64,000 bases of DNA from Flavobacteriales bacterium. Its GTDB lineage: Bacteria > Bacteroidota > Bacteroidia > Flavobacteriales_D > Crocinitomicaceae. Positions 1 to 64,000 of this stretch are shown piece after piece (positions within the stretch are counted from its first letter, which is position 1; each line of letters starts with the position of its first letter). The notes under the pieces are model-generated. The model had not been told where the DNA came from. It saw nothing but the letters and a program-made list of their open reading frames with translations, and did not search any database. The stretch spans positions 62,001 through 126,000 of the forward strand of contig CANMTO010000003.1 in assembly GCA_947500755.1 (NCBI GenBank), in the 5' to 3' direction. Both the position numbers and the translations under genes were made by a program.

Positions 1-1
1 A

Positions 2-541
2 TTCGAACTTTTAAATAAATCAGGTGCAAGTATCGGGGGAAACGCTTCCAAAGAATATGAACGTTTTCTAGCAAATGATATCACAACGTTCAATCCAACA
101 CTGTTAGAATTTCTTCAGGACATTGATTCGTTTAATGAAAATACATTTTTTATTATTTTATCCTCCGCGGCTTCGGGTAGAAAAGATATTATTCTCGAAT
201 ATGGAAATGATATAAACACTGTCGGATGGGACCCTGAAAAAACTACTTTATCGTCAGAAACTTTATTAAATAAGGTGATAAATCAAGTAACAGAAGGATT
301 ATCCGATGTTCAATATACAGGGTCAAATCAAATTAAAGTCACTCAAGGTTTTAGTTTAGATGAAAATACCATTGGACTCAATATGGACAACTCGCTTCAA
401 CGCTTGATTCATAAAAAAACACAGGCCAATGTAATTACTCTTTACGTTAACATTCGCATCTTAACCGGTGAAGACAATCTATATTACAGCGCTGCAACAG
501 CTTTAGGTAATATTATCGAACAGATCAAAACACTTGATTAA
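2..541 (+). CDS. Partial hypothetical protein (C-terminal 179 residues)
   Basis: The reading frame is open from the first bases of the window to the TAA at 539-541, so the gene begins outside the window; the GTG at 275 is an internal codon, not a start. The visible part has no signal peptide, membrane span or motif that I recognise. It is acidic and polar, with residues such as EYERFLANDI near the left edge and ending in EQIKTLD. No function is proposed. Whether it belongs with the DUF262 gene downstream cannot be judged, because about 360 bp of relic sequence separates them. Confidence 0.6.
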   Translation, partial: FELLNKSGASIGGNASKEYERFLANDITTFNPTLLEFLQDIDSFNENTFFIILSSAASGRKDIILEYGNDINTVGWDPEKTTLSSETLLNKVINQVTEGLSDVQYTGSNQIKVTQGFSLDENTIGLNMDNSLQRLIHKKTQANVITLYVNIRILTGEDNLYYSAATALGNIIEQIKTLD

Positions 542-595
542 ACAAATAATTCACATCGCTAACTGCATGCGCTCCGAAGCAATCTGAACTAGAAT

Positions 596-712
596 TTACT
601 CCTGAGTTTTTTCAACGAAATCGCTTTTTGGAATTTTCTGTCTTTTAGAGCCTACCTACTTCATATACAAGCCTTCAGCAAATCTCCTGATATCATCTTG
701 ACTCTGAAGAAT
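596..712 (-). pseudogene. Relic of the C-terminus of an acyl-CoA thioesterase-like gene
   Basis: Read on the minus strand in the frame that contains codons 712-663, the DNA encodes ILQSQDDIRRFAEGLY. This matches ILETEDDIRRFAEGLY in the intact thioesterase at 3704-4246 at 13 of 16 residues. The relic then has an in-frame TAG, followed by a lysine-rich tail (VGSKRQKIPKSDFVEKTQE) and TAA at 596-598, mirroring the basic tail of the intact protein. Third codon positions differ widely, so it is an old paralogue rather than a fresh copy. The rest of the gene is missing and is replaced upstream by a ydjM-like fragment in another frame. Confidence 0.6.
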
Positions 713-834
713 ACATCGAGGTCTGGAATAGTTCCGGCGATCGCTCCCCAGAGCACTGCGCGATTCCCCATTTTTCTTCCGGCAACTAATTCCCCAATTG
801 CACCTCCTAATACAATTTGTGTTAGTGAATCCAT
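661..834 (-). pseudogene. Truncated N-terminus of a YdjM-type membrane metal-dependent hydrolase
   Basis: From the ATG at 834 the minus strand encodes MDSLTQIVLGGAIGELVAG and continues to WGAIAGTIPDLDVFF. This is the characteristic start of the YdjM / LexA-regulated metal-dependent hydrolase family, whose members are normally several hundred residues and multi-spanning. Here homology stops after about 43 codons, at roughly 706-712, exactly where thioesterase-like coding begins in another frame; the frame then closes at 661. It is a broken gene joined to a second broken gene. An in-frame TTG at 870 would add twelve residues but is an unlikely start. Confidence 0.65.
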
Positions 835-905
835 GATGTTCAAAAATACAATTCGTAATTCACGCCACATTGCAACATTACCTTTATTTTTGTAGAAATC
901 CCAAG

Positions 906-1289
906 ATGAGCGCTCCGTTAGAATGTACTAAAGTCAAGGAAAAGATTGCTGTTGATGAACAAATAAAAACCTTTGAAGTCACCGAAAAACAGGTGATTGT
1001 TCATTGTTCCTTACATAGCCCCAACGGAACCTATCTTCGAATTTGGAAAAGCACCTATTTGAAAACAGAAAGCGGTCAGCACTGTCCCTTAGTAACATGG
1101 AAAGGAATCACGCTCGCTCCCCAATGGATGCCTTCTAGTGAAGAATATACCCGATTCACCTTAATTTTCACAGGACTCCCTTCCGATTGCAAACAATTTT
1201 CACTCATTGAAGATATCCCTGAAGACCATGGATTTGTAAAACACGGGATTCAACGTAATGGATCAGACATTTATCAGGTAGCGCTTTAA
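906..1289 (+). CDS. Hypothetical protein, 127 aa
   Basis: I chose the ATG at 906 (MSAPLECTKV) over the upstream TTG at 870, which lies in the ydjM relic. The protein is soluble, without signal peptide or membrane span. Visible features are a GITLAPQWMP segment near residue 80, then a FTLIFTGLP strand and a C-terminal GIQRNGSDIYQVAL. It resembles short uncharacterised Bacteroidota proteins, but I cannot name a family. The gene ends 10 bp before the DUF262 gene, so the two are probably co-transcribed, and a role in the same process is possible but unproven. Confidence 0.6.
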   Translation: MSAPLECTKVKEKIAVDEQIKTFEVTEKQVIVHCSLHSPNGTYLRIWKSTYLKTESGQHCPLVTWKGITLAPQWMPSSEEYTRFTLIFTGLPSDCKQFSLIEDIPEDHGFVKHGIQRNGSDIYQVAL

Positions 1290-1299
1290 ATAATCACAT

Positions 1300-3363
1300 A
1301 TGAAAGAATTACAAACCTTGCATTCCATCTTTAATCACCGGGTATTCAGAATCCCCGACTACCAGAGAGGCTATGCATGGAAAGAAAAACAACTCACTGA
1401 TTTTTGGGAGGATTTAATCAACCTTGATTCCGAACGTTACCACTATACCGGAGTATTGTCAATTAAAACATTTTCTGCTGACATTGCAAAGCAGTGGGAA
1501 GATGCTACATGGCTAATCGAAGACCGCGGATATGCACCTTGCCATATTGTAGACGGGCAGCAACGACTTACAACGATTTCTATTTTCATTCAGTGTTTAA
1601 TCGAAACATGCAGATCCTTAAACCCAACGAAATTGGATCACGAATTATTCATAAGCAGTTATTCGCTAAATGAAATACTATCCCAATACCTTGTTGAAAT
1701 CCAAGGGCCAAACAAGCTTATTAAAACCTATAAATTTGGGTATGAAGTCGATAATCCTTCCTATGAATTTTTAATTCATAGAATCTTTAATAATGATACA
1801 TCTAACCGCTTAGAAGAAACATATTATACGCTCAATCTAGAAAATGCCAAAGCTTTTTTTCTTGAGAATCTAAAAACGCAGGTTGAAGAAGAGGGCCCAG
1901 ACATATTATCCGAGTTATTCAAAAAACTCACACAACGCTTGATGTTTAATCTCTATGAGATTTCAGACGACTTCGATGTGTTTGTGGCATTTGAAACCAT
2001 GAATAACCGTGGAAAAAAACTATCAGACCTTGAACTGCTCAAGAATCGTTTAATTTATTTAACGACGCTTTACCCATCCAATGAAGTAAGCGAAGAAGAA
2101 CGTAAAGTGGTTCGAAATGCGGTTAATCAAACCTGGAAAGAGATCTATTATCAACTCGGACGAAATAAGAAAAACCCATTAAACGATGATGATTTTCTTC
2201 GTACCCATTGGATCATGTATTTTAAATATTCTCGAAAGCGTGGCGACGATTATATTCGATATTTACTTGATGAAGAATTCAATCCCAAGGTAGTACTCAA
2301 AAAAGTAGCTATTCATGCTGCCGGGATTGAATTAATTAAAGAACAACGAGATTTAGAAACAGAATTAGAGGATGACGATGACCTGGAGGATACACCAACA
2401 TTTACTTCTAGTTTAAGTTTAACCGACATTAAAGCCTATGTAGACAGTTTAAGAGAAGTAGTAGGGCATTGGTATAACACTTTTAATCCGGATACGGATA
2501 AATTCTCTAAAGAGGAGAAGTTATGGATGGATCGATTAAATCGGATTGGAATCGGATATTTTCGGCCCTTAGTAAGCTCCTTGTTTTCAGCAAAACACAT
2601 TTCAATAGGGGAACGCGTTCAAGTACTCCAAGAAATAGAACGGTTTATATTCGTTGCGTTTCGTGTATGCAGGGCACAGTCAAATTACGGGAACAGTAAA
2701 TACTACAACCTGGCACGTGGAATCTATAGAAATGAACTCCCCGTAGACGCCATACTCAGTGTATTAGCGGAAAACACGCAATGGACAAGAAATGAAAATG
2801 GCACATTAAAAACAACCTCGTTTCTTGACTATTTAGATCGGAAATTCAATTCGGATGGAACGGGGTATTACGGATGGAATGGGTTAAGGTATTTCCTATA
2901 CGAATACGAGGAGGAATTAATGCGTTCTCGAAACCAACCCAAGGTAAGCTGGCAACTTTTTATTCGAAGTGAACATGACCGAATATCAATCGAACACATT
3001 TATCCACAAACGGCAAATGCCGCGTGTTGGGAAACTCATTTCGGAACGCTTGCGGAAGCCTTAAAAAAGAGATATAATGGAAGCCTTGGGAATTTATTAC
3101 CCCTATCTTCTTCCATTAATTCAAGTTTACAGAATGACTGTTTCGAAGGTAAGAAACACGTGATTTACAATGCTGACGGACACGTTAAACGGAATGGGTA
3201 TATGAATGGTAGTTATTCAGAGCAGGAAGTTGCGCAGCTTAACGAATGGAATCCGGAACAAATTAGAACACGGGGACTAAAATTACTTGAATTCATGGAG
3301 AAGCGATGGGGAGTTACGCTTGGGGACGAAGATGAAAAGGTGTTACTTTTAGGAATAAAATAA
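1300..3363 (+). CDS. DUF262/DUF1524 (GmrSD-like) nuclease-type protein
   Basis: The 687-residue protein has the N-terminal DUF262 (ParB/Srx-fold) signature: IPDYQRGYAW at residues 18-27, DGQQRLTT from 85, and NNRGKKLSDLELLK near 234. The C-terminal third carries a DUF1524 HNH-type core: IEHIYPQ with His about 566, followed by GNLLPLSSSINSSLQN and a Lys-rich end. This is the architecture of GmrSD type IV restriction enzymes, which hydrolyse NTP and cleave modified DNA, and of related phage-defence proteins. Family membership is clear; the actual target is inferred. A 127-aa gene lies 10 bp upstream and a 92-aa membrane protein 6 bp downstream. Confidence 0.85.
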   Translation: MKELQTLHSIFNHRVFRIPDYQRGYAWKEKQLTDFWEDLINLDSERYHYTGVLSIKTFSADIAKQWEDATWLIEDRGYAPCHIVDGQQRLTTISIFIQCLIETCRSLNPTKLDHELFISSYSLNEILSQYLVEIQGPNKLIKTYKFGYEVDNPSYEFLIHRIFNNDTSNRLEETYYTLNLENAKAFFLENLKTQVEEEGPDILSELFKKLTQRLMFNLYEISDDFDVFVAFETMNNRGKKLSDLELLKNRLIYLTTLYPSNEVSEEERKVVRNAVNQTWKEIYYQLGRNKKNPLNDDDFLRTHWIMYFKYSRKRGDDYIRYLLDEEFNPKVVLKKVAIHAAGIELIKEQRDLETELEDDDDLEDTPTFTSSLSLTDIKAYVDSLREVVGHWYNTFNPDTDKFSKEEKLWMDRLNRIGIGYFRPLVSSLFSAKHISIGERVQVLQEIERFIFVAFRVCRAQSNYGNSKYYNLARGIYRNELPVDAILSVLAENTQWTRNENGTLKTTSFLDYLDRKFNSDGTGYYGWNGLRYFLYEYEEELMRSRNQPKVSWQLFIRSEHDRISIEHIYPQTANAACWETHFGTLAEALKKRYNGSLGNLLPLSSSINSSLQNDCFEGKKHVIYNADGHVKRNGYMNGSYSEQEVAQLNEWNPEQIRTRGLKLLEFMEKRWGVTLGDEDEKVLLLGIK

Positions 3364-3369
3364 CAGAAT

Positions 3370-3648
3370 ATGCTCGAAATCATTGGGATATATTTCGCTT
3401 CAAGAACGATTGGAGAATTAGCCTCTTCGAAAGGCTATTCCTCGGGGTTATATAGATTCTTAACCTTCCTTTTTTGGTTTGTTTTTGAGGTGGTTGGTGC
3501 AGTAATTGGCCTCTTACTTTTTGGAAATGAAGGGTTCCTGTTTTACATTTTTGCACTAGTTGGTGCGGTGTGCGGATTCCTACTGCTTAAGACGATTGTT
3601 AATCGGCTACCAAATAAGAATACATTCGAAGAAGAAGTAATTGATTAG
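3370..3648 (+). CDS. Small membrane protein, 92 aa
   Basis: The ATG at 3370 lies 6 bp after the DUF262 stop, consistent with one operon. Two to three hydrophobic helices are visible: FLTFLFWFVFEVVGAVIGLL around residues 28-55 and FYIFALVGAVCGFLLL around 58-76. The end is short and acidic (EEEVID). Similar small Gly/Ala-rich membrane proteins are common and uncharacterised in Bacteroidota. It could be an accessory of the neighbouring nuclease-like protein, or just a housekeeping neighbour. Confidence 0.6.
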   Translation: MLEIIGIYFASRTIGELASSKGYSSGLYRFLTFLFWFVFEVVGAVIGLLLFGNEGFLFYIFALVGAVCGFLLLKTIVNRLPNKNTFEEEVID

Positions 3649-3703
3649 TTAGCGAGATTACAACCTTAATTCCCATTGCGATGAAATTAACTCGAACAGG
3701 GCC

Positions 3704-4246
3704 TTAAGCAACTTTAAAGCGCTGATCTTTAAGCAAATCGATGAGTTGATTCGTTGTCTTATCTGACATATCTCCCCGAAGGGTCTTGCGTTTCTCCCGA
3801 CCAAGGTCGCGAAGATACAGGCCCTCAGCAAAACGGCGAATGTCATCTTCTGTTTCCAAAATTAAGCCTGGTACGGATTCGTTTTCAGGGGAATTGGTCA
3901 TAACCATGGTAAAAAAAGCCGTATTGGTATGTTTGATAATCCCTGTTTTAATATCCGTAGATTCAACCCTGATTCCAACAATCATGGATGTTTCCCCGAC
4001 ATAGTTAACCCGTGATTTTAGGGTTAATAAATTTCCAATTTCAGCTGGCGCATGAAAATCTACCCCATCCACGGAAATGGTAACCACATAACCTCCGCAG
4101 TGCTTAACCGCCGTAGCGTAGGCTACTTTATCCATTATGGAGAGAATTACCCCTCCATGAACCTTATCCCCAAAATTGGCAAAGCCGGGAGTCATTAATT
4201 CAGTGAATACTGTTTCGGATTCAATGACTGTTTTAAAATGTTCCAT
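3704..4246 (-). CDS. Hotdog-fold acyl-CoA thioesterase
   Basis: This 180-residue protein fits the YciA/BACH type of single hotdog acyl-CoA thioesterases, which hydrolyse acyl-CoA in the cytoplasm. The sequence shows MTPGFANFGDKVHGGVILSIMDKVAYATA near residues 18-46, where the helix after HGG carries the catalytic Asp of the family, then DGVDFHAPAEIGNLLTLKSRVNYVGETSM and FTMV. The C-terminal 45 residues are basic and contain ETEDDIRRFAEGLY. A degraded paralogue of this C-terminus lies at 596-712. The gene is monocistronic between a convergent operon and the porin gene. Confidence 0.8.
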   Translation of the reverse strand: MEHFKTVIESETVFTELMTPGFANFGDKVHGGVILSIMDKVAYATAVKHCGGYVVTISVDGVDFHAPAEIGNLLTLKSRVNYVGETSMIVGIRVESTDIKTGIIKHTNTAFFTMVMTNSPENESVPGLILETEDDIRRFAEGLYLRDLGREKRKTLRGDMSDKTTNQLIDLLKDQRFKVA

Positions 4247-4356
4247 ACTGACTTTTTTTGTGAAAATTAATACTAATAAACGGAATTATAGATTGATGAA
4301 CATGTAAACCACACCCTTGACTAAATAAATCAGAAGTATATGTAGCTATTTATAGC

Positions 4357-5409
4357 CTAGAATTTAAACGCCACTCCCGCGTTGAATTGCACATCCCAGT
4401 TCTCTCCTTTCAGGATGTTTTCTGTTGCTTTTAGGAATTTAGTATCGAGCCTTAGAGCAATTTGATCATTTAACTGATAGGTAGGACAAAGGGTAAATCC
4501 ACCAATTATTGTTTTATCTGCCTCACCAATTCTTGCGCAACGGTTATTCGGGTCATAAAAAACTTCTACGCGTTGTGCCAAGCTCCAATGCGCGTTGAAG
4601 GTATAGCGATTCATCACCTGTGCAGCACCCCAAATCTTACCAGATTCTATGCCCAGGTCGAGCGTTCCCCATGTTTCCCATTTCCCGTTCTTCCATGCGA
4701 CATTAACATGCTGATAAAACCGATTTATAGATAAACTATCTGGATATATTGACCCATAAAAAGCGCCATACATTAAGGATAGATTATCAGAGAAATTGTA
4801 CTTGTAGTGTGCGCCAACACTTGGTTTAATAATCGCAGGATCCCATCCAATACGCTGCCATCCATTCAACACGTGTACACCTGCTTCATGTTTTTTATTG
4901 TCACTCACGTAAAGCACACGCGTTCCGCTCAAATAATAGGGTGAGTTCTCAGCAACCAAACTCCGGGTTAAGGTTGGACAATCCGATGACACGGCAGATT
5001 CAATTCCAATATAGGAACTATAAACTCCAGCGTCCCACCAAATATTCTTTGATTTTGAAAGTTTGAACCCTACATAGGCTTCATTCAGTGGCTTTGCCCA
5101 AGCAGGCTCCGCTGCTAAATTGTATTGGCTATAATCTCCCGTCATCAAACCGACAGTTGCACGAAATCTGTTGCGATTCAATTCAACTTTTACCAAAAGT
5201 AAATTTGTTCTGAGCCTATTATTAACTTTATGGTTATATAGAAAGGACTCCTTTTTATTGTAATTACCCCAATGTTTACCGAAATATAAATCTCCAAATC
5301 CTGTGATTTTAAATAGCGTTTTTTTATTTCGGGACTGAAATTCAACCCCTTGAGAAAACCCTTTGAGCACAACACTCAACAGAACTACAAACACTAGATA
5401 TCTTCTCAT
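4357..5409 (-). CDS. Outer-membrane beta-barrel porin (BBP2/OmpL-like)
   Basis: Starting at the ATG at 5409 (MRRYLVFVVLLSVVLKGFSQ) gives a clean signal peptide; the longer frame to 5436 adds nine residues before it and is less likely. The mature chain of about 330 residues is dominated by alternating aromatic/polar strands and ends in VAFKF, a typical beta-signal. Segments such as ITGFGDLYFGKHWGNY and YLSGTRVLYVSDNKKHEAGVHVLNGWQ fit the BBP2 (OmpL-like) family of Bacteroidota porins. The substrate is unknown. The rpmH terminator lies between this start and the rpmH stop, so it has its own promoter. Confidence 0.75.
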   Translation of the reverse strand: MRRYLVFVVLLSVVLKGFSQGVEFQSRNKKTLFKITGFGDLYFGKHWGNYNKKESFLYNHKVNNRLRTNLLLVKVELNRNRFRATVGLMTGDYSQYNLAAEPAWAKPLNEAYVGFKLSKSKNIWWDAGVYSSYIGIESAVSSDCPTLTRSLVAENSPYYLSGTRVLYVSDNKKHEAGVHVLNGWQRIGWDPAIIKPSVGAHYKYNFSDNLSLMYGAFYGSIYPDSLSINRFYQHVNVAWKNGKWETWGTLDLGIESGKIWGAAQVMNRYTFNAHWSLAQRVEVFYDPNNRCARIGEADKTIIGGFTLCPTYQLNDQIALRLDTKFLKATENILKGENWDVQFNAGVAFKF

Positions 5410-5431
5410 TTTTAATCCTTTAAAACAAAAT

Positions 5432-5466
5432 TGCAAAAAAAAACCCTGACGAAAAGGTCAGGGTTT
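5432..5466 (-). terminator. Intrinsic terminator of rpmH
   Basis: A perfect 10-bp stem (AAACCCTGAC at 5441-5450 and GTCAGGGTTT at 5457-5466) with a 6-nt loop is followed, on the minus strand, by a run of T. It sits 19 bp after the rpmH stop. Confidence 0.85.
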
Positions 5467-5484
5467 GATATAATTAGTTTAATC

Positions 5485-5643
5485 CTATCTTTTGTGAAGT
5501 GGTTCGTCAGAAACGGTAAGTTTCTTTCTTCCTTTTTTGCGACGTGCAGCTAATACACGACGACCATTCTTGGTAGCCATTCTACTTCGGAAACCATGCT
5601 TGTTTCTTCGTTTTCTTTGTGAAGGTTGAAATGTTCTTTTCAT
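5485..5643 (-). CDS. rpmH: 50S ribosomal protein L34
   Basis: The minus strand from the ATG at 5643 encodes a 52-residue, extremely basic protein beginning [20 protein letters not shown] and continuing with [20 protein letters not shown], the hallmark of bacterial L34. The canonical length is about 45; the eight extra residues [11 protein letters not shown] at the end are typical of Bacteroidota L34. It is a structural protein of the large ribosomal subunit. It is divergent from the ABC exporter gene, with about 150 bp of shared promoter region between them, and ends at a strong hairpin terminator. Confidence 0.97.
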
Positions 5644-5793
5644 CGTCTTGTCTTTAAATATCTACCGAAAAACGGAGTGCAAATATACGATATTTTTCAG
5701 GAATTCAAATTGTTTTGATAAAAAAAATGAAATTATTCCTCACTCCCTTAAAAGTAGGTATTTTTGTATTGCAATCCATAAAAGTAGAACGCC

Positions 5794-7596
5794 TTGTCAT
5801 CGAAACCAAAAAACACCAAGAAGATTAGCGCTTCAAAGAAACTACGCTTTTTACTTTCCTATTTAAAACCCTACCTCTTTACCTACAGCATTGGGTGGAT
5901 TTTTCTTGTGCTTTCAACCCTTGCAGGACTTGTGTTTCCCTATTTGATGGGTGGATTACTGGGCGCAGATGCTGGAGGAAGCTCCGTGGATACTATTGGA
6001 CAAGTCTTATCTAAAAACTCAGTCAATGGAATAGCATTTGCGCTGTTTATTCTGTTCGGCATTCAATCCCTTTTCTCTTTTTTTAGGGTCGTATTATTTA
6101 ACAACGTTACAGAAAACGCGTTACGAGATTTGCGTAATGATGCATTTGAGCGCATGATATACATGCCGATGGATTTTTTCAATACGCACAAAGTAGGTGA
6201 ATTAACCAGCCGCATAGCCTCGGACATCACACAAATCCAAGAAACAATGCGCACCACCATTGCTGAATTTTTTAGGCAATTGGTTATTGTTGTTGGTGGA
6301 ATCACGTTTTTAGTATTCATCTCATGGAAACTTTCCCTAATCATGCTGGGGACTGTTCCTGTGATGGCAATTATCGCTGTGATTTTTGGTAGGTACATTC
6401 GTAAGTTAAGTAAGAATGCACAAGATTTCACCGCCGAATCTAATTCAATCATTGAAGAAGCCCTAAGTGGAATAGCCAATGTTAAAGCCTTTACGAATGA
6501 AGTATTCAACCTAAATCGCTTTAGAATCAATACGCAAAAAATGCGCGACCTGAATGTTAAGAGCGGCGTATGGCGGGGAGTCTTTGTATCCTTCATTATT
6601 TTCTGTCTGTTCGGAGCCATTGTGTTTATCATCTGGCAAGGAATGATCATGACACAAGGAGCTCATCCTACCCTACCCAAAGAAGGGTTTTATCAGTTTA
6701 TTTTATTTACCATCTTGATGGGGGCGAGTATAGGTTCTCTGCCGGAATTATATGCAAACATTCAAAAGGCCCTGGGTGCGGTTGAAAACCTTATTGAGAT
6801 CATGAACACGGCCACTGAAAGAGAATTAGTTGACGGGAATAAAAAACCAACGCTATCAGGCAATATCCGCTTGGAAGATGTTCATTTCCAATACCCGCAA
6901 CGCTTAGATGTCCCTGTACTCAGTGGAATAAATTTCAGCATTGGCAGAAACCAAACCCTTGCCGTAGTTGGAGGCTCAGGTGCTGGGAAATCAACCTTAG
7001 CCAGCTTACTCCTTCGGTATTATGAACCCCAATCCGGTGCTGTGTTTTTCGATGATACGAACACCCGTGAGATTGACTTGGAATATTTACGTTCACACAT
7101 TGCGATCGTACCCCAAGAAGTGATGCTTTTTGCGGATACCATTCAAGAGAACATTCGCTTTGGCAGACCCGAAGCAAGCACCCAAGAGATTGAGGATGCT
7201 GCAAAAGCCGCCAATGCCTTAGAATTCATACAAAGTTTTCCAGAGGGGATGAATACCCAAGTAGGAGATCGTGGAATACAATTATCGGGTGGACAAAAAC
7301 AACGCATTGCGATTGCTCGGGCAATTTTGAAAAATCCGGCGATTCTTATACTCGATGAAGCCACCTCAGCCTTAGATTCCGAATCTGAAAAACTAGTTCA
7401 AGATGCGCTTGATCGTTTAATGACCAATCGTACCGCAATCGTTATCGCGCATAGACTTTCCACCATTCGTAAAGCAGATAAAATCATCGTGCTTCAAGAG
7501 GGGAAGATCGTTGAAGAAGGTAACCATGAAACGTTGATTGCGCTGAACGGTGCCTATGCACGGTTTGTGGAGTTACAAAACCTTTCCGAGGCATGA
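5794..7596 (+). CDS. ABC exporter, fused permease/ATPase (MsbA-like)
   Basis: The 600-residue protein has an N-terminal six-helix exporter domain (about residues 25-330) and a C-terminal ATPase. Walker A is GGSGAGKS near 393-400, the signature is LSGGQ near 497, Walker B is ILILDEATSALDS near 517-529 and the H-loop is IVIAHRLST near 550. This makes it a homodimeric half-transporter of the MsbA/lipid or drug exporter type; the substrate cannot be told. The start is TTG at 5794; no ATG in frame would preserve the N-terminal region. A TATTTTTG box precedes it. Its stop overlaps the bshC start by 4 bp. Confidence 0.88.
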   Translation: MSSKPKNTKKISASKKLRFLLSYLKPYLFTYSIGWIFLVLSTLAGLVFPYLMGGLLGADAGGSSVDTIGQVLSKNSVNGIAFALFILFGIQSLFSFFRVVLFNNVTENALRDLRNDAFERMIYMPMDFFNTHKVGELTSRIASDITQIQETMRTTIAEFFRQLVIVVGGITFLVFISWKLSLIMLGTVPVMAIIAVIFGRYIRKLSKNAQDFTAESNSIIEEALSGIANVKAFTNEVFNLNRFRINTQKMRDLNVKSGVWRGVFVSFIIFCLFGAIVFIIWQGMIMTQGAHPTLPKEGFYQFILFTILMGASIGSLPELYANIQKALGAVENLIEIMNTATERELVDGNKKPTLSGNIRLEDVHFQYPQRLDVPVLSGINFSIGRNQTLAVVGGSGAGKSTLASLLLRYYEPQSGAVFFDDTNTREIDLEYLRSHIAIVPQEVMLFADTIQENIRFGRPEASTQEIEDAAKAANALEFIQSFPEGMNTQVGDRGIQLSGGQKQRIAIARAILKNPAILILDEATSALDSESEKLVQDALDRLMTNRTAIVIAHRLSTIRKADKIIVLQEGKIVEEGNHETLIALNGAYARFVELQNLSEA

Positions 7597-9173
7597 TTCC
7601 CTTAAAACGGTATCTGCTGCCCAGAACAGATGTCAATGGGTTTGGAACTGCGATTGAAAAATGGTCTAGCCAAAACAAACACACGTTTTTGAATGGAGAA
7701 GTCTCAAGGGCTCGCCTTCTTGAACAATGTAAAACTAAATCAACCACCTATTCAAGCGAGCATAGAAAAATACTTTGTTCGTACCTGAACCATCAATATT
7801 CAAAAAGTTCCACCACCGAAGCGCAGGAAAGAAATCTTAGGCACCTCGCTAAAGATAACACACTAACCATCACCACAGGTCACCAACTTTCCTTAGGCCT
7901 TGGCCCACTTTTCCTGATATACAAAGCGCTGCATGTAATTAATCTCTGCGAACAACTGAATAAAGAACAAACCGATTTTCATCTTGTTCCTGTTTTTTGG
8001 TTGGCCTCGGAAGACCACGATTTTGAAGAGATCAAATCCACCCAGTTTTTTCATAAAGATTTTGCGTGGGACTCGAATCAAACAGGGCCCGTCGGTAGAT
8101 TTGAAACCTCAGGCTTAACAGAAACCTACCACGCGATGCTATCGCTGTTCCAACAGGACGCGCAGGGTGAATTAACAGACCTCTTTCAACTCCGTGAAGG
8201 TCGATATGCAGAACACTATAAAACCCTACTAAATAACGTATTTGGGTCATATGGCTTGCTCATCATGGACGGCGATAATCCGGAGCTGAAGCGGATGTTT
8301 ATCCCGCTAATGCAAAAAGAGCTAGAAAGTCAATTCGTTTTTGAACACGTTAATAGAACAAATCAAGAATTACTGGATGCTGGTCAAAAAATACAAGCTC
8401 ATGTGCGACCAATTAACCTCTTTTACCTGACCGAGGGAAAAAGGTCGCGAATTATTCCTGCATCAGATGGGTTTCTTATTGATGAAATAGCATGGAAGAA
8501 AGATGTGTTATTTAAGGAATTAACAGAGTTTCCAGAACGATTTTCTCCGAATGTGTTGTTCCGTCCCATGTATCAAGAGTGTATTTTACCAAACATTTGC
8601 TATGTTGGTGGAAGTGGCGAAATGGCATATTGGGCTCAACTCAAGGCAACATTTTCTGCTGCGAATTTGGAATTTCCCTTAATCCAAACGCGGATAAGTG
8701 CGGTAATTACTCCAGATTATATCGATGAATCGGTATTGCCTTCCTATTTCAGCGACTTGTCAAATCAAATCGAAACACTCCTTTCAAAACAATCAAATCG
8801 AGATGCGGTCTTTAATGAAATCGATAAGGAAGTTATAAGCCTAAAGCTTCGCATGTCGGAAGGAATTTCAACCTTTGGTAACGAAGCGAATAAATGGTGT
8901 GGAGCACAACAGGCAAGCATTGATTCAAGCATAAGCCATTACAAGCAACGTTGGCAAAAAGAAGAAAAACAGCTATTGGATACACAAATCAAGCGGCTTG
9001 AACGGATTCATCGGGAATTGTATCCCAATAACATACCTCAAGAACGACAAATGAACCTGCTTCATTTTTGTGGAAAACATAGTATTTACGAATGGGTTGA
9101 AGCACTTCAAGGCCTAATCAATCCGTTTACTCAGGATATTCATATTTTTGTAAGAACCCATGAAACAGCATAA
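7593..9173 (+). CDS. bshC: Bacillithiol biosynthesis cysteine-adding enzyme
   Basis: BshC adds cysteine to GlcN-malate as the last step of bacillithiol synthesis. The 526-residue length is close to the family size of about 535. Diagnostic segments are TITTGHQLSLGLGPLFLIYKA (about residues 87-107), where the family nucleotide-like site lies, and HLVPVFWLASEDHDFEEI (about 130-147). A long charged helical region near residues 400-500 fits the coiled coil that dimerises BshC. The gene overlaps the upstream ABC exporter and downstream eda reading frames, indicating translational coupling. bshA and bshB are not in this window. Confidence 0.92.
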   Translation: MIPLKRYLLPRTDVNGFGTAIEKWSSQNKHTFLNGEVSRARLLEQCKTKSTTYSSEHRKILCSYLNHQYSKSSTTEAQERNLRHLAKDNTLTITTGHQLSLGLGPLFLIYKALHVINLCEQLNKEQTDFHLVPVFWLASEDHDFEEIKSTQFFHKDFAWDSNQTGPVGRFETSGLTETYHAMLSLFQQDAQGELTDLFQLREGRYAEHYKTLLNNVFGSYGLLIMDGDNPELKRMFIPLMQKELESQFVFEHVNRTNQELLDAGQKIQAHVRPINLFYLTEGKRSRIIPASDGFLIDEIAWKKDVLFKELTEFPERFSPNVLFRPMYQECILPNICYVGGSGEMAYWAQLKATFSAANLEFPLIQTRISAVITPDYIDESVLPSYFSDLSNQIETLLSKQSNRDAVFNEIDKEVISLKLRMSEGISTFGNEANKWCGAQQASIDSSISHYKQRWQKEEKQLLDTQIKRLERIHRELYPNNIPQERQMNLLHFCGKHSIYEWVEALQGLINPFTQDIHIFVRTHETA

Positions 9174-9720
9174 CATACGCACCATTTTAGAAAAACATCC
9201 GATCATTCCGGTTGTTACCTTCCATGCATTATCTGAGGTAATTCCCCAATTGGAAAAACTTGAATCTCAAGGCGTAACCTGCATCGAAATCACCCTTCGA
9301 ACTCCCATTTCTTTTGACGCAATCGCGGAGGCTAAACGCGCGTTCGGGAACCGTATAGACATCGGTGTGGGTACCCTAGTTACCAATGAACAAATTGAGA
9401 AAGCAGCTGCATTAGGCGTTGATTTCATGGTAAGTCCTGGAATCAGTAAAGTCCTTGCCCCTACCTTTGAATCCTGCGGAATTCCATTTATCCCGGGCAT
9501 AGCTACACCCAGTGAAATCATTACAGGACTTGAACTTGGCTGGGATACCTTTAAGTTTTTCCCCGCCCATCTCTTTGGTGGATTAGATGCCCTAAAAACC
9601 TACGGACACGTGTTCCCACAGGTGAAGTTTTGTCCAACAGGCGGTATTAACGCAGAAAGCTACGAACAATACCTCAGCCTATCCAATGTAATCTCTGTGG
9701 GTGGGTCTTGGTTGCAGTAA
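9160..9720 (+). CDS. eda: KDPG/KHG aldolase, short C-terminus
   Basis: This is a class I aldolase splitting 2-keto-3-deoxy-6-phosphogluconate or 4-hydroxy-2-oxoglutarate. Expected catalytic residues are visible: Glu43 and Arg47 in CIEITLRTP, and the Schiff-base Lys132 in TFKFFPAHLFGG. The phosphate-binding CPTGGI and SVGGSW loops are present. At 186 residues the protein stops right after GGSWLQ, about 20-25 residues short of E. coli Eda (213), so the last helix is absent. The start overlaps bshC by 14 bp. The last 160 bp are repeated at 11470-11629, which flanks the next gene. Confidence 0.88.
   Translation: MKQHNIRTILEKHPIIPVVTFHALSEVIPQLEKLESQGVTCIEITLRTPISFDAIAEAKRAFGNRIDIGVGTLVTNEQIEKAAALGVDFMVSPGISKVLAPTFESCGIPFIPGIATPSEIITGLELGWDTFKFFPAHLFGGLDALKTYGHVFPQVKFCPTGGINAESYEQYLSLSNVISVGGSWLQ
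9561..9720 (+). repeat. Direct repeat, copy A (3' end of eda)
   Basis: 160 bp that recur at 11470-11629 with 7 mismatches and no gaps. The similarity ends exactly at the shared TAA stop. The spacing between copies is 1,909 bp. Confidence 0.95.
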
Positions 9721-9725
9721 TTAGC

Positions 9726-9914
9726 CTACTTATTCGATAAATTCGCTGATACACATTCAAGCTTATAACACCAACGATTCCATTTCATATAGTCGTGTTC
9801 TTGGGTTATTGACCTATGATTTGGGGCGCTACAATCTTCCACGATCACCTCAATGCTAGGTGTAAAAATTATAAACTCCAGAATACCCAAGGTAGTGAGC
9901 CAGTTTAATGGCCC
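9726..9914 (-). pseudogene. Possible C-terminal gene relic, 62 codons
   Basis: The minus strand from 9914 to a TAG at 9726-9728 is open for 62 codons without an ATG. It encodes a hydrophobic stretch (LNWLTTLGILEFIIFTPSIE) and then a Trp/Cys-containing tail (DYMKWNRWCYKLEC). A TGA precedes the frame at its 5' side. The composition looks protein-like rather than random, but I recognise no family. A short gene starting at an internal TTG (about 54 residues) is an alternative. It fills most of the gap between eda and the FISUMP gene. Confidence 0.35.
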
Positions 9915-9954
9915 TCAACGAATCCCTGATACTAATATGTTAACGGAGATAATT

Positions 9955-11382
9955 TTATTTATCAGAGATACATCTAACGGCATAGCCGATTTTATTTTCA
10001 ATATTCGGAATATATCTCCGTTGGTCTTCCACACTTACCTTAACGCTTTTGTAAGTGGCTATATTTTCATTCGAAACGGTTGTATATGGAAGCAGAAACA
10101 CTCGATTAATATAATCACGATCATAACTATATTCGGGGCCGTAGCCACTAAAGCTGTAAGCCAAACATAGTATTTGTTTCAATTCTTGTTTTCGGTTAAT
10201 AAATGGTAAATAAATTTCTGATATTTTGAAGTTGATTTTATCTCCACCGATAAGAATTTTATTTGTTGCATTTAAGCCTAATAAGTATTCATCCGTTGGC
10301 AAACTTGTTTCAATTGACTTTACTAATTTAACCATTGATTTTACATCTTTACTTATTAATCCGTTTAAATTCAAGTCGTTAGATTTTCGATTGAGTTTTA
10401 ACTGATTTTTTTTATCAAACATAATAACGTCTCTTTGATCAGGAGATAATGTTTTAACCAATTCAATTAAATCGGTTTCGTTCGGCACATGAAATCCAGC
10501 AGGACAAACATTACGACTATCCACTAGCGCTGCTTGATTGTAGTACTTATTTCCTTCATGGAAAAAGTATGCACTTGTTGACAGGGCCGACCAAGTATTC
10601 CAATCCTCGTGTTTCGGAATTACTACCTTGTTAGCAAACTCGTTCGTTGATAAATTTTCAGCCATCCACAATTGATTTCCTATAGTTACCACAGGGATTA
10701 GGGTTTTTGTACCATTATTCTGAGAAATTATTTTAAAACGTTTGGAGAAGGCATTTACTAGTCCTAAATCACTTGGCTCAAAAAAAGAAGTTGATGTAGT
10801 TGCGGTATATTCTACTTCTCCAGTTGAAAGGGATAGGTAGGGTGTATAGTTGATTTCTTTTATCTCATTTTGAAGCTCACTCAAAACATACTCTTTATTT
10901 TTTGTAAGTGAGTTTTGCAAAGATTTTAATTCAACTTGAACTCCGTTTTCGTAATTATAAAATTCCCCAGACGCATAAAGATTAGATTCAATATAAATAT
11001 TAAACTTGGATGTAGTATTTCGAACTAGTACAATTGAATCTTCTGTTACATTAACCATTGATTTCAGATACTTTGTTGAGTCATTCGGATCAATAAATTT
11101 TTTCCTTAAAATTTCATATTCCAATATACCTCCACTCTCCGCATAGTCATCACACTTTTCCCATCGGGCTGTATCAAGCGCATATTTTCCGGGAATTCTT
11201 GAAAAACAATAATTTTTTAGATAAATGTCGCCCAACTCACCTCTTACCCAACTACCCCGAAACGCATATCTACTTCCATCCTCCGTTTCGCCCAACAAAT
11301 AGACATTGTTGTCATTTTGAGCTAAAAAGGAATTCATTTGAACCATTATTATAGTCAAAATAATTATTATTACATTTTTCAT
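9955..11382 (-). CDS. Secreted FISUMP-domain protein
   Basis: The 475-residue protein starts with a signal peptide (MKNVIIIILTIIMVQMNSFLA). Its C-terminal half has the Fibrobacter succinogenes major paralogous (FISUMP, TIGR02145) domain: GNQLWMAENLSTNEF near residue 230, VCPAGFHVPNETDLIELVKTL near 290-310 and a terminal GYAVRCIS. These domains occur in cell-surface proteins of unknown role. The gene is visibly richer in A/T than eda or its right neighbour and lies between two copies of the eda 3' end, which suggests it arrived as an inserted segment. It reads against eda. Confidence 0.75.
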   Translation of the reverse strand: MKNVIIIILTIIMVQMNSFLAQNDNNVYLLGETEDGSRYAFRGSWVRGELGDIYLKNYCFSRIPGKYALDTARWEKCDDYAESGGILEYEILRKKFIDPNDSTKYLKSMVNVTEDSIVLVRNTTSKFNIYIESNLYASGEFYNYENGVQVELKSLQNSLTKNKEYVLSELQNEIKEINYTPYLSLSTGEVEYTATTSTSFFEPSDLGLVNAFSKRFKIISQNNGTKTLIPVVTIGNQLWMAENLSTNEFANKVVIPKHEDWNTWSALSTSAYFFHEGNKYYNQAALVDSRNVCPAGFHVPNETDLIELVKTLSPDQRDVIMFDKKNQLKLNRKSNDLNLNGLISKDVKSMVKLVKSIETSLPTDEYLLGLNATNKILIGGDKINFKISEIYLPFINRKQELKQILCLAYSFSGYGPEYSYDRDYINRVFLLPYTTVSNENIATYKSVKVSVEDQRRYIPNIENKIGYAVRCISDK

Positions 11383-11422
11383 ATTTTTAAAATTAAAATT
11401 TTATACTTATCTTGTAAAGATA

Positions 11423-11629
11423 GTGAAATTTATAAATAAGAATAATTTTCAAAAAAAATTACCGTATGCCCCCGCCCATCTCTTTGGTGGATTAGGTACC
11501 CTAACAAGCTACGGACACGTGTTCCCACAGGTGAAGTTTTGTCCAACAGGCGGTATTAGCGCAGAAACCTACGAACAATACCTCAGCCTATTCAATGTAA
11601 TCTCTGTGGGTGGGTCTTGGTTGCAGTAA
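11423..11629 (+). pseudogene. 3'-terminal fragment of eda (second copy)
   Basis: From 11470 the frame reads PAHLFGGLGTLTSYGHVFP to VGGSWLQ and TAA, the last 52 residues of KDPG aldolase; upstream codons back to a GTG at 11423 are unrelated and AT-rich. Compared with the intact eda there are seven base differences, and each one changes an amino acid. The fragment lacks Glu43, Arg47 and Lys132, so it cannot be an aldolase. It is best read as a non-functional duplicate left at the right edge of the inserted FISUMP segment. Confidence 0.85.
11470..11629 (+). repeat. Direct repeat, copy B (eda 3' end)
   Basis: Second copy of the 160-bp repeat: 153 of 160 bases equal copy A at 9561-9720. It ends 2 bp before the stop codon of the convergent gene at 11632. 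Confidence 0.95.
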
Positions 11630-11631
11630 GG

Positions 11632-12480
11632 TTAATCAGTTGGTGATTTAGGAATTTTAGATTCTCTGTTTTTAGTTAGGGAAAACTGCGCTCCAAAATT
11701 CACATTGAATTGGTTATACAGGAACATCTGTGATGCCCGATCACTCGCGTTCATGGTGGTGCGGATGTCAGGCATGTGGATGAATCCCATTTTTGCCTCC
11801 CCCTGAACAAAGAAGTACTTAAAAAAATTAAGCTGTAAAGATATAACGCCATTTACCCCATACCCTGCCAAGTGAAATTCATCATACCTTGAATTTGCCA
11901 ACAACGTAGTATTGGTTTTCGGTAATAGCATCCCTACCCCTCCGCCGAATAAAAACGTAGATTGAAAATATTTCCCTCCCAACATGCGCATAGACTTCCG
12001 AAGTTCCGCATTGATATAATTTAAACCATCCGTATGTTCAAATTTTAAAAAATCCTGTGCAATCGTAATTGGCTCATTGTCATAAACCCCATCATACGCA
12101 GTATTGCTGTTGTAGATATACCCATTAATCGTGCTGGGTTGGTCGTGCAACATCACGTATTTCATGTGGTCGACACCGAAGGAAATCTGTAAGTCATTTT
12201 TGAAATAATACCCCATCCTAACATTGTATTGCGGAATGGTCATACTTTTTGGATTCAAGTAAAGGTCGGCTGAGAACGGAGATTGGCGGTCTACGGCAAC
12301 CACATCATACAATTGAAAATCATAAGTGTTACCGCTGAAATGTATTGTTGATGGGGAATAAAAAGATCGATTCCAGCCCCAGTAGAAATAAAAAGAACCT
12401 TTGTTAAACGCGCTCGATTTTGGCTGAGCCACTATTGAAGAGGTAACAAAAATGAAAAGTAGTATTCTAGTGATGTGCAT
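11632..12480 (-). CDS. Outer-membrane beta-barrel protein, 282 aa
   Basis: A signal peptide (MHITRILLFIFVTSSIVAQ) precedes a chain rich in alternating aromatic and polar residues, for example FYFYWGWNRSFY, YNVRMGYYFKNDLQISFGVDHMKY and FQSTFLFGGGVGMLLP, ending in FNVNFGAQFSLTKNRES. This pattern fits an eight- to twelve-stranded outer-membrane barrel, a type common and mostly uncharacterised in Bacteroidota. No ligand or partner is suggested by the neighbours; the gene is divergent from the CAP-domain gene. The likely original neighbour of eda, it now abuts the eda fragment. Confidence 0.65.
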   Translation of the reverse strand: MHITRILLFIFVTSSIVAQPKSSAFNKGSFYFYWGWNRSFYSPSTIHFSGNTYDFQLYDVVAVDRQSPFSADLYLNPKSMTIPQYNVRMGYYFKNDLQISFGVDHMKYVMLHDQPSTINGYIYNSNTAYDGVYDNEPITIAQDFLKFEHTDGLNYINAELRKSMRMLGGKYFQSTFLFGGGVGMLLPKTNTTLLANSRYDEFHLAGYGVNGVISLQLNFFKYFFVQGEAKMGFIHMPDIRTTMNASDRASQMFLYNQFNVNFGAQFSLTKNRESKIPKSPTD

Positions 12481-12560
12481 GGCTCGATTTTCGTGATGTA
12501 AAGATGCTGATATTTACGTAATCGGCCTTAAAGACCATAAACTTTTAATATCTTTCAACC

Positions 12561-13055
12561 ATGAAAAACATATTTTTCCTTCTGTCTTTTGCGATAATTT
12601 CAAGCCTTACTGCTCAAAGCACGGTTACCATTGATTCGGCAATTCAACGTAAAATTCTCCTTGAACACAATAAGGAGCGGAAATTATTGAATATTCCCAA
12701 CCTTATATGGAATGAGGAGATTGCTGCATACGCCGAAGAATGGGCGCTTCAACTCGCGGAGGAAGATAACAGCATTCATCACCGCAGTGGCGATAATTAT
12801 GGGGAAAACATCTCATGGATATCCAATATGCCGGATGATATTTCTGAGGGAGTTTCCATGTGGAATGAAGAGAAAGTCTATTTCAAATACAAACCTATTG
12901 GAAACGACTGGTCAAAGGCGGGACATTACACTCAAGTGATATGGAAAAACACCACCCAAGTGGGCTGTGGCTGTGCAAGCAGTCAGTCAGGAGCCTTTTT
13001 CTTCGTATGTAATTATGACCCTCCCGGAAATTATATGGGACAAAAACCCTATTGA
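12561..13055 (+). CDS. Secreted CAP-domain (SCP/PR-1) protein
   Basis: The 164-residue protein has a signal peptide (MKNIFFLLSFAIISSLTAQS) and a complete CAP domain: HNKERKLLNIPNLIWNEEIAAYAEEWA, HHRSGDNYGENI, GHYTQVIWKNTTQVGCG and the closing VCNYDPPGNYMGQKPY. The two His and the Glu that form the CAP metal-binding tetrad are recognisable in HHRSG, YGENI and GHYTQ. CAP proteins of bacteria are extracellular and bind lipids or metal; the role here is unknown. Its stop is one base from the start of the small lipoprotein gene. Confidence 0.85.
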   Translation: MKNIFFLLSFAIISSLTAQSTVTIDSAIQRKILLEHNKERKLLNIPNLIWNEEIAAYAEEWALQLAEEDNSIHHRSGDNYGENISWISNMPDDISEGVSMWNEEKVYFKYKPIGNDWSKAGHYTQVIWKNTTQVGCGCASSQSGAFFFVCNYDPPGNYMGQKPY

Positions 13056-13056
13056 T

Positions 13057-13161
13057 ATGAAAATTATAGTAATAATTTGCCTACTTTCGATGTGTCTGTA
13101 TGCATGCAAGTCCTCTAGTGGATGCAACTGTGCAAAAGCAAAAACCACCTTAAATAACTAA
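13057..13161 (+). CDS. Small lipoprotein, 34 aa
   Basis: The ATG at 13057 follows the CAP gene stop by one base and precedes the band-7 gene by 5 bp. The product starts MKIIVIICLLSMCLYAC, a lipoprotein signal with lipobox LYAC, leaving a mature peptide of only 18 residues with three more cysteines (SSSGCNCAKAKTTLNN after the lipid-modified Cys). Such tiny lipoproteins are easily missed. The context suggests co-expression with the CAP protein and band-7 protein at the envelope. Function unknown. Confidence 0.6.
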   Translation: MKIIVIICLLSMCLYACKSSSGCNCAKAKTTLNN

Positions 13162-13166
13162 TTAAC

Positions 13167-14090
13167 ATGCCCATTTATTACATCTTAGGAGGGATACTTA
13201 TTGTCATTCTTAGCGGCCTATACACCGTAAACCAAGGTACCATCGTGGTTATTACCCTCTTTGGAAAATATAAACGAACTGCAGCCCCAGGATTGCGCTT
13301 AAAAATTCCGTTTTTAGAAAAAGTTTACAAGCGCATTTCTTCACAAAATCAAAGCATTGAAATGGAGTTTCAAGCGGTTACCATTGACCAAGCCAATGTG
13401 TATTTCAAGAGTATGCTTCTGTATTCGGTCATGGATGAAGAAGAAGAGACCATAAAAAAGGTAGCCTTCAAGTTTATTAGCAACAAGGACTTAATGCAAG
13501 CGCTCATTCGTACTATCGAAGGATCCATACGCTCGTATGTCGCAAGTCAAAAACAATCCGAAATCCTAGGCCGTCGCCATGAATTGGTAGATAGTGTTAA
13601 AGGTCAAATTGACCAAACTTTAGAAACATGGGGTTATCACTTATTAGACTTACAAATAAACGATATCACCTTTGATGCAGCAATCATGGAAAGTATGAGT
13701 AAGGTGGTTGCATCCAATAACCTTAAGGCAGCAGCAGAAAATGAAGGGCAGGCCCTACTTATCACCAAAACAAAGTCCGCCGAGGCAGAAGGAAATGCGA
13801 TTAAAATTGCAGCCATGGCAGAAAAAGAAGCAGCAATGCTCCGTGGACAAGGAGTAGCCTTGTTCCGTCAAGAAGTAGCAAAGGGTATGACTGAGGCCGC
13901 TGAACAAATGCAGCAAGCCAACCTCGACACCAATGTTATCTTGTTTTCCATGTGGACCGAAGCCATTAAGAACTTTGCAGAATACGGTAAAGGAAATACT
14001 ATATTTCTAGACGGTAGCCCGCAGGGCATGGAAAACACCATGCGTCAGATTCAAGCGATGATGACTGATAAAAGTCAAAAAATCAGCTAG
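13167..14090 (+). CDS. SPFH/band 7 (stomatin-like) membrane protein
   Basis: A single N-terminal membrane anchor (IYYILGGILIVILSGLYTV, residues 3-21) is followed by a band 7 domain starting NQGTIVVITLFGKYKRTAAPG and a long Ala/Glu-rich helix (SAEAEGNAIKIAAMAEKEAAM) that typically forms oligomers. SPFH proteins organise membrane microdomains or regulate membrane proteases. At 307 residues it is of usual length. No NfeD-type protease partner is next to it. It is 5 bp after the small lipoprotein, so it is probably in the CAP/lipoprotein transcript. Confidence 0.85.
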   Translation: MPIYYILGGILIVILSGLYTVNQGTIVVITLFGKYKRTAAPGLRLKIPFLEKVYKRISSQNQSIEMEFQAVTIDQANVYFKSMLLYSVMDEEEETIKKVAFKFISNKDLMQALIRTIEGSIRSYVASQKQSEILGRRHELVDSVKGQIDQTLETWGYHLLDLQINDITFDAAIMESMSKVVASNNLKAAAENEGQALLITKTKSAEAEGNAIKIAAMAEKEAAMLRGQGVALFRQEVAKGMTEAAEQMQQANLDTNVILFSMWTEAIKNFAEYGKGNTIFLDGSPQGMENTMRQIQAMMTDKSQKIS

Positions 14091-14135
14091 CTTTCTTGTT
14101 TTTTAAAAAAATTCGATAAAATTTAGCCTTTTTTC

Positions 14136-14169
14136 ACACGTGTTTTAAACAACTGTTTAATATATGTGT
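14136..14169. promoter_or_regulatory. Palindromic operator, likely TetR site
   Basis: A 34-bp imperfect palindrome whose core TTAAACA-AC-TGTTTAA (14145-14160) is perfect and whose ACAC/TGTGT ends also pair. It ends two bases before the TAACTTTG box of the tetR gene, so a bound dimer would block the promoter. It is therefore the likely autoregulatory operator of the efflux operon. Confidence 0.65.
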
Positions 14170-14170
14170 T

Positions 14171-14178
14171 TAACTTTG
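14171..14178 (+). promoter_or_regulatory. Bacteroidota -7 promoter box TAACTTTG
   Basis: Exact match to TAnnTTTG, 17 bp before the tetR ATG. I did not find a convincing -33 element, possibly because the operator occupies that space. Confidence 0.6.
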
Positions 14179-14195
14179 CGTCGCGAAATGCAAAG

Positions 14196-14807
14196 ATGAA
14201 CCAGTCCACAGAAGAAAAAATTAAACAGGCAGCGCTCAGCGTCTTTATCCAAAAAGGCTCAGCCAATTGCACCTCACGAGAAATTGCGCGTGAAGCAGGT
14301 ATGAATGTAGCGCTCGTGAATTATTATTTTCGTTCAAAAAGCAAATTATTTGCCCTAATTTTTGAATCGGTGATGCAGGATTTCTTGAAATCCATGGTTC
14401 AGGTATTCAGCTCAGAATTACCCATTCGTGAAAAAATAAAAATTCTTATTGAGCGCGAATTTGAGTTCTTAGGAAAACACCCTGATATCCCGAATTTTGT
14501 AATCAACGAATTGGCTCGAAATCCGGAAGCGATTCACGGCATTATTCCCGTATTGCAGATGGTCAATGAATCGGGTGTATTTGACGAAGCCCGAAAACTT
14601 CAAGAGCAAGGCGACATGCGTCAGATGGATATCGTACAAATCACTCTACTGATTATGTCTAATTGCCAATACCCATTTATGGCCCAACCCTTAATGAAGG
14701 TAATTCATGGGGTTAGCAATGAAACCTATAAAGAACATCTCATCTCCCACAAAGACCATGCGGTAGCCATGGTCCTTGGGTATCTATTCCCAAACGATCA
14801 ATTATAA
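14196..14807 (+). CDS. TetR-family transcriptional regulator of the efflux operon
   Basis: From the ATG at 14196 (MNQSTEEKIKQAALSVFIQKG) the protein has 203 residues. A TetR helix-turn-helix is clear in TSREIAREAGMNVALVNYYFRSKSKLF (about residues 27-53). The C-terminal ligand domain is unlike any I can assign. A TAACTTTG box lies 17 bp upstream, with a palindromic operator just before it. The gene is followed within 6 bp by the TolC-like gene, so repressor and pump are transcribed together, a usual arrangement for drug- or lipid-responsive RND pumps. Confidence 0.88.
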   Translation: MNQSTEEKIKQAALSVFIQKGSANCTSREIAREAGMNVALVNYYFRSKSKLFALIFESVMQDFLKSMVQVFSSELPIREKIKILIEREFEFLGKHPDIPNFVINELARNPEAIHGIIPVLQMVNESGVFDEARKLQEQGDMRQMDIVQITLLIMSNCQYPFMAQPLMKVIHGVSNETYKEHLISHKDHAVAMVLGYLFPNDQL

Positions 14808-14813
14808 CTCCTC

Positions 14814-16109
14814 ATGAATAAAGCGGTCCTGTTTCTCTTCTTATTTCTTTCAACCTGGGTAAGCGCACAGGTATATTCCCTCACCGACCTATTGAAAATG
14901 GCGGATACAGCCAACCTGACACTCAAAAATGCTCGGCTGGATGTTACCTCTAACTTCAATCAGCGCAAGGCCTTCCTAGCTAGTCAATACCCCAAAATAA
15001 CAGCGAACGGTGATTACCGATATAATGCTATTATTCCAGGACAAATCATTCCAGCAGACTTTTTCGGTGGCCCTCCAGGCACCTTTGCCGAGGTTAAATT
15101 TGGCGTTCCCATCAACCTGAGTAATACCGTTCAGCTCACTCAATTTATTTTCAACCCGCAATTAAATTATGGTCTAAATGCCCTAGCAATTAATTCGCAA
15201 ATTGTTGAAATCCAAGAGAAAATCACATTCCAAGAGGTTCACTATCAAGTATCAAATACGTTTTTCGGGTTACAGGCCATCAACCAACAGTTGGCTTACC
15301 TCCAGAAAAATGAAAAAAACATGGATGAGCTCATCCGTAACATGGAATTGATTCAGCAACAAGGCTTAATCATCCCCACTGAAGTTGATAAACTAAAAAT
15401 CAACCGAAATAGCATTACAAATGGCATCATTAAACTTGAAAACACTCGGTTACAATTGAATCAATTGCTTTCAATCTTGGTTGGTTTCCCAGAGGGAACC
15501 ACACTGAACATTGCAAGCGATGAAATTATTTCGAATCCCACCATTACTGCACAAACTAATGCGCTTCGTCCTGAATTAGAACTAATTCAACTGCAAAAAC
15601 AAATGAATATTGAAGAACGCAAAGGTACCAACATGGCCTACCTGCCTACCCTCTCTTTCTATGGTGCTTACAATTACAATTACAACATGAAACCTGAAGA
15701 CGATTTCAGAACGGGGATTCCATCCGCATTTCTTGGACTTCGCTTGGATTGGACCCTATTCGACGGGTTTGAAAAAAAGAATAAGTTAAAAGTTAACGCC
15801 TACAACAAAGAGAAAATCCAAAATCAAGAAATGTTAGCTACACAGCAATTGAATTTAGTCACTGCCAATGCGAAACGTGAGGCGGAATTACAAACCGCAA
15901 ATTTGGAAATGAATAAGGAACAATTAAGACTATCGGAGCGAGTTTATGATGCAGCAAAAGCCCAGTTCAAAGCAGGTACCATTAGCACCAACGAATTGCT
16001 CCAAGCAGATAATGGACTTCAACAAGCCCAATCAAGTCTGGTTGGCGCATACCTTTCATTGCGTCAAGCAGAATTAAGTTATTTAAAATCTATAAGTCAA
16101 CTCAAATAA
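14814..16109 (+). CDS. TolC-family outer-membrane efflux channel
   Basis: After a signal peptide (MNKAVLFLFLFLSTWVSA) the 431-residue protein shows the TolC repeat pattern: long helices rich in Gln, Asn and Leu (for example NLTLKNARLDVTSNFNQRKAF and NMDELIRNMELIQQQGLI), and a second half repeating the layout with YDAAKAQFKAGTISTNELLQ, the conserved motif of the last helix pair. It forms the outer-membrane trimer of a tripartite pump with the next two genes, 6 and 1 bp apart. Confidence 0.88.
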   Translation: MNKAVLFLFLFLSTWVSAQVYSLTDLLKMADTANLTLKNARLDVTSNFNQRKAFLASQYPKITANGDYRYNAIIPGQIIPADFFGGPPGTFAEVKFGVPINLSNTVQLTQFIFNPQLNYGLNALAINSQIVEIQEKITFQEVHYQVSNTFFGLQAINQQLAYLQKNEKNMDELIRNMELIQQQGLIIPTEVDKLKINRNSITNGIIKLENTRLQLNQLLSILVGFPEGTTLNIASDEIISNPTITAQTNALRPELELIQLQKQMNIEERKGTNMAYLPTLSFYGAYNYNYNMKPEDDFRTGIPSAFLGLRLDWTLFDGFEKKNKLKVNAYNKEKIQNQEMLATQQLNLVTANAKREAELQTANLEMNKEQLRLSERVYDAAKAQFKAGTISTNELLQADNGLQQAQSSLVGAYLSLRQAELSYLKSISQLK

Positions 16110-16115
16110 GTACCC

Positions 16116-17174
16116 ATGAAAATAAACAAAAGCATCCTTACAGGAATTGGAATTGCACTCTTTTTAATTGCATTTATTGTAGTAAAATTGATGTCAAACA
16201 AAAAATCAGTTGAAGAAAAAATTTACATTCCCAACATTGACGCGCCAGTCTTGGTGGAAGTAGTAAGTCCTACCCTGCACACCTTTGAAGACGAGTTTTC
16301 CTACCTAGGAACCTTCGAACCCTTTCGTCAGAATTTAATTGGTGCCGAAGGCAATGGTCGCGTAATATCTATGAATGTTTCAGAAGGAGACCAAATAGGT
16401 CAAGGCAGCGTAATCGCGAGACTGGATGACGAAATGATTAAACTTCAAATCGAAAATTTAGAGGTCAGCATTGAAGGTCAAGAAAAAGATGACGACCGCT
16501 ATACGACACTTTCTAATCAGAATGCCGCTCCAGCGGTACAAGCGGAAAAAGCAAAACTGGGGATAAAAGCAGCAAAAATCCAGAAAAAACAATTGGAAAA
16601 ACAGCTGAGAGCCACGATAATAAAAGCACCGTTTGCAGGGGTAATTACAAAAAAATTAATTGATTTAGGATCTGTAATTGGTGCTGGCTCCCCTGTGGTT
16701 GAAATCACCGATATCTCAAAATTGAAACTTACGGTGAATATTCCGGAACGCGATATCCAAAAATTCAAATTGAATCAAGCGATTAGTATTGTCAGTGAAC
16801 AAGCAAGTTCCACCCTGAGCGGAAAAATTGCCAATATCGCCGTACAAGCGGACAAATCACACAACTTTAAAGTACAAATTATTGTAAACAATGGAAACAA
16901 GTCCCTTCGTGCTGGGATGTATGGGTCAGCAATCATTAAAAGCGATTACAGCGTAAGCAACTTTTCCATTCCTAGAAAAGCCATTGTTGGATCCCTCAAA
17001 AACCCACAAGTATATGTGGTGCGAGATGGAAAAGCCAAACTCGTTTCATTCGCCATTGGCCTTTCCGAAGGAGACGTGATCGAAGTGCGCAGTGGGTTGC
17101 GCGCCCAAGATAAAATTGTGATTCGCGGTCAAATCAACTTAAGAGACAATAAAAACGTAAAAATCGCTCAATAA
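16116..17174 (+). CDS. RND efflux periplasmic adaptor (membrane fusion protein)
   Basis: An N-terminal membrane anchor (ILTGIGIALFLIAFIVVKLM) is followed by a lipoyl-like half motif (GRVISMNVSEGDQIGQGSVIARLDD, about residues 80-105), a short helical hairpin, the second half (ATIIKAPFAGVITKKLIDLGS) and a beta-barrel/membrane-proximal region with LRAGMYGSAII. That is the HlyD/AcrA adaptor order. With 352 residues it is of normal size. It links the TolC channel to the pump encoded next. Confidence 0.9.
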   Translation: MKINKSILTGIGIALFLIAFIVVKLMSNKKSVEEKIYIPNIDAPVLVEVVSPTLHTFEDEFSYLGTFEPFRQNLIGAEGNGRVISMNVSEGDQIGQGSVIARLDDEMIKLQIENLEVSIEGQEKDDDRYTTLSNQNAAPAVQAEKAKLGIKAAKIQKKQLEKQLRATIIKAPFAGVITKKLIDLGSVIGAGSPVVEITDISKLKLTVNIPERDIQKFKLNQAISIVSEQASSTLSGKIANIAVQADKSHNFKVQIIVNNGNKSLRAGMYGSAIIKSDYSVSNFSIPRKAIVGSLKNPQVYVVRDGKAKLVSFAIGLSEGDVIEVRSGLRAQDKIVIRGQINLRDNKNVKIAQ

Positions 17175-17175
17175 C

Positions 17176-20100
17176 ATGACACTTACTGAATTATCGATCA
17201 AAAGACCTTCTTTCATAATCGTAATATTCACGATTCTGATTGGGGGTGGAATGTTAAGTTATCAGCAGTTGAGCTACGAATTAATGCCCGACTTTTCGCC
17301 TCCTGTACTCACGGTAACCACCACGTATCCTGGAGCTTCTCCTGCCACCGTTGAATCTCAAGTGTCTAAACCCCTCGAGGATGGGCTTAGTGGGATTGAA
17401 AACCTGTCAGAGGTAACAACCTTTTCCCTTGAAAACGCCTCCATTGTACTTCTTGAATTTAAAGACGGAGTAGACATCAATTTGGCCTTGCAAGAGGCGC
17501 AGCGCAAAATTAATACCATTGAATCGGTCCTACCCGATAATTCCACAAGGCCTGTATTAGCGAAAATTGAGCCTAATGCCACTCCAGTGTTACAAGTTAT
17601 TGCAACCGCAAAAAATATGGGAGGGAAGGAATTCATGACCTTGATGGATGAGCAAATTCTTCCTCAAATTAAACAAGTAAAAGGCGTAGCCGAGGTTCAG
17701 GTAATTGGCGGGGAAAAACGGGAAATCCGAGTAAATGTAGACAAAGAAAAATTAAAGTCATACGGGTTATCCCTCTCCAATGTAAACCAAGCGATCGCAT
17801 CATCCAATGTTGAGTTCCCTACCGGTAAGGTTAAAAGTACCGAGGAACAAATGACTGTTCGTCTTTCAGGCAAGTTTAAATCTGTAGACGAAATTAAGAA
17901 CCTGATTTTATTCTCCAACGGGACATCCGTAGTTCGCTTGGCGGATGTGGCAGAGGTTGCCGATGGCTCTACAGACCAGCTCTCCTTATGCCGCTTAAAC
18001 GGGAAGGAAGGGATTGGACTTCGAATTAAAAAACAAAGCGATGCCAATGCGGTTGAAATGTCAGAACTTACGCGCAAACGCATTGAGGAATTAGAAGATA
18101 AATACAAGAAGGAAGGGATCGAATTTACAGTAGCAACCGACACCTCCACGGTAACCCTCGATTCTGTTCATGCCGTACTTCACGACCTCGAGTTGGCTAT
18201 CGCCTTGGTTGCAATTGTAATGCTTTTATTCTTGCATACACTGCGCAACGCTTTAATTGTATTGATTGCTATTCCTGCCTCCTTGGTGTCTACGTTTATT
18301 GTTATGTTTGCCTTAGGCTACACCCTCAACTTAATGACGCTACTCGCGATGTCGCTGGTAATCGGAATCCTCGTAGATGACTCCATTGTGGTCCTAGAGA
18401 ACATCTACAGGCACCTTCAAATGGGAAAAAACAGAAAACAAGCAGCCTTAGATGGCCGGAATGAAATCGGTTTTACAGCCCTTGCAATTACCTTAGTTGA
18501 TGTGGTGGTATTCTCCCCTGTCGTATTCATTGAAGGAGTTATTTCTGACATCCTTGAGCAATTTTCTATTGTGGTAGTGATTTCTACCTTAATGTCGCTC
18601 TTTGTCAGTTTTACACTTACCCCATGGCTCGCTTCACGTATGGCAAAAGAAGTTAAACTGGAAGAGAAAAAAGGAATTTTCTATAGGATTTTATATTGGT
18701 TTGAAACACGCCTTTCCCGATTTACCGAGGGCTATGTTTCTCTAGTAAATTGGTCACTTCGACATAAAATTATTACAGGGCTATCTATTTTGGTTCTTTT
18801 CATTGCAAGCTTCGGAACCATGGCCCTGGGCATTGTCGGACAAGAATTTGTGGCGCAAGGAGATCAAGGGAAGTTCATGCTTAAATTGAAATTTGACAAA
18901 AGCACGACCATTGAGGAAAATAACCGGGTAACCCTGGCCATTGAAGACATGCTTAACGATCAAAAAGAAGTGAATTCGGTGGTGTTTTCTAATATAGGTG
19001 GACCAAGTTCGGGCATGGGTGCACTTTCATTCGGATCTGAATATCGATCGGAGATTACCATTAAGATGAAACCTGGTATGCAAAAACGCTATCCAACCAT
19101 TAAATTCATGACCAAAATCCGTGAGAACATTGAACAAACCTATCCGGGACTTGAGGTTAGGGCCATGAACATTGGAATGATTGAATCGGAAGAAGCACCC
19201 ATTGAAATTTTCCTTTCATCAGACGATAATGAATTACTCATCAATGAAGCAAGAAGGCTAAAAGCATATATGGAAACTATCAAAGGAGCGAAGGATGCTT
19301 ACATCTCCACCGATGATGTGACCCCAGAAATCCGAATTGAACTAGACCGCGACAAAATGGGACAACTCGGACTTCCAGTTGCTGTAATTGGAATGCAACT
19401 TCAAAATGCCTTAACCGGAAATGATGATGTGAAATTCGATGATAACGGGACTGAATACGGAATCCGCGTAATGGCAGATAAATACGACCGAAAAAGTATT
19501 GAAGATGTGGAATCTATGGCATTTACAACAAACGACGGCAAATTGGTTCGATTGGAAGAATTTGGCACAGTTACTATGGAAAATGGAAACGGAACCATCG
19601 AGCGAAAAAATCGGGCAAATAATACTACCCTCAGATGTTGGGTACTCGGAAGAGCCGCGGGAAACGTATCACAAGATATTGACACCTATTTGGCCGACAA
19701 CCCACTGAACGACCAAGTACGCATGAAATGGGGAGGTGAAGTTAAACGCCAAAAAGAATCCATGGGATCCCTTGGGACAGCCATGGGTATTGGACTAATT
19801 TTAGTGTACCTGATTATGGTGGTCTTGTATGATAATTTTGTCTATCCCTTCGTGGTGTTATTCTCGATTCTCGTATCGTTAATCGGAGCGATACTCGCCT
19901 TAAGCTTATCGGCGTCAAATATGGGGATTTTCACGATGCTTGGAATGCTTATGCTCTTGGGATTGGTCGCAAAAAATGCCATACTCATTGTCGACTTTAC
20001 CAACCATCTAAAAACCACTGGGGTAAAAACTCGCGAAGCCCTATTAGAAGCGGTTAGAACACGGATGCGTCCAATATTAATGACAACGATCGCGATGGTG

Positions 20101-20310
20101 TTTGGGATGATTCCAATCGCCATAGGTAAAGGCTCCGGAGCAGAATGGAAAAATGGATTGGCTTGGGTATTAATCGGTGGATTAACCTCATCCATGTTCC
20201 TTACCATCATCGTAGTTCCGATCATGTATAGCATGGTTGATTCGACAAAAGAGTGGTTTTCGAATCGAAAAATAGCGAAGCGCCTGTCTGAAGAATTTAA
20301 TGAAGGTTAA
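17176..20310 (+). CDS. RND efflux transporter (AcrB/HAE-1 type)
   Basis: The 1,044-residue protein has the standard twelve helices and two large periplasmic loops. The proton-relay aspartates are in GILVDDSIVVLENIYRH (about residues 396-412) and the conserved lysine in GLVAKNAILIVDF in the second half. The first helix carries SIKRPSFIIVIFTILIGGG and the porter domain starts LMPDFSPPVLTVTTTYPGAS. It uses proton flow to export drugs, bile-salt-like compounds or lipids; the substrate is not predictable. The stop is 1 bp from that of the convergent DUF4301 gene. Confidence 0.93.
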   Translation: MTLTELSIKRPSFIIVIFTILIGGGMLSYQQLSYELMPDFSPPVLTVTTTYPGASPATVESQVSKPLEDGLSGIENLSEVTTFSLENASIVLLEFKDGVDINLALQEAQRKINTIESVLPDNSTRPVLAKIEPNATPVLQVIATAKNMGGKEFMTLMDEQILPQIKQVKGVAEVQVIGGEKREIRVNVDKEKLKSYGLSLSNVNQAIASSNVEFPTGKVKSTEEQMTVRLSGKFKSVDEIKNLILFSNGTSVVRLADVAEVADGSTDQLSLCRLNGKEGIGLRIKKQSDANAVEMSELTRKRIEELEDKYKKEGIEFTVATDTSTVTLDSVHAVLHDLELAIALVAIVMLLFLHTLRNALIVLIAIPASLVSTFIVMFALGYTLNLMTLLAMSLVIGILVDDSIVVLENIYRHLQMGKNRKQAALDGRNEIGFTALAITLVDVVVFSPVVFIEGVISDILEQFSIVVVISTLMSLFVSFTLTPWLASRMAKEVKLEEKKGIFYRILYWFETRLSRFTEGYVSLVNWSLRHKIITGLSILVLFIASFGTMALGIVGQEFVAQGDQGKFMLKLKFDKSTTIEENNRVTLAIEDMLNDQKEVNSVVFSNIGGPSSGMGALSFGSEYRSEITIKMKPGMQKRYPTIKFMTKIRENIEQTYPGLEVRAMNIGMIESEEAPIEIFLSSDDNELLINEARRLKAYMETIKGAKDAYISTDDVTPEIRIELDRDKMGQLGLPVAVIGMQLQNALTGNDDVKFDDNGTEYGIRVMADKYDRKSIEDVESMAFTTNDGKLVRLEEFGTVTMENGNGTIERKNRANNTTLRCWVLGRAAGNVSQDIDTYLADNPLNDQVRMKWGGEVKRQKESMGSLGTAMGIGLILVYLIMVVLYDNFVYPFVVLFSILVSLIGAILALSLSASNMGIFTMLGMLMLLGLVAKNAILIVDFTNHLKTTGVKTREALLEAVRTRMRPILMTTIAMVFGMIPIAIGKGSGAEWKNGLAWVLIGGLTSSMFLTIIVVPIMYSMVDSTKEWFSNRKIAKRLSEEFNEG

Positions 20311-20311
20311 T

Positions 20312-21694
20312 TTAACAACGATGTGATGGGTTTAATAAATCCATCACATTTTTTACTGGAGTAAACACATTGGAAGGGATTTCAACGAAAACAGTATTCC
20401 AATGATACATCGAACCATTCCATAATCCTGGTTTTTCAAGATAGTATACGGTTTTACCCAAATGATTCTTTTTTACAGCCATGGAAAGATCTTCCCGAAC
20501 AAACTCGGTGAGGTCTAATTTATTTCCCGCTAAATCATAGGGTGAAATAGCCATCATCACCGGGTTAAAATGGGAACTTTCAGTGAGTATAGCCAAGTGA
20601 ACTGAATCGATCTGCGACTTCTCTATAATTTGTTTGGTCCTTATTCCTTCATGAGAAACCCAAAAAGGACCCCCGCCGGGCATACCCTCATTCTTTACCA
20701 TACCACAAACACGCATTGGTCGGTGTAAAATATGTTCAACCTCTTTCCAAGAATGGACAATCGTTGATTCATCCAACAGATGAAATGCCACACAAAGCGC
20801 TGTAAATTCCATTAACGCATTCGCTAAATGTGCTTTTTTGAGTGCTGCACGTAACGAGACTAATACGCCACCTAACAGTTCCCACGTTTCATTGACGATC
20901 GCGTCATGGGCAGAACACTGAATATTATCAATGTTCTTGATAAATATTATTTTCGAAGTCAAGTGATTTAAATTGGAGAGAATGGCTCCATGGCCTGCAG
21001 GACGTTTTACAAAAACCCCTGCTTGATTAGTTAAGGGTTGCATAAACTCATCGAACACATACGAATCCGTATCAGATGCTTGTGTAGAAAAATCGATTTC
21101 ACCAACGAACGAATCTCCTAAACCCTCGCGCTCGGAAATCAATTGATTTAAATGCTCTTGCTGTACGGTGAAATGAAACCGTTCAATGGACTTCCTTGCA
21201 TTAAATCCTTGTCTTAGGTGGTCTTCAAAGGGAGTAATATTCCGTCCTAACATCCGATGAAAGGGGAACAAGGCTTTGGGCGTCCCTGAAAAATTCAACC
21301 CTTGTGGACCAAGTAAATAATCACATAAGGCTAATAAATCCACCGAAGGATCACCAAGAGCCCTTCTCCAATCCGCATTTACCTCATAAAAAAACGCAAA
21401 AGACTCGATGTTACTTAAAAACAAACGGATCTCATCAACATGCTCACGCCCCATGGACCCCAAAAAATACTGTAAAAAGTCAAACATGCGTGAACCAACA
21501 CCTGAGGCGGGAATAAAGTATGAAACAGATTCCGTTGAAGTAATAAACTTACCTCGGAATGCGCTGGTTTCCTCTGGGGTAAATTGAAGAATTCCATTCC
21601 CTACGGTACAAGCCGCGACAATGTTTGGAGATGACAAGGCGGAGAACAAGCGGGTACGCTGTATATCAATCGCTTCTAGAATATCCTTCTCCAT
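20312..21694 (-). CDS. DUF4301 family protein
   Basis: The 460-residue protein matches the DUF4301 family of Bacteroidota: FIPASGVGSRMFDFLQYFL near residues 60-78, GTPKALFPFHRM near 140 and TPFEDHL near 156. The first two motifs resemble the nucleotide loop and PKALIP strand of sugar-nucleotide pyrophosphorylases, so a nucleotidyltransferase-like fold is plausible; no activity is established. It is divergent from the methyltransferase gene with only about 27 bp between, so both promoters must overlap. Confidence 0.75.
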   Translation of the reverse strand: MEKDILEAIDIQRTRLFSALSSPNIVAACTVGNGILQFTPEETSAFRGKFITSTESVSYFIPASGVGSRMFDFLQYFLGSMGREHVDEIRLFLSNIESFAFFYEVNADWRRALGDPSVDLLALCDYLLGPQGLNFSGTPKALFPFHRMLGRNITPFEDHLRQGFNARKSIERFHFTVQQEHLNQLISEREGLGDSFVGEIDFSTQASDTDSYVFDEFMQPLTNQAGVFVKRPAGHGAILSNLNHLTSKIIFIKNIDNIQCSAHDAIVNETWELLGGVLVSLRAALKKAHLANALMEFTALCVAFHLLDESTIVHSWKEVEHILHRPMRVCGMVKNEGMPGGGPFWVSHEGIRTKQIIEKSQIDSVHLAILTESSHFNPVMMAISPYDLAGNKLDLTEFVREDLSMAVKKNHLGKTVYYLEKPGLWNGSMYHWNTVFVEIPSNVFTPVKNVMDLLNPSHRC

Positions 21695-21721
21695 CCGAGA
21701 TAAATAGTTTTACTTTGCAGT

Positions 21722-22495
21722 GTGAATCTAATCCTCGAAGGTATAAAATATCAGCTACACGCCAAAAAACGGCAAGGAATTCATTCTCCCTTTGTGTACC
21801 GAATGGCAGATGAAGGCCTTCAAATAAAATTGCCAAAGACGCATAAAAACATCCTAAATGCCTTCGATTTAAAACAGCATAACGACGAACGGATGTTAAG
21901 CATCATTGATTTAGGAGCTGGCTCAAAAACCTTAGATAAGCGCCGTTCAATCAAGCAAATTCATAAAACAAGCAGCTCCGGCAAACGCTATGGCACCTTA
22001 CTCTATCGCCTGTGCAAACACTTCGAACCCGCACGAATCCTCGAATTGGGAACCTCTCTAGGTAGAGGAACCTTGGCTATGCATCTTGGAAATCAATCTG
22101 CACACATAACAAGCATTGAAGGTTCCCCTGAAATCGCGGCTATTGCACATGAAAACATAATTGAATTTTCCGCGAATCCCACCCATATTGAGCTTGTATC
22201 AAGTTCATTCAATGCCTATTTATCAGATTTAGATAACACAACCTTTGACCTCATTTATATCGATGGTCATCACGAAGGAGAAGCGCTACTGCACTATCTT
22301 GAACTGCTGATCCCCTTTACTCATGAAGAAACCCTTTTTATGGTTGATGATATCCGATGGAATGAGGATATGTTCGACACCTGGAATAAACTCATCGCAG
22401 ATGAGCGATTTCATGTAAGCATTGATTTTTTCAGAATGGGCGTATTGAGTGCTCGGCCAACACAAGCAAAAGAACATTTTACGTTGACCTTTTAA
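21722..22495 (+). CDS. Class I SAM-dependent methyltransferase
   Basis: The SAM site is visible as RILELGTSLGRGTLAMHLG (about residues 101-119), with ITSIEGSPEIA and FDLIYIDGHHEGEAL further on, a catechol-O-methyltransferase-like layout. The N-terminal KRQGIHSPFVYRMADEG segment is conserved in Bacteroidota relatives, so I keep the GTG start at 21722 rather than the ATG at residue 28. A TTTACTTTG promoter-like stretch is a few bases upstream, so the transcript would be nearly leaderless. Substrate unknown. The stop shares bases with the convergent gene. Confidence 0.75.
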   Translation: MNLILEGIKYQLHAKKRQGIHSPFVYRMADEGLQIKLPKTHKNILNAFDLKQHNDERMLSIIDLGAGSKTLDKRRSIKQIHKTSSSGKRYGTLLYRLCKHFEPARILELGTSLGRGTLAMHLGNQSAHITSIEGSPEIAAIAHENIIEFSANPTHIELVSSSFNAYLSDLDNTTFDLIYIDGHHEGEALLHYLELLIPFTHEETLFMVDDIRWNEDMFDTWNKLIADERFHVSIDFFRMGVLSARPTQAKEHFTLTF

Positions 22496-23256
22496 TATAC
22501 GGGCTTAATTTGTTTTAACATCAGTGATGTATTCAGGCGTTTTGAATCCGAGTTCTTTTGTTTTTTCATCGATACTTCAGCGATCACTACCAGTTCCGAC
22601 GATAAATTTTTTTCCTTGGATGTCCACATATACGTATTGCTTTTCGGTTCACTGTTTGTGACATTCATATCCCTTGGCACTGCCTCGACATCGGATCTTG
22701 AACCTCTAACCCGTTCCGGCTTTGCATCTTCCATGTCAATCGAAGCAATATCCGCAGGTTCATCCATTAACATTTCAGACGATACATCACGGTCCAACGC
22801 GGCAGGAGGTGGAGGAGTCGGGTCTACAGCTGCCACGGGTGGCGTTTTCCTTTGTTCCGACGTACCTGGTAGGTTTGATTGCTTGTTTTTCTTTTTTTGT
22901 TCCTTCTTTTCAACCTTAGCGAGTTGCTCCTGAGGCTCATTGTTTGTACCAAAGAAATAAATCGTTAAGAAAATTAACACCGAAGCAGCAACGGCAGAAG
23001 CTATGAATAAATTAAACATTCGTGGACGCATCTTTTGTGCCTCCTGTTCGGAATACGTTTGATCAAATGTTTGGTTAAGAAAATCCAACATATGCTCCGG
23101 TGGATTTACTACCAAAGCTCCCGTACTTTGCGCAAGCAGGGACTTAACCTGCTGAAAACTATCTTCATCAGAACATAGGTCTTCTAGGAAAGATTGCTCA
23201 CTTGGGGATAAATCGCTGTAATGTGCGTTTAAAAATAAATCGTCTATCTGCTTCAT
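22492..23256 (-). CDS. Anti-sigma-factor-like membrane protein
   Basis: The 254-residue protein starts with a cytosolic zone (MKQIDDLFLNAHYSDLSPSEQSFLEDL), has one membrane span (FIASAVAASVLIFLTIYFFG, about residues 87-106), then a Lys-rich and a Pro-rich periplasmic region. Its start overlaps the ECF sigma gene stop by 4 bp, the usual layout of sigma/anti-sigma pairs, which suggests that it holds the sigma factor. No ZAS zinc motif (HxxxCxxC) is present, so it is not of the standard type. The 3' end overlaps that of the methyltransferase by 4 bp. Confidence 0.6.
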   Translation of the reverse strand: MKQIDDLFLNAHYSDLSPSEQSFLEDLCSDEDSFQQVKSLLAQSTGALVVNPPEHMLDFLNQTFDQTYSEQEAQKMRPRMFNLFIASAVAASVLIFLTIYFFGTNNEPQEQLAKVEKKEQKKKNKQSNLPGTSEQRKTPPVAAVDPTPPPPAALDRDVSSEMLMDEPADIASIDMEDAKPERVRGSRSDVEAVPRDMNVTNSEPKSNTYMWTSKEKNLSSELVVIAEVSMKKQKNSDSKRLNTSLMLKQIKPVY

Positions 23257-23837
23257 CGTTCTACGAGTTCAAACATTTTTAATTCTGTAGCCAATTTCTT
23301 TATGGCATAAAATAAGCGTGACTTTACGGTACCTTCATTGATTCCAATGATCTCAGAAATTTCTTTGATCGAAAGGCCATCCATATGTTTCAAAATAAAA
23401 ACCTCCCGGTGTTTATTATCTAATTTTAAGAGTTCCCGATCTAAGGCCGCTTTAAATTCCCAATCATTTACTGTCTGAGCTACATCATCGGCTCCACTCA
23501 ATTGGTAATGAGTATCCAACCCATTGCTGGTATTCTTTCTCACTTCATTCCGCTTAAACTCATTCTTGCATAAATTAGAGGCAATGGTGTACACCCATGT
23601 TTTAAAATTCCGATTGGTATCAAATAAATGGGGTTGTGTAATAATCTTGGTAAACAAATCCTGTAATAAATCTTGCGCACGAACTTCGTTATACCAGAGT
23701 AGCTTCAGTATATATCCATACAACTTACCCGAATAGCGCTGATACAACTCATTAAAAGCAGTCTTCTCTCCTTGACGAATCGCTAACATGAGCTCTTCAT
23801 CTGAGAAATGAGAAAATCCTGACTTCAACCCACGCAT
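23253..23837 (-). CDS. ECF-type RNA polymerase sigma factor
   Basis: The 194-residue protein contains region 2 (NELYQRYSGKLYGYILKLLW, RAQDLLQDLFTKI, FKTWVYTIASNLCKNEFKR) and region 4 (LDNKHREVFILKHMDGLSIKEISEIIGINEGTVKSRLFYAIKKL), as expected for an extracytoplasmic-function sigma factor. It directs RNA polymerase to a stress or envelope regulon. It overlaps the downstream membrane-protein gene by 4 bp and follows the 383-aa secreted-protein gene by 7 bp, suggesting all three are one unit. Confidence 0.9.
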   Translation of the reverse strand: MRGLKSGFSHFSDEELMLAIRQGEKTAFNELYQRYSGKLYGYILKLLWYNEVRAQDLLQDLFTKIITQPHLFDTNRNFKTWVYTIASNLCKNEFKRNEVRKNTSNGLDTHYQLSGADDVAQTVNDWEFKAALDRELLKLDNKHREVFILKHMDGLSIKEISEIIGINEGTVKSRLFYAIKKLATELKMFELVER

Positions 23838-23844
23838 CCTAATG

Positions 23845-24984
23845 CTACTTTTTTTGTTTAATTTTTATTTTTTTACGCTCGATTACAGACCGTTTTTCTT
23901 TGCTTTTATCGGTGCTTAAGGTCTCTACGGTTAAAATCATTGGCATATAATTTTGCTTGAGTGCGGCGACCGATTCATCAAGTTCAACCCCACAATCCAT
24001 ATAGGAAAATGAATCCAAGAAATGCTCATTGGCCTGTAAAATCTGTTCATTACTCCAGTGATTCGGATATAAAAAGACCAATCCATTGGGTACTAATTCC
24101 TGTTCAAACTGCACCAAGTAATCACTAGGAATCGTCATCGAAAACGCAAAATTCTTGGAAGGATTTACTCGAATTAAATCTCCGAGATAAGTTACATCTA
24201 CTATAGATTGCACGGGAATGGTATACCCTTTTTTCAACAGTAAGGCTCGATACTGTGGGCTTTGTAATAAATCCAAGGAAATGATGTCGATGGAAGTACT
24301 TGGCAACGCTAATTGTTGTTGAATGGCACTGTAGGTATCTAAGGCCCCATGCGTAATGAGGGTTGTATTATTGGGAACAGAATTAACTAAGTCCCTCGCA
24401 TAACAGGTCATTGACTCAGGCATGTAATTAAGGGCTTTGAATTTCTGCAAGGCACTCAAAACCTTGGTAGTATCCCCGGTAACCAATGAATTTGCCACCA
24501 ATAAGTTCAAGCCCTCTGGGTGATTGGGATTTAAGCGCAAGGCCTCCATTAATTGAGGCGCTCGATCGGCGTTGTAATTGCCTTGATCGTAGTAAAGTAT
24601 GTTCGCTTCGATTTGTTCCGAAGGCGTTTGCGCTACCCCTTTTAATTTCGTTACGGATTGTTGTAGTTGCATATCTTCGGCAGCAGAAGCAGAGCGCGAG
24701 GAAGAATTGCTTTTAATCCGTGCTTTACTTGACTTATAGGTATCCGCCTCTTTTTTAAAATTATTTTGCTGTCTAACTTCTGATTCGTGCAATTCCTCTA
24801 CATCATCAGCGGCAGGAATCTGATCCTTATCCATTAGTTGCAACTGAACACTATCCAAAACAAGCGTTGTTGTCCCTTGGTTATTAAACAGATTCCCGTT
24901 GGAAACACTATTGGATTGCGGTGGTTGAGCCAACGAAAAAAAAGCGATACAAACGCCAAATAAAATAAGTAAGTTTTTTTTCAT
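23845..24984 (-). CDS. Secreted hypothetical protein with possible TPR-like segment
   Basis: I chose the ATG at 24984 (MKKNLLILFGVCIAFFSLAQP), which gives a clean signal peptide; the frame runs four codons further up. The 379-residue protein has a Ser/Arg-rich stretch (KSSKARIKSNSSSRSASA), then NILYYDQGNYNADRAPQLMEALRLNPNHPEGLNLL near residue 140, which reads like a TPR unit. The remainder is not recognised. It lies 7 bp upstream of the sigma factor gene and may report envelope state to it, although this is speculation. Confidence 0.55.
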   Translation of the reverse strand: MKKNLLILFGVCIAFFSLAQPPQSNSVSNGNLFNNQGTTTLVLDSVQLQLMDKDQIPAADDVEELHESEVRQQNNFKKEADTYKSSKARIKSNSSSRSASAAEDMQLQQSVTKLKGVAQTPSEQIEANILYYDQGNYNADRAPQLMEALRLNPNHPEGLNLLVANSLVTGDTTKVLSALQKFKALNYMPESMTCYARDLVNSVPNNTTLITHGALDTYSAIQQQLALPSTSIDIISLDLLQSPQYRALLLKKGYTIPVQSIVDVTYLGDLIRVNPSKNFAFSMTIPSDYLVQFEQELVPNGLVFLYPNHWSNEQILQANEHFLDSFSYMDCGVELDESVAALKQNYMPMILTVETLSTDKSKEKRSVIERKKIKIKQKK

Positions 24985-25060
24985 AACAAGTCCCACTACA
25001 TCGTTAAAAGGAAAAAGTTCATTTAACGAAGTTAAGTATTTACCTAAGACAAATAATATG

Positions 25061-25068
25061 TAAGTTTG
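25061..25068 (+). promoter_or_regulatory. -7 promoter box TAAGTTTG
   Basis: Exact TAnnTTTG match located 15 bp before the GTG start chosen for the beta-helix lipoprotein gene. It also argues against the TTG start at 25066, which lies inside the box. Confidence 0.55.
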
Positions 25069-25083
25069 TGCGTTACCTCGCCT

Positions 25084-26466
25084 GTGAAAAATCTTCTTTA
25101 TTTTCTGAGTTTTATCTCGATCATCCTTGGGTTTGTCCCCTTGAATAGCTGCAATAAAATGAAAGGCTTGTCAAAGGAAAACTTAAGTTTTTCGGTAGAC
25201 ACGGTGGTGTTTGATACTGTTTTTACCACCGTTGGGTCTACTACCCAACAATTTAAGATTTATAATCCTTCTTCAAAATCAATTCAAATTGATGAAATTG
25301 AATTAATGGGTGGTGAACAATCTCCATTTCGCTTGAACGTAGATGGTGAAAAAGGAACGTTTTTAGAAAACATGGTTCTTGAAGGAAAAGACAGTTTATA
25401 TGTTTTTGTAGAGGTTACCCTTTGGGCCAATGCACAAAACCAACCGTTGATTATTGAAGATTCTATCCGCTTTAGAACCAACGGAAAAGACCAATATGTG
25501 AAACTCGCTGTGTGGGGACAAGACGCCTATTTTCATTACAAAGACTTGAATGAAGGGATATGGCCCAATGATAAACCCCACGTGATCTATGGATATGCTG
25601 CGGTTGATTCTTCTAAATCGTTAACCATCCAAGCGGGAACAAACATTCACCTTCACAAAAATTCCATTTTATATGTGTACAAAGGCGCATTGCATGTGCA
25701 AGGAATGCAAAACAATGAGGTGGTATTTCAAGGAGACCGCTTAGAATCGATGTATAGCAATGTAGCTGGACAGTACTATGGAATCTACTTTCACGAAGCC
25801 CTCCCTTCTACCATCGATTATGCCATTTTAAAAAATGGTACAGTAGGGGTACATTTGTATCACGAAGACCCTAATAATACAGGATACACCTTAGAATTAA
25901 CCAATACCCGAATTTTTAATGCCTCGAGGTACGGGGTATTTATTTATGCGGGGGCCAAGGTTAAGGCGGAAAACTGCATCATTTCTAGGAACGAAAGCCA
26001 TGCCTTATTGGTGTTAGAAGGCGGGGATTTCAACTTTAATCATTGCAATCTGGTTGGCTATGGAAATTCGCAAGTTCCTGCGGTTGGAATAAGTAATTAC
26101 TTTTACAAAACGGCGACAGGAGTTACAACCGTATCTTCCATCAACGAAGGCGTATTGCGGAATTGTGTAGTTGCCGGCAACCTGGATTACGAATTAGCCA
26201 TCGACACCATAAATGCTCCTGGTGTAACGTTGAATTTTAATTTCACACACAGTCTTATTCGCAGTGAAAGCATCTATACGGATCCATTCTACACGAACAT
26301 TCTCTGGAATGAAAATCCGCTTTTTGAAAATACTGCACAGGGAGATTTTCTATTTCTTCAGAATTCTCCATTAAACGGCGCTGGGATTAATTCCCCGATT
26401 TTCACCGACATCTTGGGTAATTCACGGAATAACCCACCGGACATTGGTGCCATCGAACTGCCTTAA
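25084..26466 (+). CDS. Right-handed beta-helix lipoprotein
   Basis: From the GTG at 25084 the product begins with a lipoprotein signal (KNLLYFLSFISIILGFVPLNSC, lipobox LNSC). An Ig-like domain comes first (IYNPSSKSIQIDEIELMGGEQSPFRLNVDG, typical of choice-of-anchor/ASH-like domains), followed by a parallel beta-helix region with repeating short strands (LHKNSILYVYKGALHVQG, AENCIISRNESHALLVLEGGDFNFNHCNLVG), ending PPDIGAIELP, the usual closing of surface beta-helix proteins. It probably sits on the outer membrane surface; the ligand is unknown. Confidence 0.7.
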   Translation: MKNLLYFLSFISIILGFVPLNSCNKMKGLSKENLSFSVDTVVFDTVFTTVGSTTQQFKIYNPSSKSIQIDEIELMGGEQSPFRLNVDGEKGTFLENMVLEGKDSLYVFVEVTLWANAQNQPLIIEDSIRFRTNGKDQYVKLAVWGQDAYFHYKDLNEGIWPNDKPHVIYGYAAVDSSKSLTIQAGTNIHLHKNSILYVYKGALHVQGMQNNEVVFQGDRLESMYSNVAGQYYGIYFHEALPSTIDYAILKNGTVGVHLYHEDPNNTGYTLELTNTRIFNASRYGVFIYAGAKVKAENCIISRNESHALLVLEGGDFNFNHCNLVGYGNSQVPAVGISNYFYKTATGVTTVSSINEGVLRNCVVAGNLDYELAIDTINAPGVTLNFNFTHSLIRSESIYTDPFYTNILWNENPLFENTAQGDFLFLQNSPLNGAGINSPIFTDILGNSRNNPPDIGAIELP

Positions 26467-26472
26467 CTGGGC

Positions 26473-26506
26473 ATAAAAAAATCCCGCAAATGCGGGATTT
26501 AATCTA
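26473..26506. terminator. Bidirectional terminator between convergent genes
   Basis: AAATCCCGCA (26479-26488) and TGCGGGATTT (26491-26500) form a 10-bp stem with a two-base centre, flanked by A-run and T-rich sequence. It serves both the beta-helix lipoprotein gene and mdh. Confidence 0.8.
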
Positions 26507-26527
26507 TTTCTATGGGTTGGATTCTAC

Positions 26528-27466
26528 TTATGCCGTAGCATTCATGTTATCCAATACTTCCATTACGCCCTTAACAGCCTCCGCTGATTCACTTAACAAT
26601 GCTTTCTCTGCGTCGTTCAAGTCTAATTCGATGATTCGTTCAATTCCATTTTTACCCAATACCACAGGAACTCCAAGGTAAATGTCTTTTAATCCGTATT
26701 CACCAGTTAGCCATGCACACACTGGGAAGATTCGTTTTTGGTCACGAACAATTGCTTCTACCATTTGGGCTGCTGCAGCCCCCGGAGCATACCATGCAGA
26801 AGTTCCTAACAATTTAACGATTTCACCGCCTCCAAATTTAGTGCGCTCAATAATCTCATTCAATTTATCTTCAGCAATTAATTCGGTAACTGGAATACCT
26901 GCAACCGTTGTATATCTAGGAAGTGGAACCATGGTGTCTCCATGTCCACCCATTAATACGGCTTGAATATCTTTTGGTGAAACATTCAATTCAGTGGCAA
27001 GGAAGGCACGGTATCTTGCGGTATCCAATACCCCGGCCATTCCAAATACTTTCTTTGAATCTGTTTTGGCATTTAGATAAGCACAATACGTCATTACATC
27101 TAAGGGATTGGAAACCACCACGATGATTGCATTCGGTGAATATTTAATCACATTCTCCGTCACCGTTTTTACGATTCCTGCATTGGTAGCGATTAAATCA
27201 TCACGAGACATTCCTGGTTTACGCGGTAAGCCCGATGTGATTACCACTACATCAGAGTCCTTGGTCATGGTATAATCATTCGTAGAACCGATGGTCCTTG
27301 AATCATACAGATTAATTGGCGCACTTTGCCAAATATCAAGTGCTTTGCCTTCCGCAAAGCCATCTTTTATATCCAATAAGATAATTTCATTGGCAATTTC
27401 ACGTGAAGCTAATACATCGGCACACGTTGCTCCTACATTTCCAGCACCTACTACAGTAACTTTCAT
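26528..27466 (-). CDS. mdh: Malate dehydrogenase
   Basis: This 312-residue NAD-dependent enzyme converts malate to oxaloacetate in the TCA cycle. The Rossmann loop is VVGAGNVGATCAD (residues 5-17), with an Asp at the end of beta-2 (LLDIKDG) for NAD specificity. Substrate arginines are in SGLPRKPGMSRDDL, where the Arg of the LPRKPGMSR loop indicates malate rather than lactate specificity. The catalytic His is in GGHGDTMVPLPRY. It resembles the LDH-like (type 3) MDH common in Bacteroidota and is monocistronic. Confidence 0.95.
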   Translation of the reverse strand: MKVTVVGAGNVGATCADVLASREIANEIILLDIKDGFAEGKALDIWQSAPINLYDSRTIGSTNDYTMTKDSDVVVITSGLPRKPGMSRDDLIATNAGIVKTVTENVIKYSPNAIIVVVSNPLDVMTYCAYLNAKTDSKKVFGMAGVLDTARYRAFLATELNVSPKDIQAVLMGGHGDTMVPLPRYTTVAGIPVTELIAEDKLNEIIERTKFGGGEIVKLLGTSAWYAPGAAAAQMVEAIVRDQKRIFPVCAWLTGEYGLKDIYLGVPVVLGKNGIERIIELDLNDAEKALLSESAEAVKGVMEVLDNMNATA

Positions 27467-27612
27467 AATTTTTATAATTAACGATTTGTGATTTTACATT
27501 GCGAATTTACGATAACTGCGTTATATTAAGCGTTCAAAATCAAAAAATGTTTGCCAAATTTGTAAATGGAGGCAACGCCCTTGAAAACAAATACGTTAAA
27601 CAATAAAAGCTA

Positions 27613-28182
27613 TTGGATACTGTAGAACTTAAAGCATTGGTTGCGGCATGTGTACGAAAAGAGCGAAAAGCTCAACAACAATTCTTTAAGGCGTATTATG
27701 GAAAAATGTTTTCTGTTTGTCTTCGATACATTAAAGATCGAGACAGTGCGCAAGAAGTGGTTCAAGATGGTTTTATTAAGGTCTTTGATAAATTGGAATT
27801 ATTTGACTTCCGGGGGTCTATCGAAGGGTGGATGCGTCGAATCTTCTCAAATACTGCGATTGATGCCATTCGCAAAGCAAAACGGAGTCCGTTTTTGTCT
27901 GACCAAGACAACGACTTTCGGTTAGACGAAGAGAACGCAATGGAAGCACGCGAGGAATTGCAAGCCTTGCAACTGAAATACTCGGTTGCGCTAGACTGCA
28001 TTAATCGACTGTCTCCAGCCTATCGAACGGTATTCAACCTGTACGTGTTCGAGGAATATTCTCACAAAGAAATCGCGGAAATCCTTGGAATCAGTGAAGG
28101 AACGTCAAAATCCAATTTAGCTAAAGCCAGAATGAATGTTCAAAAAATGCTAGAAACAACGTATAAAAAGATCTCACAGTGA
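27613..28182 (+). CDS. ECF-type RNA polymerase sigma factor
   Basis: The 189-residue protein has sigma region 2 (FFKAYYGKMFSVCLRYIKDRDSAQEVVQDGFIKVFDKL, EGWMRRIFSNTAIDAIRKAKR) and region 4 (LSPAYRTVFNLYVFEEYSHKEIAEILGISEGTSKSNLAKARMNVQKML). The start is TTG at 27613; no ATG is available nearby. The stop overlaps the next ATG (TGATG at 28180-28184), so translation is coupled to the membrane protein that follows. The regulon is unknown. Confidence 0.88.
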   Translation: MDTVELKALVAACVRKERKAQQQFFKAYYGKMFSVCLRYIKDRDSAQEVVQDGFIKVFDKLELFDFRGSIEGWMRRIFSNTAIDAIRKAKRSPFLSDQDNDFRLDEENAMEAREELQALQLKYSVALDCINRLSPAYRTVFNLYVFEEYSHKEIAEILGISEGTSKSNLAKARMNVQKMLETTYKKISQ

Positions 28183-29411
28183 TGGATAAATTAGATCAAA
28201 TATTCAAAAATGCTATGGATTCACAGGCTGAACCCTATGATCCTACGGCTTGGGAGTCACTTTCGAAACGCCTCGACAAGCAGCTCCCTCCTAAATCCAA
28301 TCCATTCAAAAAATGGGGCCTTCCGGGCGCCGCTTTGGTGATTGGAATCTCTCTTGCAACATGGTATTCTATGGATTCTTCCAATCCTGTATCTCCTCCT
28401 ATTTCTCCTAAGGCTGCTGCAGTGGAACCATCCAAAAAAGAGGTGAGTCCCAAAGAAAACCCTGCAACACCTACAGAACATCAACCCAAGATTGCATTGC
28501 ATCAGGAAACAAATGCCCCTCTTCCTGCACCGAATGAGTTGATTAATACCGATACGGAAGAACTCGTTGCTGTACAGGAAATCCCTTCCTTGAAGGAAGC
28601 ACCCGTTGAGGAGCTCCCCTCCAAATCGCTAGAACCTATTGATCCCCAAAAATCAAAAGAACTTTTCACATTTAACCCAATTGTTCTTCCAGTCTGTGCC
28701 GGTATATCCTCGGAATTGAAAAACACCAACGGGTTTGAGGTTACCTTGAAAAACGATCAGATGACACGTTCAATCGCACCAAACTCCTCCGTAAACGTTG
28801 AATTGGGTGCCGGAAACATCGAAATTATAGACCCGGCCACTGGTGTAATTCTTCAGACGAATGTGCTTACCGGACCCAAAGGAGACCTTGTTATCGATGA
28901 GATGATTTATGAAAACGGCATACCTGTTCAAGGAATTCACGTGAAGTCTGATGCCAATGTGCGGTCCGTAACCTATGGAAAACAGCGCAGCGAATTATCC
29001 ATTAAAGATTTTACCGTGCATGTATTCGAAAAGGGATCAACCTCTGTGCAAATAGCCATAGCGGATGACCGTGGTTGTACTTCGGAAATCCAAGGCATGA
29101 TTCATGTATCTGAGGAATATAATCTACTTGCAGTTAATGCGTTTGAGCCTACTTCTCAAGACTCCCGTAAAAATACATTTATGCCGTATGCGCTAACAAA
29201 GCGAGCAGCATCCTTTCGTATGATTATTTTAGATCCAAATGATGGAGGTATTGTGTTTGAAAGTACTGATGCTACCTTACCGTGGGATGGGATTGATCGT
29301 CGATTTGGAAGAATGGGTGATACAAATAAAGCCTATGTTTGGAAAGTAACCTTATCCGAACCAAAGGTTGGAGAAAAATCAGAGTACATGGGCACGGTGG
29401 TGAGGATGTAA
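28182..29411 (+). CDS. Sigma-coupled membrane protein with gliding-type C-terminus
   Basis: The ATG at 28182 overlaps the sigma factor stop. The N-terminus is cytosolic (DKLDQIFKNAMDSQAEPYDPTAWESLSKRLDKQ), followed by one membrane span (WGLPGAALVIGISLATWYSM, about residues 46-65), a Pro-rich linker, and a periplasmic region that ends KNTFMPYALTKRAASFRMII ... LPWDGIDRRFGRMGDTNKAYVWKVTL. That ending resembles the gliding-motility-associated C-terminal (CHU_C) domain. It is therefore a likely anti-sigma factor with an envelope sensor domain; this arrangement is an inference from position. Confidence 0.6.
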   Translation: MDKLDQIFKNAMDSQAEPYDPTAWESLSKRLDKQLPPKSNPFKKWGLPGAALVIGISLATWYSMDSSNPVSPPISPKAAAVEPSKKEVSPKENPATPTEHQPKIALHQETNAPLPAPNELINTDTEELVAVQEIPSLKEAPVEELPSKSLEPIDPQKSKELFTFNPIVLPVCAGISSELKNTNGFEVTLKNDQMTRSIAPNSSVNVELGAGNIEIIDPATGVILQTNVLTGPKGDLVIDEMIYENGIPVQGIHVKSDANVRSVTYGKQRSELSIKDFTVHVFEKGSTSVQIAIADDRGCTSEIQGMIHVSEEYNLLAVNAFEPTSQDSRKNTFMPYALTKRAASFRMIILDPNDGGIVFESTDATLPWDGIDRRFGRMGDTNKAYVWKVTLSEPKVGEKSEYMGTVVRM

Positions 29412-29494
29412 TAAATAAAGTAAAGAAATGTTAAGTAAGGATTATTCTTAGGGATAATCCTTATTTTTGTTTAATCGCCTTGGCGAGATTCAAT

Positions 29495-31312
29495 ATGCAA
29501 GTGATTAAACGCCTTCCTACTCAATTAGCCAATCAAATAGCCGCCGGTGAAGTGGTTCAACGTCCAGCTTCGGTGGTGAAGGAACTCTTGGAAAATTCAA
29601 TTGATGCCGGAGCTACTGAGATTTCACTAACGATTAAAGATGGGGGGCGAACCCTCATATCCATGCAAGATAATGGAAGTGGGATGAATCACCAAGATGC
29701 GCTGTTGTGTTTTGAGCGGCATGCGACCAGTAAAATCAATGCCATTAACGACCTGTTCAATTTAAATACCATGGGATTTCGAGGCGAAGCATTGGCTTCG
29801 ATTGCTGCGGTTGCCCATGTTTCTTTAAAAACAAAAAAAGAAGAAGACCTTACGGGTTTTCATATCAAAATAGAGGGGGGAACCTTTATACAAAACGAGG
29901 AGGTAGTTTGCTCAAAGGGTACATTAATCGAAGTGAAAAATTTATTTTTCAATGTCCCAGCCCGACGTAACTTTTTAAAATCAGACAGCATTGAATTTAA
30001 CCACATCGAAGATTCCTTTCTTTATGTAGCAATTGCTCATCCCGAAGTTAATTTCATTCTGCATCATAACAATCAAGCCATTTACAACCTTAGTGCGGCT
30101 AATTTAAAACGACGTGTCACGGATGTTCTTGGAAAAAATTCGGGCGACCGTGTATTCCCTATAGCGTCGGAAACGGATATTGTTAAAGTAACTGGATTTA
30201 TTGGGAAACCTGAAACCGCAAAAAAAACCCGAGGAAGCCAATTCTTTTTTGTAAATAAACGGTTTTTTAAAAGTTCATATTTTAATCATGCCGTTTTGAA
30301 AGCATTTGAAGGATTGATTCCAGAAAAAACACATCCAACCTATTTTATTTTCTTGGAGGTGGACCCGGCGAAAATTGACGTGAATATTCATCCCACGAAA
30401 ACTGAAATAAAATTTGAAGAAGAACAGTTCATTTATTCCATTTTACTCAGTACCATTCGTCAATCTCTCGGAATGTTTAACCTCATGCCTAGTTTGGACT
30501 TTGAACTAGAAACCGCATTTGATCTTCCCGCGGGCTTTAGAAAACAGCCCATCGTTGAGCCCACGATTCAAGTAGATCCAAATTTCAATCCATTCAAACC
30601 ACAACAGCAAGGTAGTAAATCGAATGGGTTTTCAAAGGGAATTCACGAGCAGGGCTTTGGAGCATCTAAATCCACAGAGGAAGATTGGAAATCTTTTTAT
30701 TCGATTCAGGAAACTCCAGAGAATATACAACAAGAATTACCCGAAATTGGGGGTATAAGCACTAGTGCAGACCTTTTACTTATTGGCCGTTACATCTTTA
30801 CCCCAATAAAAACTGGGGTTATGGTAATTGATTCTAAACGAGCCATGGAGCGCATCTTGTATGATGAATGCATTGAAGCCTTTGTAAAGCACCCATTGAA
30901 TCAACAGATGCTTTTGTTTCCAATAGAAAAACCCTTGGAAAAACATGAATTACGGATCATGTCAAACCATTTAAAGACCTTTGAACAGCTTGGATTCAAC
31001 TTGGTTCTAGAAGATTCGATATTACGCATTATGGGTGCACCAGAAATATTACATGAAAACGGTGTCATCCAATGTGTCGATGAATTGATGGAACGAGTAG
31101 GCTACAGTGAACAACATAAGGAGGATGTAGCACATGCGCTGGTCGTACAAATGGTGAACAATGCAGCGAGGTACCACCGCATTGGAAATAAGCAAGAAGC
31201 GGAATTACAAATCCAACGGTTATTTAGCTGTACCTCCCACACATTGAGTCCATCAAATGAACCCATTTTACAGATTCTCACGTTTGAGCAATTAAACCAA
31301 TTGATAAAATAA
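29495..31312 (+). CDS. mutL: DNA mismatch repair protein MutL
   Basis: From the ATG at 29495 (MQVIKRLPTQLANQIAAGEV) the protein has 605 residues. The GHKL ATPase motifs are intact: ENSIDAGATEI, DNGSGM, RHATSKI, GFRGEALASI. MutL couples MutS recognition to repair. In the C-terminal half the place of the DQHAxxExxxxE endonuclease motif reads DSKRAMERILYD, and the CPHGRP motif reads SPSNEP, so the metal site appears degraded (see findings). The TTG at 29480 is a possible but poorer start. The gene is 4 bp upstream of the first rhomboid gene. Confidence 0.95.
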   Translation: MQVIKRLPTQLANQIAAGEVVQRPASVVKELLENSIDAGATEISLTIKDGGRTLISMQDNGSGMNHQDALLCFERHATSKINAINDLFNLNTMGFRGEALASIAAVAHVSLKTKKEEDLTGFHIKIEGGTFIQNEEVVCSKGTLIEVKNLFFNVPARRNFLKSDSIEFNHIEDSFLYVAIAHPEVNFILHHNNQAIYNLSAANLKRRVTDVLGKNSGDRVFPIASETDIVKVTGFIGKPETAKKTRGSQFFFVNKRFFKSSYFNHAVLKAFEGLIPEKTHPTYFIFLEVDPAKIDVNIHPTKTEIKFEEEQFIYSILLSTIRQSLGMFNLMPSLDFELETAFDLPAGFRKQPIVEPTIQVDPNFNPFKPQQQGSKSNGFSKGIHEQGFGASKSTEEDWKSFYSIQETPENIQQELPEIGGISTSADLLLIGRYIFTPIKTGVMVIDSKRAMERILYDECIEAFVKHPLNQQMLLFPIEKPLEKHELRIMSNHLKTFEQLGFNLVLEDSILRIMGAPEILHENGVIQCVDELMERVGYSEQHKEDVAHALVVQMVNNAARYHRIGNKQEAELQIQRLFSCTSHTLSPSNEPILQILTFEQLNQLIK

Positions 31313-31316
31313 CTAC

Positions 31317-32084
31317 ATGTTAAACAACATACCTCAGGTTACAAAGAATTTATTACTCTTGAACGTCTTTGTTTTCATTCTTACCCTCATTCTTGGGAGC
31401 AAGGGGGTGGATTTGAATCAATTATTAAGCACTCATGCCATCGGTTCTCCGTTATTTAAGCCCTACCAGGTGGTTACCCATATGTTTGCACATGCTGGAT
31501 TTTTTCATTTGTTAATGAACATGTGGCTATTTGTCATGCTTGGGGGATACTTAGAACGCTTATGGGGGCCGAAGCGGTTCTTTATCTTTTTTCTGCTTTG
31601 CGGATTTGGCGCCTTCTTACTTCAAAACGCTATGAGTGCCTATCAGCTTTTTGATTTAAAATCGCAGATTTCAACATCAGGGGTTGATCTAAGTACCATT
31701 AATTATTACATTACTAAATCCTCAACTATTCAGGAAACCTTATCAGAAATTAATCAAATAGGAAAATTTTCCGAAGCTCAAGCCACCCTTATCATTGACT
31801 ATGTAATGGTCTCTAATTCTTCCATGCTCGGAGCTTCAGGCGCAGTATTCGGAGTATTGGCCGCCTTTGCAATTTTATTTCCAAACCAAGAGTTCATGCT
31901 GTATTTTGCGATTCCTGTTAAAGCAAAGTTTTTAGTGGGAGCTTATTTTATATACGAAGTGTATCAAGCGTATCAAAACAACCCCAATGACCAAGTGGCG
32001 CATTTGGCACATGTAGGTGGGGCAATTGCTGGTGCAATCATTGTTTTATATTGGAGAAAAAAAGACCGCGCTAATTTTTATTGA
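31317..32084 (+). CDS. Rhomboid-family intramembrane serine protease
   Basis: The 255-residue polytopic protein has the rhomboid core: HLLMNMWLFVMLGGYLER near residues 64-81, GASGAVFG with nucleophile Ser174, and HVGGAIAG with His232, the catalytic pair. An insertion of about 40 polar residues separates the first and second half of the core. It cleaves membrane proteins inside the bilayer; substrate unknown. It starts 4 bp after mutL and is 6 bp upstream of a second rhomboid gene. Confidence 0.9.
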   Translation: MLNNIPQVTKNLLLLNVFVFILTLILGSKGVDLNQLLSTHAIGSPLFKPYQVVTHMFAHAGFFHLLMNMWLFVMLGGYLERLWGPKRFFIFFLLCGFGAFLLQNAMSAYQLFDLKSQISTSGVDLSTINYYITKSSTIQETLSEINQIGKFSEAQATLIIDYVMVSNSSMLGASGAVFGVLAAFAILFPNQEFMLYFAIPVKAKFLVGAYFIYEVYQAYQNNPNDQVAHLAHVGGAIAGAIIVLYWRKKDRANFY

Positions 32085-32090
32085 TATCAA

Positions 32091-32945
32091 ATGGAACAAC
32101 GAACGATTGTTGATGAGATAAAATTTCAATTGCGAAACGGCAAAATGACCGTCCGTTTAATCATTGTAAATGTTTTAATTTTTGCCGCCATTCACCTCAT
32201 TGGCTTTGTAGAAGGATTATTTGGAAATACTTCGTGGAGTCTTCGTTTTTTCACCTTCCCGACCGGTCTTTTTGAGTTTTTAGTCAATCCGTGGACCCTT
32301 ATAACGAGTATTTTTGCCCATGTATCCTTGGGGCATCTTTTTTTTAATATGCTGTTTTTATTCTTTGCCGGAGCTATGTATGAACAAATATTCGGATCCA
32401 AAAAGTTACTGATTACCTACCTCGCGGGGGGCATCATTGGCAATCTGTTTGAATTATCAGCAACCTTACTAATTCCAGACTTTTCCGCACCCCACTATGT
32501 ATTAGGAGCCAGCGGAGCCATTATGGCTATTTTCACAGCCATCGCCGTATATCGACCACAGACTCCGATTTATTTGTTTGGGATAGTTGCGATCCCAATT
32601 TATGTGCTCGCGTTGTTTTTCTTAGCAAAAGATCTAATTGGCATTGGTGCCTCGGATGAAATTGCTCATTTCGCACATTTGGGAGGGGCTTTCTTTGGAT
32701 TTTTAACCGTTCAACAAATCCATAGCAATTCCAATATATTAAATCAATTAAATGGCCTATTCCATAAAAAACAGCGCGCTGATTCTGCTAAAAATAGACG
32801 AATTAAACCGGATGAGATATACAATGCTGAGAAAAAAGCCAAGCAAGAACGGATAGATACGATATTAGATAAAATCTCGAAATCCGGGTATGAATCCTTG
32901 ACTCGAGAGGAGAAAGATTTTTTATTCAATCAAGGTAACTCATGA
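32091..32945 (+). CDS. Rhomboid-family intramembrane serine protease (second copy)
   Basis: The 284-residue protein has HLFFNMLFLFFAGAMYEQIFG, GASGAIMA with Ser141 and HLGGAFFG with His196, so both catalytic residues are kept. The C-terminal cytosolic tail of about 80 residues is charged and ends TREEKDFLFNQGN, a short helical motif found at the end of many Bacteroidota rhomboids. It differs enough from its upstream neighbour to be an old paralogue. The stop overlaps the start of the EEP gene by 4 bp. Confidence 0.9.
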   Translation: MEQRTIVDEIKFQLRNGKMTVRLIIVNVLIFAAIHLIGFVEGLFGNTSWSLRFFTFPTGLFEFLVNPWTLITSIFAHVSLGHLFFNMLFLFFAGAMYEQIFGSKKLLITYLAGGIIGNLFELSATLLIPDFSAPHYVLGASGAIMAIFTAIAVYRPQTPIYLFGIVAIPIYVLALFFLAKDLIGIGASDEIAHFAHLGGAFFGFLTVQQIHSNSNILNQLNGLFHKKQRADSAKNRRIKPDEIYNAEKKAKQERIDTILDKISKSGYESLTREEKDFLFNQGNS

Positions 32946-34018
32946 AGTGGATTGACCGAATCCTTGCTTTAGCTCTTTGGGTAAGTTCTGCGGTACTGCT
33001 CGTTTCATATGCAAGTCCCTTTTTCCATCCCGACAGTATCCCGTGGTTACCATATTTCGGGTTACTTTACCCCATTTGGGTTTTCACGTGTGTGATAATC
33101 ACGGGCTTTGCTTTTCTGCGTAAATTACCTTTCAAGTTTATTGGTGTTTTTGTTCTATTCATTGGATTTTCGTTTCATGTACGTTTAATTGCATTCAATT
33201 TTACCGATAACCCCGCCTCAGAAGACTCCATTCGTTTATTAACCTATAATGTTCGACTCTTTGGTTTATATGATGATAGTACTTTTGAAAGCCGAGATCA
33301 AATTTTCAATTTAATCCGAAAAGAGGGCCCAGATGTGGCCTGTTTTCAGGAGTATTATCGCCAAGACAAGCCCACCTCGTTTGAAACGTATGATTCTATA
33401 CGCAACATTATGCAGTCGATTGATTACCACGAACGAAGTGCTCACAATGAACGAGGAAAACGCAATTTTGGCATTGCTATTTTTTCAAAATACCCCATGA
33501 TTGCTCGTGGTGATGTTATGTTTGAAAGTCAAGGCACCATGGATTTTAATTATTGTATTTTCGCTGATATTGTATGTAAAACCGATACGTTTAGGATCTA
33601 TAATGTACACCTTCAGTCTATTCGACTCCATGAACCTGGAAAAACACAAGAACGAGGCAGGCTTGCCCTGATAAAAACAGGCATGAAAAAAATGAACTTA
33701 GCTTATGTAAAACGCGCTGATCAAGCGCGTAGAGTCATTGAGCATATGGAAACTTCTCCCTATCCAATCGTTGTATGTGGAGATTTTAATGATACCCCGA
33801 TGTCCTATACCCACCACCAATTTTATAAAAAAATGACCGATGGATTTCTGGCTTCGAGCCTTGGGTTGGGAGCAAGTTACATTGGGCGTATTCCCGCAGG
33901 AAGAATCGATTATGTATTCCATACGGATGAGTTATCCTGTTCTAATTTCAGGACCCTCGACGTTGATTATTCAGATCACCGTCCAATCAGCTGTTCCATT
34001 AATTTTTTGCATCCGTAA
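32942..34018 (+). CDS. Endonuclease/exonuclease/phosphatase-family membrane protein
   Basis: Three N-terminal membrane helices (about residues 5-85) are followed by an EEP hydrolase domain: RLLTYNVRLFG, PDVACFQEYY with the catalytic Glu, VVCGDFNDTPMSYTHH with the Asp/Asn pair, and a terminal VDYSDHRPISCSI with the Asp-His. All catalytic motifs are present. Such proteins act on phosphodiesters or phospholipids at the membrane. It overlaps the preceding rhomboid gene and abuts the amidotransferase gene. Confidence 0.85.
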   Translation: MKWIDRILALALWVSSAVLLVSYASPFFHPDSIPWLPYFGLLYPIWVFTCVIITGFAFLRKLPFKFIGVFVLFIGFSFHVRLIAFNFTDNPASEDSIRLLTYNVRLFGLYDDSTFESRDQIFNLIRKEGPDVACFQEYYRQDKPTSFETYDSIRNIMQSIDYHERSAHNERGKRNFGIAIFSKYPMIARGDVMFESQGTMDFNYCIFADIVCKTDTFRIYNVHLQSIRLHEPGKTQERGRLALIKTGMKKMNLAYVKRADQARRVIEHMETSPYPIVVCGDFNDTPMSYTHHQFYKKMTDGFLASSLGLGASYIGRIPAGRIDYVFHTDELSCSNFRTLDVDYSDHRPISCSINFLHP

Positions 34019-34576
34019 ATGAAACGGATTTTGATTATTGATTGCGGAAGCAGTAAGGTTCCTCTCTTAGAAGAAATTGTTTTCGAATCTGCTGACTATG
34101 AAACTCATTCATTTTTTGAAGTTACCCAAGAAACCACTGATTCCTTTGATGGGATAATTATTTCAGGATCCCCTATTCTCATTACTGAAGAAGATATGGA
34201 GCCATACCTAACACAAGCGTCCTGGATAAAAACTACGATAAAACCAATTCTAGGAATTTGTTTCGGTCATCAACTTATCGGCTTATGTTATGAGGCTTTT
34301 GGTTCACGCATGAAAGATTGCCGTTCTATGAACGAAATTGAACAATTTGAGGATTGTCCCCTACTGTATCGTTTACCGAATATTTTTGAAATGCAGGAAG
34401 ACCATTGTGAAAGCATATCCATACCTCAAGAATTTGAATTAGTTGCTAATTCCGATGAATGTATTAACGAGGTAATGCAACATGAATCAAAGAAAATCTA
34501 TGGCGTGCAGTTCCATCCCGAATCTTCAGGGAATTTCGGACATATATTACTTGAGAACTTTATTGAAATGTGTTAA
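34019..34576 (+). CDS. Class I glutamine amidotransferase-like protein
   Basis: The 185-residue protein resembles the GuaA-type amidotransferase domain alone: GIIISGSPILITEEDM, GICFGHQLIG with the nucleophilic Cys, and GVQFHPESSG with His and Glu of the triad. It would release ammonia from glutamine for an unknown partner synthetase. It begins on the base after the EEP stop. The stop overlaps that of the convergent Crp/Fnr gene by 4 bp. Confidence 0.85.
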   Translation: MKRILIIDCGSSKVPLLEEIVFESADYETHSFFEVTQETTDSFDGIIISGSPILITEEDMEPYLTQASWIKTTIKPILGICFGHQLIGLCYEAFGSRMKDCRSMNEIEQFEDCPLLYRLPNIFEMQEDHCESISIPQEFELVANSDECINEVMQHESKKIYGVQFHPESSGNFGHILLENFIEMC

Positions 34577-35268
34577 TACCCTGCAACGTGAAGCATTTTT
34601 TTAGCATCCAATACGCTTATTTTACGTGTATTAATTTCTATGATCCCTTCCTCTTTAAAATCTTTTAATAAGCGAATTAAGGTTTCTGTTGCTGTTCCAA
34701 CGAAATTAGCCATATCTTCTCTTGAGAGATTGATGGGTTCATCTTGATAAATTTCCATTAAAAGTAACAGGCTAAATGCTAAACGCTGACGAACAGATTT
34801 TTGAGCCATATTGGTAATGAAATCTGCCCGATCGGCAAGTTCACGAGAAAGTTCTTTTAATATTCCATTTCGCAACATCGGATTAGTATCTAACATCGGT
34901 AAAAAGTCTTCTTTACGGATAAAGCATATATTGCATTCCTCTAAGGTCTCCGCCGATACTTTGTAGGCATCTTCTGTAAACATCGCACGAAATCCTACTA
35001 AATCTCCTCCTTTGGCGATTTGAATGATTTGTTCTTTACCCCCATCTCCCCGTTTAAAAATCTTAATCTTTCCCTCATTAATACAGAACACCCCCCTTGG
35101 AAATGAACCTTCAACAAATAGGTATTGATTTTTTTTATAATAATTACAGGACTTATGGTCCTCCAAATGTTCTACGTCTTCCCCCAATATTCCGCCAAGT
35201 AAATTCTCTTTTCTACGTAAACAGGTACTACATGAAATATTTCGGAAATTATTCTCCAACATATACAA
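34573..35268 (-). CDS. Crp/Fnr-family transcriptional regulator
   Basis: A cyclic-nucleotide-binding-like domain (YLFVEGSFPRGVFCINEGKIKIFK ... GGDLVGFRAMF, about residues 49-105) precedes a winged helix (LSREDMANFVGTATETLIRLLKDFKEEGII, about 185-214). Four cysteines (13, 16, 41, 62) in and near the N-terminus recall FNR, where four Cys hold an oxygen-sensitive 4Fe-4S cluster, though the spacing differs. A similar form is common in Bacteroidota. It may regulate the response to oxygen or nitrosative stress; the target genes are unknown. Confidence 0.85.
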   Translation of the reverse strand: MYMLENNFRNISCSTCLRRKENLLGGILGEDVEHLEDHKSCNYYKKNQYLFVEGSFPRGVFCINEGKIKIFKRGDGGKEQIIQIAKGGDLVGFRAMFTEDAYKVSAETLEECNICFIRKEDFLPMLDTNPMLRNGILKELSRELADRADFITNMAQKSVRQRLAFSLLLLMEIYQDEPINLSREDMANFVGTATETLIRLLKDFKEEGIIEINTRKISVLDAKKMLHVAGY

Positions 35269-35361
35269 CTCTTATATTACAAAGATACGAATATTGAAGC
35301 GTTATAGAATTGCTGATAGTGGTTGATCGATGGCTCTTCGCGCAAAGGGAAAACTTTTGAA

Positions 35362-35394
35362 GCACAAAAAAAGGCGGACTAAGCCGCCTTTTAA
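35362..35394 (-). terminator. Terminator of the BNR/T9SS protein gene
   Basis: AAAAGGCGG (35369-35377) pairs with CCGCCTTTT (35384-35392) around a 6-nt loop, with an A-run at 35366-35370 that becomes a U-tract on the minus strand. It lies 20 bp beyond the stop of the gene at 35412. Confidence 0.85.
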
Positions 35395-35411
35395 TAAACT
35401 ACATTGAACTC

Positions 35412-38351
35412 TTATAATTTCATGAACTTCACGGACTGATTTTGTTTTCCAGAGACCAATTTGATGATGTACGTACCATTTGGTAAATCCTCCGCATTGA
35501 TAAACACCTCATTTTCACCAGAAGGCATGTTTGATTTTTTTATTTGCTTAACCAATCGTCCGGTAATTGAATAAACTGAAACATCCACTGCCCCTCCTTT
35601 GTTCAATTCGAACGAAAGGGTAGTATTTGCATTAGACGGATTCGGATAGGTTAACAACTTAGCCTCCATTGATGGGTTATTATTTGAACCATGTTCACCA
35701 ATTCCGAGGTATGCCTCTGTTTTCCAAATACCACGCCCGTATGTTCCAATATAGATTTCTCCAGGTCGGTTATTTCCCTCTTGAAAGGTTCTCCAACTCT
35801 GACGTACTTCAAACACAGGCGTACCATCAAATCCAGCAGAAGCATTCTCCCAAGAAGCACCACCATTTTCAGTAACGAAGGCTCCTTCTGAAGTACCTAC
35901 CACAATAATATTTGGATCATCGCGATCAATAATACCATCATAGCATCCAGGTTGAGATCCGGGAATAACGCTTCCAAGCGAGGTAAATGTTGGTGTTGCA
36001 GCGGTGGCATTCAAAGACCTTCTGTTCGCACCACTAAATCCGGCAAACAATACGATATCATTTTTGTCAGATGGATTAACAGCGATTCCTTCATAGTTCG
36101 AAGCTGTAATTTTTGTTGCTGTAGTGTAGGAAGGAGTGGTTGCTTGCGCTCCCGTTCCCACGAAGGCTACCTTCGATGTGAAATTAGGATCGCTTGAATA
36201 CACACTACCTAGTCCATTAATCCTCCAAACCCCGTTTCCGGCAACCACATAGCAATGCTCTAAATCACGGGAAAACTCTACATCAACGGAGCTAAAAGAG
36301 CCAATTCCTCTGGCAACACACACCCATTGTGCATTTGTTACGGCTAAACGCAATGCGTTTCGTGTTCCCCACAACTCTCCGCCATTCGCATTCACATACA
36401 CTAAAAACCAAGATTGGTATGGGTCAGCTACTTTTAAGGTATCCCAAGCTACGTTGTATATAATCGTATCACTTCCCATTTCAACCAATTCACCCGTTAC
36501 CAAATTTTGACCATAGTTTATTCCATTGGCGGTTAAGGCTGGATTATATAACAAGGTATCATCAAAATACAAGTCGGTTGCAGCAAAGTAGTTGATTGAA
36601 TCTCCTGAGGATAAACTTGGAATTCGAATCAAATCGCCCGAGTCATAATTCTTGGTAGAAACAAAAGTTACTGAGTCTTCTGAATTTGGATCGAAGTACT
36701 CCGCTAAGAAAACTTCCGTATGGAACGGGTGGTACGGGCTGCCATCTGTTCCCGGTGGATCATACGAACCCGGCAAGAGTGGCTCAAAGGTACTCCATGT
36801 ATTTCCTTTGTCACCTGATCTCGAAATATTATTGTAATAAATAGTGGAAAACATTACCGCAGGGTTGAAATAAGAAATTTCGCACTCAAAACCATCACCA
36901 CCACCAACTTGTCTGAATTCTTGGTATGTAGATAAGGTATGATTATTATACAACGTACCATTGTCTTGTGTTCCTCCCATTACTGCACCGTCTCGGTCAA
37001 ATGCGATTCCGTAAAACTGTGTAACATTGTATCCCCTGTTTGCGACAAACCATGTGTTACCGTAATCAGTTGTAATGCTTACACCACCATCATTTCCAGC
37101 ATAAAAACGGTTATTGCTATCCCATTTCATTTCATGATTATCGGCATGCACGTAGATAGATGAGTTTTGAGAAACGGACCACAAGGATATTTTATTGAAA
37201 CCTCCAGATGGGGGATTATTAACCGTTTGCTTCCATCTCCAAATATCAATGCCGCCAACTAATATTTGCTCTGGATCGTTAGGAACAACCGTAACAATTG
37301 AATTATAGGTTCCTTGGTCACGGAAAATATCGAATTCACTTGGCGGTCCAGAGGCTCCTACGAATTGTGTCCATGTTGCCCCATCATCGTGTGACACGTG
37401 CATGCTTAGTAAGTTCGAATTTGTTCTTACCGCATAAAGCGAGTAACTGTTCGAACTATTTTTAATCGCTGAAACTGCAAACTCGATTCGAGGCGCATTG
37501 GACGGCACCAAATTATTCGCCGCTGTTCCTGATTTGTTAGAGAAATTAGCACCACCGTCGGTAGAAACAAAGGTAGTATTAGCACCAAAGGCACAAATAA
37601 TCACTTGGCCATCCTTCGACATTTCTAAGGCGGTACATGATCCTGCAGTTACAGGTACTGAAGTCATTGATGCATCTCCAAGTTTCCATTTTTTCAAGCC
37701 TCCAGTAGTTGCCATAAATACGTAATTATCCAAATCGGAACTTACGATTTGCGTACAGTTGGTCGTGTTTGGAACATTGTCCCACGTTGCGCCAAAGTCT
37801 GTGGTATACCATACCCCATTCCCTCCCCAACCTTCTTGGTTTGAACCGGTGGCTACATAAAATACACCGTCTGGAGTTTGGGTCATCGAAGAAATGTAGG
37901 GATTAGCTCCTGCGTTAAAATATTCTTCTACACGGTTCCATATATTTCCTTTGTTTGTAGAAACAAACAGACCTCCTGATACGCCTCCAGCCCAAACACG
38001 GTTGATATTAGTTCGATCCACTTGTATTGCACGTGTTCGTCCACCAATATTGTCTGGACCTTCTTCCGTAAAGGTAATATTCTTGGAACGGTCCATTTGC
38101 AAAACACGCTTGCGGATTTCTTGCAACTTCGAGTCAGAAACTTGTTCTCCTGTTTGAACGTCTACATAGCGAGCCTTCAACCACGCTAGTGCCTCATCTG
38201 CGCCTTTCGTTTCGTTTGGCGTTGATCCAAACAAAGCTAGGGTGTTTTCATTGTACGTGCCGAGGCTTTCTTTACGCAATTCATTCAGGCCTAAACCTGC
38301 AATTACTGATGCAACAATCAGTGAACCAATAAGATATATTTTTTTATTCAT
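35412..38351 (-). CDS. Secreted BNR/sortilin-like repeat protein with T9SS sorting domain
   Basis: The ATG at 38351 (MNKKIYLIGSLIVASVIAGL) gives a signal peptide; the longer frame to 38405 is unlikely. The 979-residue protein is built of Vps10/BNR-type beta-propeller blades with repeated Asp-box-like motifs such as FVSTDGGANFSNKSG, YTTDFGATWDNVP and VTENGGASWENAS. The end (LLTYPNPSNANTTLSFELN ... NGTYIIKLVSGKQNQSVKFMKL) is a T9SS type A sorting domain, sending it to the cell surface or medium. Glycan or protein binding is plausible. Confidence 0.88.
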   Translation of the reverse strand: MNKKIYLIGSLIVASVIAGLGLNELRKESLGTYNENTLALFGSTPNETKGADEALAWLKARYVDVQTGEQVSDSKLQEIRKRVLQMDRSKNITFTEEGPDNIGGRTRAIQVDRTNINRVWAGGVSGGLFVSTNKGNIWNRVEEYFNAGANPYISSMTQTPDGVFYVATGSNQEGWGGNGVWYTTDFGATWDNVPNTTNCTQIVSSDLDNYVFMATTGGLKKWKLGDASMTSVPVTAGSCTALEMSKDGQVIICAFGANTTFVSTDGGANFSNKSGTAANNLVPSNAPRIEFAVSAIKNSSNSYSLYAVRTNSNLLSMHVSHDDGATWTQFVGASGPPSEFDIFRDQGTYNSIVTVVPNDPEQILVGGIDIWRWKQTVNNPPSGGFNKISLWSVSQNSSIYVHADNHEMKWDSNNRFYAGNDGGVSITTDYGNTWFVANRGYNVTQFYGIAFDRDGAVMGGTQDNGTLYNNHTLSTYQEFRQVGGGDGFECEISYFNPAVMFSTIYYNNISRSGDKGNTWSTFEPLLPGSYDPPGTDGSPYHPFHTEVFLAEYFDPNSEDSVTFVSTKNYDSGDLIRIPSLSSGDSINYFAATDLYFDDTLLYNPALTANGINYGQNLVTGELVEMGSDTIIYNVAWDTLKVADPYQSWFLVYVNANGGELWGTRNALRLAVTNAQWVCVARGIGSFSSVDVEFSRDLEHCYVVAGNGVWRINGLGSVYSSDPNFTSKVAFVGTGAQATTPSYTTATKITASNYEGIAVNPSDKNDIVLFAGFSGANRRSLNATAATPTFTSLGSVIPGSQPGCYDGIIDRDDPNIIVVGTSEGAFVTENGGASWENASAGFDGTPVFEVRQSWRTFQEGNNRPGEIYIGTYGRGIWKTEAYLGIGEHGSNNNPSMEAKLLTYPNPSNANTTLSFELNKGGAVDVSVYSITGRLVKQIKKSNMPSGENEVFINAEDLPNGTYIIKLVSGKQNQSVKFMKL

Positions 38352-38443
38352 GAGAAATAGACTTTTACTTCTAATTTTTAGACTGCCAATATAATGATTA
38401 TTCAATTTATTATAAACACAAAATTAAATCTTCTGTTCATTTT

Positions 38444-39298
38444 TTATAAAATATGTTTTTCCGCGTGATAGGAAGACCTAACTAAGGGGCCACTCTCAAC
38501 ATGACGGAAGCCCATTTTTAATCCAATTTCTCGGTAATAATCAAATTGTTCTGGTGTAATAAATTCAGCCACCGCAAGGTGATTTAACGAAGGTTGCAAA
38601 TATTGACCTAATGTAACAATATCCACATTCACTCTACTCAAATCCTCCAAGGTCTCCAATACCTCATCGACAGATTCGCCTAAGCCCAACATGATTCCGG
38701 ATTTTGTCTTCATCCCACCCTTTTTAAGACGAAATAACAACTCCAAGGAACGGTCGTATTTGGCTTGAATTCGAACTTGTTTTGTTAAGCGTCTAACCGT
38801 TTCTAAATTGTGCGAAACAACTTCGGGAGCGGCCTCTATAATTTTCTGAAGATTATCCCAGTTTCCTGCAAAATCAGGAATTAAGGTTTCCATGGTGGTT
38901 CCAGGTGATTGATGACGAATAGCCCGTATGGTTTGAACCCATACTTCAGCGCCACCATCTTTCAAGTCGTCGCGATCAACAGATGTTATTACTGCATGTT
39001 TAATTTGCATGGTTTTAACGCTATGCGCAACCTTTCCAGGCTCAAACAGATCAACCTCTGCTGGCTTTCCCGTTTGAACACCGCAAAAACCACATGAACG
39101 CGTACATACATTGCCTAAAATCATAAACGTCGCGGTACCTTCGCCCCAACATTCGCCCATATTAGGACAACTTCCGCTTTCACAGATGGTATGTAGTTTA
39201 TGTTCATCAACTAAGCCGCGAACCTTTTTATAGTTTTCACCGGTTGGCAATTTAACTCGAAGCCAATTTGGTTTCTTTAAGCGTGAATTATTCTCCAT
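38444..39298 (-). CDS. lipA: Lipoyl synthase
   Basis: LipA is a radical-SAM enzyme that inserts two sulfurs into octanoyl groups on lipoate-dependent enzymes. From the ATG at 39298 the protein has 284 residues and carries both cluster motifs: the auxiliary Cys39-x4-Cys44-x5-Cys50 and the radical-SAM Cys65-x3-Cys69-x2-Cys72 (CTRSCGFC). The late Ser of RSSYHAEK, which binds the auxiliary cluster, is also present. The longer frame to 39403 would add 35 residues overlapping the OsmC promoter. Monocistronic. Confidence 0.96.
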
Positions 39299-39378
39299 TT
39301 CGAGTACAAATTTCGGTAAAATAATCTTAAAACACAGGGGAGGCGATTTTGGTTTAATTATATCCATAAAACAATCCG

Positions 39379-39386
39379 TACCTTTG
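39379..39386 (+). promoter_or_regulatory. -7 promoter box TACCTTTG
   Basis: Exact TAnnTTTG match, 6 bp before the OsmC-like ATG; the transcript would have almost no leader. Confidence 0.55.
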
Positions 39387-39392
39387 AGGCCT

Positions 39393-39788
39393 ATGACATC
39401 CATTGTAACCTATCAAGGGTCACTTAGAACTACCTGTTTGCACAACGCTGGGGAGCAAATTACTACCGATGCCCCAATAGACAATCATGGAATGGGCGCC
39501 TATTTTTCGCCTACAGATTTAGTAGCTACAGCGCTTGCATCGTGTTTTTTAACCATTATAGGAATCTATTGTGAGGAACGGAAAATCCCATTCACTTCTG
39601 CGCGGGTTGAGGTAGAAAAAATCATGGCTTCCAATCCACGCAGGATTTCAGACATTCATCTATCCATAGATTTCCGCGGAAACGATTGGGATGATAAAAC
39701 ATTAACAAAAATTATTGCTGCTGGAAAGGCCTGTCCTGTAGCCATAACCCTGAAAGATCAAGTTAACATCGAATACCACTTCAAATGA
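39393..39788 (+). CDS. OsmC-family protein
   Basis: The 131-residue protein starts at the ATG at 39393, not the TTG at 39384 which falls in the promoter box. It shows the OsmC layout: [31 protein letters not shown], with the conserved Cys of the peroxidatic helix, and a C-terminal [19 protein letters not shown], with the second Cys. OsmC/Ohr proteins reduce organic hydroperoxides. This is the YhfA-like branch, whose role is less certain. The stop overlaps the rlmB-like gene by 4 bp. Confidence 0.85.
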
Positions 39789-40558
39789 TAAAAAAACCGC
39801 ATCAAGCATACACCCGGAAAGAAAAATCTGACATAATATATGGAATTCACAGTGTTAAAGAAGCTGTTGAAGCCAAGCGTGAGATAAACAAGATATTAAT
39901 CCAAAAGGGTATTTCTAAGGAGTCCTTCGAAGAAATAAGGACCTTTTTAACCGGTAATGACTACGTAATACAATACGTTCCGATACAAAAACTAGCGCAA
40001 TTAACCTCAGGAAACCACCAGGGGATTGTTGCCTATGTATCCCCGATTGAATATCAACAAATTGAGGAATTGGCAGAGCAATGGCTTGAAGCGGGGGTGA
40101 AGCCGTTTATCCTCGCATTGGATCGAATCACAGACGTTCGGAACTTTGGTGCCCTTGCACGAACAGCTGAATGCATGGGGATTCATGCCATCCTCATACC
40201 AACAAAAGGTTCGGCCTTGGTTACGGCAGATGCGGTGAAAGCTTCTTCAGGGGCATTGAATCGAATTGCAGTTTGTAAAACAGACCAATTTAAAAACACC
40301 CTATTTCATTTGCAGCAACTGGGAATACGTATAGCCGCTGTAACTGAAAAAACTAAAGTTGCCATTGAAGGAGCAAACCTTCGTGGTTCGATTGTATTAG
40401 TAATGGGCTCAGAAGAAGATGGGATCACACAAGATATTTTAAACATGGCTGATCTTCGGGTGACCATTCCCATGGAAGGAACCACAAGCTCGTTGAATGT
40501 TGGGGTTGCGGCTGGAATTGCCATGTTTGAAAAAACTAGGCAAGAAAAAAATCGCTAA
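39785..40558 (+). CDS. rlmB: 23S rRNA 2'-O-methyltransferase, TrmH/SpoU family
   Basis: The 257-residue protein has an N-terminal substrate-binding part (DIIYGIHSVKEAVEA, residues 15-29) and a SPOUT knot domain with motifs LDRITDVRNFGALARTAE, VMGSEEDGITQDIL and LNVGVAAGIAMFE. These mark the RlmB type, which methylates G2251 of 23S rRNA. The overlap with the OsmC gene suggests a joint transcript. Its stop abuts that of the convergent HAD gene. Confidence 0.9.
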   Translation: MIKKPHQAYTRKEKSDIIYGIHSVKEAVEAKREINKILIQKGISKESFEEIRTFLTGNDYVIQYVPIQKLAQLTSGNHQGIVAYVSPIEYQQIEELAEQWLEAGVKPFILALDRITDVRNFGALARTAECMGIHAILIPTKGSALVTADAVKASSGALNRIAVCKTDQFKNTLFHLQQLGIRIAAVTEKTKVAIEGANLRGSIVLVMGSEEDGITQDILNMADLRVTIPMEGTTSSLNVGVAAGIAMFEKTRQEKNR

Positions 40559-41269
40559 TCAGCGCATTAATTTAGCTGCAAGTTGCGGTATTTCGCTCAG
40601 GCAAGAGATTTTATACTCATACTTGGATTTATCATGTGGTTTTTCTTGATACCAAATGGCCTTCATACCTGCCTTTAAAGCCCCTGCAACATCTGCACGA
40701 TAGTCATCTCCAATCATCAAACTGGCTTGTGCCGTAGTGTTTGCGCGTGCTAAGGCATGCTTAAAGATTTGTGCATGCGGCTTATTCACACCTACTTCCT
40801 CACTGCATAGGATGACCTCGAAGTGATGGTGAATTTGCGCCTGAGTAAGTTTCACGTGTTGCACTTCTAAAAATCCATTCGTAATAATATGCAGGGTAAA
40901 GCCCATTCCCTTGAGGTCTTGAAGCACTTCCGCTGCAAATGGAACCAGTGCTGTTTGCTTAGGGGATAATTCTACATAGCCATCCCCAAACTGTTTTATT
41001 AGGACCTCATCCGAGATTTGGAATTTTTTTAAGGCTGCTCTAAAGCGCTCATAGCGCAAAGATTCCTTCGTGATCTTCCCGTGGGAGTACGCATGCCAAA
41101 GGGCCTTGTTTTTATTGTGATAAACCTTATGAAACAATTCAAAGGAGGTTATTTGATTGCTTAGATTTAATTCATCAAAAAGTAAACGCAAGGCTCGTTC
41201 GGAATTTTTATCAAAATCCCATAGGGTACGATCCAAATCAAAAAAAATATGCTTACCCGAATAAGCCAT
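40559..41269 (-). CDS. YjjG-type HAD-superfamily phosphatase
   Basis: The HAD motifs are visible: I, HIFFDLDRTLWDF (residues 6-18) with the two Asp; II, HIITNGFLEVQ; III/IV, GVNKPHAQIFKHAL and MIGDDYRADVAGALKAGMKAIWY. This closely fits YjjG/noncanonical-pyrimidine nucleotidases, which hydrolyse dUMP, dTMP or damaged nucleotides. 236 residues is normal. Its start overlaps the small membrane-protein gene by 17 bp. The neighbouring upp also concerns pyrimidines. Confidence 0.88.
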   Translation of the reverse strand: MAYSGKHIFFDLDRTLWDFDKNSERALRLLFDELNLSNQITSFELFHKVYHNKNKALWHAYSHGKITKESLRYERFRAALKKFQISDEVLIKQFGDGYVELSPKQTALVPFAAEVLQDLKGMGFTLHIITNGFLEVQHVKLTQAQIHHHFEVILCSEEVGVNKPHAQIFKHALARANTTAQASLMIGDDYRADVAGALKAGMKAIWYQEKPHDKSKYEYKISCLSEIPQLAAKLMR

Positions 41270-41702
41270 ACCACAGCAGGTTTAAAAGCACGGAATTCAC
41301 ACCTATCCAAAGCAGCATTAAGGGGAAGGTGTATCTATTATCGCTATAGAACTTTGCACACACCATGGATCCCACCGGTACAGACAGTAACAATGGGGCA
41401 AGCAATGTAATGCCGAGTATTCCAAAGGTTTGTTTTATTTTAACCACCCATTTATTGGCACGAGTAAATTTCCTTTTTGGTTTAACGTTCCCTTTCAAGG
41501 CCTTTAGTTCCAAGCGTTTTTTCTGAAACGAAATCACACGTTCGCTCGCAAAGTAAAAAAGAAAGGAGCTAAACGAACCACCTAACGCAGAGGAAATGGT
41601 TATTTCCCAAAAAGGAACCCCCATTTTTGCACCTGGTATTCCTGAGATTAAAAACTTAAACGTTGCCAGTACAAAGGTACTTCCGAGGATATGCCAATCC
41701 AT
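41253..41702 (-). CDS. Small-multispan membrane protein, 149 aa
   Basis: The ATG at 41702 lies one base from the upp stop; the longer frame to 41756 would overlap upp and is rejected. Three hydrophobic stretches are seen: WHILGSTFVLATFKFLISG (residues 3-21), FGILGITLLAPLLLSVPVGSM and FPLMLLWIGVNSVLLNLLWYG. A basic middle segment follows the second helix. I cannot name a family; related sequences occur in Bacteroidota as small SNARE-like or DedA-like membrane proteins, but this is a weak impression. Confidence 0.65.
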   Translation of the reverse strand: MDWHILGSTFVLATFKFLISGIPGAKMGVPFWEITISSALGGSFSSFLFYFASERVISFQKKRLELKALKGNVKPKRKFTRANKWVVKIKQTFGILGITLLAPLLLSVPVGSMVCAKFYSDNRYTFPLMLLWIGVNSVLLNLLWYGLFG

Positions 41703-41703
41703 G

Positions 41704-42351
41704 TTATACTTTTTCTCCGAATGCGAGGTCCCCCGCATCTCCAAGGCCCGGAACAATATACGATTGTGCCGTTAATTCTTTATCAATCACAGCCACATAA
41801 ATCTCTGTATTACTCGGGAAATGTTTCGATACTCGATCGAGTGCTTCCTTGGTTGCGATTCCGGCAGCAATGTAAATTTTTTTGGGGCTTCCTTGTTGCT
41901 TGAGTGCATCAAAAACCGCATTCATTGAATTTCCGGTAGCTAACATAGGATCCGAAATAATCCATATCCGATTATCAAGCACGGGTGCCGCAAGATATTC
42001 TACATAAATTTCAAAATCTTCAGGGGTGCTATGTTTTCGATAGGCAGAAACGTATGCGCTTTCAGCACGGTCGAAGTATCGCAAAAATCCACTGTGCATG
42101 GCTAACCCTGCACGAAGAATGGTTATTAATACCGGTTGTTCATCTAATACTCTACTCGGCGCAATGCCTAAGGGTGTTTGAATATCAACGGCTTTATATT
42201 TGAGTTTCCTTGATATTTCATACGCCATGATTTCTGCAATACGTTCCAAGTTAGCTCTAAAACGCATGGGGTCTTTTTGAATGTCGACGTCTCTTAATTC
42301 AGCTAAATAATTGCCGATAATTGAATCTGAATCGGATAAATTGTGAACCAT
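41704..42351 (-). CDS. upp: Uracil phosphoribosyltransferase
   Basis: Upp makes UMP from uracil and PRPP (pyrimidine salvage). The 215-residue protein shows ITILRAGLAMHSGFLRYFDRAE, the PRPP loop DPMLATGNSMNAVFDALKQQG and the C-terminal uracil-binding YIVPGLGDAGDLAFGEKV. It is of usual length. It precedes the small membrane-protein gene and the nucleotidase gene in one direction with nearly no gaps, suggesting a small pyrimidine-salvage transcript. Confidence 0.96.
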   Translation of the reverse strand: MVHNLSDSDSIIGNYLAELRDVDIQKDPMRFRANLERIAEIMAYEISRKLKYKAVDIQTPLGIAPSRVLDEQPVLITILRAGLAMHSGFLRYFDRAESAYVSAYRKHSTPEDFEIYVEYLAAPVLDNRIWIISDPMLATGNSMNAVFDALKQQGSPKKIYIAAGIATKEALDRVSKHFPSNTEIYVAVIDKELTAQSYIVPGLGDAGDLAFGEKV

Positions 42352-42405
42352 TGTTGATTTTTTACGAAAGTACCAAATTAATAGGCAAACATCTGTTAAA
42401 ATATC

Positions 42406-43689
42406 CTATCCGAGTTCTTTTTTTAAGGTTGCCTCATCGAGTTGATTATCCCACCGCGCAACAACAATCGTTGCTACCGCATTCCCAATAAAATTGGTTA
42501 AGGCACGGCATTCAGACATAAACTTATCAACTCCTAAAATCAAGGCAATACCCTGAACGGGGAACCCTTTTACTACTGCGAGTGTGGCCGCCAGGGTAAT
42601 AAATCCCGCACCGGTAACTCCAGCCGAACCTTTGGAGCTGAGCATTGCAATCAATAAAATAAGAATTTGTTGATTTAGGGTTAGCGGAAAATTACACGCT
42701 TGTGCAATAAATAGAGCCGCCAAGGTCATATAAATATTGGTGCCATCCAGATTAAACGAATATCCCGTTGGAACCACTAGTCCTACCACTTGTTTGGTAC
42801 AACCCAGCTTCTCGAGTTTCCTCATTAGATTGGGCAAAGCCGATTCAGAAGAACTCGTTGCTAGGACCAAGAATAATTCGTCTTTGATATATCTTAACAA
42901 TTTAAAGATTGAAAATTTATTATACCATGCCACCGCCCCTAAAATAACAACCACAAAAATAATGGCAGTAAGGTAGAAGGTTGCTACAAGCCCGATTAAA
43001 TTCCACAACACGGCAAGACCGTATTTACCTACGGTAAACGCCATTGCACCAAATGCACCTATTGGTGCTAACTTCATCAATATCTCAACGATTTTGAAAA
43101 TCGGATGTGCCAATGCGTTTAAAAAATCAATAACCGGCTTGCTTTTTTCTTGGGTCATGGAAAGTCCAATTCCGAACATAATAGAGACAAATAAGACCTG
43201 CAAAATACTATCTCCAGTCAGGGAACTTAATAAAGATGTTGGAATGATATTTAGAATAAAACTAGTTAATGAATGTTCCTTTGAGGCATCCACATAATCC
43301 TTAATCGATTTCGGATCCAAGGAACTAACGTCTATATTCATTCCCTGCCCAGGCTGCACCAAGTTGGCTACTACCATTCCAATGACTAAGGCCAAGGTAG
43401 AAAACGTAAGAAAGTAAAGCATTGCTTTCCCTGTAACTCGACCTACCGTACTTAAATTATTCATGGACGCCAAGCCGGTGACTACGGTAACAAAAATAAC
43501 TGGCGCGATAATCATTTTCACCAAGGCGATAAACCCATCTCCCAAGATTTTTAGACCGACCGATTCATCTGGCCAAAAATTCCCAAGTACAATTCCGATT
43601 ACAATCGCAAAAATCACTTGCACATATAACAGGCGATACCAAGGTTTTTTTTCCGTAAGAATTGGCGTTTCATTTATTTCCATTGACAT
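42406..43689 (-). CDS. Dicarboxylate/amino acid:cation symporter (DAACS)
   Basis: The 427-residue polytopic protein fits the GltP/DctA (SLC1-like) family: [24 protein letters not shown] (residues 56-79), [19 protein letters not shown] at the HP1 hairpin, [27 protein letters not shown] at TM7, with the NMDGT-like signature NLDGT, and [21 protein letters not shown] at HP2. It imports C4-dicarboxylates or glutamate with Na+ or H+. An alternative start two codons on (43683) is possible. Single gene, divergent from an MFS gene. Confidence 0.92.
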
Positions 43690-43793
43690 AATTTAATGTA
43701 TACAAAGAAACAAATCTTTCTGAGATTCAATTCATAAAATCCAAGAATGGAAGAGCCGTTTAAGAAAAATAAAAATATCCGTACCTTGGACAC

Positions 43794-45080
43794 ATGGAAA
43801 ATGCAGCCTTTAATCGGAAATCTTTACTTCTAATCATTGTTGCCTCTCTGGGTTATTTTGTAGACATCTATGACTTAGTGCTTTTTGGAGTGGTGAAGGC
43901 CGATAGCCTATTAACGATTCTCCCCCATGCAAGCGAACAAGTTCGAGCAGCCACAGGGAAAATGCTTTTTAACTATCAGATGATTGGAATGTTCATTGGG
44001 GGCTTATTGTGGGGAGTTTTAGGAGATAAAAAAGGTCGGGTCAAGGTACTTTTCGGATCCATATTATTGTATTCGATTGCAAATATTGCGAACGCCTTTG
44101 TTACGGATATTCCCAGCTACAGCCTCATACGAATCATTGCGGGGATTGGTCTTGCTGGTGAATTAGGCGCGGGTATCACCTTGGTTTCTGAGCTCATGCC
44201 GAAGGAAACGCGAGGTTATGGAACGATGATTATTGTTTGTTTTGGAGCCTTAGGAGCTGTTTTTGCGACCTTAATTGGAGCGAAAGGAGAAGCACTCGGG
44301 ACCTTGTTAGGTGCGACCATGGGAATTAAAATGCTTAATTGGCAAATCGCATACCTCGTTGGTGGCATGCTCGGGTTATTGTTGCTCATTATTCGAATGG
44401 GAAGTTTGGAATCCCGTATGTTTGAGCAAATGCATCAGGAGGGGACAACACGTGGAAACCTAAGACTCATTTTCGGAAATCGAAAAAATCTAATTAAGTA
44501 CATTCAATGTATTACAGTAGGTATTCCTATTTGGTTTGTCATTGGGTTGTTGATTATGAACTCCAAAGATGATTTTGGCCCCTTACTCGGAATAAAAACA
44601 ATCAACAACGGGTTGGCGGTCATGTATGCGTATATCGGACTTTCAATTGGTGACTTAGTAGCGGGATTACTCAGTCAATGGTTAAAAAGTAGACGGAAGG
44701 TGGTGATGATATTCTTGATGATGACATTAATTGTTACGAGCAGCTTTCTATTTGGCTCAAAAACCGTGAGTGAAGACACTTATTACCTGTACTGCTTTTT
44801 GCTTGGGGCTTCCACTGGATATTGGGCAATTTTTGTAACAATCGCTGCTGAACAATTTGGAACAAACATTCGATCTACTGCAGCAAATACAGTCCCTAAT
44901 TTCGTTCGAGGAAGTGTCTTTTTAATTGTTTCGCTGTTTGTAATATTGACCTCTTTGTTCCCCATTGGGATTTCCGCGTTGATTGTTGGCTTACTCAGTG
45001 TGGCCAGCGCATTTTGGGGAATTTATCACCTAAAAGAAACATTCGCAAAGGATTTGAACTACCATGAGGAGTTTATTTGA
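43794..45080 (+). CDS. MFS transporter, metabolite:H+ symporter type
   Basis: The 428-residue protein has twelve apparent helices and MFS signatures: GGLLWGVLGDKKGRVKVLFGSILLYSIANI (loop 2-3, residues 63-92) and GAGITLVSELMPKETRGYGTM (TM5 region, about 123-143). It resembles the sialate/shikimate/alpha-ketoglutarate group (NanT/KgtP-like), but the substrate is open. A TACCTTGG box lies about 6 bp upstream, one mismatch from consensus. It ends 38 bp before tRNA-Leu. Confidence 0.85.
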   Translation: MENAAFNRKSLLLIIVASLGYFVDIYDLVLFGVVKADSLLTILPHASEQVRAATGKMLFNYQMIGMFIGGLLWGVLGDKKGRVKVLFGSILLYSIANIANAFVTDIPSYSLIRIIAGIGLAGELGAGITLVSELMPKETRGYGTMIIVCFGALGAVFATLIGAKGEALGTLLGATMGIKMLNWQIAYLVGGMLGLLLLIIRMGSLESRMFEQMHQEGTTRGNLRLIFGNRKNLIKYIQCITVGIPIWFVIGLLIMNSKDDFGPLLGIKTINNGLAVMYAYIGLSIGDLVAGLLSQWLKSRRKVVMIFLMMTLIVTSSFLFGSKTVSEDTYYLYCFLLGASTGYWAIFVTIAAEQFGTNIRSTAANTVPNFVRGSVFLIVSLFVILTSLFPIGISALIVGLLSVASAFWGIYHLKETFAKDLNYHEEFI

Positions 45081-45118
45081 AATATTAGTATGCTTCTTGT
45101 ATCTTTGTCTTGTTTAAT

Positions 45119-45200
45119 GCCCACGTGGTGAAATTGGTAGACATGCCATCTTGAGGGGGTGGTGCCAATAGGTGTGCTGGTTCGAATCCAGTCGTGGGCA
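45119..45200 (+). tRNA. tRNA-Leu (anticodon GAG)
   Basis: A type II tRNA fold fits: acceptor GCCCACG at 45119-45125 pairs with CGTGGGC just before the discriminator A at 45200, the T arm is CTGGTTCGAATCCAG, and the anticodon loop is TTGAGGG between CCATC and GGTGG, giving GAG, which reads CUU/CUC. The variable arm is long. The bases after the discriminator are CCC, so CCA is added enzymatically. It is followed by a hairpin terminator. Confidence 0.96.
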
Positions 45201-45206
45201 CCCATC

Positions 45207-45235
45207 AAAAGTCTGTTAATTCAGACTTTTTTTTT
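45207..45235 (+). terminator. Terminator behind tRNA-Leu
   Basis: AAAAGTCTG (45207-45215), a 6-nt loop, CAGACTTTT (45222-45230) and nine T in total after the stem. Classic intrinsic terminator. Confidence 0.85.
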
Positions 45236-45278
45236 GCGGCAACGATGAAAGCTTGCTTTTAAGCGTTAGCGTAAAAAA

Positions 45279-45495
45279 AAAAAGGATGTGCGACAGAGGA
45301 GCTAGACTTTTGATGGTATAGCGAAAAAACCTTTTTGGTTCACGAAGTAATCCGGTAGTAAAAAAAAAGGATGTGCGACATCAGGAGTCAGACGTTTGAT
45401 GGTTTAGCGAAAAAACCTTTTTGGTTCATGGAATAATCCAGTCGTAATAAAAAAGGATGTGCGATAGAGGAGCTAGACTCTTTTCACGAATAATT
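45279..45495 (+). repeat. Tandem ~85-bp repeats behind tRNA-Leu
   Basis: The core AAAAAGGATGTGCGA starts near 45280, 45365 and 45451, giving two full imperfect units of 85-86 bp and part of a third. Each unit contains a copy of the tRNA trailer in inverted form (AGACTTTTGATGG at 45304-45316, with one change in the second unit), so hairpins with 45202-45215 are possible. The end of each unit resembles a degraded T arm (GGTTC...AATCC.GT.GTA). No gene is seen here. Units end 90 bp before the next gene. Confidence 0.8.
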
Positions 45496-45570
45496 CAAGC
45501 GTTTTTTTCACAAAATCGAGGGCGTTTTCAGAGGCTCGTTGTTACACTTTTAGAATCTCCATCCTTTCTT

Positions 45571-45578
45571 TACCTTTG
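45571..45578 (+). promoter_or_regulatory. -7 promoter box TACCTTTG
   Basis: Exact TAnnTTTG match only 4 bp before the ATG at 45583, predicting a leaderless or almost leaderless mRNA. Confidence 0.55.
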
Positions 45579-45582
45579 TTAT

Positions 45583-46461
45583 ATGTTGAAACTGGTCTTA
45601 CTTGTTCTACTTTGTTGTTTTGCGGCAGTTTCTCATGCGCAACGAATCAAATGGGAAAACTTTAATAATCGTGCCAATTGGCGCGCCAACCGCTTAGAAA
45701 TTCAAGCGGGTTTCTGTGCTACTCAATTTACAGGAGATTTAGGTGGGGGGTCCGGCAAAGGCATTGACTATTCGATGAAAGACATGGATAAAGAGGCCTT
45801 AGGGAAAGGTGCTCAAGTGGCCTTCAAGTTTCGATTCAATCGATATCTTGCAACTAAATCAGAGTTCAGTTATTTTCAAGTTAAAGGAAGCGATGCGTTT
45901 TCGGAAAATGCCAAACGCAGGGCTAGAAACCTGAGTTTTGAAAGTTATAATTTCGAATTCAGCCAACGCCTTGAGTTTATATTTCTAGCCCAGGAATTCA
46001 ATGGAACATTCTATAACCTTACATCAAGAGCTCGACATAAAGGGTCAAATTTTCAACTTTATACCTTTGGAGGACTCGGCTTTGCCACCTTCAACCCAAA
46101 GGCAAATTATAACGGGACCCTCATAGAACTTCGTCCCTTAAAAACAGAGGGACAGGCCTCACCTTATGGAAATGCAACGGTTATTATGCCCTTTGGATTC
46201 GGAATGCGTCTTGGCTTAACCAAACAAATTCGTATTGGATTTGAGGCCACTTGTTTTAAAACCTTCACAGATTTCATGGACGACGTGTCTACTTTTTACC
46301 CTGAAGCAGGAGTATTGACCGACCCTGCTGCGCTTTACTTATCAAACCCAAGCCTTTCCCCTGAATTATTCTTACCGGGTAGTCGTAGGGGAGATTTAAA
46401 TCAAAAAGATACGTATTACAGGCTTAGTGCCTCTTTAATTTTCAACTTAAAGAATCGATAA
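45583..46461 (+). CDS. Outer-membrane beta-barrel protein, 292 aa
   Basis: The ATG at 45583 (MLKLVLLVLLCCFAAVSHAQ) begins a clear signal peptide; the longer frame from 45457 runs through the repeat block and is rejected. The mature chain has features of a small barrel: LEIQAGFCATQFTGDLGGGSG, VAFKFRFNRYLATKSEFSYFQVKG, FTFGGLGFATFNPKANY and a final YRLSASLIFNLKNR. It resembles DUF6089-type/OmpA-like N-terminal barrels of Bacteroidota. Its 3' end overlaps the convergent adenosine deaminase gene by 20 bp. Confidence 0.7.
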   Translation: MLKLVLLVLLCCFAAVSHAQRIKWENFNNRANWRANRLEIQAGFCATQFTGDLGGGSGKGIDYSMKDMDKEALGKGAQVAFKFRFNRYLATKSEFSYFQVKGSDAFSENAKRRARNLSFESYNFEFSQRLEFIFLAQEFNGTFYNLTSRARHKGSNFQLYTFGGLGFATFNPKANYNGTLIELRPLKTEGQASPYGNATVIMPFGFGMRLGLTKQIRIGFEATCFKTFTDFMDDVSTFYPEAGVLTDPAALYLSNPSLSPELFLPGSRRGDLNQKDTYYRLSASLIFNLKNR

Positions 46462-47440
46462 ATGGCTGAAATCCTTCACTGAGTTTAATTCTTAGGATTT
46501 CTTTTTCTTGATCAGAGATGAATGCCGCTTGAAGTGCTTGCTCGTTTACATATAACATATCATGAATATCCCAACCTTTAGTTTCTTTAAGCCATCGATA
46601 TTCATCAGCTAAGGTCACGTTAGAAATTGCTCTACCGTCGGTATTAATACCAAAAGACATGCGATTCAATAATAAATTATTTACTGGGTAGGTTGATTCT
46701 TGTGGGTAAACTCGTGTAATATGGTTACTTGTTGGACAAATTTCTAAGTGGATATTATCTTGTTTCAGCTTTTCAAGTAAGGCGGTATCTTCTACACTTC
46801 GTATTCCATGTCCTATACGTTTTGCACGCAACAAGGACAAGGTCTCAATCACCGATTCAGCGCCTCTTGCTTCACCCGCATGGGCTGTACAGCATATTCC
46901 ATGGGAATTAACTCGTTCAAATGCTTCTTGGTGATTTTCCAAACCAAATCCCGCTTCATCTGCCGCCAAGTCTAACCCTACTACTCCTTTAGCTGCATAG
47001 GTAATGACTAAATCTGCCGTGAGGTCACTTTGTTCTTTTGTAAAATGTCTTAAAGTACAAAGGATTAGATTGACTTTAACCGGTCCGGCATAGGAATGTA
47101 CTGCCTCCAAAGTAGCTTCAACAACCTCCTCGGGTGATAACCCATTGGTTAAATGCTGTAATGGAGCAAACCTTAATTCTGCATAAATGACGTGATCAGC
47201 TTCCAATTGATGAATAACATCTAAGGTTGCATCAACCAGTTGTTCTTTGGTTTGCATTAATAAAATTGCGGCCTGTGCGCATGCCAAGTAATCATTTAAG
47301 GAACAGCAATTCACAGGCGTATTATAAACCGCTTGATACTCGGCTAGGCTGATGCCTGGAACATACTTCGATACAAACTGAAAACTCAAGGAGCAATCAA
47401 TATGCAGGTGCAATTCTATTTTCGGAAAGGTATAAGACAT
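46442..47440 (-). CDS. add: Adenosine deaminase
   Basis: This amidohydrolase converts adenosine to inosine. Zinc ligands are HLHID (residues 11-15), TAHAGEARGAESV with the His, and GINTDGRAISNVTLADEY with the late Asp; RIGHGIRS carries the catalytic His. The usual HxHLDGSL is HLHIDCSLSF here, a mild departure. At 332 residues it is of normal length. Its ATG follows the U-tract of the terminator of the gene at 47473 with no gap, so how it is transcribed is unclear. It overlaps the barrel-protein gene end by 20 bp. Confidence 0.88.
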   Translation of the reverse strand: MSYTFPKIELHLHIDCSLSFQFVSKYVPGISLAEYQAVYNTPVNCCSLNDYLACAQAAILLMQTKEQLVDATLDVIHQLEADHVIYAELRFAPLQHLTNGLSPEEVVEATLEAVHSYAGPVKVNLILCTLRHFTKEQSDLTADLVITYAAKGVVGLDLAADEAGFGLENHQEAFERVNSHGICCTAHAGEARGAESVIETLSLLRAKRIGHGIRSVEDTALLEKLKQDNIHLEICPTSNHITRVYPQESTYPVNNLLLNRMSFGINTDGRAISNVTLADEYRWLKETKGWDIHDMLYVNEQALQAAFISDQEKEILRIKLSEGFQPFIDSLS

Positions 47441-47463
47441 AAAAAATCCCGCTCTCGCGGGAT
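47441..47463 (-). terminator. Terminator of the 121-aa protein gene, abutting the add start
   Basis: ATCCCGC (47446-47452) pairs with GCGGGAT (47457-47463) around a 4-nt loop; the A-run at 47441-47446 gives a U-tract on the minus strand. The next three bases on that strand are the ATG of add. Confidence 0.85.
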
Positions 47464-47472
47464 AAGATTTAA

Positions 47473-47838
47473 TTATTTCAATTGTTCGTTGGAAAACTGA
47501 TACACGGGCAGCTGAACGCCATCAAATTCAATGACTTCCACACCACAACCAATCAATAAACGACCAAGCATTAATCGATTCATTTCAACATTTTCTTTCA
47601 TCGTAAAGGTACCAACATAGGTTGCTGCGTCAAAAGATGTGGTAAAGTATTCTGTAAATTTCTCACCAATCGTCAAAATGGTTTCAGGCAATACATCAGA
47701 ACCGAAGCGAAATGTTATGATTCCAGTAGATTTTTGAGTCGCATATTCTGCCTTGGAGGCAGCAACTGCGTATACTTGAGCATCTAGGTTCATCCAAGTG
47801 ACCAAAGAGAAAACGGAAAGTAAGATTAATTTTTTCAT
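47473..47838 (-). CDS. Secreted hypothetical protein, 121 aa
   Basis: A signal peptide (MKKLILLSVFSLVTWMNLDAQ) is followed by about 100 residues with alternating strands and no Cys except one (LIGCGVEVIEFDG). I recognise no family. The upstream region and first codons recur in diverged form at 49665-49805, on the far side of the RCC1-protein gene. Its own terminator ends at the add start codon. Confidence 0.55.
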   Translation of the reverse strand: MKKLILLSVFSLVTWMNLDAQVYAVAASKAEYATQKSTGIITFRFGSDVLPETILTIGEKFTEYFTTSFDAATYVGTFTMKENVEMNRLMLGRLLIGCGVEVIEFDGVQLPVYQFSNEQLK

Positions 47839-47957
47839 GAGTTTAATTATTGTTCGAATTTATAAAATTTTGTTCACACGACGTTTTTTTTATCAAAAGG
47901 GTTGCCATTTCGTTGTTTAATAGCCCTAAAAGTAAGCAATTACATATTTTTTCAACA
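47821..47957. repeat. Direct repeat R1, diverged
   Basis: This stretch, the promoter side and first codons of the 121-aa protein gene, aligns with 49665-49801: shared blocks include TAAGATTAATTTTT, TTAATTATTGT, TTTTGTTCACAC, TTTTTTTATCAAA and TTTTTTCAACA in the same order. I estimate about 70 percent identity by eye. Confidence 0.7.
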
Positions 47958-48027
47958 GGACTCCAACAATGCGGCTGTAGGATTGGAATGGGTATGTTTC
48001 GCTTTCGAAAAATACAATAAAGCACCA

Positions 48028-49404
48028 TTAATATTTAAAAAGCTTCACCGAATGCAATCGAGAAGGCATTAATTGGCAAAGATATACACCACCTACTAAA
48101 TGGGAAATATCAATAAGCTTATCCGTTGATCCCTCGTAAACAAGCGTTCCATAAAGATTAAAAATAGAAACGCTAGTTGCCTCATTTCGGAAACTTTCAT
48201 CAATGAGGAAAACACCTGATGTTGGGTTGGGAAAGATTTTAAGGCGAGATTCTAGCTCAGATTCTACTATAAAATTTGAAAGCTCACAAAGATCAATCGG
48301 TGTAACGGGGATATTGCTATCGGTATTTTGTCCAATACCTAATTGACCCAACGAATTGGTCCCCCAATTAAAGAAATTGCCATTAGCATCCATGGCTTGC
48401 GAATGACTAAAACCTGTTGAAACAGAAACAACAGGATTAATAGTGGATACTAACAAAGGGACATTGCTGCTAATGTTGGTACCGATACCCAGTTCCCCAT
48501 TTAAATTCGCTCCCCAAGCCAGTAATGTGCTATCGCTTTTGATTGCAAAAGAATGCAATCCAGCACCGGAAACTGCAATAACACCAACTAATAAATCCAA
48601 ATTAACCGGACTATTAGCGTCTGAATTAGTCCCGTTTCCCAATTGCCCGAATGAATTTGCCCCCCAAGCGTAGACAGAACCGTTATTTTTAAGTGCCAAC
48701 GAGTGATATCCCCCTGCTTCTACCGCAGCAACATTTCCGAATCCTACTATTGTTGTTGGTGTACAAGTATTTGAATTTAAATTGCCAATTCCTAGTTGTC
48801 CATTGCCATTGTCACCAAAAGCTATAACCGCCCCCATGCTTTTCAGAACCAATGAATGATTCCACCCTGCGGAAATACCAGCTACTCCTGTAAGTGAAGG
48901 CACTTGAACTGGGCTATTGACGTCAATATAATTCGAATGACCTAATTGACCAAAAAGATTCCATCCCCACGTCCAAACGGTGCCATCACTCTTCAAAGCC
49001 ATGCTATGAAAGCCACCGCACGATATCGCAACCACATTATTGAGCCCATTAACAAGAACAGGGTTTGGGCTATCCACATTATTTCCAATACCTAGTTGCC
49101 CTCTGCTATTATCTCCCCAGGCCCAAACGGTCCCATTTCCCTTTAACGCAAGTGAATATTCAGAACCAGCAGAAACGGCAATAACATTGGTTAAAATGCT
49201 TTGTTGAACTGGGAGATTACTATCCGTTGTGGTTCCGTCCCCTAGCTGTCCGCGATTGTTCCGTCCCCATGCTTTTATACGCGCATCATCGCAAATAGAT
49301 AGGCTATGCCCCTCACCTGCCGCAAAAACCTGAGCTTGAATTTCTGAAACAAAAACACAAAATAAGAAACAAATAATAACTTTTTTCAAGGTCTGCACTG
49401 TCAT
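48028..49404 (-). CDS. RCC1-repeat secreted protein with T9SS sorting domain
   Basis: After a signal peptide (KKVIICFLFCVFVSEIQAQ) come seven RCC1-type blades of about 50 residues, each with a form of GxxHSLALKxxGxVxAWGxNxxGQLGxG, predicting a seven-bladed propeller. The last 80 residues (LKIFPNPTSGVFLIDESF ... GGVYLCQLMPSRLHSVKLFKY) are a T9SS sorting domain, so the propeller is displayed or released. The ligand is unknown. The gene is flanked by the R1 and R2 direct repeats and a relic of another T9SS-type gene, hinting at local rearrangement. Confidence 0.85.
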   Translation of the reverse strand: MTVQTLKKVIICFLFCVFVSEIQAQVFAAGEGHSLSICDDARIKAWGRNNRGQLGDGTTTDSNLPVQQSILTNVIAVSAGSEYSLALKGNGTVWAWGDNSRGQLGIGNNVDSPNPVLVNGLNNVVAISCGGFHSMALKSDGTVWTWGWNLFGQLGHSNYIDVNSPVQVPSLTGVAGISAGWNHSLVLKSMGAVIAFGDNGNGQLGIGNLNSNTCTPTTIVGFGNVAAVEAGGYHSLALKNNGSVYAWGANSFGQLGNGTNSDANSPVNLDLLVGVIAVSGAGLHSFAIKSDSTLLAWGANLNGELGIGTNISSNVPLLVSTINPVVSVSTGFSHSQAMDANGNFFNWGTNSLGQLGIGQNTDSNIPVTPIDLCELSNFIVESELESRLKIFPNPTSGVFLIDESFRNEATSVSIFNLYGTLVYEGSTDKLIDISHLVGGVYLCQLMPSRLHSVKLFKY

Positions 49405-49508
49405 GGAATTAAATTAACGCTTATTTCATCGAAACAAAAAATATTCAATGTTGGATTACCATGTCAAAAATATGATTTTTACTGCGGAAAATTTATTTCG
49501 AAAGAAAA

Positions 49509-49648
49509 AAATACAGCCGCTACAAAACAACACTAACTTTTATTATTGGTTCTTTTACCGGTGGCCTTTCTGCTGAAATCACCATTAATCAAAGCGATAT
49601 ACCAAGTATAGGAGATAACATCTCTAGAAAACCCGTAACCAAATAGAA
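49509..49648 (+). pseudogene. Possible relic of a secreted-protein N-terminus
   Basis: A frame ending at TAG 49646-49648 reads YKTTLTFIIGSFTGGLSAEI followed by TINQSDIPSIGDNIS, which resembles a signal peptide plus the ITI..DmPsiGDt start seen, from memory, on many Bacteroidota secreted proteins. It has no ATG and stops after about 46 codons. The 7-bp unit TAGAAAA is repeated three times just beyond it. Confidence is limited because the match is by recollection only. Confidence 0.35.
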
Positions 49649-49664
49649 AATAGAAAATAGAAAA

Positions 49665-49801
49665 TAAGATTAATTTTTCACACGGTTAATTATTGTCCGA
49701 ATTCGCACTTTTTTGTTCACACACCGATTTTTTTATCAAAGCGCTTGCTAATTCGTGGATTCAGACGCTAAAAAGTGATCAAACACCTCTTTTTTCAACA
49801 A
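49665..49801. repeat. Direct repeat R2, diverged
   Basis: Second copy of the R1 segment (47821-47957). The ATG of the original 121-aa gene is changed here (CAC in place of CAT on the plus strand), and nothing of the gene beyond the first codons remains. It lies upstream of the PKD-protein gene and may carry its promoter. Confidence 0.7.
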
Positions 49802-49863
49802 AATATATCAAAAAACAAGAGAAATTCGTTTTTGCCGCCATCAACCCAAAACTTTCTATACTT

Positions 49864-52659
49864 ATGCTTAAATGTCTTGCCTACACCCTCGGTGTGTTCT
49901 TAACCATGCCTTTCATACGCGCTCAACAGAATGCTTGTCCAAATGTAGATGTATCGCAGGGCAACTTTACGAATTGGAACGGATATACGGGCAGTTATTA
50001 TTCCCCCGGCACCACCTTTGGAATTGTTAACGGCAGACATACGGTAATTTCCCAGCAAGGTACAGATCCCAATACCTGCAATCAGCTTTCCTTAATTCCG
50101 AGTGGGCACACCAAATCCATTAAACTTGGAAATCCGTCGAGTGGTGCTCAATCGGAGCGCTTAGTTTATGCCATTCAAGTTACACCGCAAAGTAGCCTGT
50201 TCATTTATAAGTATGCCGTGGTGTTGGAAAACCCTGGTCATATACCTGCGCAACAACCCAAGTTTGAAACCAAAATATTAAATACCCTGGGGATGCCGAT
50301 TGGGGGTGGTTGCGGAACCTACACCGTATATGGGGGACAGCCAGGGCAAAACTTTCAGCAATGCGCGGGAAAAACATGGCTTCCATGGACTACCGTAGGT
50401 TTAGATTTAACGCCCTATATGGGGCAAACCATTCAAGTAGAATTCACCACGTGGGATTGCGCCCAAGGAGCGCATTTTGGATATGCCTATTTAGCCGCAG
50501 AATGCTTACCATTGTCCATCGATGTCAATTATTGTGGGGGAAATCAACCGCTCATTTTAACGGCCCCTAGTGGATTTCAATCCTACGTATGGCACCCCGG
50601 AAATTTAAGCGGTCAGCAAGTCACTATCCAAAACCCGAGCCTCAATCAAACTTATACGTGTACTATGACTACGTATTCCAATCAAGGGACCTGTGCCGTG
50701 GAATTAAGTGTTCAGGCGAGTCCAACTGTGGTAAATTCAAGTTTTTTATATACTGCTGCCTGTGAAAACGAACCCATCAGTTTTCAGGCAAGTTCAACGA
50801 TAACCACGAATACGCCAAATGTGAGCCTTTCCCATCAATGGAATTTTGGAAATGCAAGTCCTGTTTCAGCCACTGGGAATGCACCAAATACGTATTTTAA
50901 TACCCCAGGAAGTCAAGTCGTTGAGTTAATTACTAGCAGTTCAAACGGGTGCAGCGATACCATACAACAACAAGTCAATATCCTACCAACGCCTCATATC
51001 AACCCAAGCGTTGATGCGACATGTATTGAACAACAAACGAGTTTCTCCTTACTCGGAAACGCGAATTTACAGCAAGTTACTTGGGATTTCGGCGATAATT
51101 CCCCCCATTCCGTTGGTACTCCGGTAACGCATCAATATGCCACCTCTGGTAGCTACACGATTGAAATTATCGGAGTAGGGTTGAATGGATGTCAAGACAC
51201 GGTTTTAATGACTTTAACGATACAGCCCCTTCCCTATTTACATGCCGGAAATGATACCGCAATCTGTCCAGGTAGTGCTGTTATTCTTAACGCTCAGGGT
51301 GCACTCAACGTGACTTGGGAACAGGGGTTAACACAGGGCCAATCCTATACACCAATCCATACGGAGTACCTAACTGCTTATGGCGTTGATAGTTTACACT
51401 GTGTGGTAATTGATAGTTTTCTAGTACAAATTCACCACATCGATTCGATTGAAGCCATGGCTCCGGGTTTTGTCTGTTTAGGAGACAGCATACAACTTAC
51501 TGCAAATGCGTTTCAGGGCATCTGGTGGGAAAATGGGTATCAACACCAACAATGGGTATTGGAGCCGGCTGGGATTCATCCATACGTGGTTCATGGCATG
51601 GATGCCAATGGTTGTGTCTCCTCCGATTCAACCTCTATTGAAGTATATCCTTTACCTCTTGTGACTGCTGGAAATGACACCATCGTTTGCGCAGGGAGTA
51701 CCATACAACTCCTGGCGTGGGGCGCTCCACAATTGCTATGGTCCAATCAAGTAAGTAATGGCAGTATAATCCCTATTCTAACAAACCAAGCCTTAAGTGT
51801 CATGGGAATCAGTGAACACGGATGTGTGGCGGTAGATAGCATTCACGTCGGTATTGACTCCATTCCAACGGTAGAATTTATAGCCGGACCGAACACGGGA
51901 TGTATTCCATTAGAAGTTAGCTTATTCAACATTTCTGTTGGAAATAGTTTTACCCAAGTATCCTGGTTTTCAAACAATGGGGATTTTCAAATGGGGGATT
52001 CTGCACAGCTCTTATTCACTGAGGTAGGTTGTTTTGATCTTACACTCACCGTAAGTACCCCCCTTGGATGCACATATTCGAGTACTCAAACAAATGCCGT
52101 GTGCACAAACCCCCTGCCTACGGCACAATTTAATATGCCTCAACAGCCGTTAACCACGATCAATTTCGGTGGAACTTTTACTAATTTGAGTAGCGGAGCT
52201 GCTGGATATCTATGGGATTTCGGCGATGGTAGTTCCACGAGCAACGAAGACCAACCTTATCATAATTTTCCAGACCAAGAGGCCGCATCCTATCAAGTTA
52301 TGTTAATCGCATACAATGAGTTTGGTTGTTCAGATACCAGTTTTCAAATCGTACAAATTACGGAAGAGCTGGCATTCTATGTGCCAAATTCCTTTACTCC
52401 GGACGGCAATCAATTTAATAATGTGTGGCAACCGGTGTTTACTGAGGGACTTGATCCGCAAGCCTATCATGCAGTTATTTATAACCGCTGGGGGGAAATT
52501 ATATGGGAAAGCTATGATGCGAACGTTGGTTGGGATGGCACCTATGGATTAAACGGCAATGCCGTCCAAGATGAGGTCTATATTTACAACATCACCTTTG
52601 GATATAAGGATTCAGCAAAAAAAGAACGAATTACAGGCCACATTGTGTTGATTAAATAA
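49864..52659 (+). CDS. PKD-domain surface protein with gliding-type C-terminal domain
   Basis: I chose the ATG at 49864 (MLKCLAYTLGVFLTMPFIRAQ), a signal peptide; the frame from 49693 runs through repeat R2 and is rejected. The 931-residue protein has a N-terminal lectin-like domain, several PKD/Ig-like units (VTWDFGDNSPHSVGTPVTHQY, YLWDFGDGSSTSNEDQPYHNF) and repeats with AGNDTxICPGS. The end (FYVPNSFTPDGNQFNNVWQP ... YNRWGEIIWES) is the gliding-motility-associated CHU_C domain, which directs type IX export. It is an adhesin-like surface protein. Confidence 0.88.
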   Translation: MLKCLAYTLGVFLTMPFIRAQQNACPNVDVSQGNFTNWNGYTGSYYSPGTTFGIVNGRHTVISQQGTDPNTCNQLSLIPSGHTKSIKLGNPSSGAQSERLVYAIQVTPQSSLFIYKYAVVLENPGHIPAQQPKFETKILNTLGMPIGGGCGTYTVYGGQPGQNFQQCAGKTWLPWTTVGLDLTPYMGQTIQVEFTTWDCAQGAHFGYAYLAAECLPLSIDVNYCGGNQPLILTAPSGFQSYVWHPGNLSGQQVTIQNPSLNQTYTCTMTTYSNQGTCAVELSVQASPTVVNSSFLYTAACENEPISFQASSTITTNTPNVSLSHQWNFGNASPVSATGNAPNTYFNTPGSQVVELITSSSNGCSDTIQQQVNILPTPHINPSVDATCIEQQTSFSLLGNANLQQVTWDFGDNSPHSVGTPVTHQYATSGSYTIEIIGVGLNGCQDTVLMTLTIQPLPYLHAGNDTAICPGSAVILNAQGALNVTWEQGLTQGQSYTPIHTEYLTAYGVDSLHCVVIDSFLVQIHHIDSIEAMAPGFVCLGDSIQLTANAFQGIWWENGYQHQQWVLEPAGIHPYVVHGMDANGCVSSDSTSIEVYPLPLVTAGNDTIVCAGSTIQLLAWGAPQLLWSNQVSNGSIIPILTNQALSVMGISEHGCVAVDSIHVGIDSIPTVEFIAGPNTGCIPLEVSLFNISVGNSFTQVSWFSNNGDFQMGDSAQLLFTEVGCFDLTLTVSTPLGCTYSSTQTNAVCTNPLPTAQFNMPQQPLTTINFGGTFTNLSSGAAGYLWDFGDGSSTSNEDQPYHNFPDQEAASYQVMLIAYNEFGCSDTSFQIVQITEELAFYVPNSFTPDGNQFNNVWQPVFTEGLDPQAYHAVIYNRWGEIIWESYDANVGWDGTYGLNGNAVQDEVYIYNITFGYKDSAKKERITGHIVLIK

Positions 52660-52692
52660 GAAAATTAACCTATTTTCGATTAAAAAAAAGCC

Positions 52693-53433
52693 ATGGAATT
52701 CCTTAAGAAAAACTTTTCGATTCTTTTAATTAGTATTTCGGTCATCATTACCGGGTTAATTCTTGGTCGATCATATTTAGCAAAGGGGAAGGCAGATCCT
52801 AAAATTAATGTGGTTGGGATGGGCGAAGAATCGTTTGATTCCGATTTAATCGTTTGGAATGCCTCGTTTAGCCGTAACGATTATGACCTAAAATCCGCAT
52901 ATACTTCACTGAACCGAGATTTAAGAGAACTTAAGAGTTACTTAAAAAAGAAGGGAGTTGACTCGAAAGACATCATCATAGAAGCCGCAAATATTGAGAA
53001 GCAATACAGTTATGATTATGACGAGGAGGGTAATTTGATTTCAACAAGCTTTGACGGATACAGCATTACTCAAAACGTTAAAGTTCAATCAAAAAATGTG
53101 AATTTAGTGGAGAAAGTTTCTCGAGAAGTATCTGAGCTTATCAATACAGGAATCGAACTCAATTCTCAATCTCCGGAATATTATTACACTAAAATGGCTG
53201 ATTTAAAGCTTAAAATGATTGAAAAAGCAACAAGCGATGCACGGATGCGTGCTGAAAAAATTGCCGAAAATGGCGGAGGTAGTTTGGGTAGCATGAAAAA
53301 TGCAGACATGGGAGTTTTTCAAATTACTGCTGAAAACAGTTCTGAAGATTATGCTTGGGGCGGTAGTTTTAACACCTCCTCTCGAAGAAAAACTGCACAC
53401 ATTACCATTCGTTTGGAATACGAGGTAAATTAA
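52693..53433 (+). CDS. SIMPL (DUF541) domain protein
   Basis: A membrane anchor (FSILLISISVIITGLILG, residues 8-25) precedes a SIMPL domain: INVVGMGEESFDSDLIVWNASF, the ITQNVKVQSKNVNLVEKVS segment and KATSDARMRAEKIAENGGGSLGSMKNADMG, a hallmark of the family. SIMPL proteins of bacteria sit in the periplasm or outer membrane; their role is not well defined and may involve oxidative or envelope stress. It is 33 bp after the PKD gene, and its stop is one base from that of the next convergent gene. Confidence 0.85.
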   Translation: MEFLKKNFSILLISISVIITGLILGRSYLAKGKADPKINVVGMGEESFDSDLIVWNASFSRNDYDLKSAYTSLNRDLRELKSYLKKKGVDSKDIIIEAANIEKQYSYDYDEEGNLISTSFDGYSITQNVKVQSKNVNLVEKVSREVSELINTGIELNSQSPEYYYTKMADLKLKMIEKATSDARMRAEKIAENGGGSLGSMKNADMGVFQITAENSSEDYAWGGSFNTSSRRKTAHITIRLEYEVN

Positions 53434-53434
53434 T

Positions 53435-54025
53435 CTACTTCAAAAAATCGTAGGTCTTGAATTTGAAAATTCTTAACTGAACACCAACTTCATTCTTAAT
53501 TGACATCGTGTTGGTTATTGGTCCGGGGACATAGCGAAAATAAACCTGCGCCTTCACATTCCATGCCTTACTGCGCTTGGAAAACCCTGTTTGATAATGA
53601 AAAATACCGAGTCCAGCGCGAACAGAAAACTGACCTTTATCGTATCGATCCGAATTGCTTTTGATTAAGTAATTATACTCTGGGGCTGCAAAAATCTCGA
53701 TGATTTCTCCGCGACAAGAGCGCCCCTTTTTACGTTGATTAATCGGGAATAAGGATTTACGTACATTAAGTCCGGCGGTCAAATAGACATTATGCATTTG
53801 ACTATTATCCGAGGGAGCAGCCAAAGGAAGCGTCGATCTTAGTCCGATTTCTGGTTCAAAATAATTAAGAACCGATCGGGTTAATCCAATCGACACGGTA
53901 TTGAACTGTGCATCTTTAAAGGATCCTCCGGTGTAGAACCCTATATTTTGCTTTTTACGCATATATGCTTGCGCTGTAGTTTGATAAAGCATCGCCATCG
54001 ATATAAACACAAAGAAAAAACGCAT
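53435..54025 (-). CDS. Outer-membrane beta-barrel-like protein, 196 aa
   Basis: A signal peptide (MRFFFVFISMAMLYQTTAQA) is followed by a chain with alternating strands (IGFYTGGSFKDAQFNTVSIGL, VYLTAGLNVRKSLFP, GQFSVRAGLGIFHYQTGF, VKAQVYFRYVPGP) ending VGVQLRIFKFKTYDF. This fits a small eight-stranded barrel. I cannot name the family. It faces the SIMPL gene and has no obvious link to it. Confidence 0.6.
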   Translation of the reverse strand: MRFFFVFISMAMLYQTTAQAYMRKKQNIGFYTGGSFKDAQFNTVSIGLTRSVLNYFEPEIGLRSTLPLAAPSDNSQMHNVYLTAGLNVRKSLFPINQRKKGRSCRGEIIEIFAAPEYNYLIKSNSDRYDKGQFSVRAGLGIFHYQTGFSKRSKAWNVKAQVYFRYVPGPITNTMSIKNEVGVQLRIFKFKTYDFLK

Positions 54026-54081
54026 GAGGTAGATTTTACCCTACAACCCATGCGTTACATTTGGTTACAACTCATTAGGAA

Positions 54082-54522
54082 CTAAAAATCTTTCACCGCT
54101 CGAGAACAAAAGTTAGAATTCCCATTGCAATAACAGTTTGAGGTACCTGTTCCAAAGTGTACTGTATAGTTTTGACTTCCATTTTTGGTTGAGGTCCAAT
54201 AATGCCAAGAATGAAAATACCCTAAACTCGCCTTCATGCTATAAACAGCGAGCAACTCGTCCTTCGATGGTAAGCGCCATCCGGCACCACCTTCACTATA
54301 AGAATTAACAATTGAAACTGATTCGTTGTAGTTATTCCCTGTAGATTTGGTGACCTGATCTTCTTTGGCAACAACTACACCGTGTTCACCAGAAGCATCC
54401 AATTTGATTACAATGCCTCCAAAAGCTTCTTGACCGACCTCATAGGTGGGCTGACGATGTTTGTTACATGATAATAAAACAGCTGTTGAAACAGCTAGAC
54501 AAAACATGATGTTTGTTTTCAT
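54082..54522 (-). CDS. DUF1566-like (Lcl) lipoprotein
   Basis: The ATG at 54522 begins a lipoprotein signal (MKTNIMFCLAVSTAVLLSC, lipobox LLSC). The 127-residue mature part holds the Lcl/DUF1566 pattern: GGIVIKLDASGEHGVVVAKED, GAGWRLPSKDELLAVY and YWTSTKNGSQNYTVHFG, ending with a Cys-rich SNCYCNGNSNFCSRAVKDF. Such domains bind collagen in some bacteria; here the role is unknown. It resembles the FISUMP protein at 9955 in fold type only. Confidence 0.72.
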   Translation of the reverse strand: MKTNIMFCLAVSTAVLLSCNKHRQPTYEVGQEAFGGIVIKLDASGEHGVVVAKEDQVTKSTGNNYNESVSIVNSYSEGGAGWRLPSKDELLAVYSMKASLGYFHSWHYWTSTKNGSQNYTVHFGTGTSNCYCNGNSNFCSRAVKDF

Positions 54523-54647
54523 GGCAGTAGATATTAAAAGGTTAAACAAGACATCAGTGGTTCAATTTGCGCGCGGAAGGCTTGTTGCCCGGAATTTCCA
54601 ATCATACCCTGATATTTCGCATAACGGAACGATAATTTTAAGGTTGC

Positions 54648-55919
54648 CTAGACGTTGAAATTTCCATTTGTTCCCCACAGCGCGAGATAACTCCCATCCT
54701 TGTCGTACAACAGGGCTTGTTTCTCCACATTAAATTCACGACCGCCTCGGTTATCATTACCTACACCGGCAATGTAGGCCCAATTTCCCCAATTGGATGC
54801 TACATCATAATCCACTAAACAATACTCAAACCATGCCGCGCCATAACGCCAATCTTGTTGCATTCCAAACACCCAATAGCTCGCTAAGATTTGTCGCATG
54901 CGGTTTGAAACAAAGCCCGTTTCTCTAAGCTCATTCATGCCCGCGTTGATCAATGCTTCGCTCGTTCTTCCTTGCGTCCATGCTTCAAATTTTCGTTCAT
55001 CAAAATGGGTATATCGCGCGTGTTGATCCAGTCCATGGAGTTGAAAATATGCCTTAGGGTATTTCTTGAAACTGAAACGAAAAAAATCACGCCATAACAA
55101 TTCGAAAATCACCCAATAGGTGGAATCGTTCGCAAGAACTTGCTGCTCAAAACGCTTTATTTCACTGTATATGCGCCTTGGTGAAATACAGCCTTGACTT
55201 AACCATGCGGAGAACTTAGTTGAGAAATCCAAGCCTGCAAGTTGATCTCTGGTTTCTTTGTAAGTCTTGACGGCTTGACTTTCCCAAATAAAATAATGCA
55301 GGCGTTGCAGGGCATGGCCTTCACCCCCTTGAAGCCAAGCGGGCTTGGAAGACGAAGTTCGCTCTATGGGAAACTGTTCAAAAGGTGGAACAGCAATACG
55401 CTCTGGAGGGTTGAAGGGAGAACGTACGATAGATTCTTTCTCTGCAAGTTTTCTGAATTTAGTGAATAACAACGGAATATCCCGTACACTAAATGGAAGA
55501 TCGTCTGGGTGAAAAAGGGTGCTAGTAGAATAGGTTTCGAAATCCACGGAGATCTCCAATAAACGCTGTTTTACAAGTAATTGAGTCGATTTCTCCTCAC
55601 TTCCAACCTGCTTTTTTGCATAGACTTTTCGAATACCGAATTGCTTGCAAAGATCCGTCATTAGGTCCTCCGGGGAGCCACTAAGCACCAATAAGGATCC
55701 CCCTATGGCATGCAATTGCTGCTGCAAATTCGCTAATGATTCTTGAATAAATTCCTTTCGTGTATCCCCAATTCGGAGAATCCCAAATTGGGACTTTGTT
55801 TCATGTTCGGCCCAAAAATATACCGGTAGGACTTCCTCATTTTCTTCTATGGCCTTCAATAAGGTTTCATTATCATCGAGCCTTAAATCTTCGGTAAACC
55901 ATACCAATCCTCGTTTCAT
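54648..55919 (-). CDS. DASH-family cryptochrome
   Basis: Cry-DASH proteins bind FAD and a folate antenna and repair cyclobutane dimers in single-stranded DNA. The 423-residue protein has the photolyase N-terminal fold (RGLVWFTEDLRLDDNETL), the FAD region GFVSNRMRQILASYWVFGMQQDWRYGAAWFEYCLVDYDVASNWGNWAYIAGVGND, where NWGNWAYIAGVGND is diagnostic of DASH, and RGGREFNVEKQALLYD. It overlaps the FeS photolyase gene by 4 bp and is the last gene of the four-gene unit. Confidence 0.93.
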   Translation of the reverse strand: MKRGLVWFTEDLRLDDNETLLKAIEENEEVLPVYFWAEHETKSQFGILRIGDTRKEFIQESLANLQQQLHAIGGSLLVLSGSPEDLMTDLCKQFGIRKVYAKKQVGSEEKSTQLLVKQRLLEISVDFETYSTSTLFHPDDLPFSVRDIPLLFTKFRKLAEKESIVRSPFNPPERIAVPPFEQFPIERTSSSKPAWLQGGEGHALQRLHYFIWESQAVKTYKETRDQLAGLDFSTKFSAWLSQGCISPRRIYSEIKRFEQQVLANDSTYWVIFELLWRDFFRFSFKKYPKAYFQLHGLDQHARYTHFDERKFEAWTQGRTSEALINAGMNELRETGFVSNRMRQILASYWVFGMQQDWRYGAAWFEYCLVDYDVASNWGNWAYIAGVGNDNRGGREFNVEKQALLYDKDGSYLALWGTNGNFNV

Positions 55920-57442
55920 AACTGTTCTATGTTTTGTTTAATTTCATGTGCTTTTTCTAAAATTAATTTCTTTTGAGCCTGATCCATTTTATCCCAAACT
56001 TTATACATCATACCTATCCTCGGATTTCGCTCCAGTAAGGAACGGTTTCTATCATAAAAATCCCAATATAAGGTGTTGAACGGACAAGCCTTCTCGCCAA
56101 ATTTTTCTTTGTAATTATAATAACACCCTTGACAATAATTGCTCATTTTTTGAACGTAAGCAGCCGAAGAAACATAAGGTTTTGAACCTACCACTCCTCC
56201 ATCGGCAAATTGACTCATGCCCCGTGTATTGGTAATCTCTACCCATTCAAATGCATCGATATAAATCCCCAAATACCACCGATCTACCTCATCGGGATGT
56301 ACTCCGAGTAAAGACGCAAAATTACCGGTAACCATTAGGCGTTGAATGTGATGCGCATAGGCATGTTCCAACGATTGCTTGATGGAATGTTGCAGGCAAT
56401 TCATTTTTGTTTCACCCGTCCAAAACCATGCGGGTAGCGGTGCTTCATTTCCAAAATAATTTAGTTCGGAGAATTCGGGCATTTTCGCCCAATAGATTCC
56501 ACGCATATATTCGCGCCACCCCAGGATTTGCCGAATAAATCCTTCCACTTGATTTAAGGCATAGCCTGTTGGATTGTTCATATAGGCCTTCTCTACCGCT
56601 TGAATGACTTCCAGGGGACCAATCAACTTGACGTTCAAAGCAAAAGAAATACGCGAATGGTACAGATACCAATGCTGCGTTGTCATGGCATCTTGATAGG
56701 TTCCAAAACATGGAAGTGCTTGTTCTATAAATTCGTGAAGTAAGGTAAGTGCATCGGTTCTAGTAATGGTCCAATGAAATAAGGTGGGATTGATTTCTCC
56801 AATGGTTTGAATTGTTGCGCGTTGAATATCTTCATACACCTCCGTTTGGTCTGTTGTATGTAGTTTCGTAGTAAAAATCACCTCATTGGGCGGGAGTTTT
56901 TTACGGTTATCGTGATCAAAATTCCATTGTCCGCCAAGGGGCTGATCGTTTTCCATTAATACGTGAAATTTCTTTCGCATGTGTCTATAGAAGGTCTCCA
57001 TGAGAAAGGTTTTCTTTCCCATAAACAACACTGAAAGATCTTCCCTCTTCGTTAAAAAATGTTCAGAATCTACGGGTGATAATGGGATATTGGCCTGCTT
57101 AAAATAGGCATCCAGTCGGTATTCATCCGGAAGTTGGTAGTATATTTTTTGCGGATTAAGTTCCTGGTTCAATCCCGTCAAATTTTTAATAAAATCGTGA
57201 TGATTATTGGGGTCGTTGATTTTGAAATAACGCACATGGTGCCCGTTAGCTCTCAACTGCGCAGCAAATGATCGCATTGCTGCAAAAATGGCTACTACTT
57301 TTTGGATGTGATGCGTAACATATTCCGATTCAGATTTTACTTCCATAAGCACATAGCAAACCGACGAATCCACCGTATTGTACCAGCTGTGATTCATGTT
57401 GAGTTGGTCTCCTAAAATAAGTCGCAGTTCACGCATTTCCAT
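55916..57442 (-). CDS. phrB: FeS-type (6-4) photolyase/cryptochrome
   Basis: The 508-residue protein starts [20 protein letters not shown], the DPRP-domain start of FeS-BCP photolyases. The four cysteines of the 4Fe-4S cluster are Cys349 (KMNCLQHS), Cys437 and Cys440 (CQGC) and Cys453 (KACPFN), spaced as in Agrobacterium PhrB (350, 438, 441, 454 from memory). The enzyme repairs (6-4) photoproducts with FAD and a lumazine-type antenna. Its start overlaps the DUF2256 gene by 14 bp and its end overlaps the DASH gene. Confidence 0.94.
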
Positions 57443-57581
57443 TGGTTTTATTTGTTCTGCATCGATCGCTGCAATAAATCACTTCTTCCCATACACGCTC
57501 CCATTTTTTTCTCCACGAAAAAGGCCGTTTACAAACCGGACAAATTTTCTGCGGAAGATTCGCCTTCTTAACGTTTTTCAT
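57429..57581 (-). CDS. DUF2256 zinc-ribbon miniprotein, 50 aa
   Basis: Between the two photolyase genes the minus strand encodes a 50-residue protein that begins [20 protein letters not shown], then [14 protein letters not shown] and [10 protein letters not shown]. The CPVC ... CSDRC pair (Cys14, Cys17, Cys36, Cys40) can bind zinc, and the LPxKICPVCxRPFxWRKKW string is the DUF2256 signature. This family is known to lie beside photolyase and cryptochrome genes, role unknown. It overlaps the upstream gene by 14 bp and the downstream gene by 14 bp. Confidence 0.9.
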
Positions 57582-59028
57582 GTTGAACTCTATTTGGTGA
57601 AACATGCGTGGCCAATACTTTTTTCCCTAGAGTTCTCGCGTTAGGTGACTTTTTTATTCCATACATGATATCAGAAGCATGTTTACGAGAAGTTTCTATG
57701 TCAACAATCGGTAAGGGGTAATCAACGCCTAGGCGACACGCATAAAATACTTGGTCAATTTCGCTCATTTTCCAAGGTTCATGTATCAAGGAGGATGGAA
57801 CATCTTTCAAGGCTGGAATCCATTTCCTTATAAATTCTCCTTCCGGATCATGCGCTTCCGAGTTTTTTATTGGATTATAAATTCTTAAGGTATTTACTCC
57901 GGTTAAGCCCGCTTGCATTTGAATTTGGGGATAATGTATACCTGGTTCATAATCGAGAAACTGGCGCGCCAAGAAATGAAGGTCTCTCCAATCTTGCCAT
58001 AAATTGTAAACAAAAAAAGAAACGACCATGGCCCGCATTCGAAAATTTAGGTAGCCGTTAGCCACCACACTTCGCATGCACGCATCTACCAAGGGAATTC
58101 CAGTCTTTCCTTCTTGCCAAGCGGTAATAAAGACTTCATTTTTTACCTTTCCTAAGTCCTCAAATGCCGCATTTACGGGCAAGAATTCCATCCGACATTC
58201 GGTCTCAAACTTTTGTATGAAATGACAATGCCAATGCAATCTTGAAATGAAATTAGCGAGCGAACGCGCATTCCCGCCGTGATTTTTTGTGCTTAGCGCC
58301 CTTTGATAAACGTATCGCATGGAAAGGTTGCCATAGGCTAAATAAGGAGACAATCGACTACAGGATTTTCTAGCTGCCTCTGGCTTGGAGATGTGTAACG
58401 AGTAGGTCCGATGGCGTGCTTCAAAAAAAGTATCCATATAGCGTTTAGCATTGAATATCCCCCCAGGTTGAAACGTTTTATTTGAAGTTCTAATTCCTTC
58501 AGGCAAAGAGGACTCATTCGGTAAATCCCATGAAACGTCAACAGAGATTAACTGTTCTAGTAGCGGTTCTTCCAATGGAGCGTGCATGAATTTAAGCCAT
58601 TCTTTGTCCCAAGTTTTGCGGTGATTCAATCCTCGAATAATGCCGTTGGTTTGAAATTCATGCCATGGAATTTGCTTTGATTTTAAAAAACCTGCGATAC
58701 GTTTATCGCGACTATATGAAATCCAATTCCCCGTTTCTTGATGGGAAAATACGCCTTGAATCTCATAGTGGGTACTCAGTGTTTCAAACACCAAATCGGC
58801 ACTGCTGTGTGCAATGGTAATGCATTGATTGGGTAATCCTTGTTTTAATTGATTCAAGGACTCATATACAAAGCGCCAATGACGTACATCCGAATCCGCT
58901 GCCTCCATCAATTCAGGTTCAAAAATATACAGCAGAATAATTGGGATACCCTTTTCTATAGCTTGCTTAAGCGGCAAGTGATCACCAAGGCGTAAATCCC
59001 TTTTAAACCATAGAATATTCACTTGCAT
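57568..59028 (-). CDS. Photolyase/cryptochrome-family FAD protein
   Basis: From the ATG at 59028 ([20 protein letters not shown]) the protein has 486 residues with the DNA photolyase N-terminal fold and a C-terminal FAD domain ([62 protein letters not shown]). Where E. coli PhrB has NNGGWQW near the flavin, this protein has HYPQIQM, so it belongs to another branch of the superfamily; whether it repairs CPD lesions or acts as a sensor is open. It is the first gene of the operon and overlaps the DUF2256 gene by 14 bp. Confidence 0.88.
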
Positions 59029-59058
59029 AGGAATAAAAACAACCAATCTCGTAAAGTG

Positions 59059-59090
59059 TTGCAAGGAAAGTCAGGGTTTAATTAACTTTG
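59059..59090 (+). promoter_or_regulatory. Promoter: TTG at -33 and TAACTTTG at -7
   Basis: TTG at 59059-59061, a 21-bp spacer and TAACTTTG at 59083-59090 agree with the Bacteroidota consensus TTTG-N19-21-TAnnTTTG. The ATG of the phosphatase gene is 4 bp further on. Confidence 0.65.
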
Positions 59091-59094
59091 TCAC

Positions 59095-60048
59095 ATGTCG
59101 AAACTAACACTTCGTATTTTACTGATCTTCTCCGGTCTTTCCATTTTTGGTTTTTCACAAGAAAAACACATTCAATACAAATCCGAGTATTTTGTGATCT
59201 TGGTTATTGATGGCCCTAGATATACTGAAACCTATGGAGATACCAGTTGTACATACATCCCCAATATATGTAACACATTGATGCCTCAAGGCACCTTCTT
59301 TTCGAACTTTCGGAATAACGGACCAACGTACACCGTACCTGGACACACTGCTTTAATGACAGGGATTTATCAACGGATATCGAATGTGGGGGCAGGTTTG
59401 CCTAAAAACCCATCATTATTTCAATACTACATTAAAGAACGTCACACCCTAAATACAGATGCGCAAATCATCGCCAGTAAAGGAAAATTGAATGTCTTAT
59501 CCAATACAAAAGATCGTACATGGAATAACAAATTTCGTCCGTATTCCTATTGCGGACCTAATGGCAACGGGTTGAGTTATGGTCCTGACCTTGAAACGAT
59601 GGTTAAAGTGAAAGAAACCTTGTCGTCTGCTACCCCGCCGCATTTGATGATGGTTAATTTATTGGGTGTAGATGTAAATGGACACGGTAACGATTGGAAA
59701 AAATACCTGGACAACATCAAGTACACGGATGCCTATACCCTTGAAATCTGGAATGCGATTCAAGCGAATCCTATGCTCAAAGATAAGACCACCTTATTTA
59801 TCACGAACGACCACGGTCGGCATTCGGAAGGGCACAAAAACGGATTTGTTAACCACGGTGATGGGTGTGATGGGTGTCGACATATATCTTTATTGGTGTT
59901 GGGTCCAGATGTTCCTAAGAATCAAGAAATAACCACCGAGGCAGAAATGATTGACATTCCAGTTACGATTGCACAGATGTTACATATTGGATTTCCAACG
60001 GGCAAAGGAAGATTTTTATCGGAGATCTTTAAGAAGAAGAGCGAGTAA
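59095..60048 (+). CDS. Secreted alkaline phosphatase-superfamily protein
   Basis: A signal peptide (MSKLTLRILLIFSGLSIFGF) leads a 317-residue protein with metal-site motifs of the type I phosphodiesterase/nucleotide pyrophosphatase group: VIDGPRYTETYG with the first Asp, GPTYTVPGHTALMTG with the nucleophilic Thr, LLGVDVNGHGNDW with Asp and His, FITNDHGRH with Asp-His, and VNHGDG with the last His. It would hydrolyse phosphomono- or diesters outside the cytoplasm. It is divergent from the photolyase operon. Confidence 0.85.
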   Translation: MSKLTLRILLIFSGLSIFGFSQEKHIQYKSEYFVILVIDGPRYTETYGDTSCTYIPNICNTLMPQGTFFSNFRNNGPTYTVPGHTALMTGIYQRISNVGAGLPKNPSLFQYYIKERHTLNTDAQIIASKGKLNVLSNTKDRTWNNKFRPYSYCGPNGNGLSYGPDLETMVKVKETLSSATPPHLMMVNLLGVDVNGHGNDWKKYLDNIKYTDAYTLEIWNAIQANPMLKDKTTLFITNDHGRHSEGHKNGFVNHGDGCDGCRHISLLVLGPDVPKNQEITTEAEMIDIPVTIAQMLHIGFPTGKGRFLSEIFKKKSE

Positions 60049-60059
60049 TAACGTACGAT

Positions 60060-60722
60060 TTACAATGCTCCATTCTCCACGTATTTTTGATAGAGCCTAC
60101 GGTATGGATTCTTTTTAATGTTATACGGGGTATTTCTTGTTGTACGACGAATAACCTTGTTCATCATCACTTGTTTAATCGAACCTAAGCTGCCATTTTT
60201 CATTGCGATTAGATTCCAAATAGGAACATTTCCAAGCGTGTCTACTAAGGATGATCTCAGTGTAATCGAATTGGTTATTAAAGTAGTTCCTGTGGCCTGT
60301 TGAAAGAAAATAGCTGTTGCTTCTGAAATGGGTTCAAGAATTTGAACATTTGACTCCAATACGGCATCAACCTTGAGTGATTTACATAGTTCTTTCGGAG
60401 AAATTCTACCTTCATTGTATCCGGCAGGGAGGACAATATCATTGGTATAATTAATATCTAACACCTCAACGAAACACTTCCCTTCATTCATGCGGCGTGC
60501 AAAGGAACGAATCAATTGCTCTTGCAATTGACGCTGGGTTTGAAGCGTAAGCTCATTGAACCGGTCATCGCTCATCCAAATTTTGCGCTCAATGGTTGTC
60601 CGAGGCGGCAATATGGCAATGGCGTGGTGCTTTTGAGTAATCTTAATGATGTGCGGAAGGTAATCTACACTAACGCAGGAGGAAAGCACTAGAATAAAAA
60701 GAAATGGGATATAATATTTCAT
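60060..60722 (-). CDS. Lipoprotein of unknown function, 220 aa
   Basis: The N-terminus is a lipoprotein signal (MKYYIPFLFILVLSSCVSVD, lipobox LSSC). The protein has a helical middle (NELTLQTQRQLQEQLIRSFARRM), a strand-rich core and a positively charged tail (KVIRRTTRNTPYNIKKNPYRRLYQKY). This layout resembles curli/GNA1162-type outer-membrane-associated lipoproteins, but the resemblance is weak. It converges with the phosphatase gene 11 bp away. Confidence 0.6.
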   Translation of the reverse strand: MKYYIPFLFILVLSSCVSVDYLPHIIKITQKHHAIAILPPRTTIERKIWMSDDRFNELTLQTQRQLQEQLIRSFARRMNEGKCFVEVLDINYTNDIVLPAGYNEGRISPKELCKSLKVDAVLESNVQILEPISEATAIFFQQATGTTLITNSITLRSSLVDTLGNVPIWNLIAMKNGSLGSIKQVMMNKVIRRTTRNTPYNIKKNPYRRLYQKYVENGAL

Positions 60723-60882
60723 AGTTCAAAGGTATGAAAGATGGGAAAGAAAAGCCAATATAAATGCCCGGTATCAACGAAGTTCCTTGAATTGGGAAAC
60801 CTACTCATTAAAACTAAATTAACACATTATATAGGAATCAAACATCACTAACCTTTGGACTCGTTCATTTAAGCCTATTCAT

Positions 60883-60890
60883 TACCTTTG
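60883..60890 (+). promoter_or_regulatory. -7 promoter box TACCTTTG
   Basis: Exact TAnnTTTG match 16 bp before the gltX ATG; a TTTG 25 bp upstream is a little too far for the usual -33 spacing. Confidence 0.55.
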
Positions 60891-60906
60891 CAAAAAAAAT
60901 AAATCC

Positions 60907-62436
60907 ATGTCAAAACCCGTTCGCGTACGCTTTGCCCCTTCTCCTACTGGACCCTTACATATGGGTGGAGTAAGAACCGCACTCTATAATTACCTCTTTG
61001 CTAAAAAGCACAACGGAACCTTTTTAATTCGTATTGAAGATACGGATCAAACTAGATTTGTGCCTGGTGCGCAAGATTATATTATGGATGCGCTTTCTTG
61101 GTGTGGTATCATGCCGAGCGAAGGTCCTGGACTTGGAGGAGACTTCGGCCCCTACGTCCAATCGGAACGACAAGCCATGTATCGTCCATATGCGGAGGAG
61201 CTGGTAGCAAAAGAACATGCGTATTATGCCTTCGATACCTCGGAAGAATTGGAACAAATGCGTGAGCAGGCCAAACAAATGGGTATGCCCAACTGGCAAT
61301 ACAATAGCGTTACCAGAGCGTCGATGAAAAACGCCTTGACCTTGCCACAAAGCGAAGTTGAACAACGCATAACCAATGGGGACCCCTATGTGATTCGTAT
61401 GAAAATGCCGCGCAACGAAGATGTACGTTTTCATGACCTCATCCGAGGATGGGTAGTTGTTAATACGAATAACTTAGACGACAAGGTATTATTCAAAAGC
61501 GATGGAATGCCAACGTATCACTTAGCGAACATTGTAGATGATTATACCATGAACATATCGCATGTAATTCGTGGTGAGGAGTGGCTACCTTCGGCGCCAC
61601 TGCATGTATTGCTTTATCAAGCGTTTGGTTGGGATGCCCCAGAATTTGCACACCTTCCGCTTTTACTTAGACCCGATGGAAACGGGAAATTGTCTAAACG
61701 AGATGGTGACCGTTTAGGCTTTCCAGTATTTCCAACCAACTGGACCACAGCTGAAGGGGAACTGTATTCAGGATACCGTGAAAAAGGGTACTTACCTGAA
61801 GCATTCATTAATATGTTGGCTTTATTGGGTTGGAATCCAGGTACGCCTCAGGAGATTTTTACATTAGACGAGTTAGTAGAAGCCTTTTCTTTAGAAAGAG
61901 TTTCTAAATCAGGAGCAAAATTCGATCCAGAGAAAACGAAGTGGTTTCAACAAAGTTGGTTGCGCATGCAAGCTGATGCAGACATCGCCAAGGGATTAAA
62001 AGAAACAAACCCTACCCTAAATATTTCTGATTCCGCTTTGGAAACCTTAGTTGGGTTAATGAAAGAACGCGCCACCTTTGCAGAAGATATCTTAACGGAT
62101 GGAGCCTATTTCTTGGCTAATCCAAGCGTATTTGATACAGAAACCATACGTAAAAAATGGAAAGCAGAAACATCTGGATATTTGAATGAATGGATGGATC
62201 GTTTAACAGGAATTTCTGAGTTTAGCTCGGCGAATATCGAAACTGCTTTCAAGGGATACTTGGAAGAGAAAGGCTTGGGTATTGGCGCTGTATTGCTCCC
62301 TTATCGCTTATCCGTTACAGGTGTGGGCGCTGGTCCGGGAATGTTTGATGTGAGCGCGTTTCTTGGGAAAGCGGAAGTATTAAACCGCATGAAAGAAAAT
62401 CTACCTAAAATTGCCGCCATTCTAAATGAAGCATAA
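60907..62436 (+). CDS. gltX: Glutamate--tRNA ligase
   Basis: GltX charges tRNA-Glu. The 509-residue class I synthetase has the HIGH-type motif RFAPSPTGPLHMGGVRTALYNYLFA (residues 8-32) and the KMSKS-type motif KLSKRDGD (261-268). RIEDTDQTR and VIRGEEWL are further family motifs. The C-terminal anticodon domain is complete. It overlaps folB by 11 bp. A TACCTTTG box precedes it by 16 bp. Confidence 0.97.
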   Translation: MSKPVRVRFAPSPTGPLHMGGVRTALYNYLFAKKHNGTFLIRIEDTDQTRFVPGAQDYIMDALSWCGIMPSEGPGLGGDFGPYVQSERQAMYRPYAEELVAKEHAYYAFDTSEELEQMREQAKQMGMPNWQYNSVTRASMKNALTLPQSEVEQRITNGDPYVIRMKMPRNEDVRFHDLIRGWVVVNTNNLDDKVLFKSDGMPTYHLANIVDDYTMNISHVIRGEEWLPSAPLHVLLYQAFGWDAPEFAHLPLLLRPDGNGKLSKRDGDRLGFPVFPTNWTTAEGELYSGYREKGYLPEAFINMLALLGWNPGTPQEIFTLDELVEAFSLERVSKSGAKFDPEKTKWFQQSWLRMQADADIAKGLKETNPTLNISDSALETLVGLMKERATFAEDILTDGAYFLANPSVFDTETIRKKWKAETSGYLNEWMDRLTGISEFSSANIETAFKGYLEEKGLGIGAVLLPYRLSVTGVGAGPGMFDVSAFLGKAEVLNRMKENLPKIAAILNEA

Positions 62437-62779
62437 AATTCACGTTCGGGGCATTCGCTGTTATTCTTTTCATGGTTGCATGGAGGAAGAAGCGCGTATT
62501 GGTGGACATTATGTGGTAGATGTAACGATTGACACCGACTTTTCAAAGGCCGCAGCCAGCGACGAATTAATCGATACGGTAGATTATTGCGCGGTCCAAA
62601 ACATTGTAGCAGAAGAAATGGCCATTCGGTCGAAGTTAATTGAGCATGTGGGACAACGAATTGTTTCGAGAATAAAAAAAGAACTGCAGGGAATCTTAGG
62701 CCTTCGTGTTGAAATTCACAAGCTATCTCCGCCTATTGATGGGGATACAAAGGAAGTTTCGATAGTCATTGAAGGATAA
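62426..62779 (+). CDS. folB: Dihydroneopterin aldolase
   Basis: FolB converts dihydroneopterin to hydroxymethyl-dihydropterin in folate synthesis. The 117-residue protein shows IHVRGIRCYSFHGCMEEEARIGGHYVVDVTI (residues 5-35), with the substrate Tyr/His/Glu cluster, DTVDYCAVQNIV near residue 50-60, EHVGQRI near 74 and the C-terminal HKLSPPI with the catalytic Lys. The start overlaps gltX by 11 bp, so it is translationally coupled. Confidence 0.93.
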   Translation: MKHKIHVRGIRCYSFHGCMEEEARIGGHYVVDVTIDTDFSKAAASDELIDTVDYCAVQNIVAEEMAIRSKLIEHVGQRIVSRIKKELQGILGLRVEIHKLSPPIDGDTKEVSIVIEG

Positions 62780-62804
62780 CTGAGATAATAAAAAGACTTG
62801 AGTC

Positions 62805-63053
62805 GTGGGAACTTACTATGTCAAAAAAAAGTCTCCTAAATTACTTGCCTTACATTGCGACACATGGACTGCGGTAGGTTTATGGACGAAACCTGGCGCG
62901 CCTTTTTTCTGCCTTGAACCGTGGTGGGGATGGGCGGATGCACTGGATTCAAGCGGTAACATAAAAGAAAAAGAAGGCATAATGTCGCTTGCACCAGGAA
63001 AATATTCAACACACCAATTTTCCATCGAATTGCACGAATTAAAAAAAAATTAA
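62805..63053 (+). pseudogene. C-terminal fragment of an aldose 1-epimerase-like gene
   Basis: The 82 codons from the GTG at 62805 encode LALHCDTWTAVGLWTKPGAP, then FFCLEPWWGWADALD and KEGIMSLAPGKYSTHQFSIELHEL, which is the end of aldose 1-epimerase (LacX/YeaD-like) proteins of about 280-300 residues. A TGA lies just upstream in frame, and the catalytic His and most of the beta-sandwich are missing. So it is most likely a truncated remnant, although expression as a short protein cannot be ruled out. It follows folB by 25 bp. Confidence 0.7.
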
Positions 63054-63149
63054 TAAATAAGAAATACTGACTTAATTAAAATTTGTATATTTATAAACAG
63101 CGTTTGCCGAAAAGCTTTTAGAGTAGGCACTAATTTTACCTAATTTACT

Positions 63150-63908
63150 ATGAAAAAAAATATTTTTTATGCGGTGGGCATTATGCTTGCAACCTTAATT
63201 TCTTGTGGAGATAATGACTCTAAAAATCCTCAACAAAATGAAGTTGATATTAATAAAGTACTCAATAATCTGGTTGAAGACAATGTAATCACTGAAGAAG
63301 CAAAAAAATCTATTCTAACCGAATACAATAATATCAAAGACTCTACAAAGCGTGCTAATGCAAATAACAATGGCGATATTGATATTACTCAAGCTACTAA
63401 AGTCAATAGTTTCGATATGTTCGAAGAGATTTACAAAGACCGAAGTTTATACCTATCAAAATATGTCGAGCAAGACATTGTTTTAACCGATTTATTAGTT
63501 AAAAACGTTAAAACCATTGATGTAGATGGTCGTTTTGTAAAATGCGTTATTGCCATACCATGCAATACTGCAAAAGAACGTGTTGGTGTGAATTTTAACT
63601 CTGATAACATGGAAACACCTAATGTTTTTTATAAAACTCAAATGTTATATCCTTTTTACGATTTAGTTGGTGCTGAACCAGTAGTTATTGAATTGAAAAA
63701 CGCAGATGACTTTAAAAAGTTAAAAATGCTTGAATGGGAAAACAATGCGGATGATAATTTAGATGAGAATACCTATCTAAGAAAAATTTCGATTGCATGC
63801 CAAATTGGAAGCGGCGATGTTAGTTATGATGCGGGAAATAATGCAACTGATGACATGAAAGCAAAACATATTAAAGTAACTATTAGAAATGCAGTAATTA
63901 TAAAATAA
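63150..63908 (+). CDS. Lipoprotein, 252 aa, unknown function
   Basis: A lipoprotein signal (MKKNIFYAVGIMLATLISC, lipobox LISC) leads an Asp/Asn/Lys-rich protein. Segments such as NKVLNNLVEDNVITEEAKKSIL and FEEIYKDRSLYLSKYVEQDI are helical, and the end is strand-rich (IKVTIRNAVIIK). I recognise no family; the AT-rich coding sequence and acidic composition differ from gltX/folB. A strong hairpin terminator follows. Confidence 0.6.
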   Translation: MKKNIFYAVGIMLATLISCGDNDSKNPQQNEVDINKVLNNLVEDNVITEEAKKSILTEYNNIKDSTKRANANNNGDIDITQATKVNSFDMFEEIYKDRSLYLSKYVEQDIVLTDLLVKNVKTIDVDGRFVKCVIAIPCNTAKERVGVNFNSDNMETPNVFYKTQMLYPFYDLVGAEPVVIELKNADDFKKLKMLEWENNADDNLDENTYLRKISIACQIGSGDVSYDAGNNATDDMKAKHIKVTIRNAVIIK

Positions 63909-63932
63909 ACGCTGTTGTATTCTAAATGAATT

Positions 63933-63965
63933 AAATCCTTCAAATTAATTTGAAGGATTTTTTGT
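63933..63965 (+). terminator. Terminator of the 252-aa lipoprotein gene
   Basis: AAATCCTTCAAATT and AATTTGAAGGATTT form a perfect 28-bp palindrome (63933-63960), followed by TTTG and T-rich sequence. It lies 24 bp beyond the stop. Confidence 0.8.
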
Positions 63966-64000
63966 TTTCATCACACTTGTAAGTTGTAGTTTTACTTCAA

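Follow-up and report, generated by a model that had tools for sequence, protein, structure and literature searches.

Among the places in a genome where large integrative elements land, transfer RNA genes are the best known, and several smaller kinds of repetitive or mobile DNA invite comparison with short repeats found behind these genes. The rtT repeats are tandem units behind E. coli tyrT, REP/BIME palindromes go with RAYT transposases, and fungal mitochondria (e.g. Allomyces atp6) harbor mobile replacement 3' ends with GIY-YIG ORFs. Casposon insertion at tRNA-Pro, as set out in PMC6614799, takes place at the tRNA 3' end and duplicates 14-15 bp of it. Of 83 cleavage sites reported for phage T6 SegB, a tRNA-linked GIY-YIG enzyme, 23 have the motif RAWTSGAAC (PMC13096335).

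Here we analyze a repeat array behind a tRNA-Leu(GAG) gene in the window, a 64,000-nt stretch of the genome of an uncultured aquatic Flavobacteriales bacterium (G000; assembly of 2.56 Mb in 101 contigs). The array probably belongs to a family of mobile elements that are short, palindromic and free of ORFs and occupy tRNA 3' ends in the Flavobacteriales; it would be a member that has decayed and been amplified in tandem. To our knowledge this family has not been described previously; the literature searched contained no published description of such elements, with preprints and most subscription journals lying outside that search. The family combines known kinds in a new way, bringing together tRNA 3'-end repeats, T-loop-directed homing enzymes and palindromic satellites. 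As a single specimen, the array is worn and of modest interest.

The tRNA-Leu(GAG) array and the systems closest to it

tRNA-Leu(GAG) is followed on its 3' side by its trailer, then by a hairpin resembling a terminator, then by a second hairpin, and finally by 2.4 units of 86 bp. The parts are as follows:

45118-45204, + strand: tRNA-Leu(GAG), the host gene (ARAGORN; Rfam gives 45119-45200)
45177-45191, + strand: T-arm CTGGTTCGAATCCAG of tRNA-Leu(GAG)
45202-45214, + strand: trailer A, CCATCAAAAGTCT, of which the array holds inverted copies
45207-45235, + strand: terminator-like hairpin AAAAGTCTG/CAGACTTTT with a T run (an inverted repeat, presumably terminating transcription)
45236-45271, + strand: hairpin B (GCGGCAACGATGAAAGCTTGCTTTTAAGCGTTAGCG), centre of a large imperfect palindrome (inverted repeat 45227-45250 / 45258-45281)
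45275-45353, + strand: unit 1, with an A run, GGATGTGCGACAGAGGAGCT, inverted trailer (45304-45316), linker and right-end core GGTTCACGAAGTAATCC (45337-45353)
45360-45445, + strand: unit 2, with an A run, GGATGTGCGACATCAGGAGT, inverted trailer (45389-45402, 13/14), linker and core GGTTCATGGAATAATCC (45423-45439), then AATCCAGTCGT (45435-45445)
45446-45479, + strand: unit 3, partial, its end falling inside the inverted trailer

Tandem Repeats Finder reports a single array at 45275-45479 (period 86, 2.4 copies, 85% matches), bearing out the tandem repeats that a sequence-only reading had placed behind this gene; the span given in that reading, 45202-45495, takes in the trailer, the terminator and the second hairpin as well as the array. 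In both full units an A run leads into a stretch opening with GGATGTGCGAC, after which come the inverted trailer, the linker and a core resembling a T-arm (GGTTCACGAAGTAATCC or GGTTCATGGAATAATCC). The inverted trailer copies that had been noticed are indeed there, perfect over 13 nt in unit 1 and matching at 13 of 14 positions in unit 2, with the third unit shortened. So too is the T-arm-like end: the 11-nt tRNA segment AATCCAGTCGT (45185-45195) recurs exactly at 45435-45445, and a copy 82% alike lies at 45349-45359. A single large imperfect palindrome extends over the trailer, the terminator, the second hairpin and the first inverted copy, and the predicted fold of the region pairs the trailer with its inverted copy.

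Inspection of the wider genome ties these sequences to this one gene. AAAAAGGATGTGCGA occurs three times in the array, and AARGATGTGCGA is confined to its three array positions in the 2.56-Mb assembly (the reversed control pattern gives 2 matches). The direct and the inverted match to tRNA-Leu(GAG) are each strictly best at this locus, with 0 of 26 other tRNA regions of the genome as good, and the displaced tRNA-end copy starts 230 nt behind the gene. We found no ORF-bearing element and no GIY-YIG ORF behind tRNA-Leu(GAG), and Rfam returned no family at threshold but tRNA, its other matches to the region being weak and sub-threshold. A 334-aa ORF (45457-46461) begins within the third repeat unit; its likelier start is an ATG near 45583 that is also found in G001, G007 and G025, and the array is thus probably intergenic.

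Like the rtT repeats of tyrT, the window units are tandem, lie behind a tRNA gene and hold its 3'-terminal sequence, of which unit 2 retains 11 nt exactly, stopping short of the tRNA end. Unlike rtT, they include an inverted copy of the trailer, their T-loop is rewritten, and related units occur behind many different tRNAs; the Rfam RtT family gives no match to the window region up to E 5. REP/BIME elements are short, ORF-less palindromes, as are the units here, but the latter are mostly tRNA-bound; a RAYT/REP origin was set aside, Y1_Tnp having 0 matches in G000. Y1_Tnp is present in 21 of 61 genus genomes. Allomyces atp6 elements supply a new gene 3' end and displace the old one, an arrangement to be compared with locus L239 below, whereas here the genes are tRNA genes, the hosts are bacteria and derivatives without an ORF occur. 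Casposons, as described in PMC6614799, resemble the window units in that they insert at the 3' end of a tRNA and duplicate a short part of it, but the window units are far too small to encode Cas1. Cas1-type insertion was set aside, with Cas1 in 0 of the 7 genomes searched, the window genome included. SegB and other free-standing GIY-YIG enzymes beside phage tRNA genes are likewise tRNA-linked, and breakage followed by recombination leads there to tandem amplification, a further likeness to the window array (PMC13096335). The window units, in contrast, are chromosomal and carry no ORF, and the text consulted describes for SegB no displaced tRNA part with an inserted hairpin.

Related units behind other tRNA genes

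Conservation in relatives is seen at the same gene. Related units lie behind tRNA-Leu(GAG) in G001 (one fewer than in the window), G007 (one), G025 (two, longer) and G004 (one), and in G007 and G025 the units are followed by a displaced tRNA 3' end with trailer and terminator. Among 32 genomes of the genus, 31 of which were testable (two of these 31, G068 and G082, had been chosen via the core pattern), the inverted trailer at tRNA-Leu(GAG) is present in 17/31 and absent in 14/31; a T-arm mimic accompanies it in 16 of the 17 and occurs in none of the 14. In 13 of the 17 genomes, the inverted copy is fitted better by the genome's own trailer than by that of any other genome, with no foreign trailer fitting equally well, indicating that trailer and inverted copy change together. 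Such joint change fits pairing, as would be expected if the array were, as the sequence-only reading suggested, a source of small RNAs that bind the tRNA precursor, and equally fits travel together in one element.

Signs of insertion come from tRNA-Leu(TAA). The site behind it is empty in G001 and G007, and in G000 and G025 it holds a unit whose last part is a displaced T-arm into which a hairpin is inserted. Past the displaced copy in G000, the flanking sequence aligns with the flank directly after this tRNA in G001 (163/182) and G007 (161/182), and a 150-nt payload is missing in those two genomes and present in G025. G001 is 96% alike to G000 at the Leu(GAG) locus, which indicates that the gain or precise loss at Leu(TAA) is recent; the inverted-trailer score of the G000 unit at Leu(TAA) is only 9. 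Payloads are also similar across different isoacceptors (16 pairs at E<=1e-6), as for Arg-TCG of G000 and Arg-ACG of G025, which share 162 nt at 96%; none of the 16 pairs ties the window's own unit to another tRNA. At tRNA-Arg(TCG) of G000, an apparently newer unit stands between the tRNA and a G004-like unit. The sequence-only reading had proposed relics of repeated integration or a mobile palindromic element, and these ideas agree with the insertion signs, common payloads and tRNA linkage, from which we infer that the units are mobile.

Direct and inverted copies of tRNA ends are common in the genus. For seven genomes of the genus, the 3' end and trailer of every tRNA were compared with the sequence following that tRNA (up to 600 nt) and with the sequences that follow other tRNAs, and regions shorter than 120 nt were dropped as untestable, leaving 170 of 217 gene records. 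An own copy scoring at least 11 lies behind 59 of these 170 tRNAs (35 direct, 35 inverted), against 33/3792 direct and 40/3792 inverted control comparisons at the same score. The own direct or inverted match is strictly best for 10/27 testable tRNAs in the window genome, 11/24 in G015 and 4/21 in G022, where about two per genome are expected by chance. At 13 tRNAs of three genomes (direct score of at least 11), the direct copy matches the gene from a point 13-22 nt short of its end, inside or adjoining the T-loop, and the displaced copies begin 43-311 nt behind the tRNA, some being longer than that of the window. Of 27 testable tRNAs from four genomes of other families, 4 have a direct and 4 an inverted copy, in a sample made up of 30 high-scoring tRNA loci only. 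Hairpins scoring at least 4 were found at 5/32 displaced junctions and 91/850 random points (means 1.94 and 1.00), a weakly positive result in an automatic test.

A right-end core pattern built from units already seen, GGWWCAYGAARTAATCC, extends the family across the order, with 67 matches in 44/399 genomes and 19/70 genera (reversed control, 0); the unit 1 core is itself among them (G000:C3:107337-107353). Thirty of the 67 loci were inspected. In 21 of them, with 8 isoacceptors represented, an intact tRNA on the same strand ends 107-269 nt before the core. Rather than being scattered with no link to tRNA genes, an outcome that would have spoken against the early reading, the exact repeat is found only here and the core, in most of the loci inspected, follows a tRNA. 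By eye, four core loci lacking an intact tRNA (L343, L358, L360, L362) have tRNA 3'-end fragments upstream, two more (L357, L359) are cut by contig ends, and at L344, L345 and L370 the core looks like a chance match in coding sequence. The mini-hairpin AY-GAA-RT shows Y/R covariation over the 67 matches (T-A 48, C-G 12, T-G 6, C-A 1), the pairs in the 30 inspected loci being T-A 28, C-G 6, T-G 2 and C-A 0. The loci in which the core follows a tRNA number 22 (24 rows, two loci having two tRNAs in front); 12 of them have an inverted trailer scoring at least 9, as do 9/488 controls, and in 5 of the 22 (L350, L352, L356, L365, L369) the right flank is the host tRNA's own complete 3' end through CAC. 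Core and linker recur in other genera and families, and window-like tandem units occur at tRNA-Arg(TCT) in two other families.

GIY-YIG genes and the tRNA T-loop

Behind tRNA-Phe of G015, a small GIY-YIG ORF lies in tandem units, each of which closes with a T-loop hairpin and the tRNA-Phe 3' end. With this protein as query, 32 loci were retrieved from diverse bacteria, 18 of them with an intact tRNA ending no more than 223 nt upstream on the same strand; counting any upstream tRNA the number is 20, two being cut by contig ends. A direct copy of the tRNA 3' part (score of at least 16) follows the ORF in 12 of the 18 uncut loci, and in 10 of these 12 a small palindrome, judged by eye, opens the displaced copy. 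A junction at the T-loop with an altered displaced T-loop is seen in the window array and at other tRNAs, bar five Met loci (L185, L191, L193, L197, L209) in which the displaced T-loop is intact and the palindrome lies 5' of the T-arm; these five speak against one rule for all. A viral source for the tRNA-Phe GIY-YIG protein was also considered, and 0 of 8 candidate stretches were confirmed.

Units with and without an ORF are related. At tRNA-Met, an ORF-less unit of G025 and an ORF-bearing unit of G004 have 72/78 nt of their right end in common, and the window genome's tRNA-Met is followed by a similar ORF-less unit. At tRNAs other than Leu(GAG), some units carry small GIY-YIG endonuclease elements or derive from them. 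The seven genomes contain at least 10 short GIY-YIG ORFs, and 5 of those listed follow a tRNA on the same strand at a distance of no more than 373 nt. No short GIY-YIG ORF is present in the window genome, the two matches listed for it being 607 and 459 aa. A scan of 19 short-ORF loci of the genus recorded a tRNA in 4 and a tmRNA in 2, many being not beside tRNAs. At L167 and L178, tmRNA genes, which encode another RNA with a T-arm, lie near short GIY-YIG ORFs. Loci L179-L210 have small GIY-YIG ORFs directly behind tRNA genes in Bacteroidota and some other phyla, and L198, L203 and L210 show the reverse layout, with a displaced 5' half upstream and the intact tRNA downstream. At L239 (tRNA-Arg TCT of G004), the tRNA 3' half has seemingly been replaced by a GIY-YIG unit, giving an apparently chimeric tRNA gene; the original half, which agrees with the form found in G022 and G025, is placed downstream of the ORF with a palindrome in front.

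A possible target for such enzymes is suggested by SegB. In our reading, its motif RAWTSGAAC is the reverse complement of the tRNA T-loop, GTTCSAWTY; the text of PMC13096335 contains neither of the terms T-arm and T-loop. GTTCSAWTY occurs in 123/217 intact tRNA gene records, and 2 of the regions downstream of these genes contain it.

Explanations for the array

In the family to which the array probably belongs, the members are about 100-270 nt long and lie between two copies of a tRNA segment starting in the T-loop (AATCC...). The first copy forms the 3' half of the working tRNA, and the second, downstream, has its T-loop rewritten, often as a mini-hairpin. Moving outward from the tRNA, one meets its trailer and terminator, next the central hairpin, then terminator and trailer again in inverted form, and last the linker and the core GGWWC-AYGAART-AATCC. 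This layout is observed, as are the linkage to tRNAs, the patchy distribution, the empty site at tRNA-Leu(TAA) and the payloads in common, and the route of movement is inferred from them. Insertion and repair may be started by a DNA break in the T-loop of an empty tRNA gene, made by an enzyme of GIY-YIG type resembling phage SegB (PMC13096335). Repair from an occupied locus would then rebuild the tRNA 3' half and leave the old half displaced, and the rewritten T-loop would no longer offer a site, leaving the displaced copy protected. The 86-bp array may have grown by recombination between short direct repeats, and tandem units would be gained and lost in the same way. Several observations count against such an origin. 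There is no ORF-bearing element at tRNA-Leu(GAG), the unit is absent in 14/31 genomes, its exact repeat occurs only here, the inverted trailer accompanies just 12/22 core loci, the hairpin test is weak, the empty site lies at another tRNA, and five Met T-loops are intact. The window genome, moreover, has no short GIY-YIG ORF, Y1 transposase or Cas1, so that no mobiliser is known.

Part of the evidence could be read without any mobile element, with template switching and slippage at the self-complementary T-arm and terminator hairpins duplicating the tRNA 3' end in place, in inverted and direct orientation, and recombination keeping the copies alike. The units do derive from the tRNA 3' end at least in part, as the sequence-only reading had proposed: apart from its linker and its GGATGTGCGAC stretch, much of the window unit is readable as pieces of the tRNA end in direct or inverted orientation. 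In addition, trailer and inverted copy vary together and unit number differs between genomes. Duplication in place nonetheless seems unlikely to us, as payloads are common to different isoacceptors and core and linker are found again in other genera and families. Integrase att sites typically show direct repeats that begin at the T-loop and extend as far as the tRNA 3' end, and the repeats seen here do start in or beside the T-loop, so one might take them for remnants of integrative elements whose tyrosine recombinase used the tRNA 3' end, tandem att sites arising by repeated integration and loss. We regard this as highly improbable: displaced copies lie only 43-311 nt behind the tRNA (230 nt behind tRNA-Leu(GAG) of the window), which leaves no room for an integrase gene, and the ORF-bearing units seen have GIY-YIG instead. 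For the inverted trailer, linker and core, we know of no counterpart among att features.

A role in RNA is possible for the array, and a stronger version would make it a retained device whose inverted trailer and T-arm mimic work within read-through RNA, either terminating transcription in both directions or pairing with the precursor and so tuning tRNA maturation. Complementarity between trailer and inverted copy is kept despite change (13/17), G..A triloop hairpins are over-represented behind tRNAs (24/150 distinct hairpins, against 21/417 shuffled and 9/150 of the reverse-complement type), and the region folds together with tRNA-Leu(GAG) slightly better than shuffles do (z -2.02). Presence in 17 of 31 genomes is patchy, however, a precise empty site exists at another tRNA, the array has decayed in the window, and Rfam finds no family at threshold besides tRNA, so that a kept device of this kind appears quite improbable.

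A broader form of the mobile-element explanation is conceivable, and we hold it only tentatively. An order-wide hairpin family, conserved in structure and variable in sequence, might colonize the stretch from T-loop to 3' end of many tRNAs, with new units stacking next to the tRNA. Its ORF-less units might be satellites of T-loop-cutting GIY-YIG endonucleases, and the hairpin-bearing displaced T-arm might confer immunity on an occupied site. Very small, gene-less hairpin elements appear to use the same tRNA spot as large integrative elements, rebuilding the tRNA each time and stacking behind it. They suggest a connection, open to testing, of intergenic repeats with free-standing GIY-YIG enzymes and with the evolution of tRNA genes, apparent chimeras such as L239 among them. 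The elements may also help to explain assembly breaks near tRNA genes. In G022, contigs C1, C4, C5, C34 and C41 each start no more than about 100 nt from a tRNA gene, as would be the case if assemblies were interrupted by repeats behind tRNAs.
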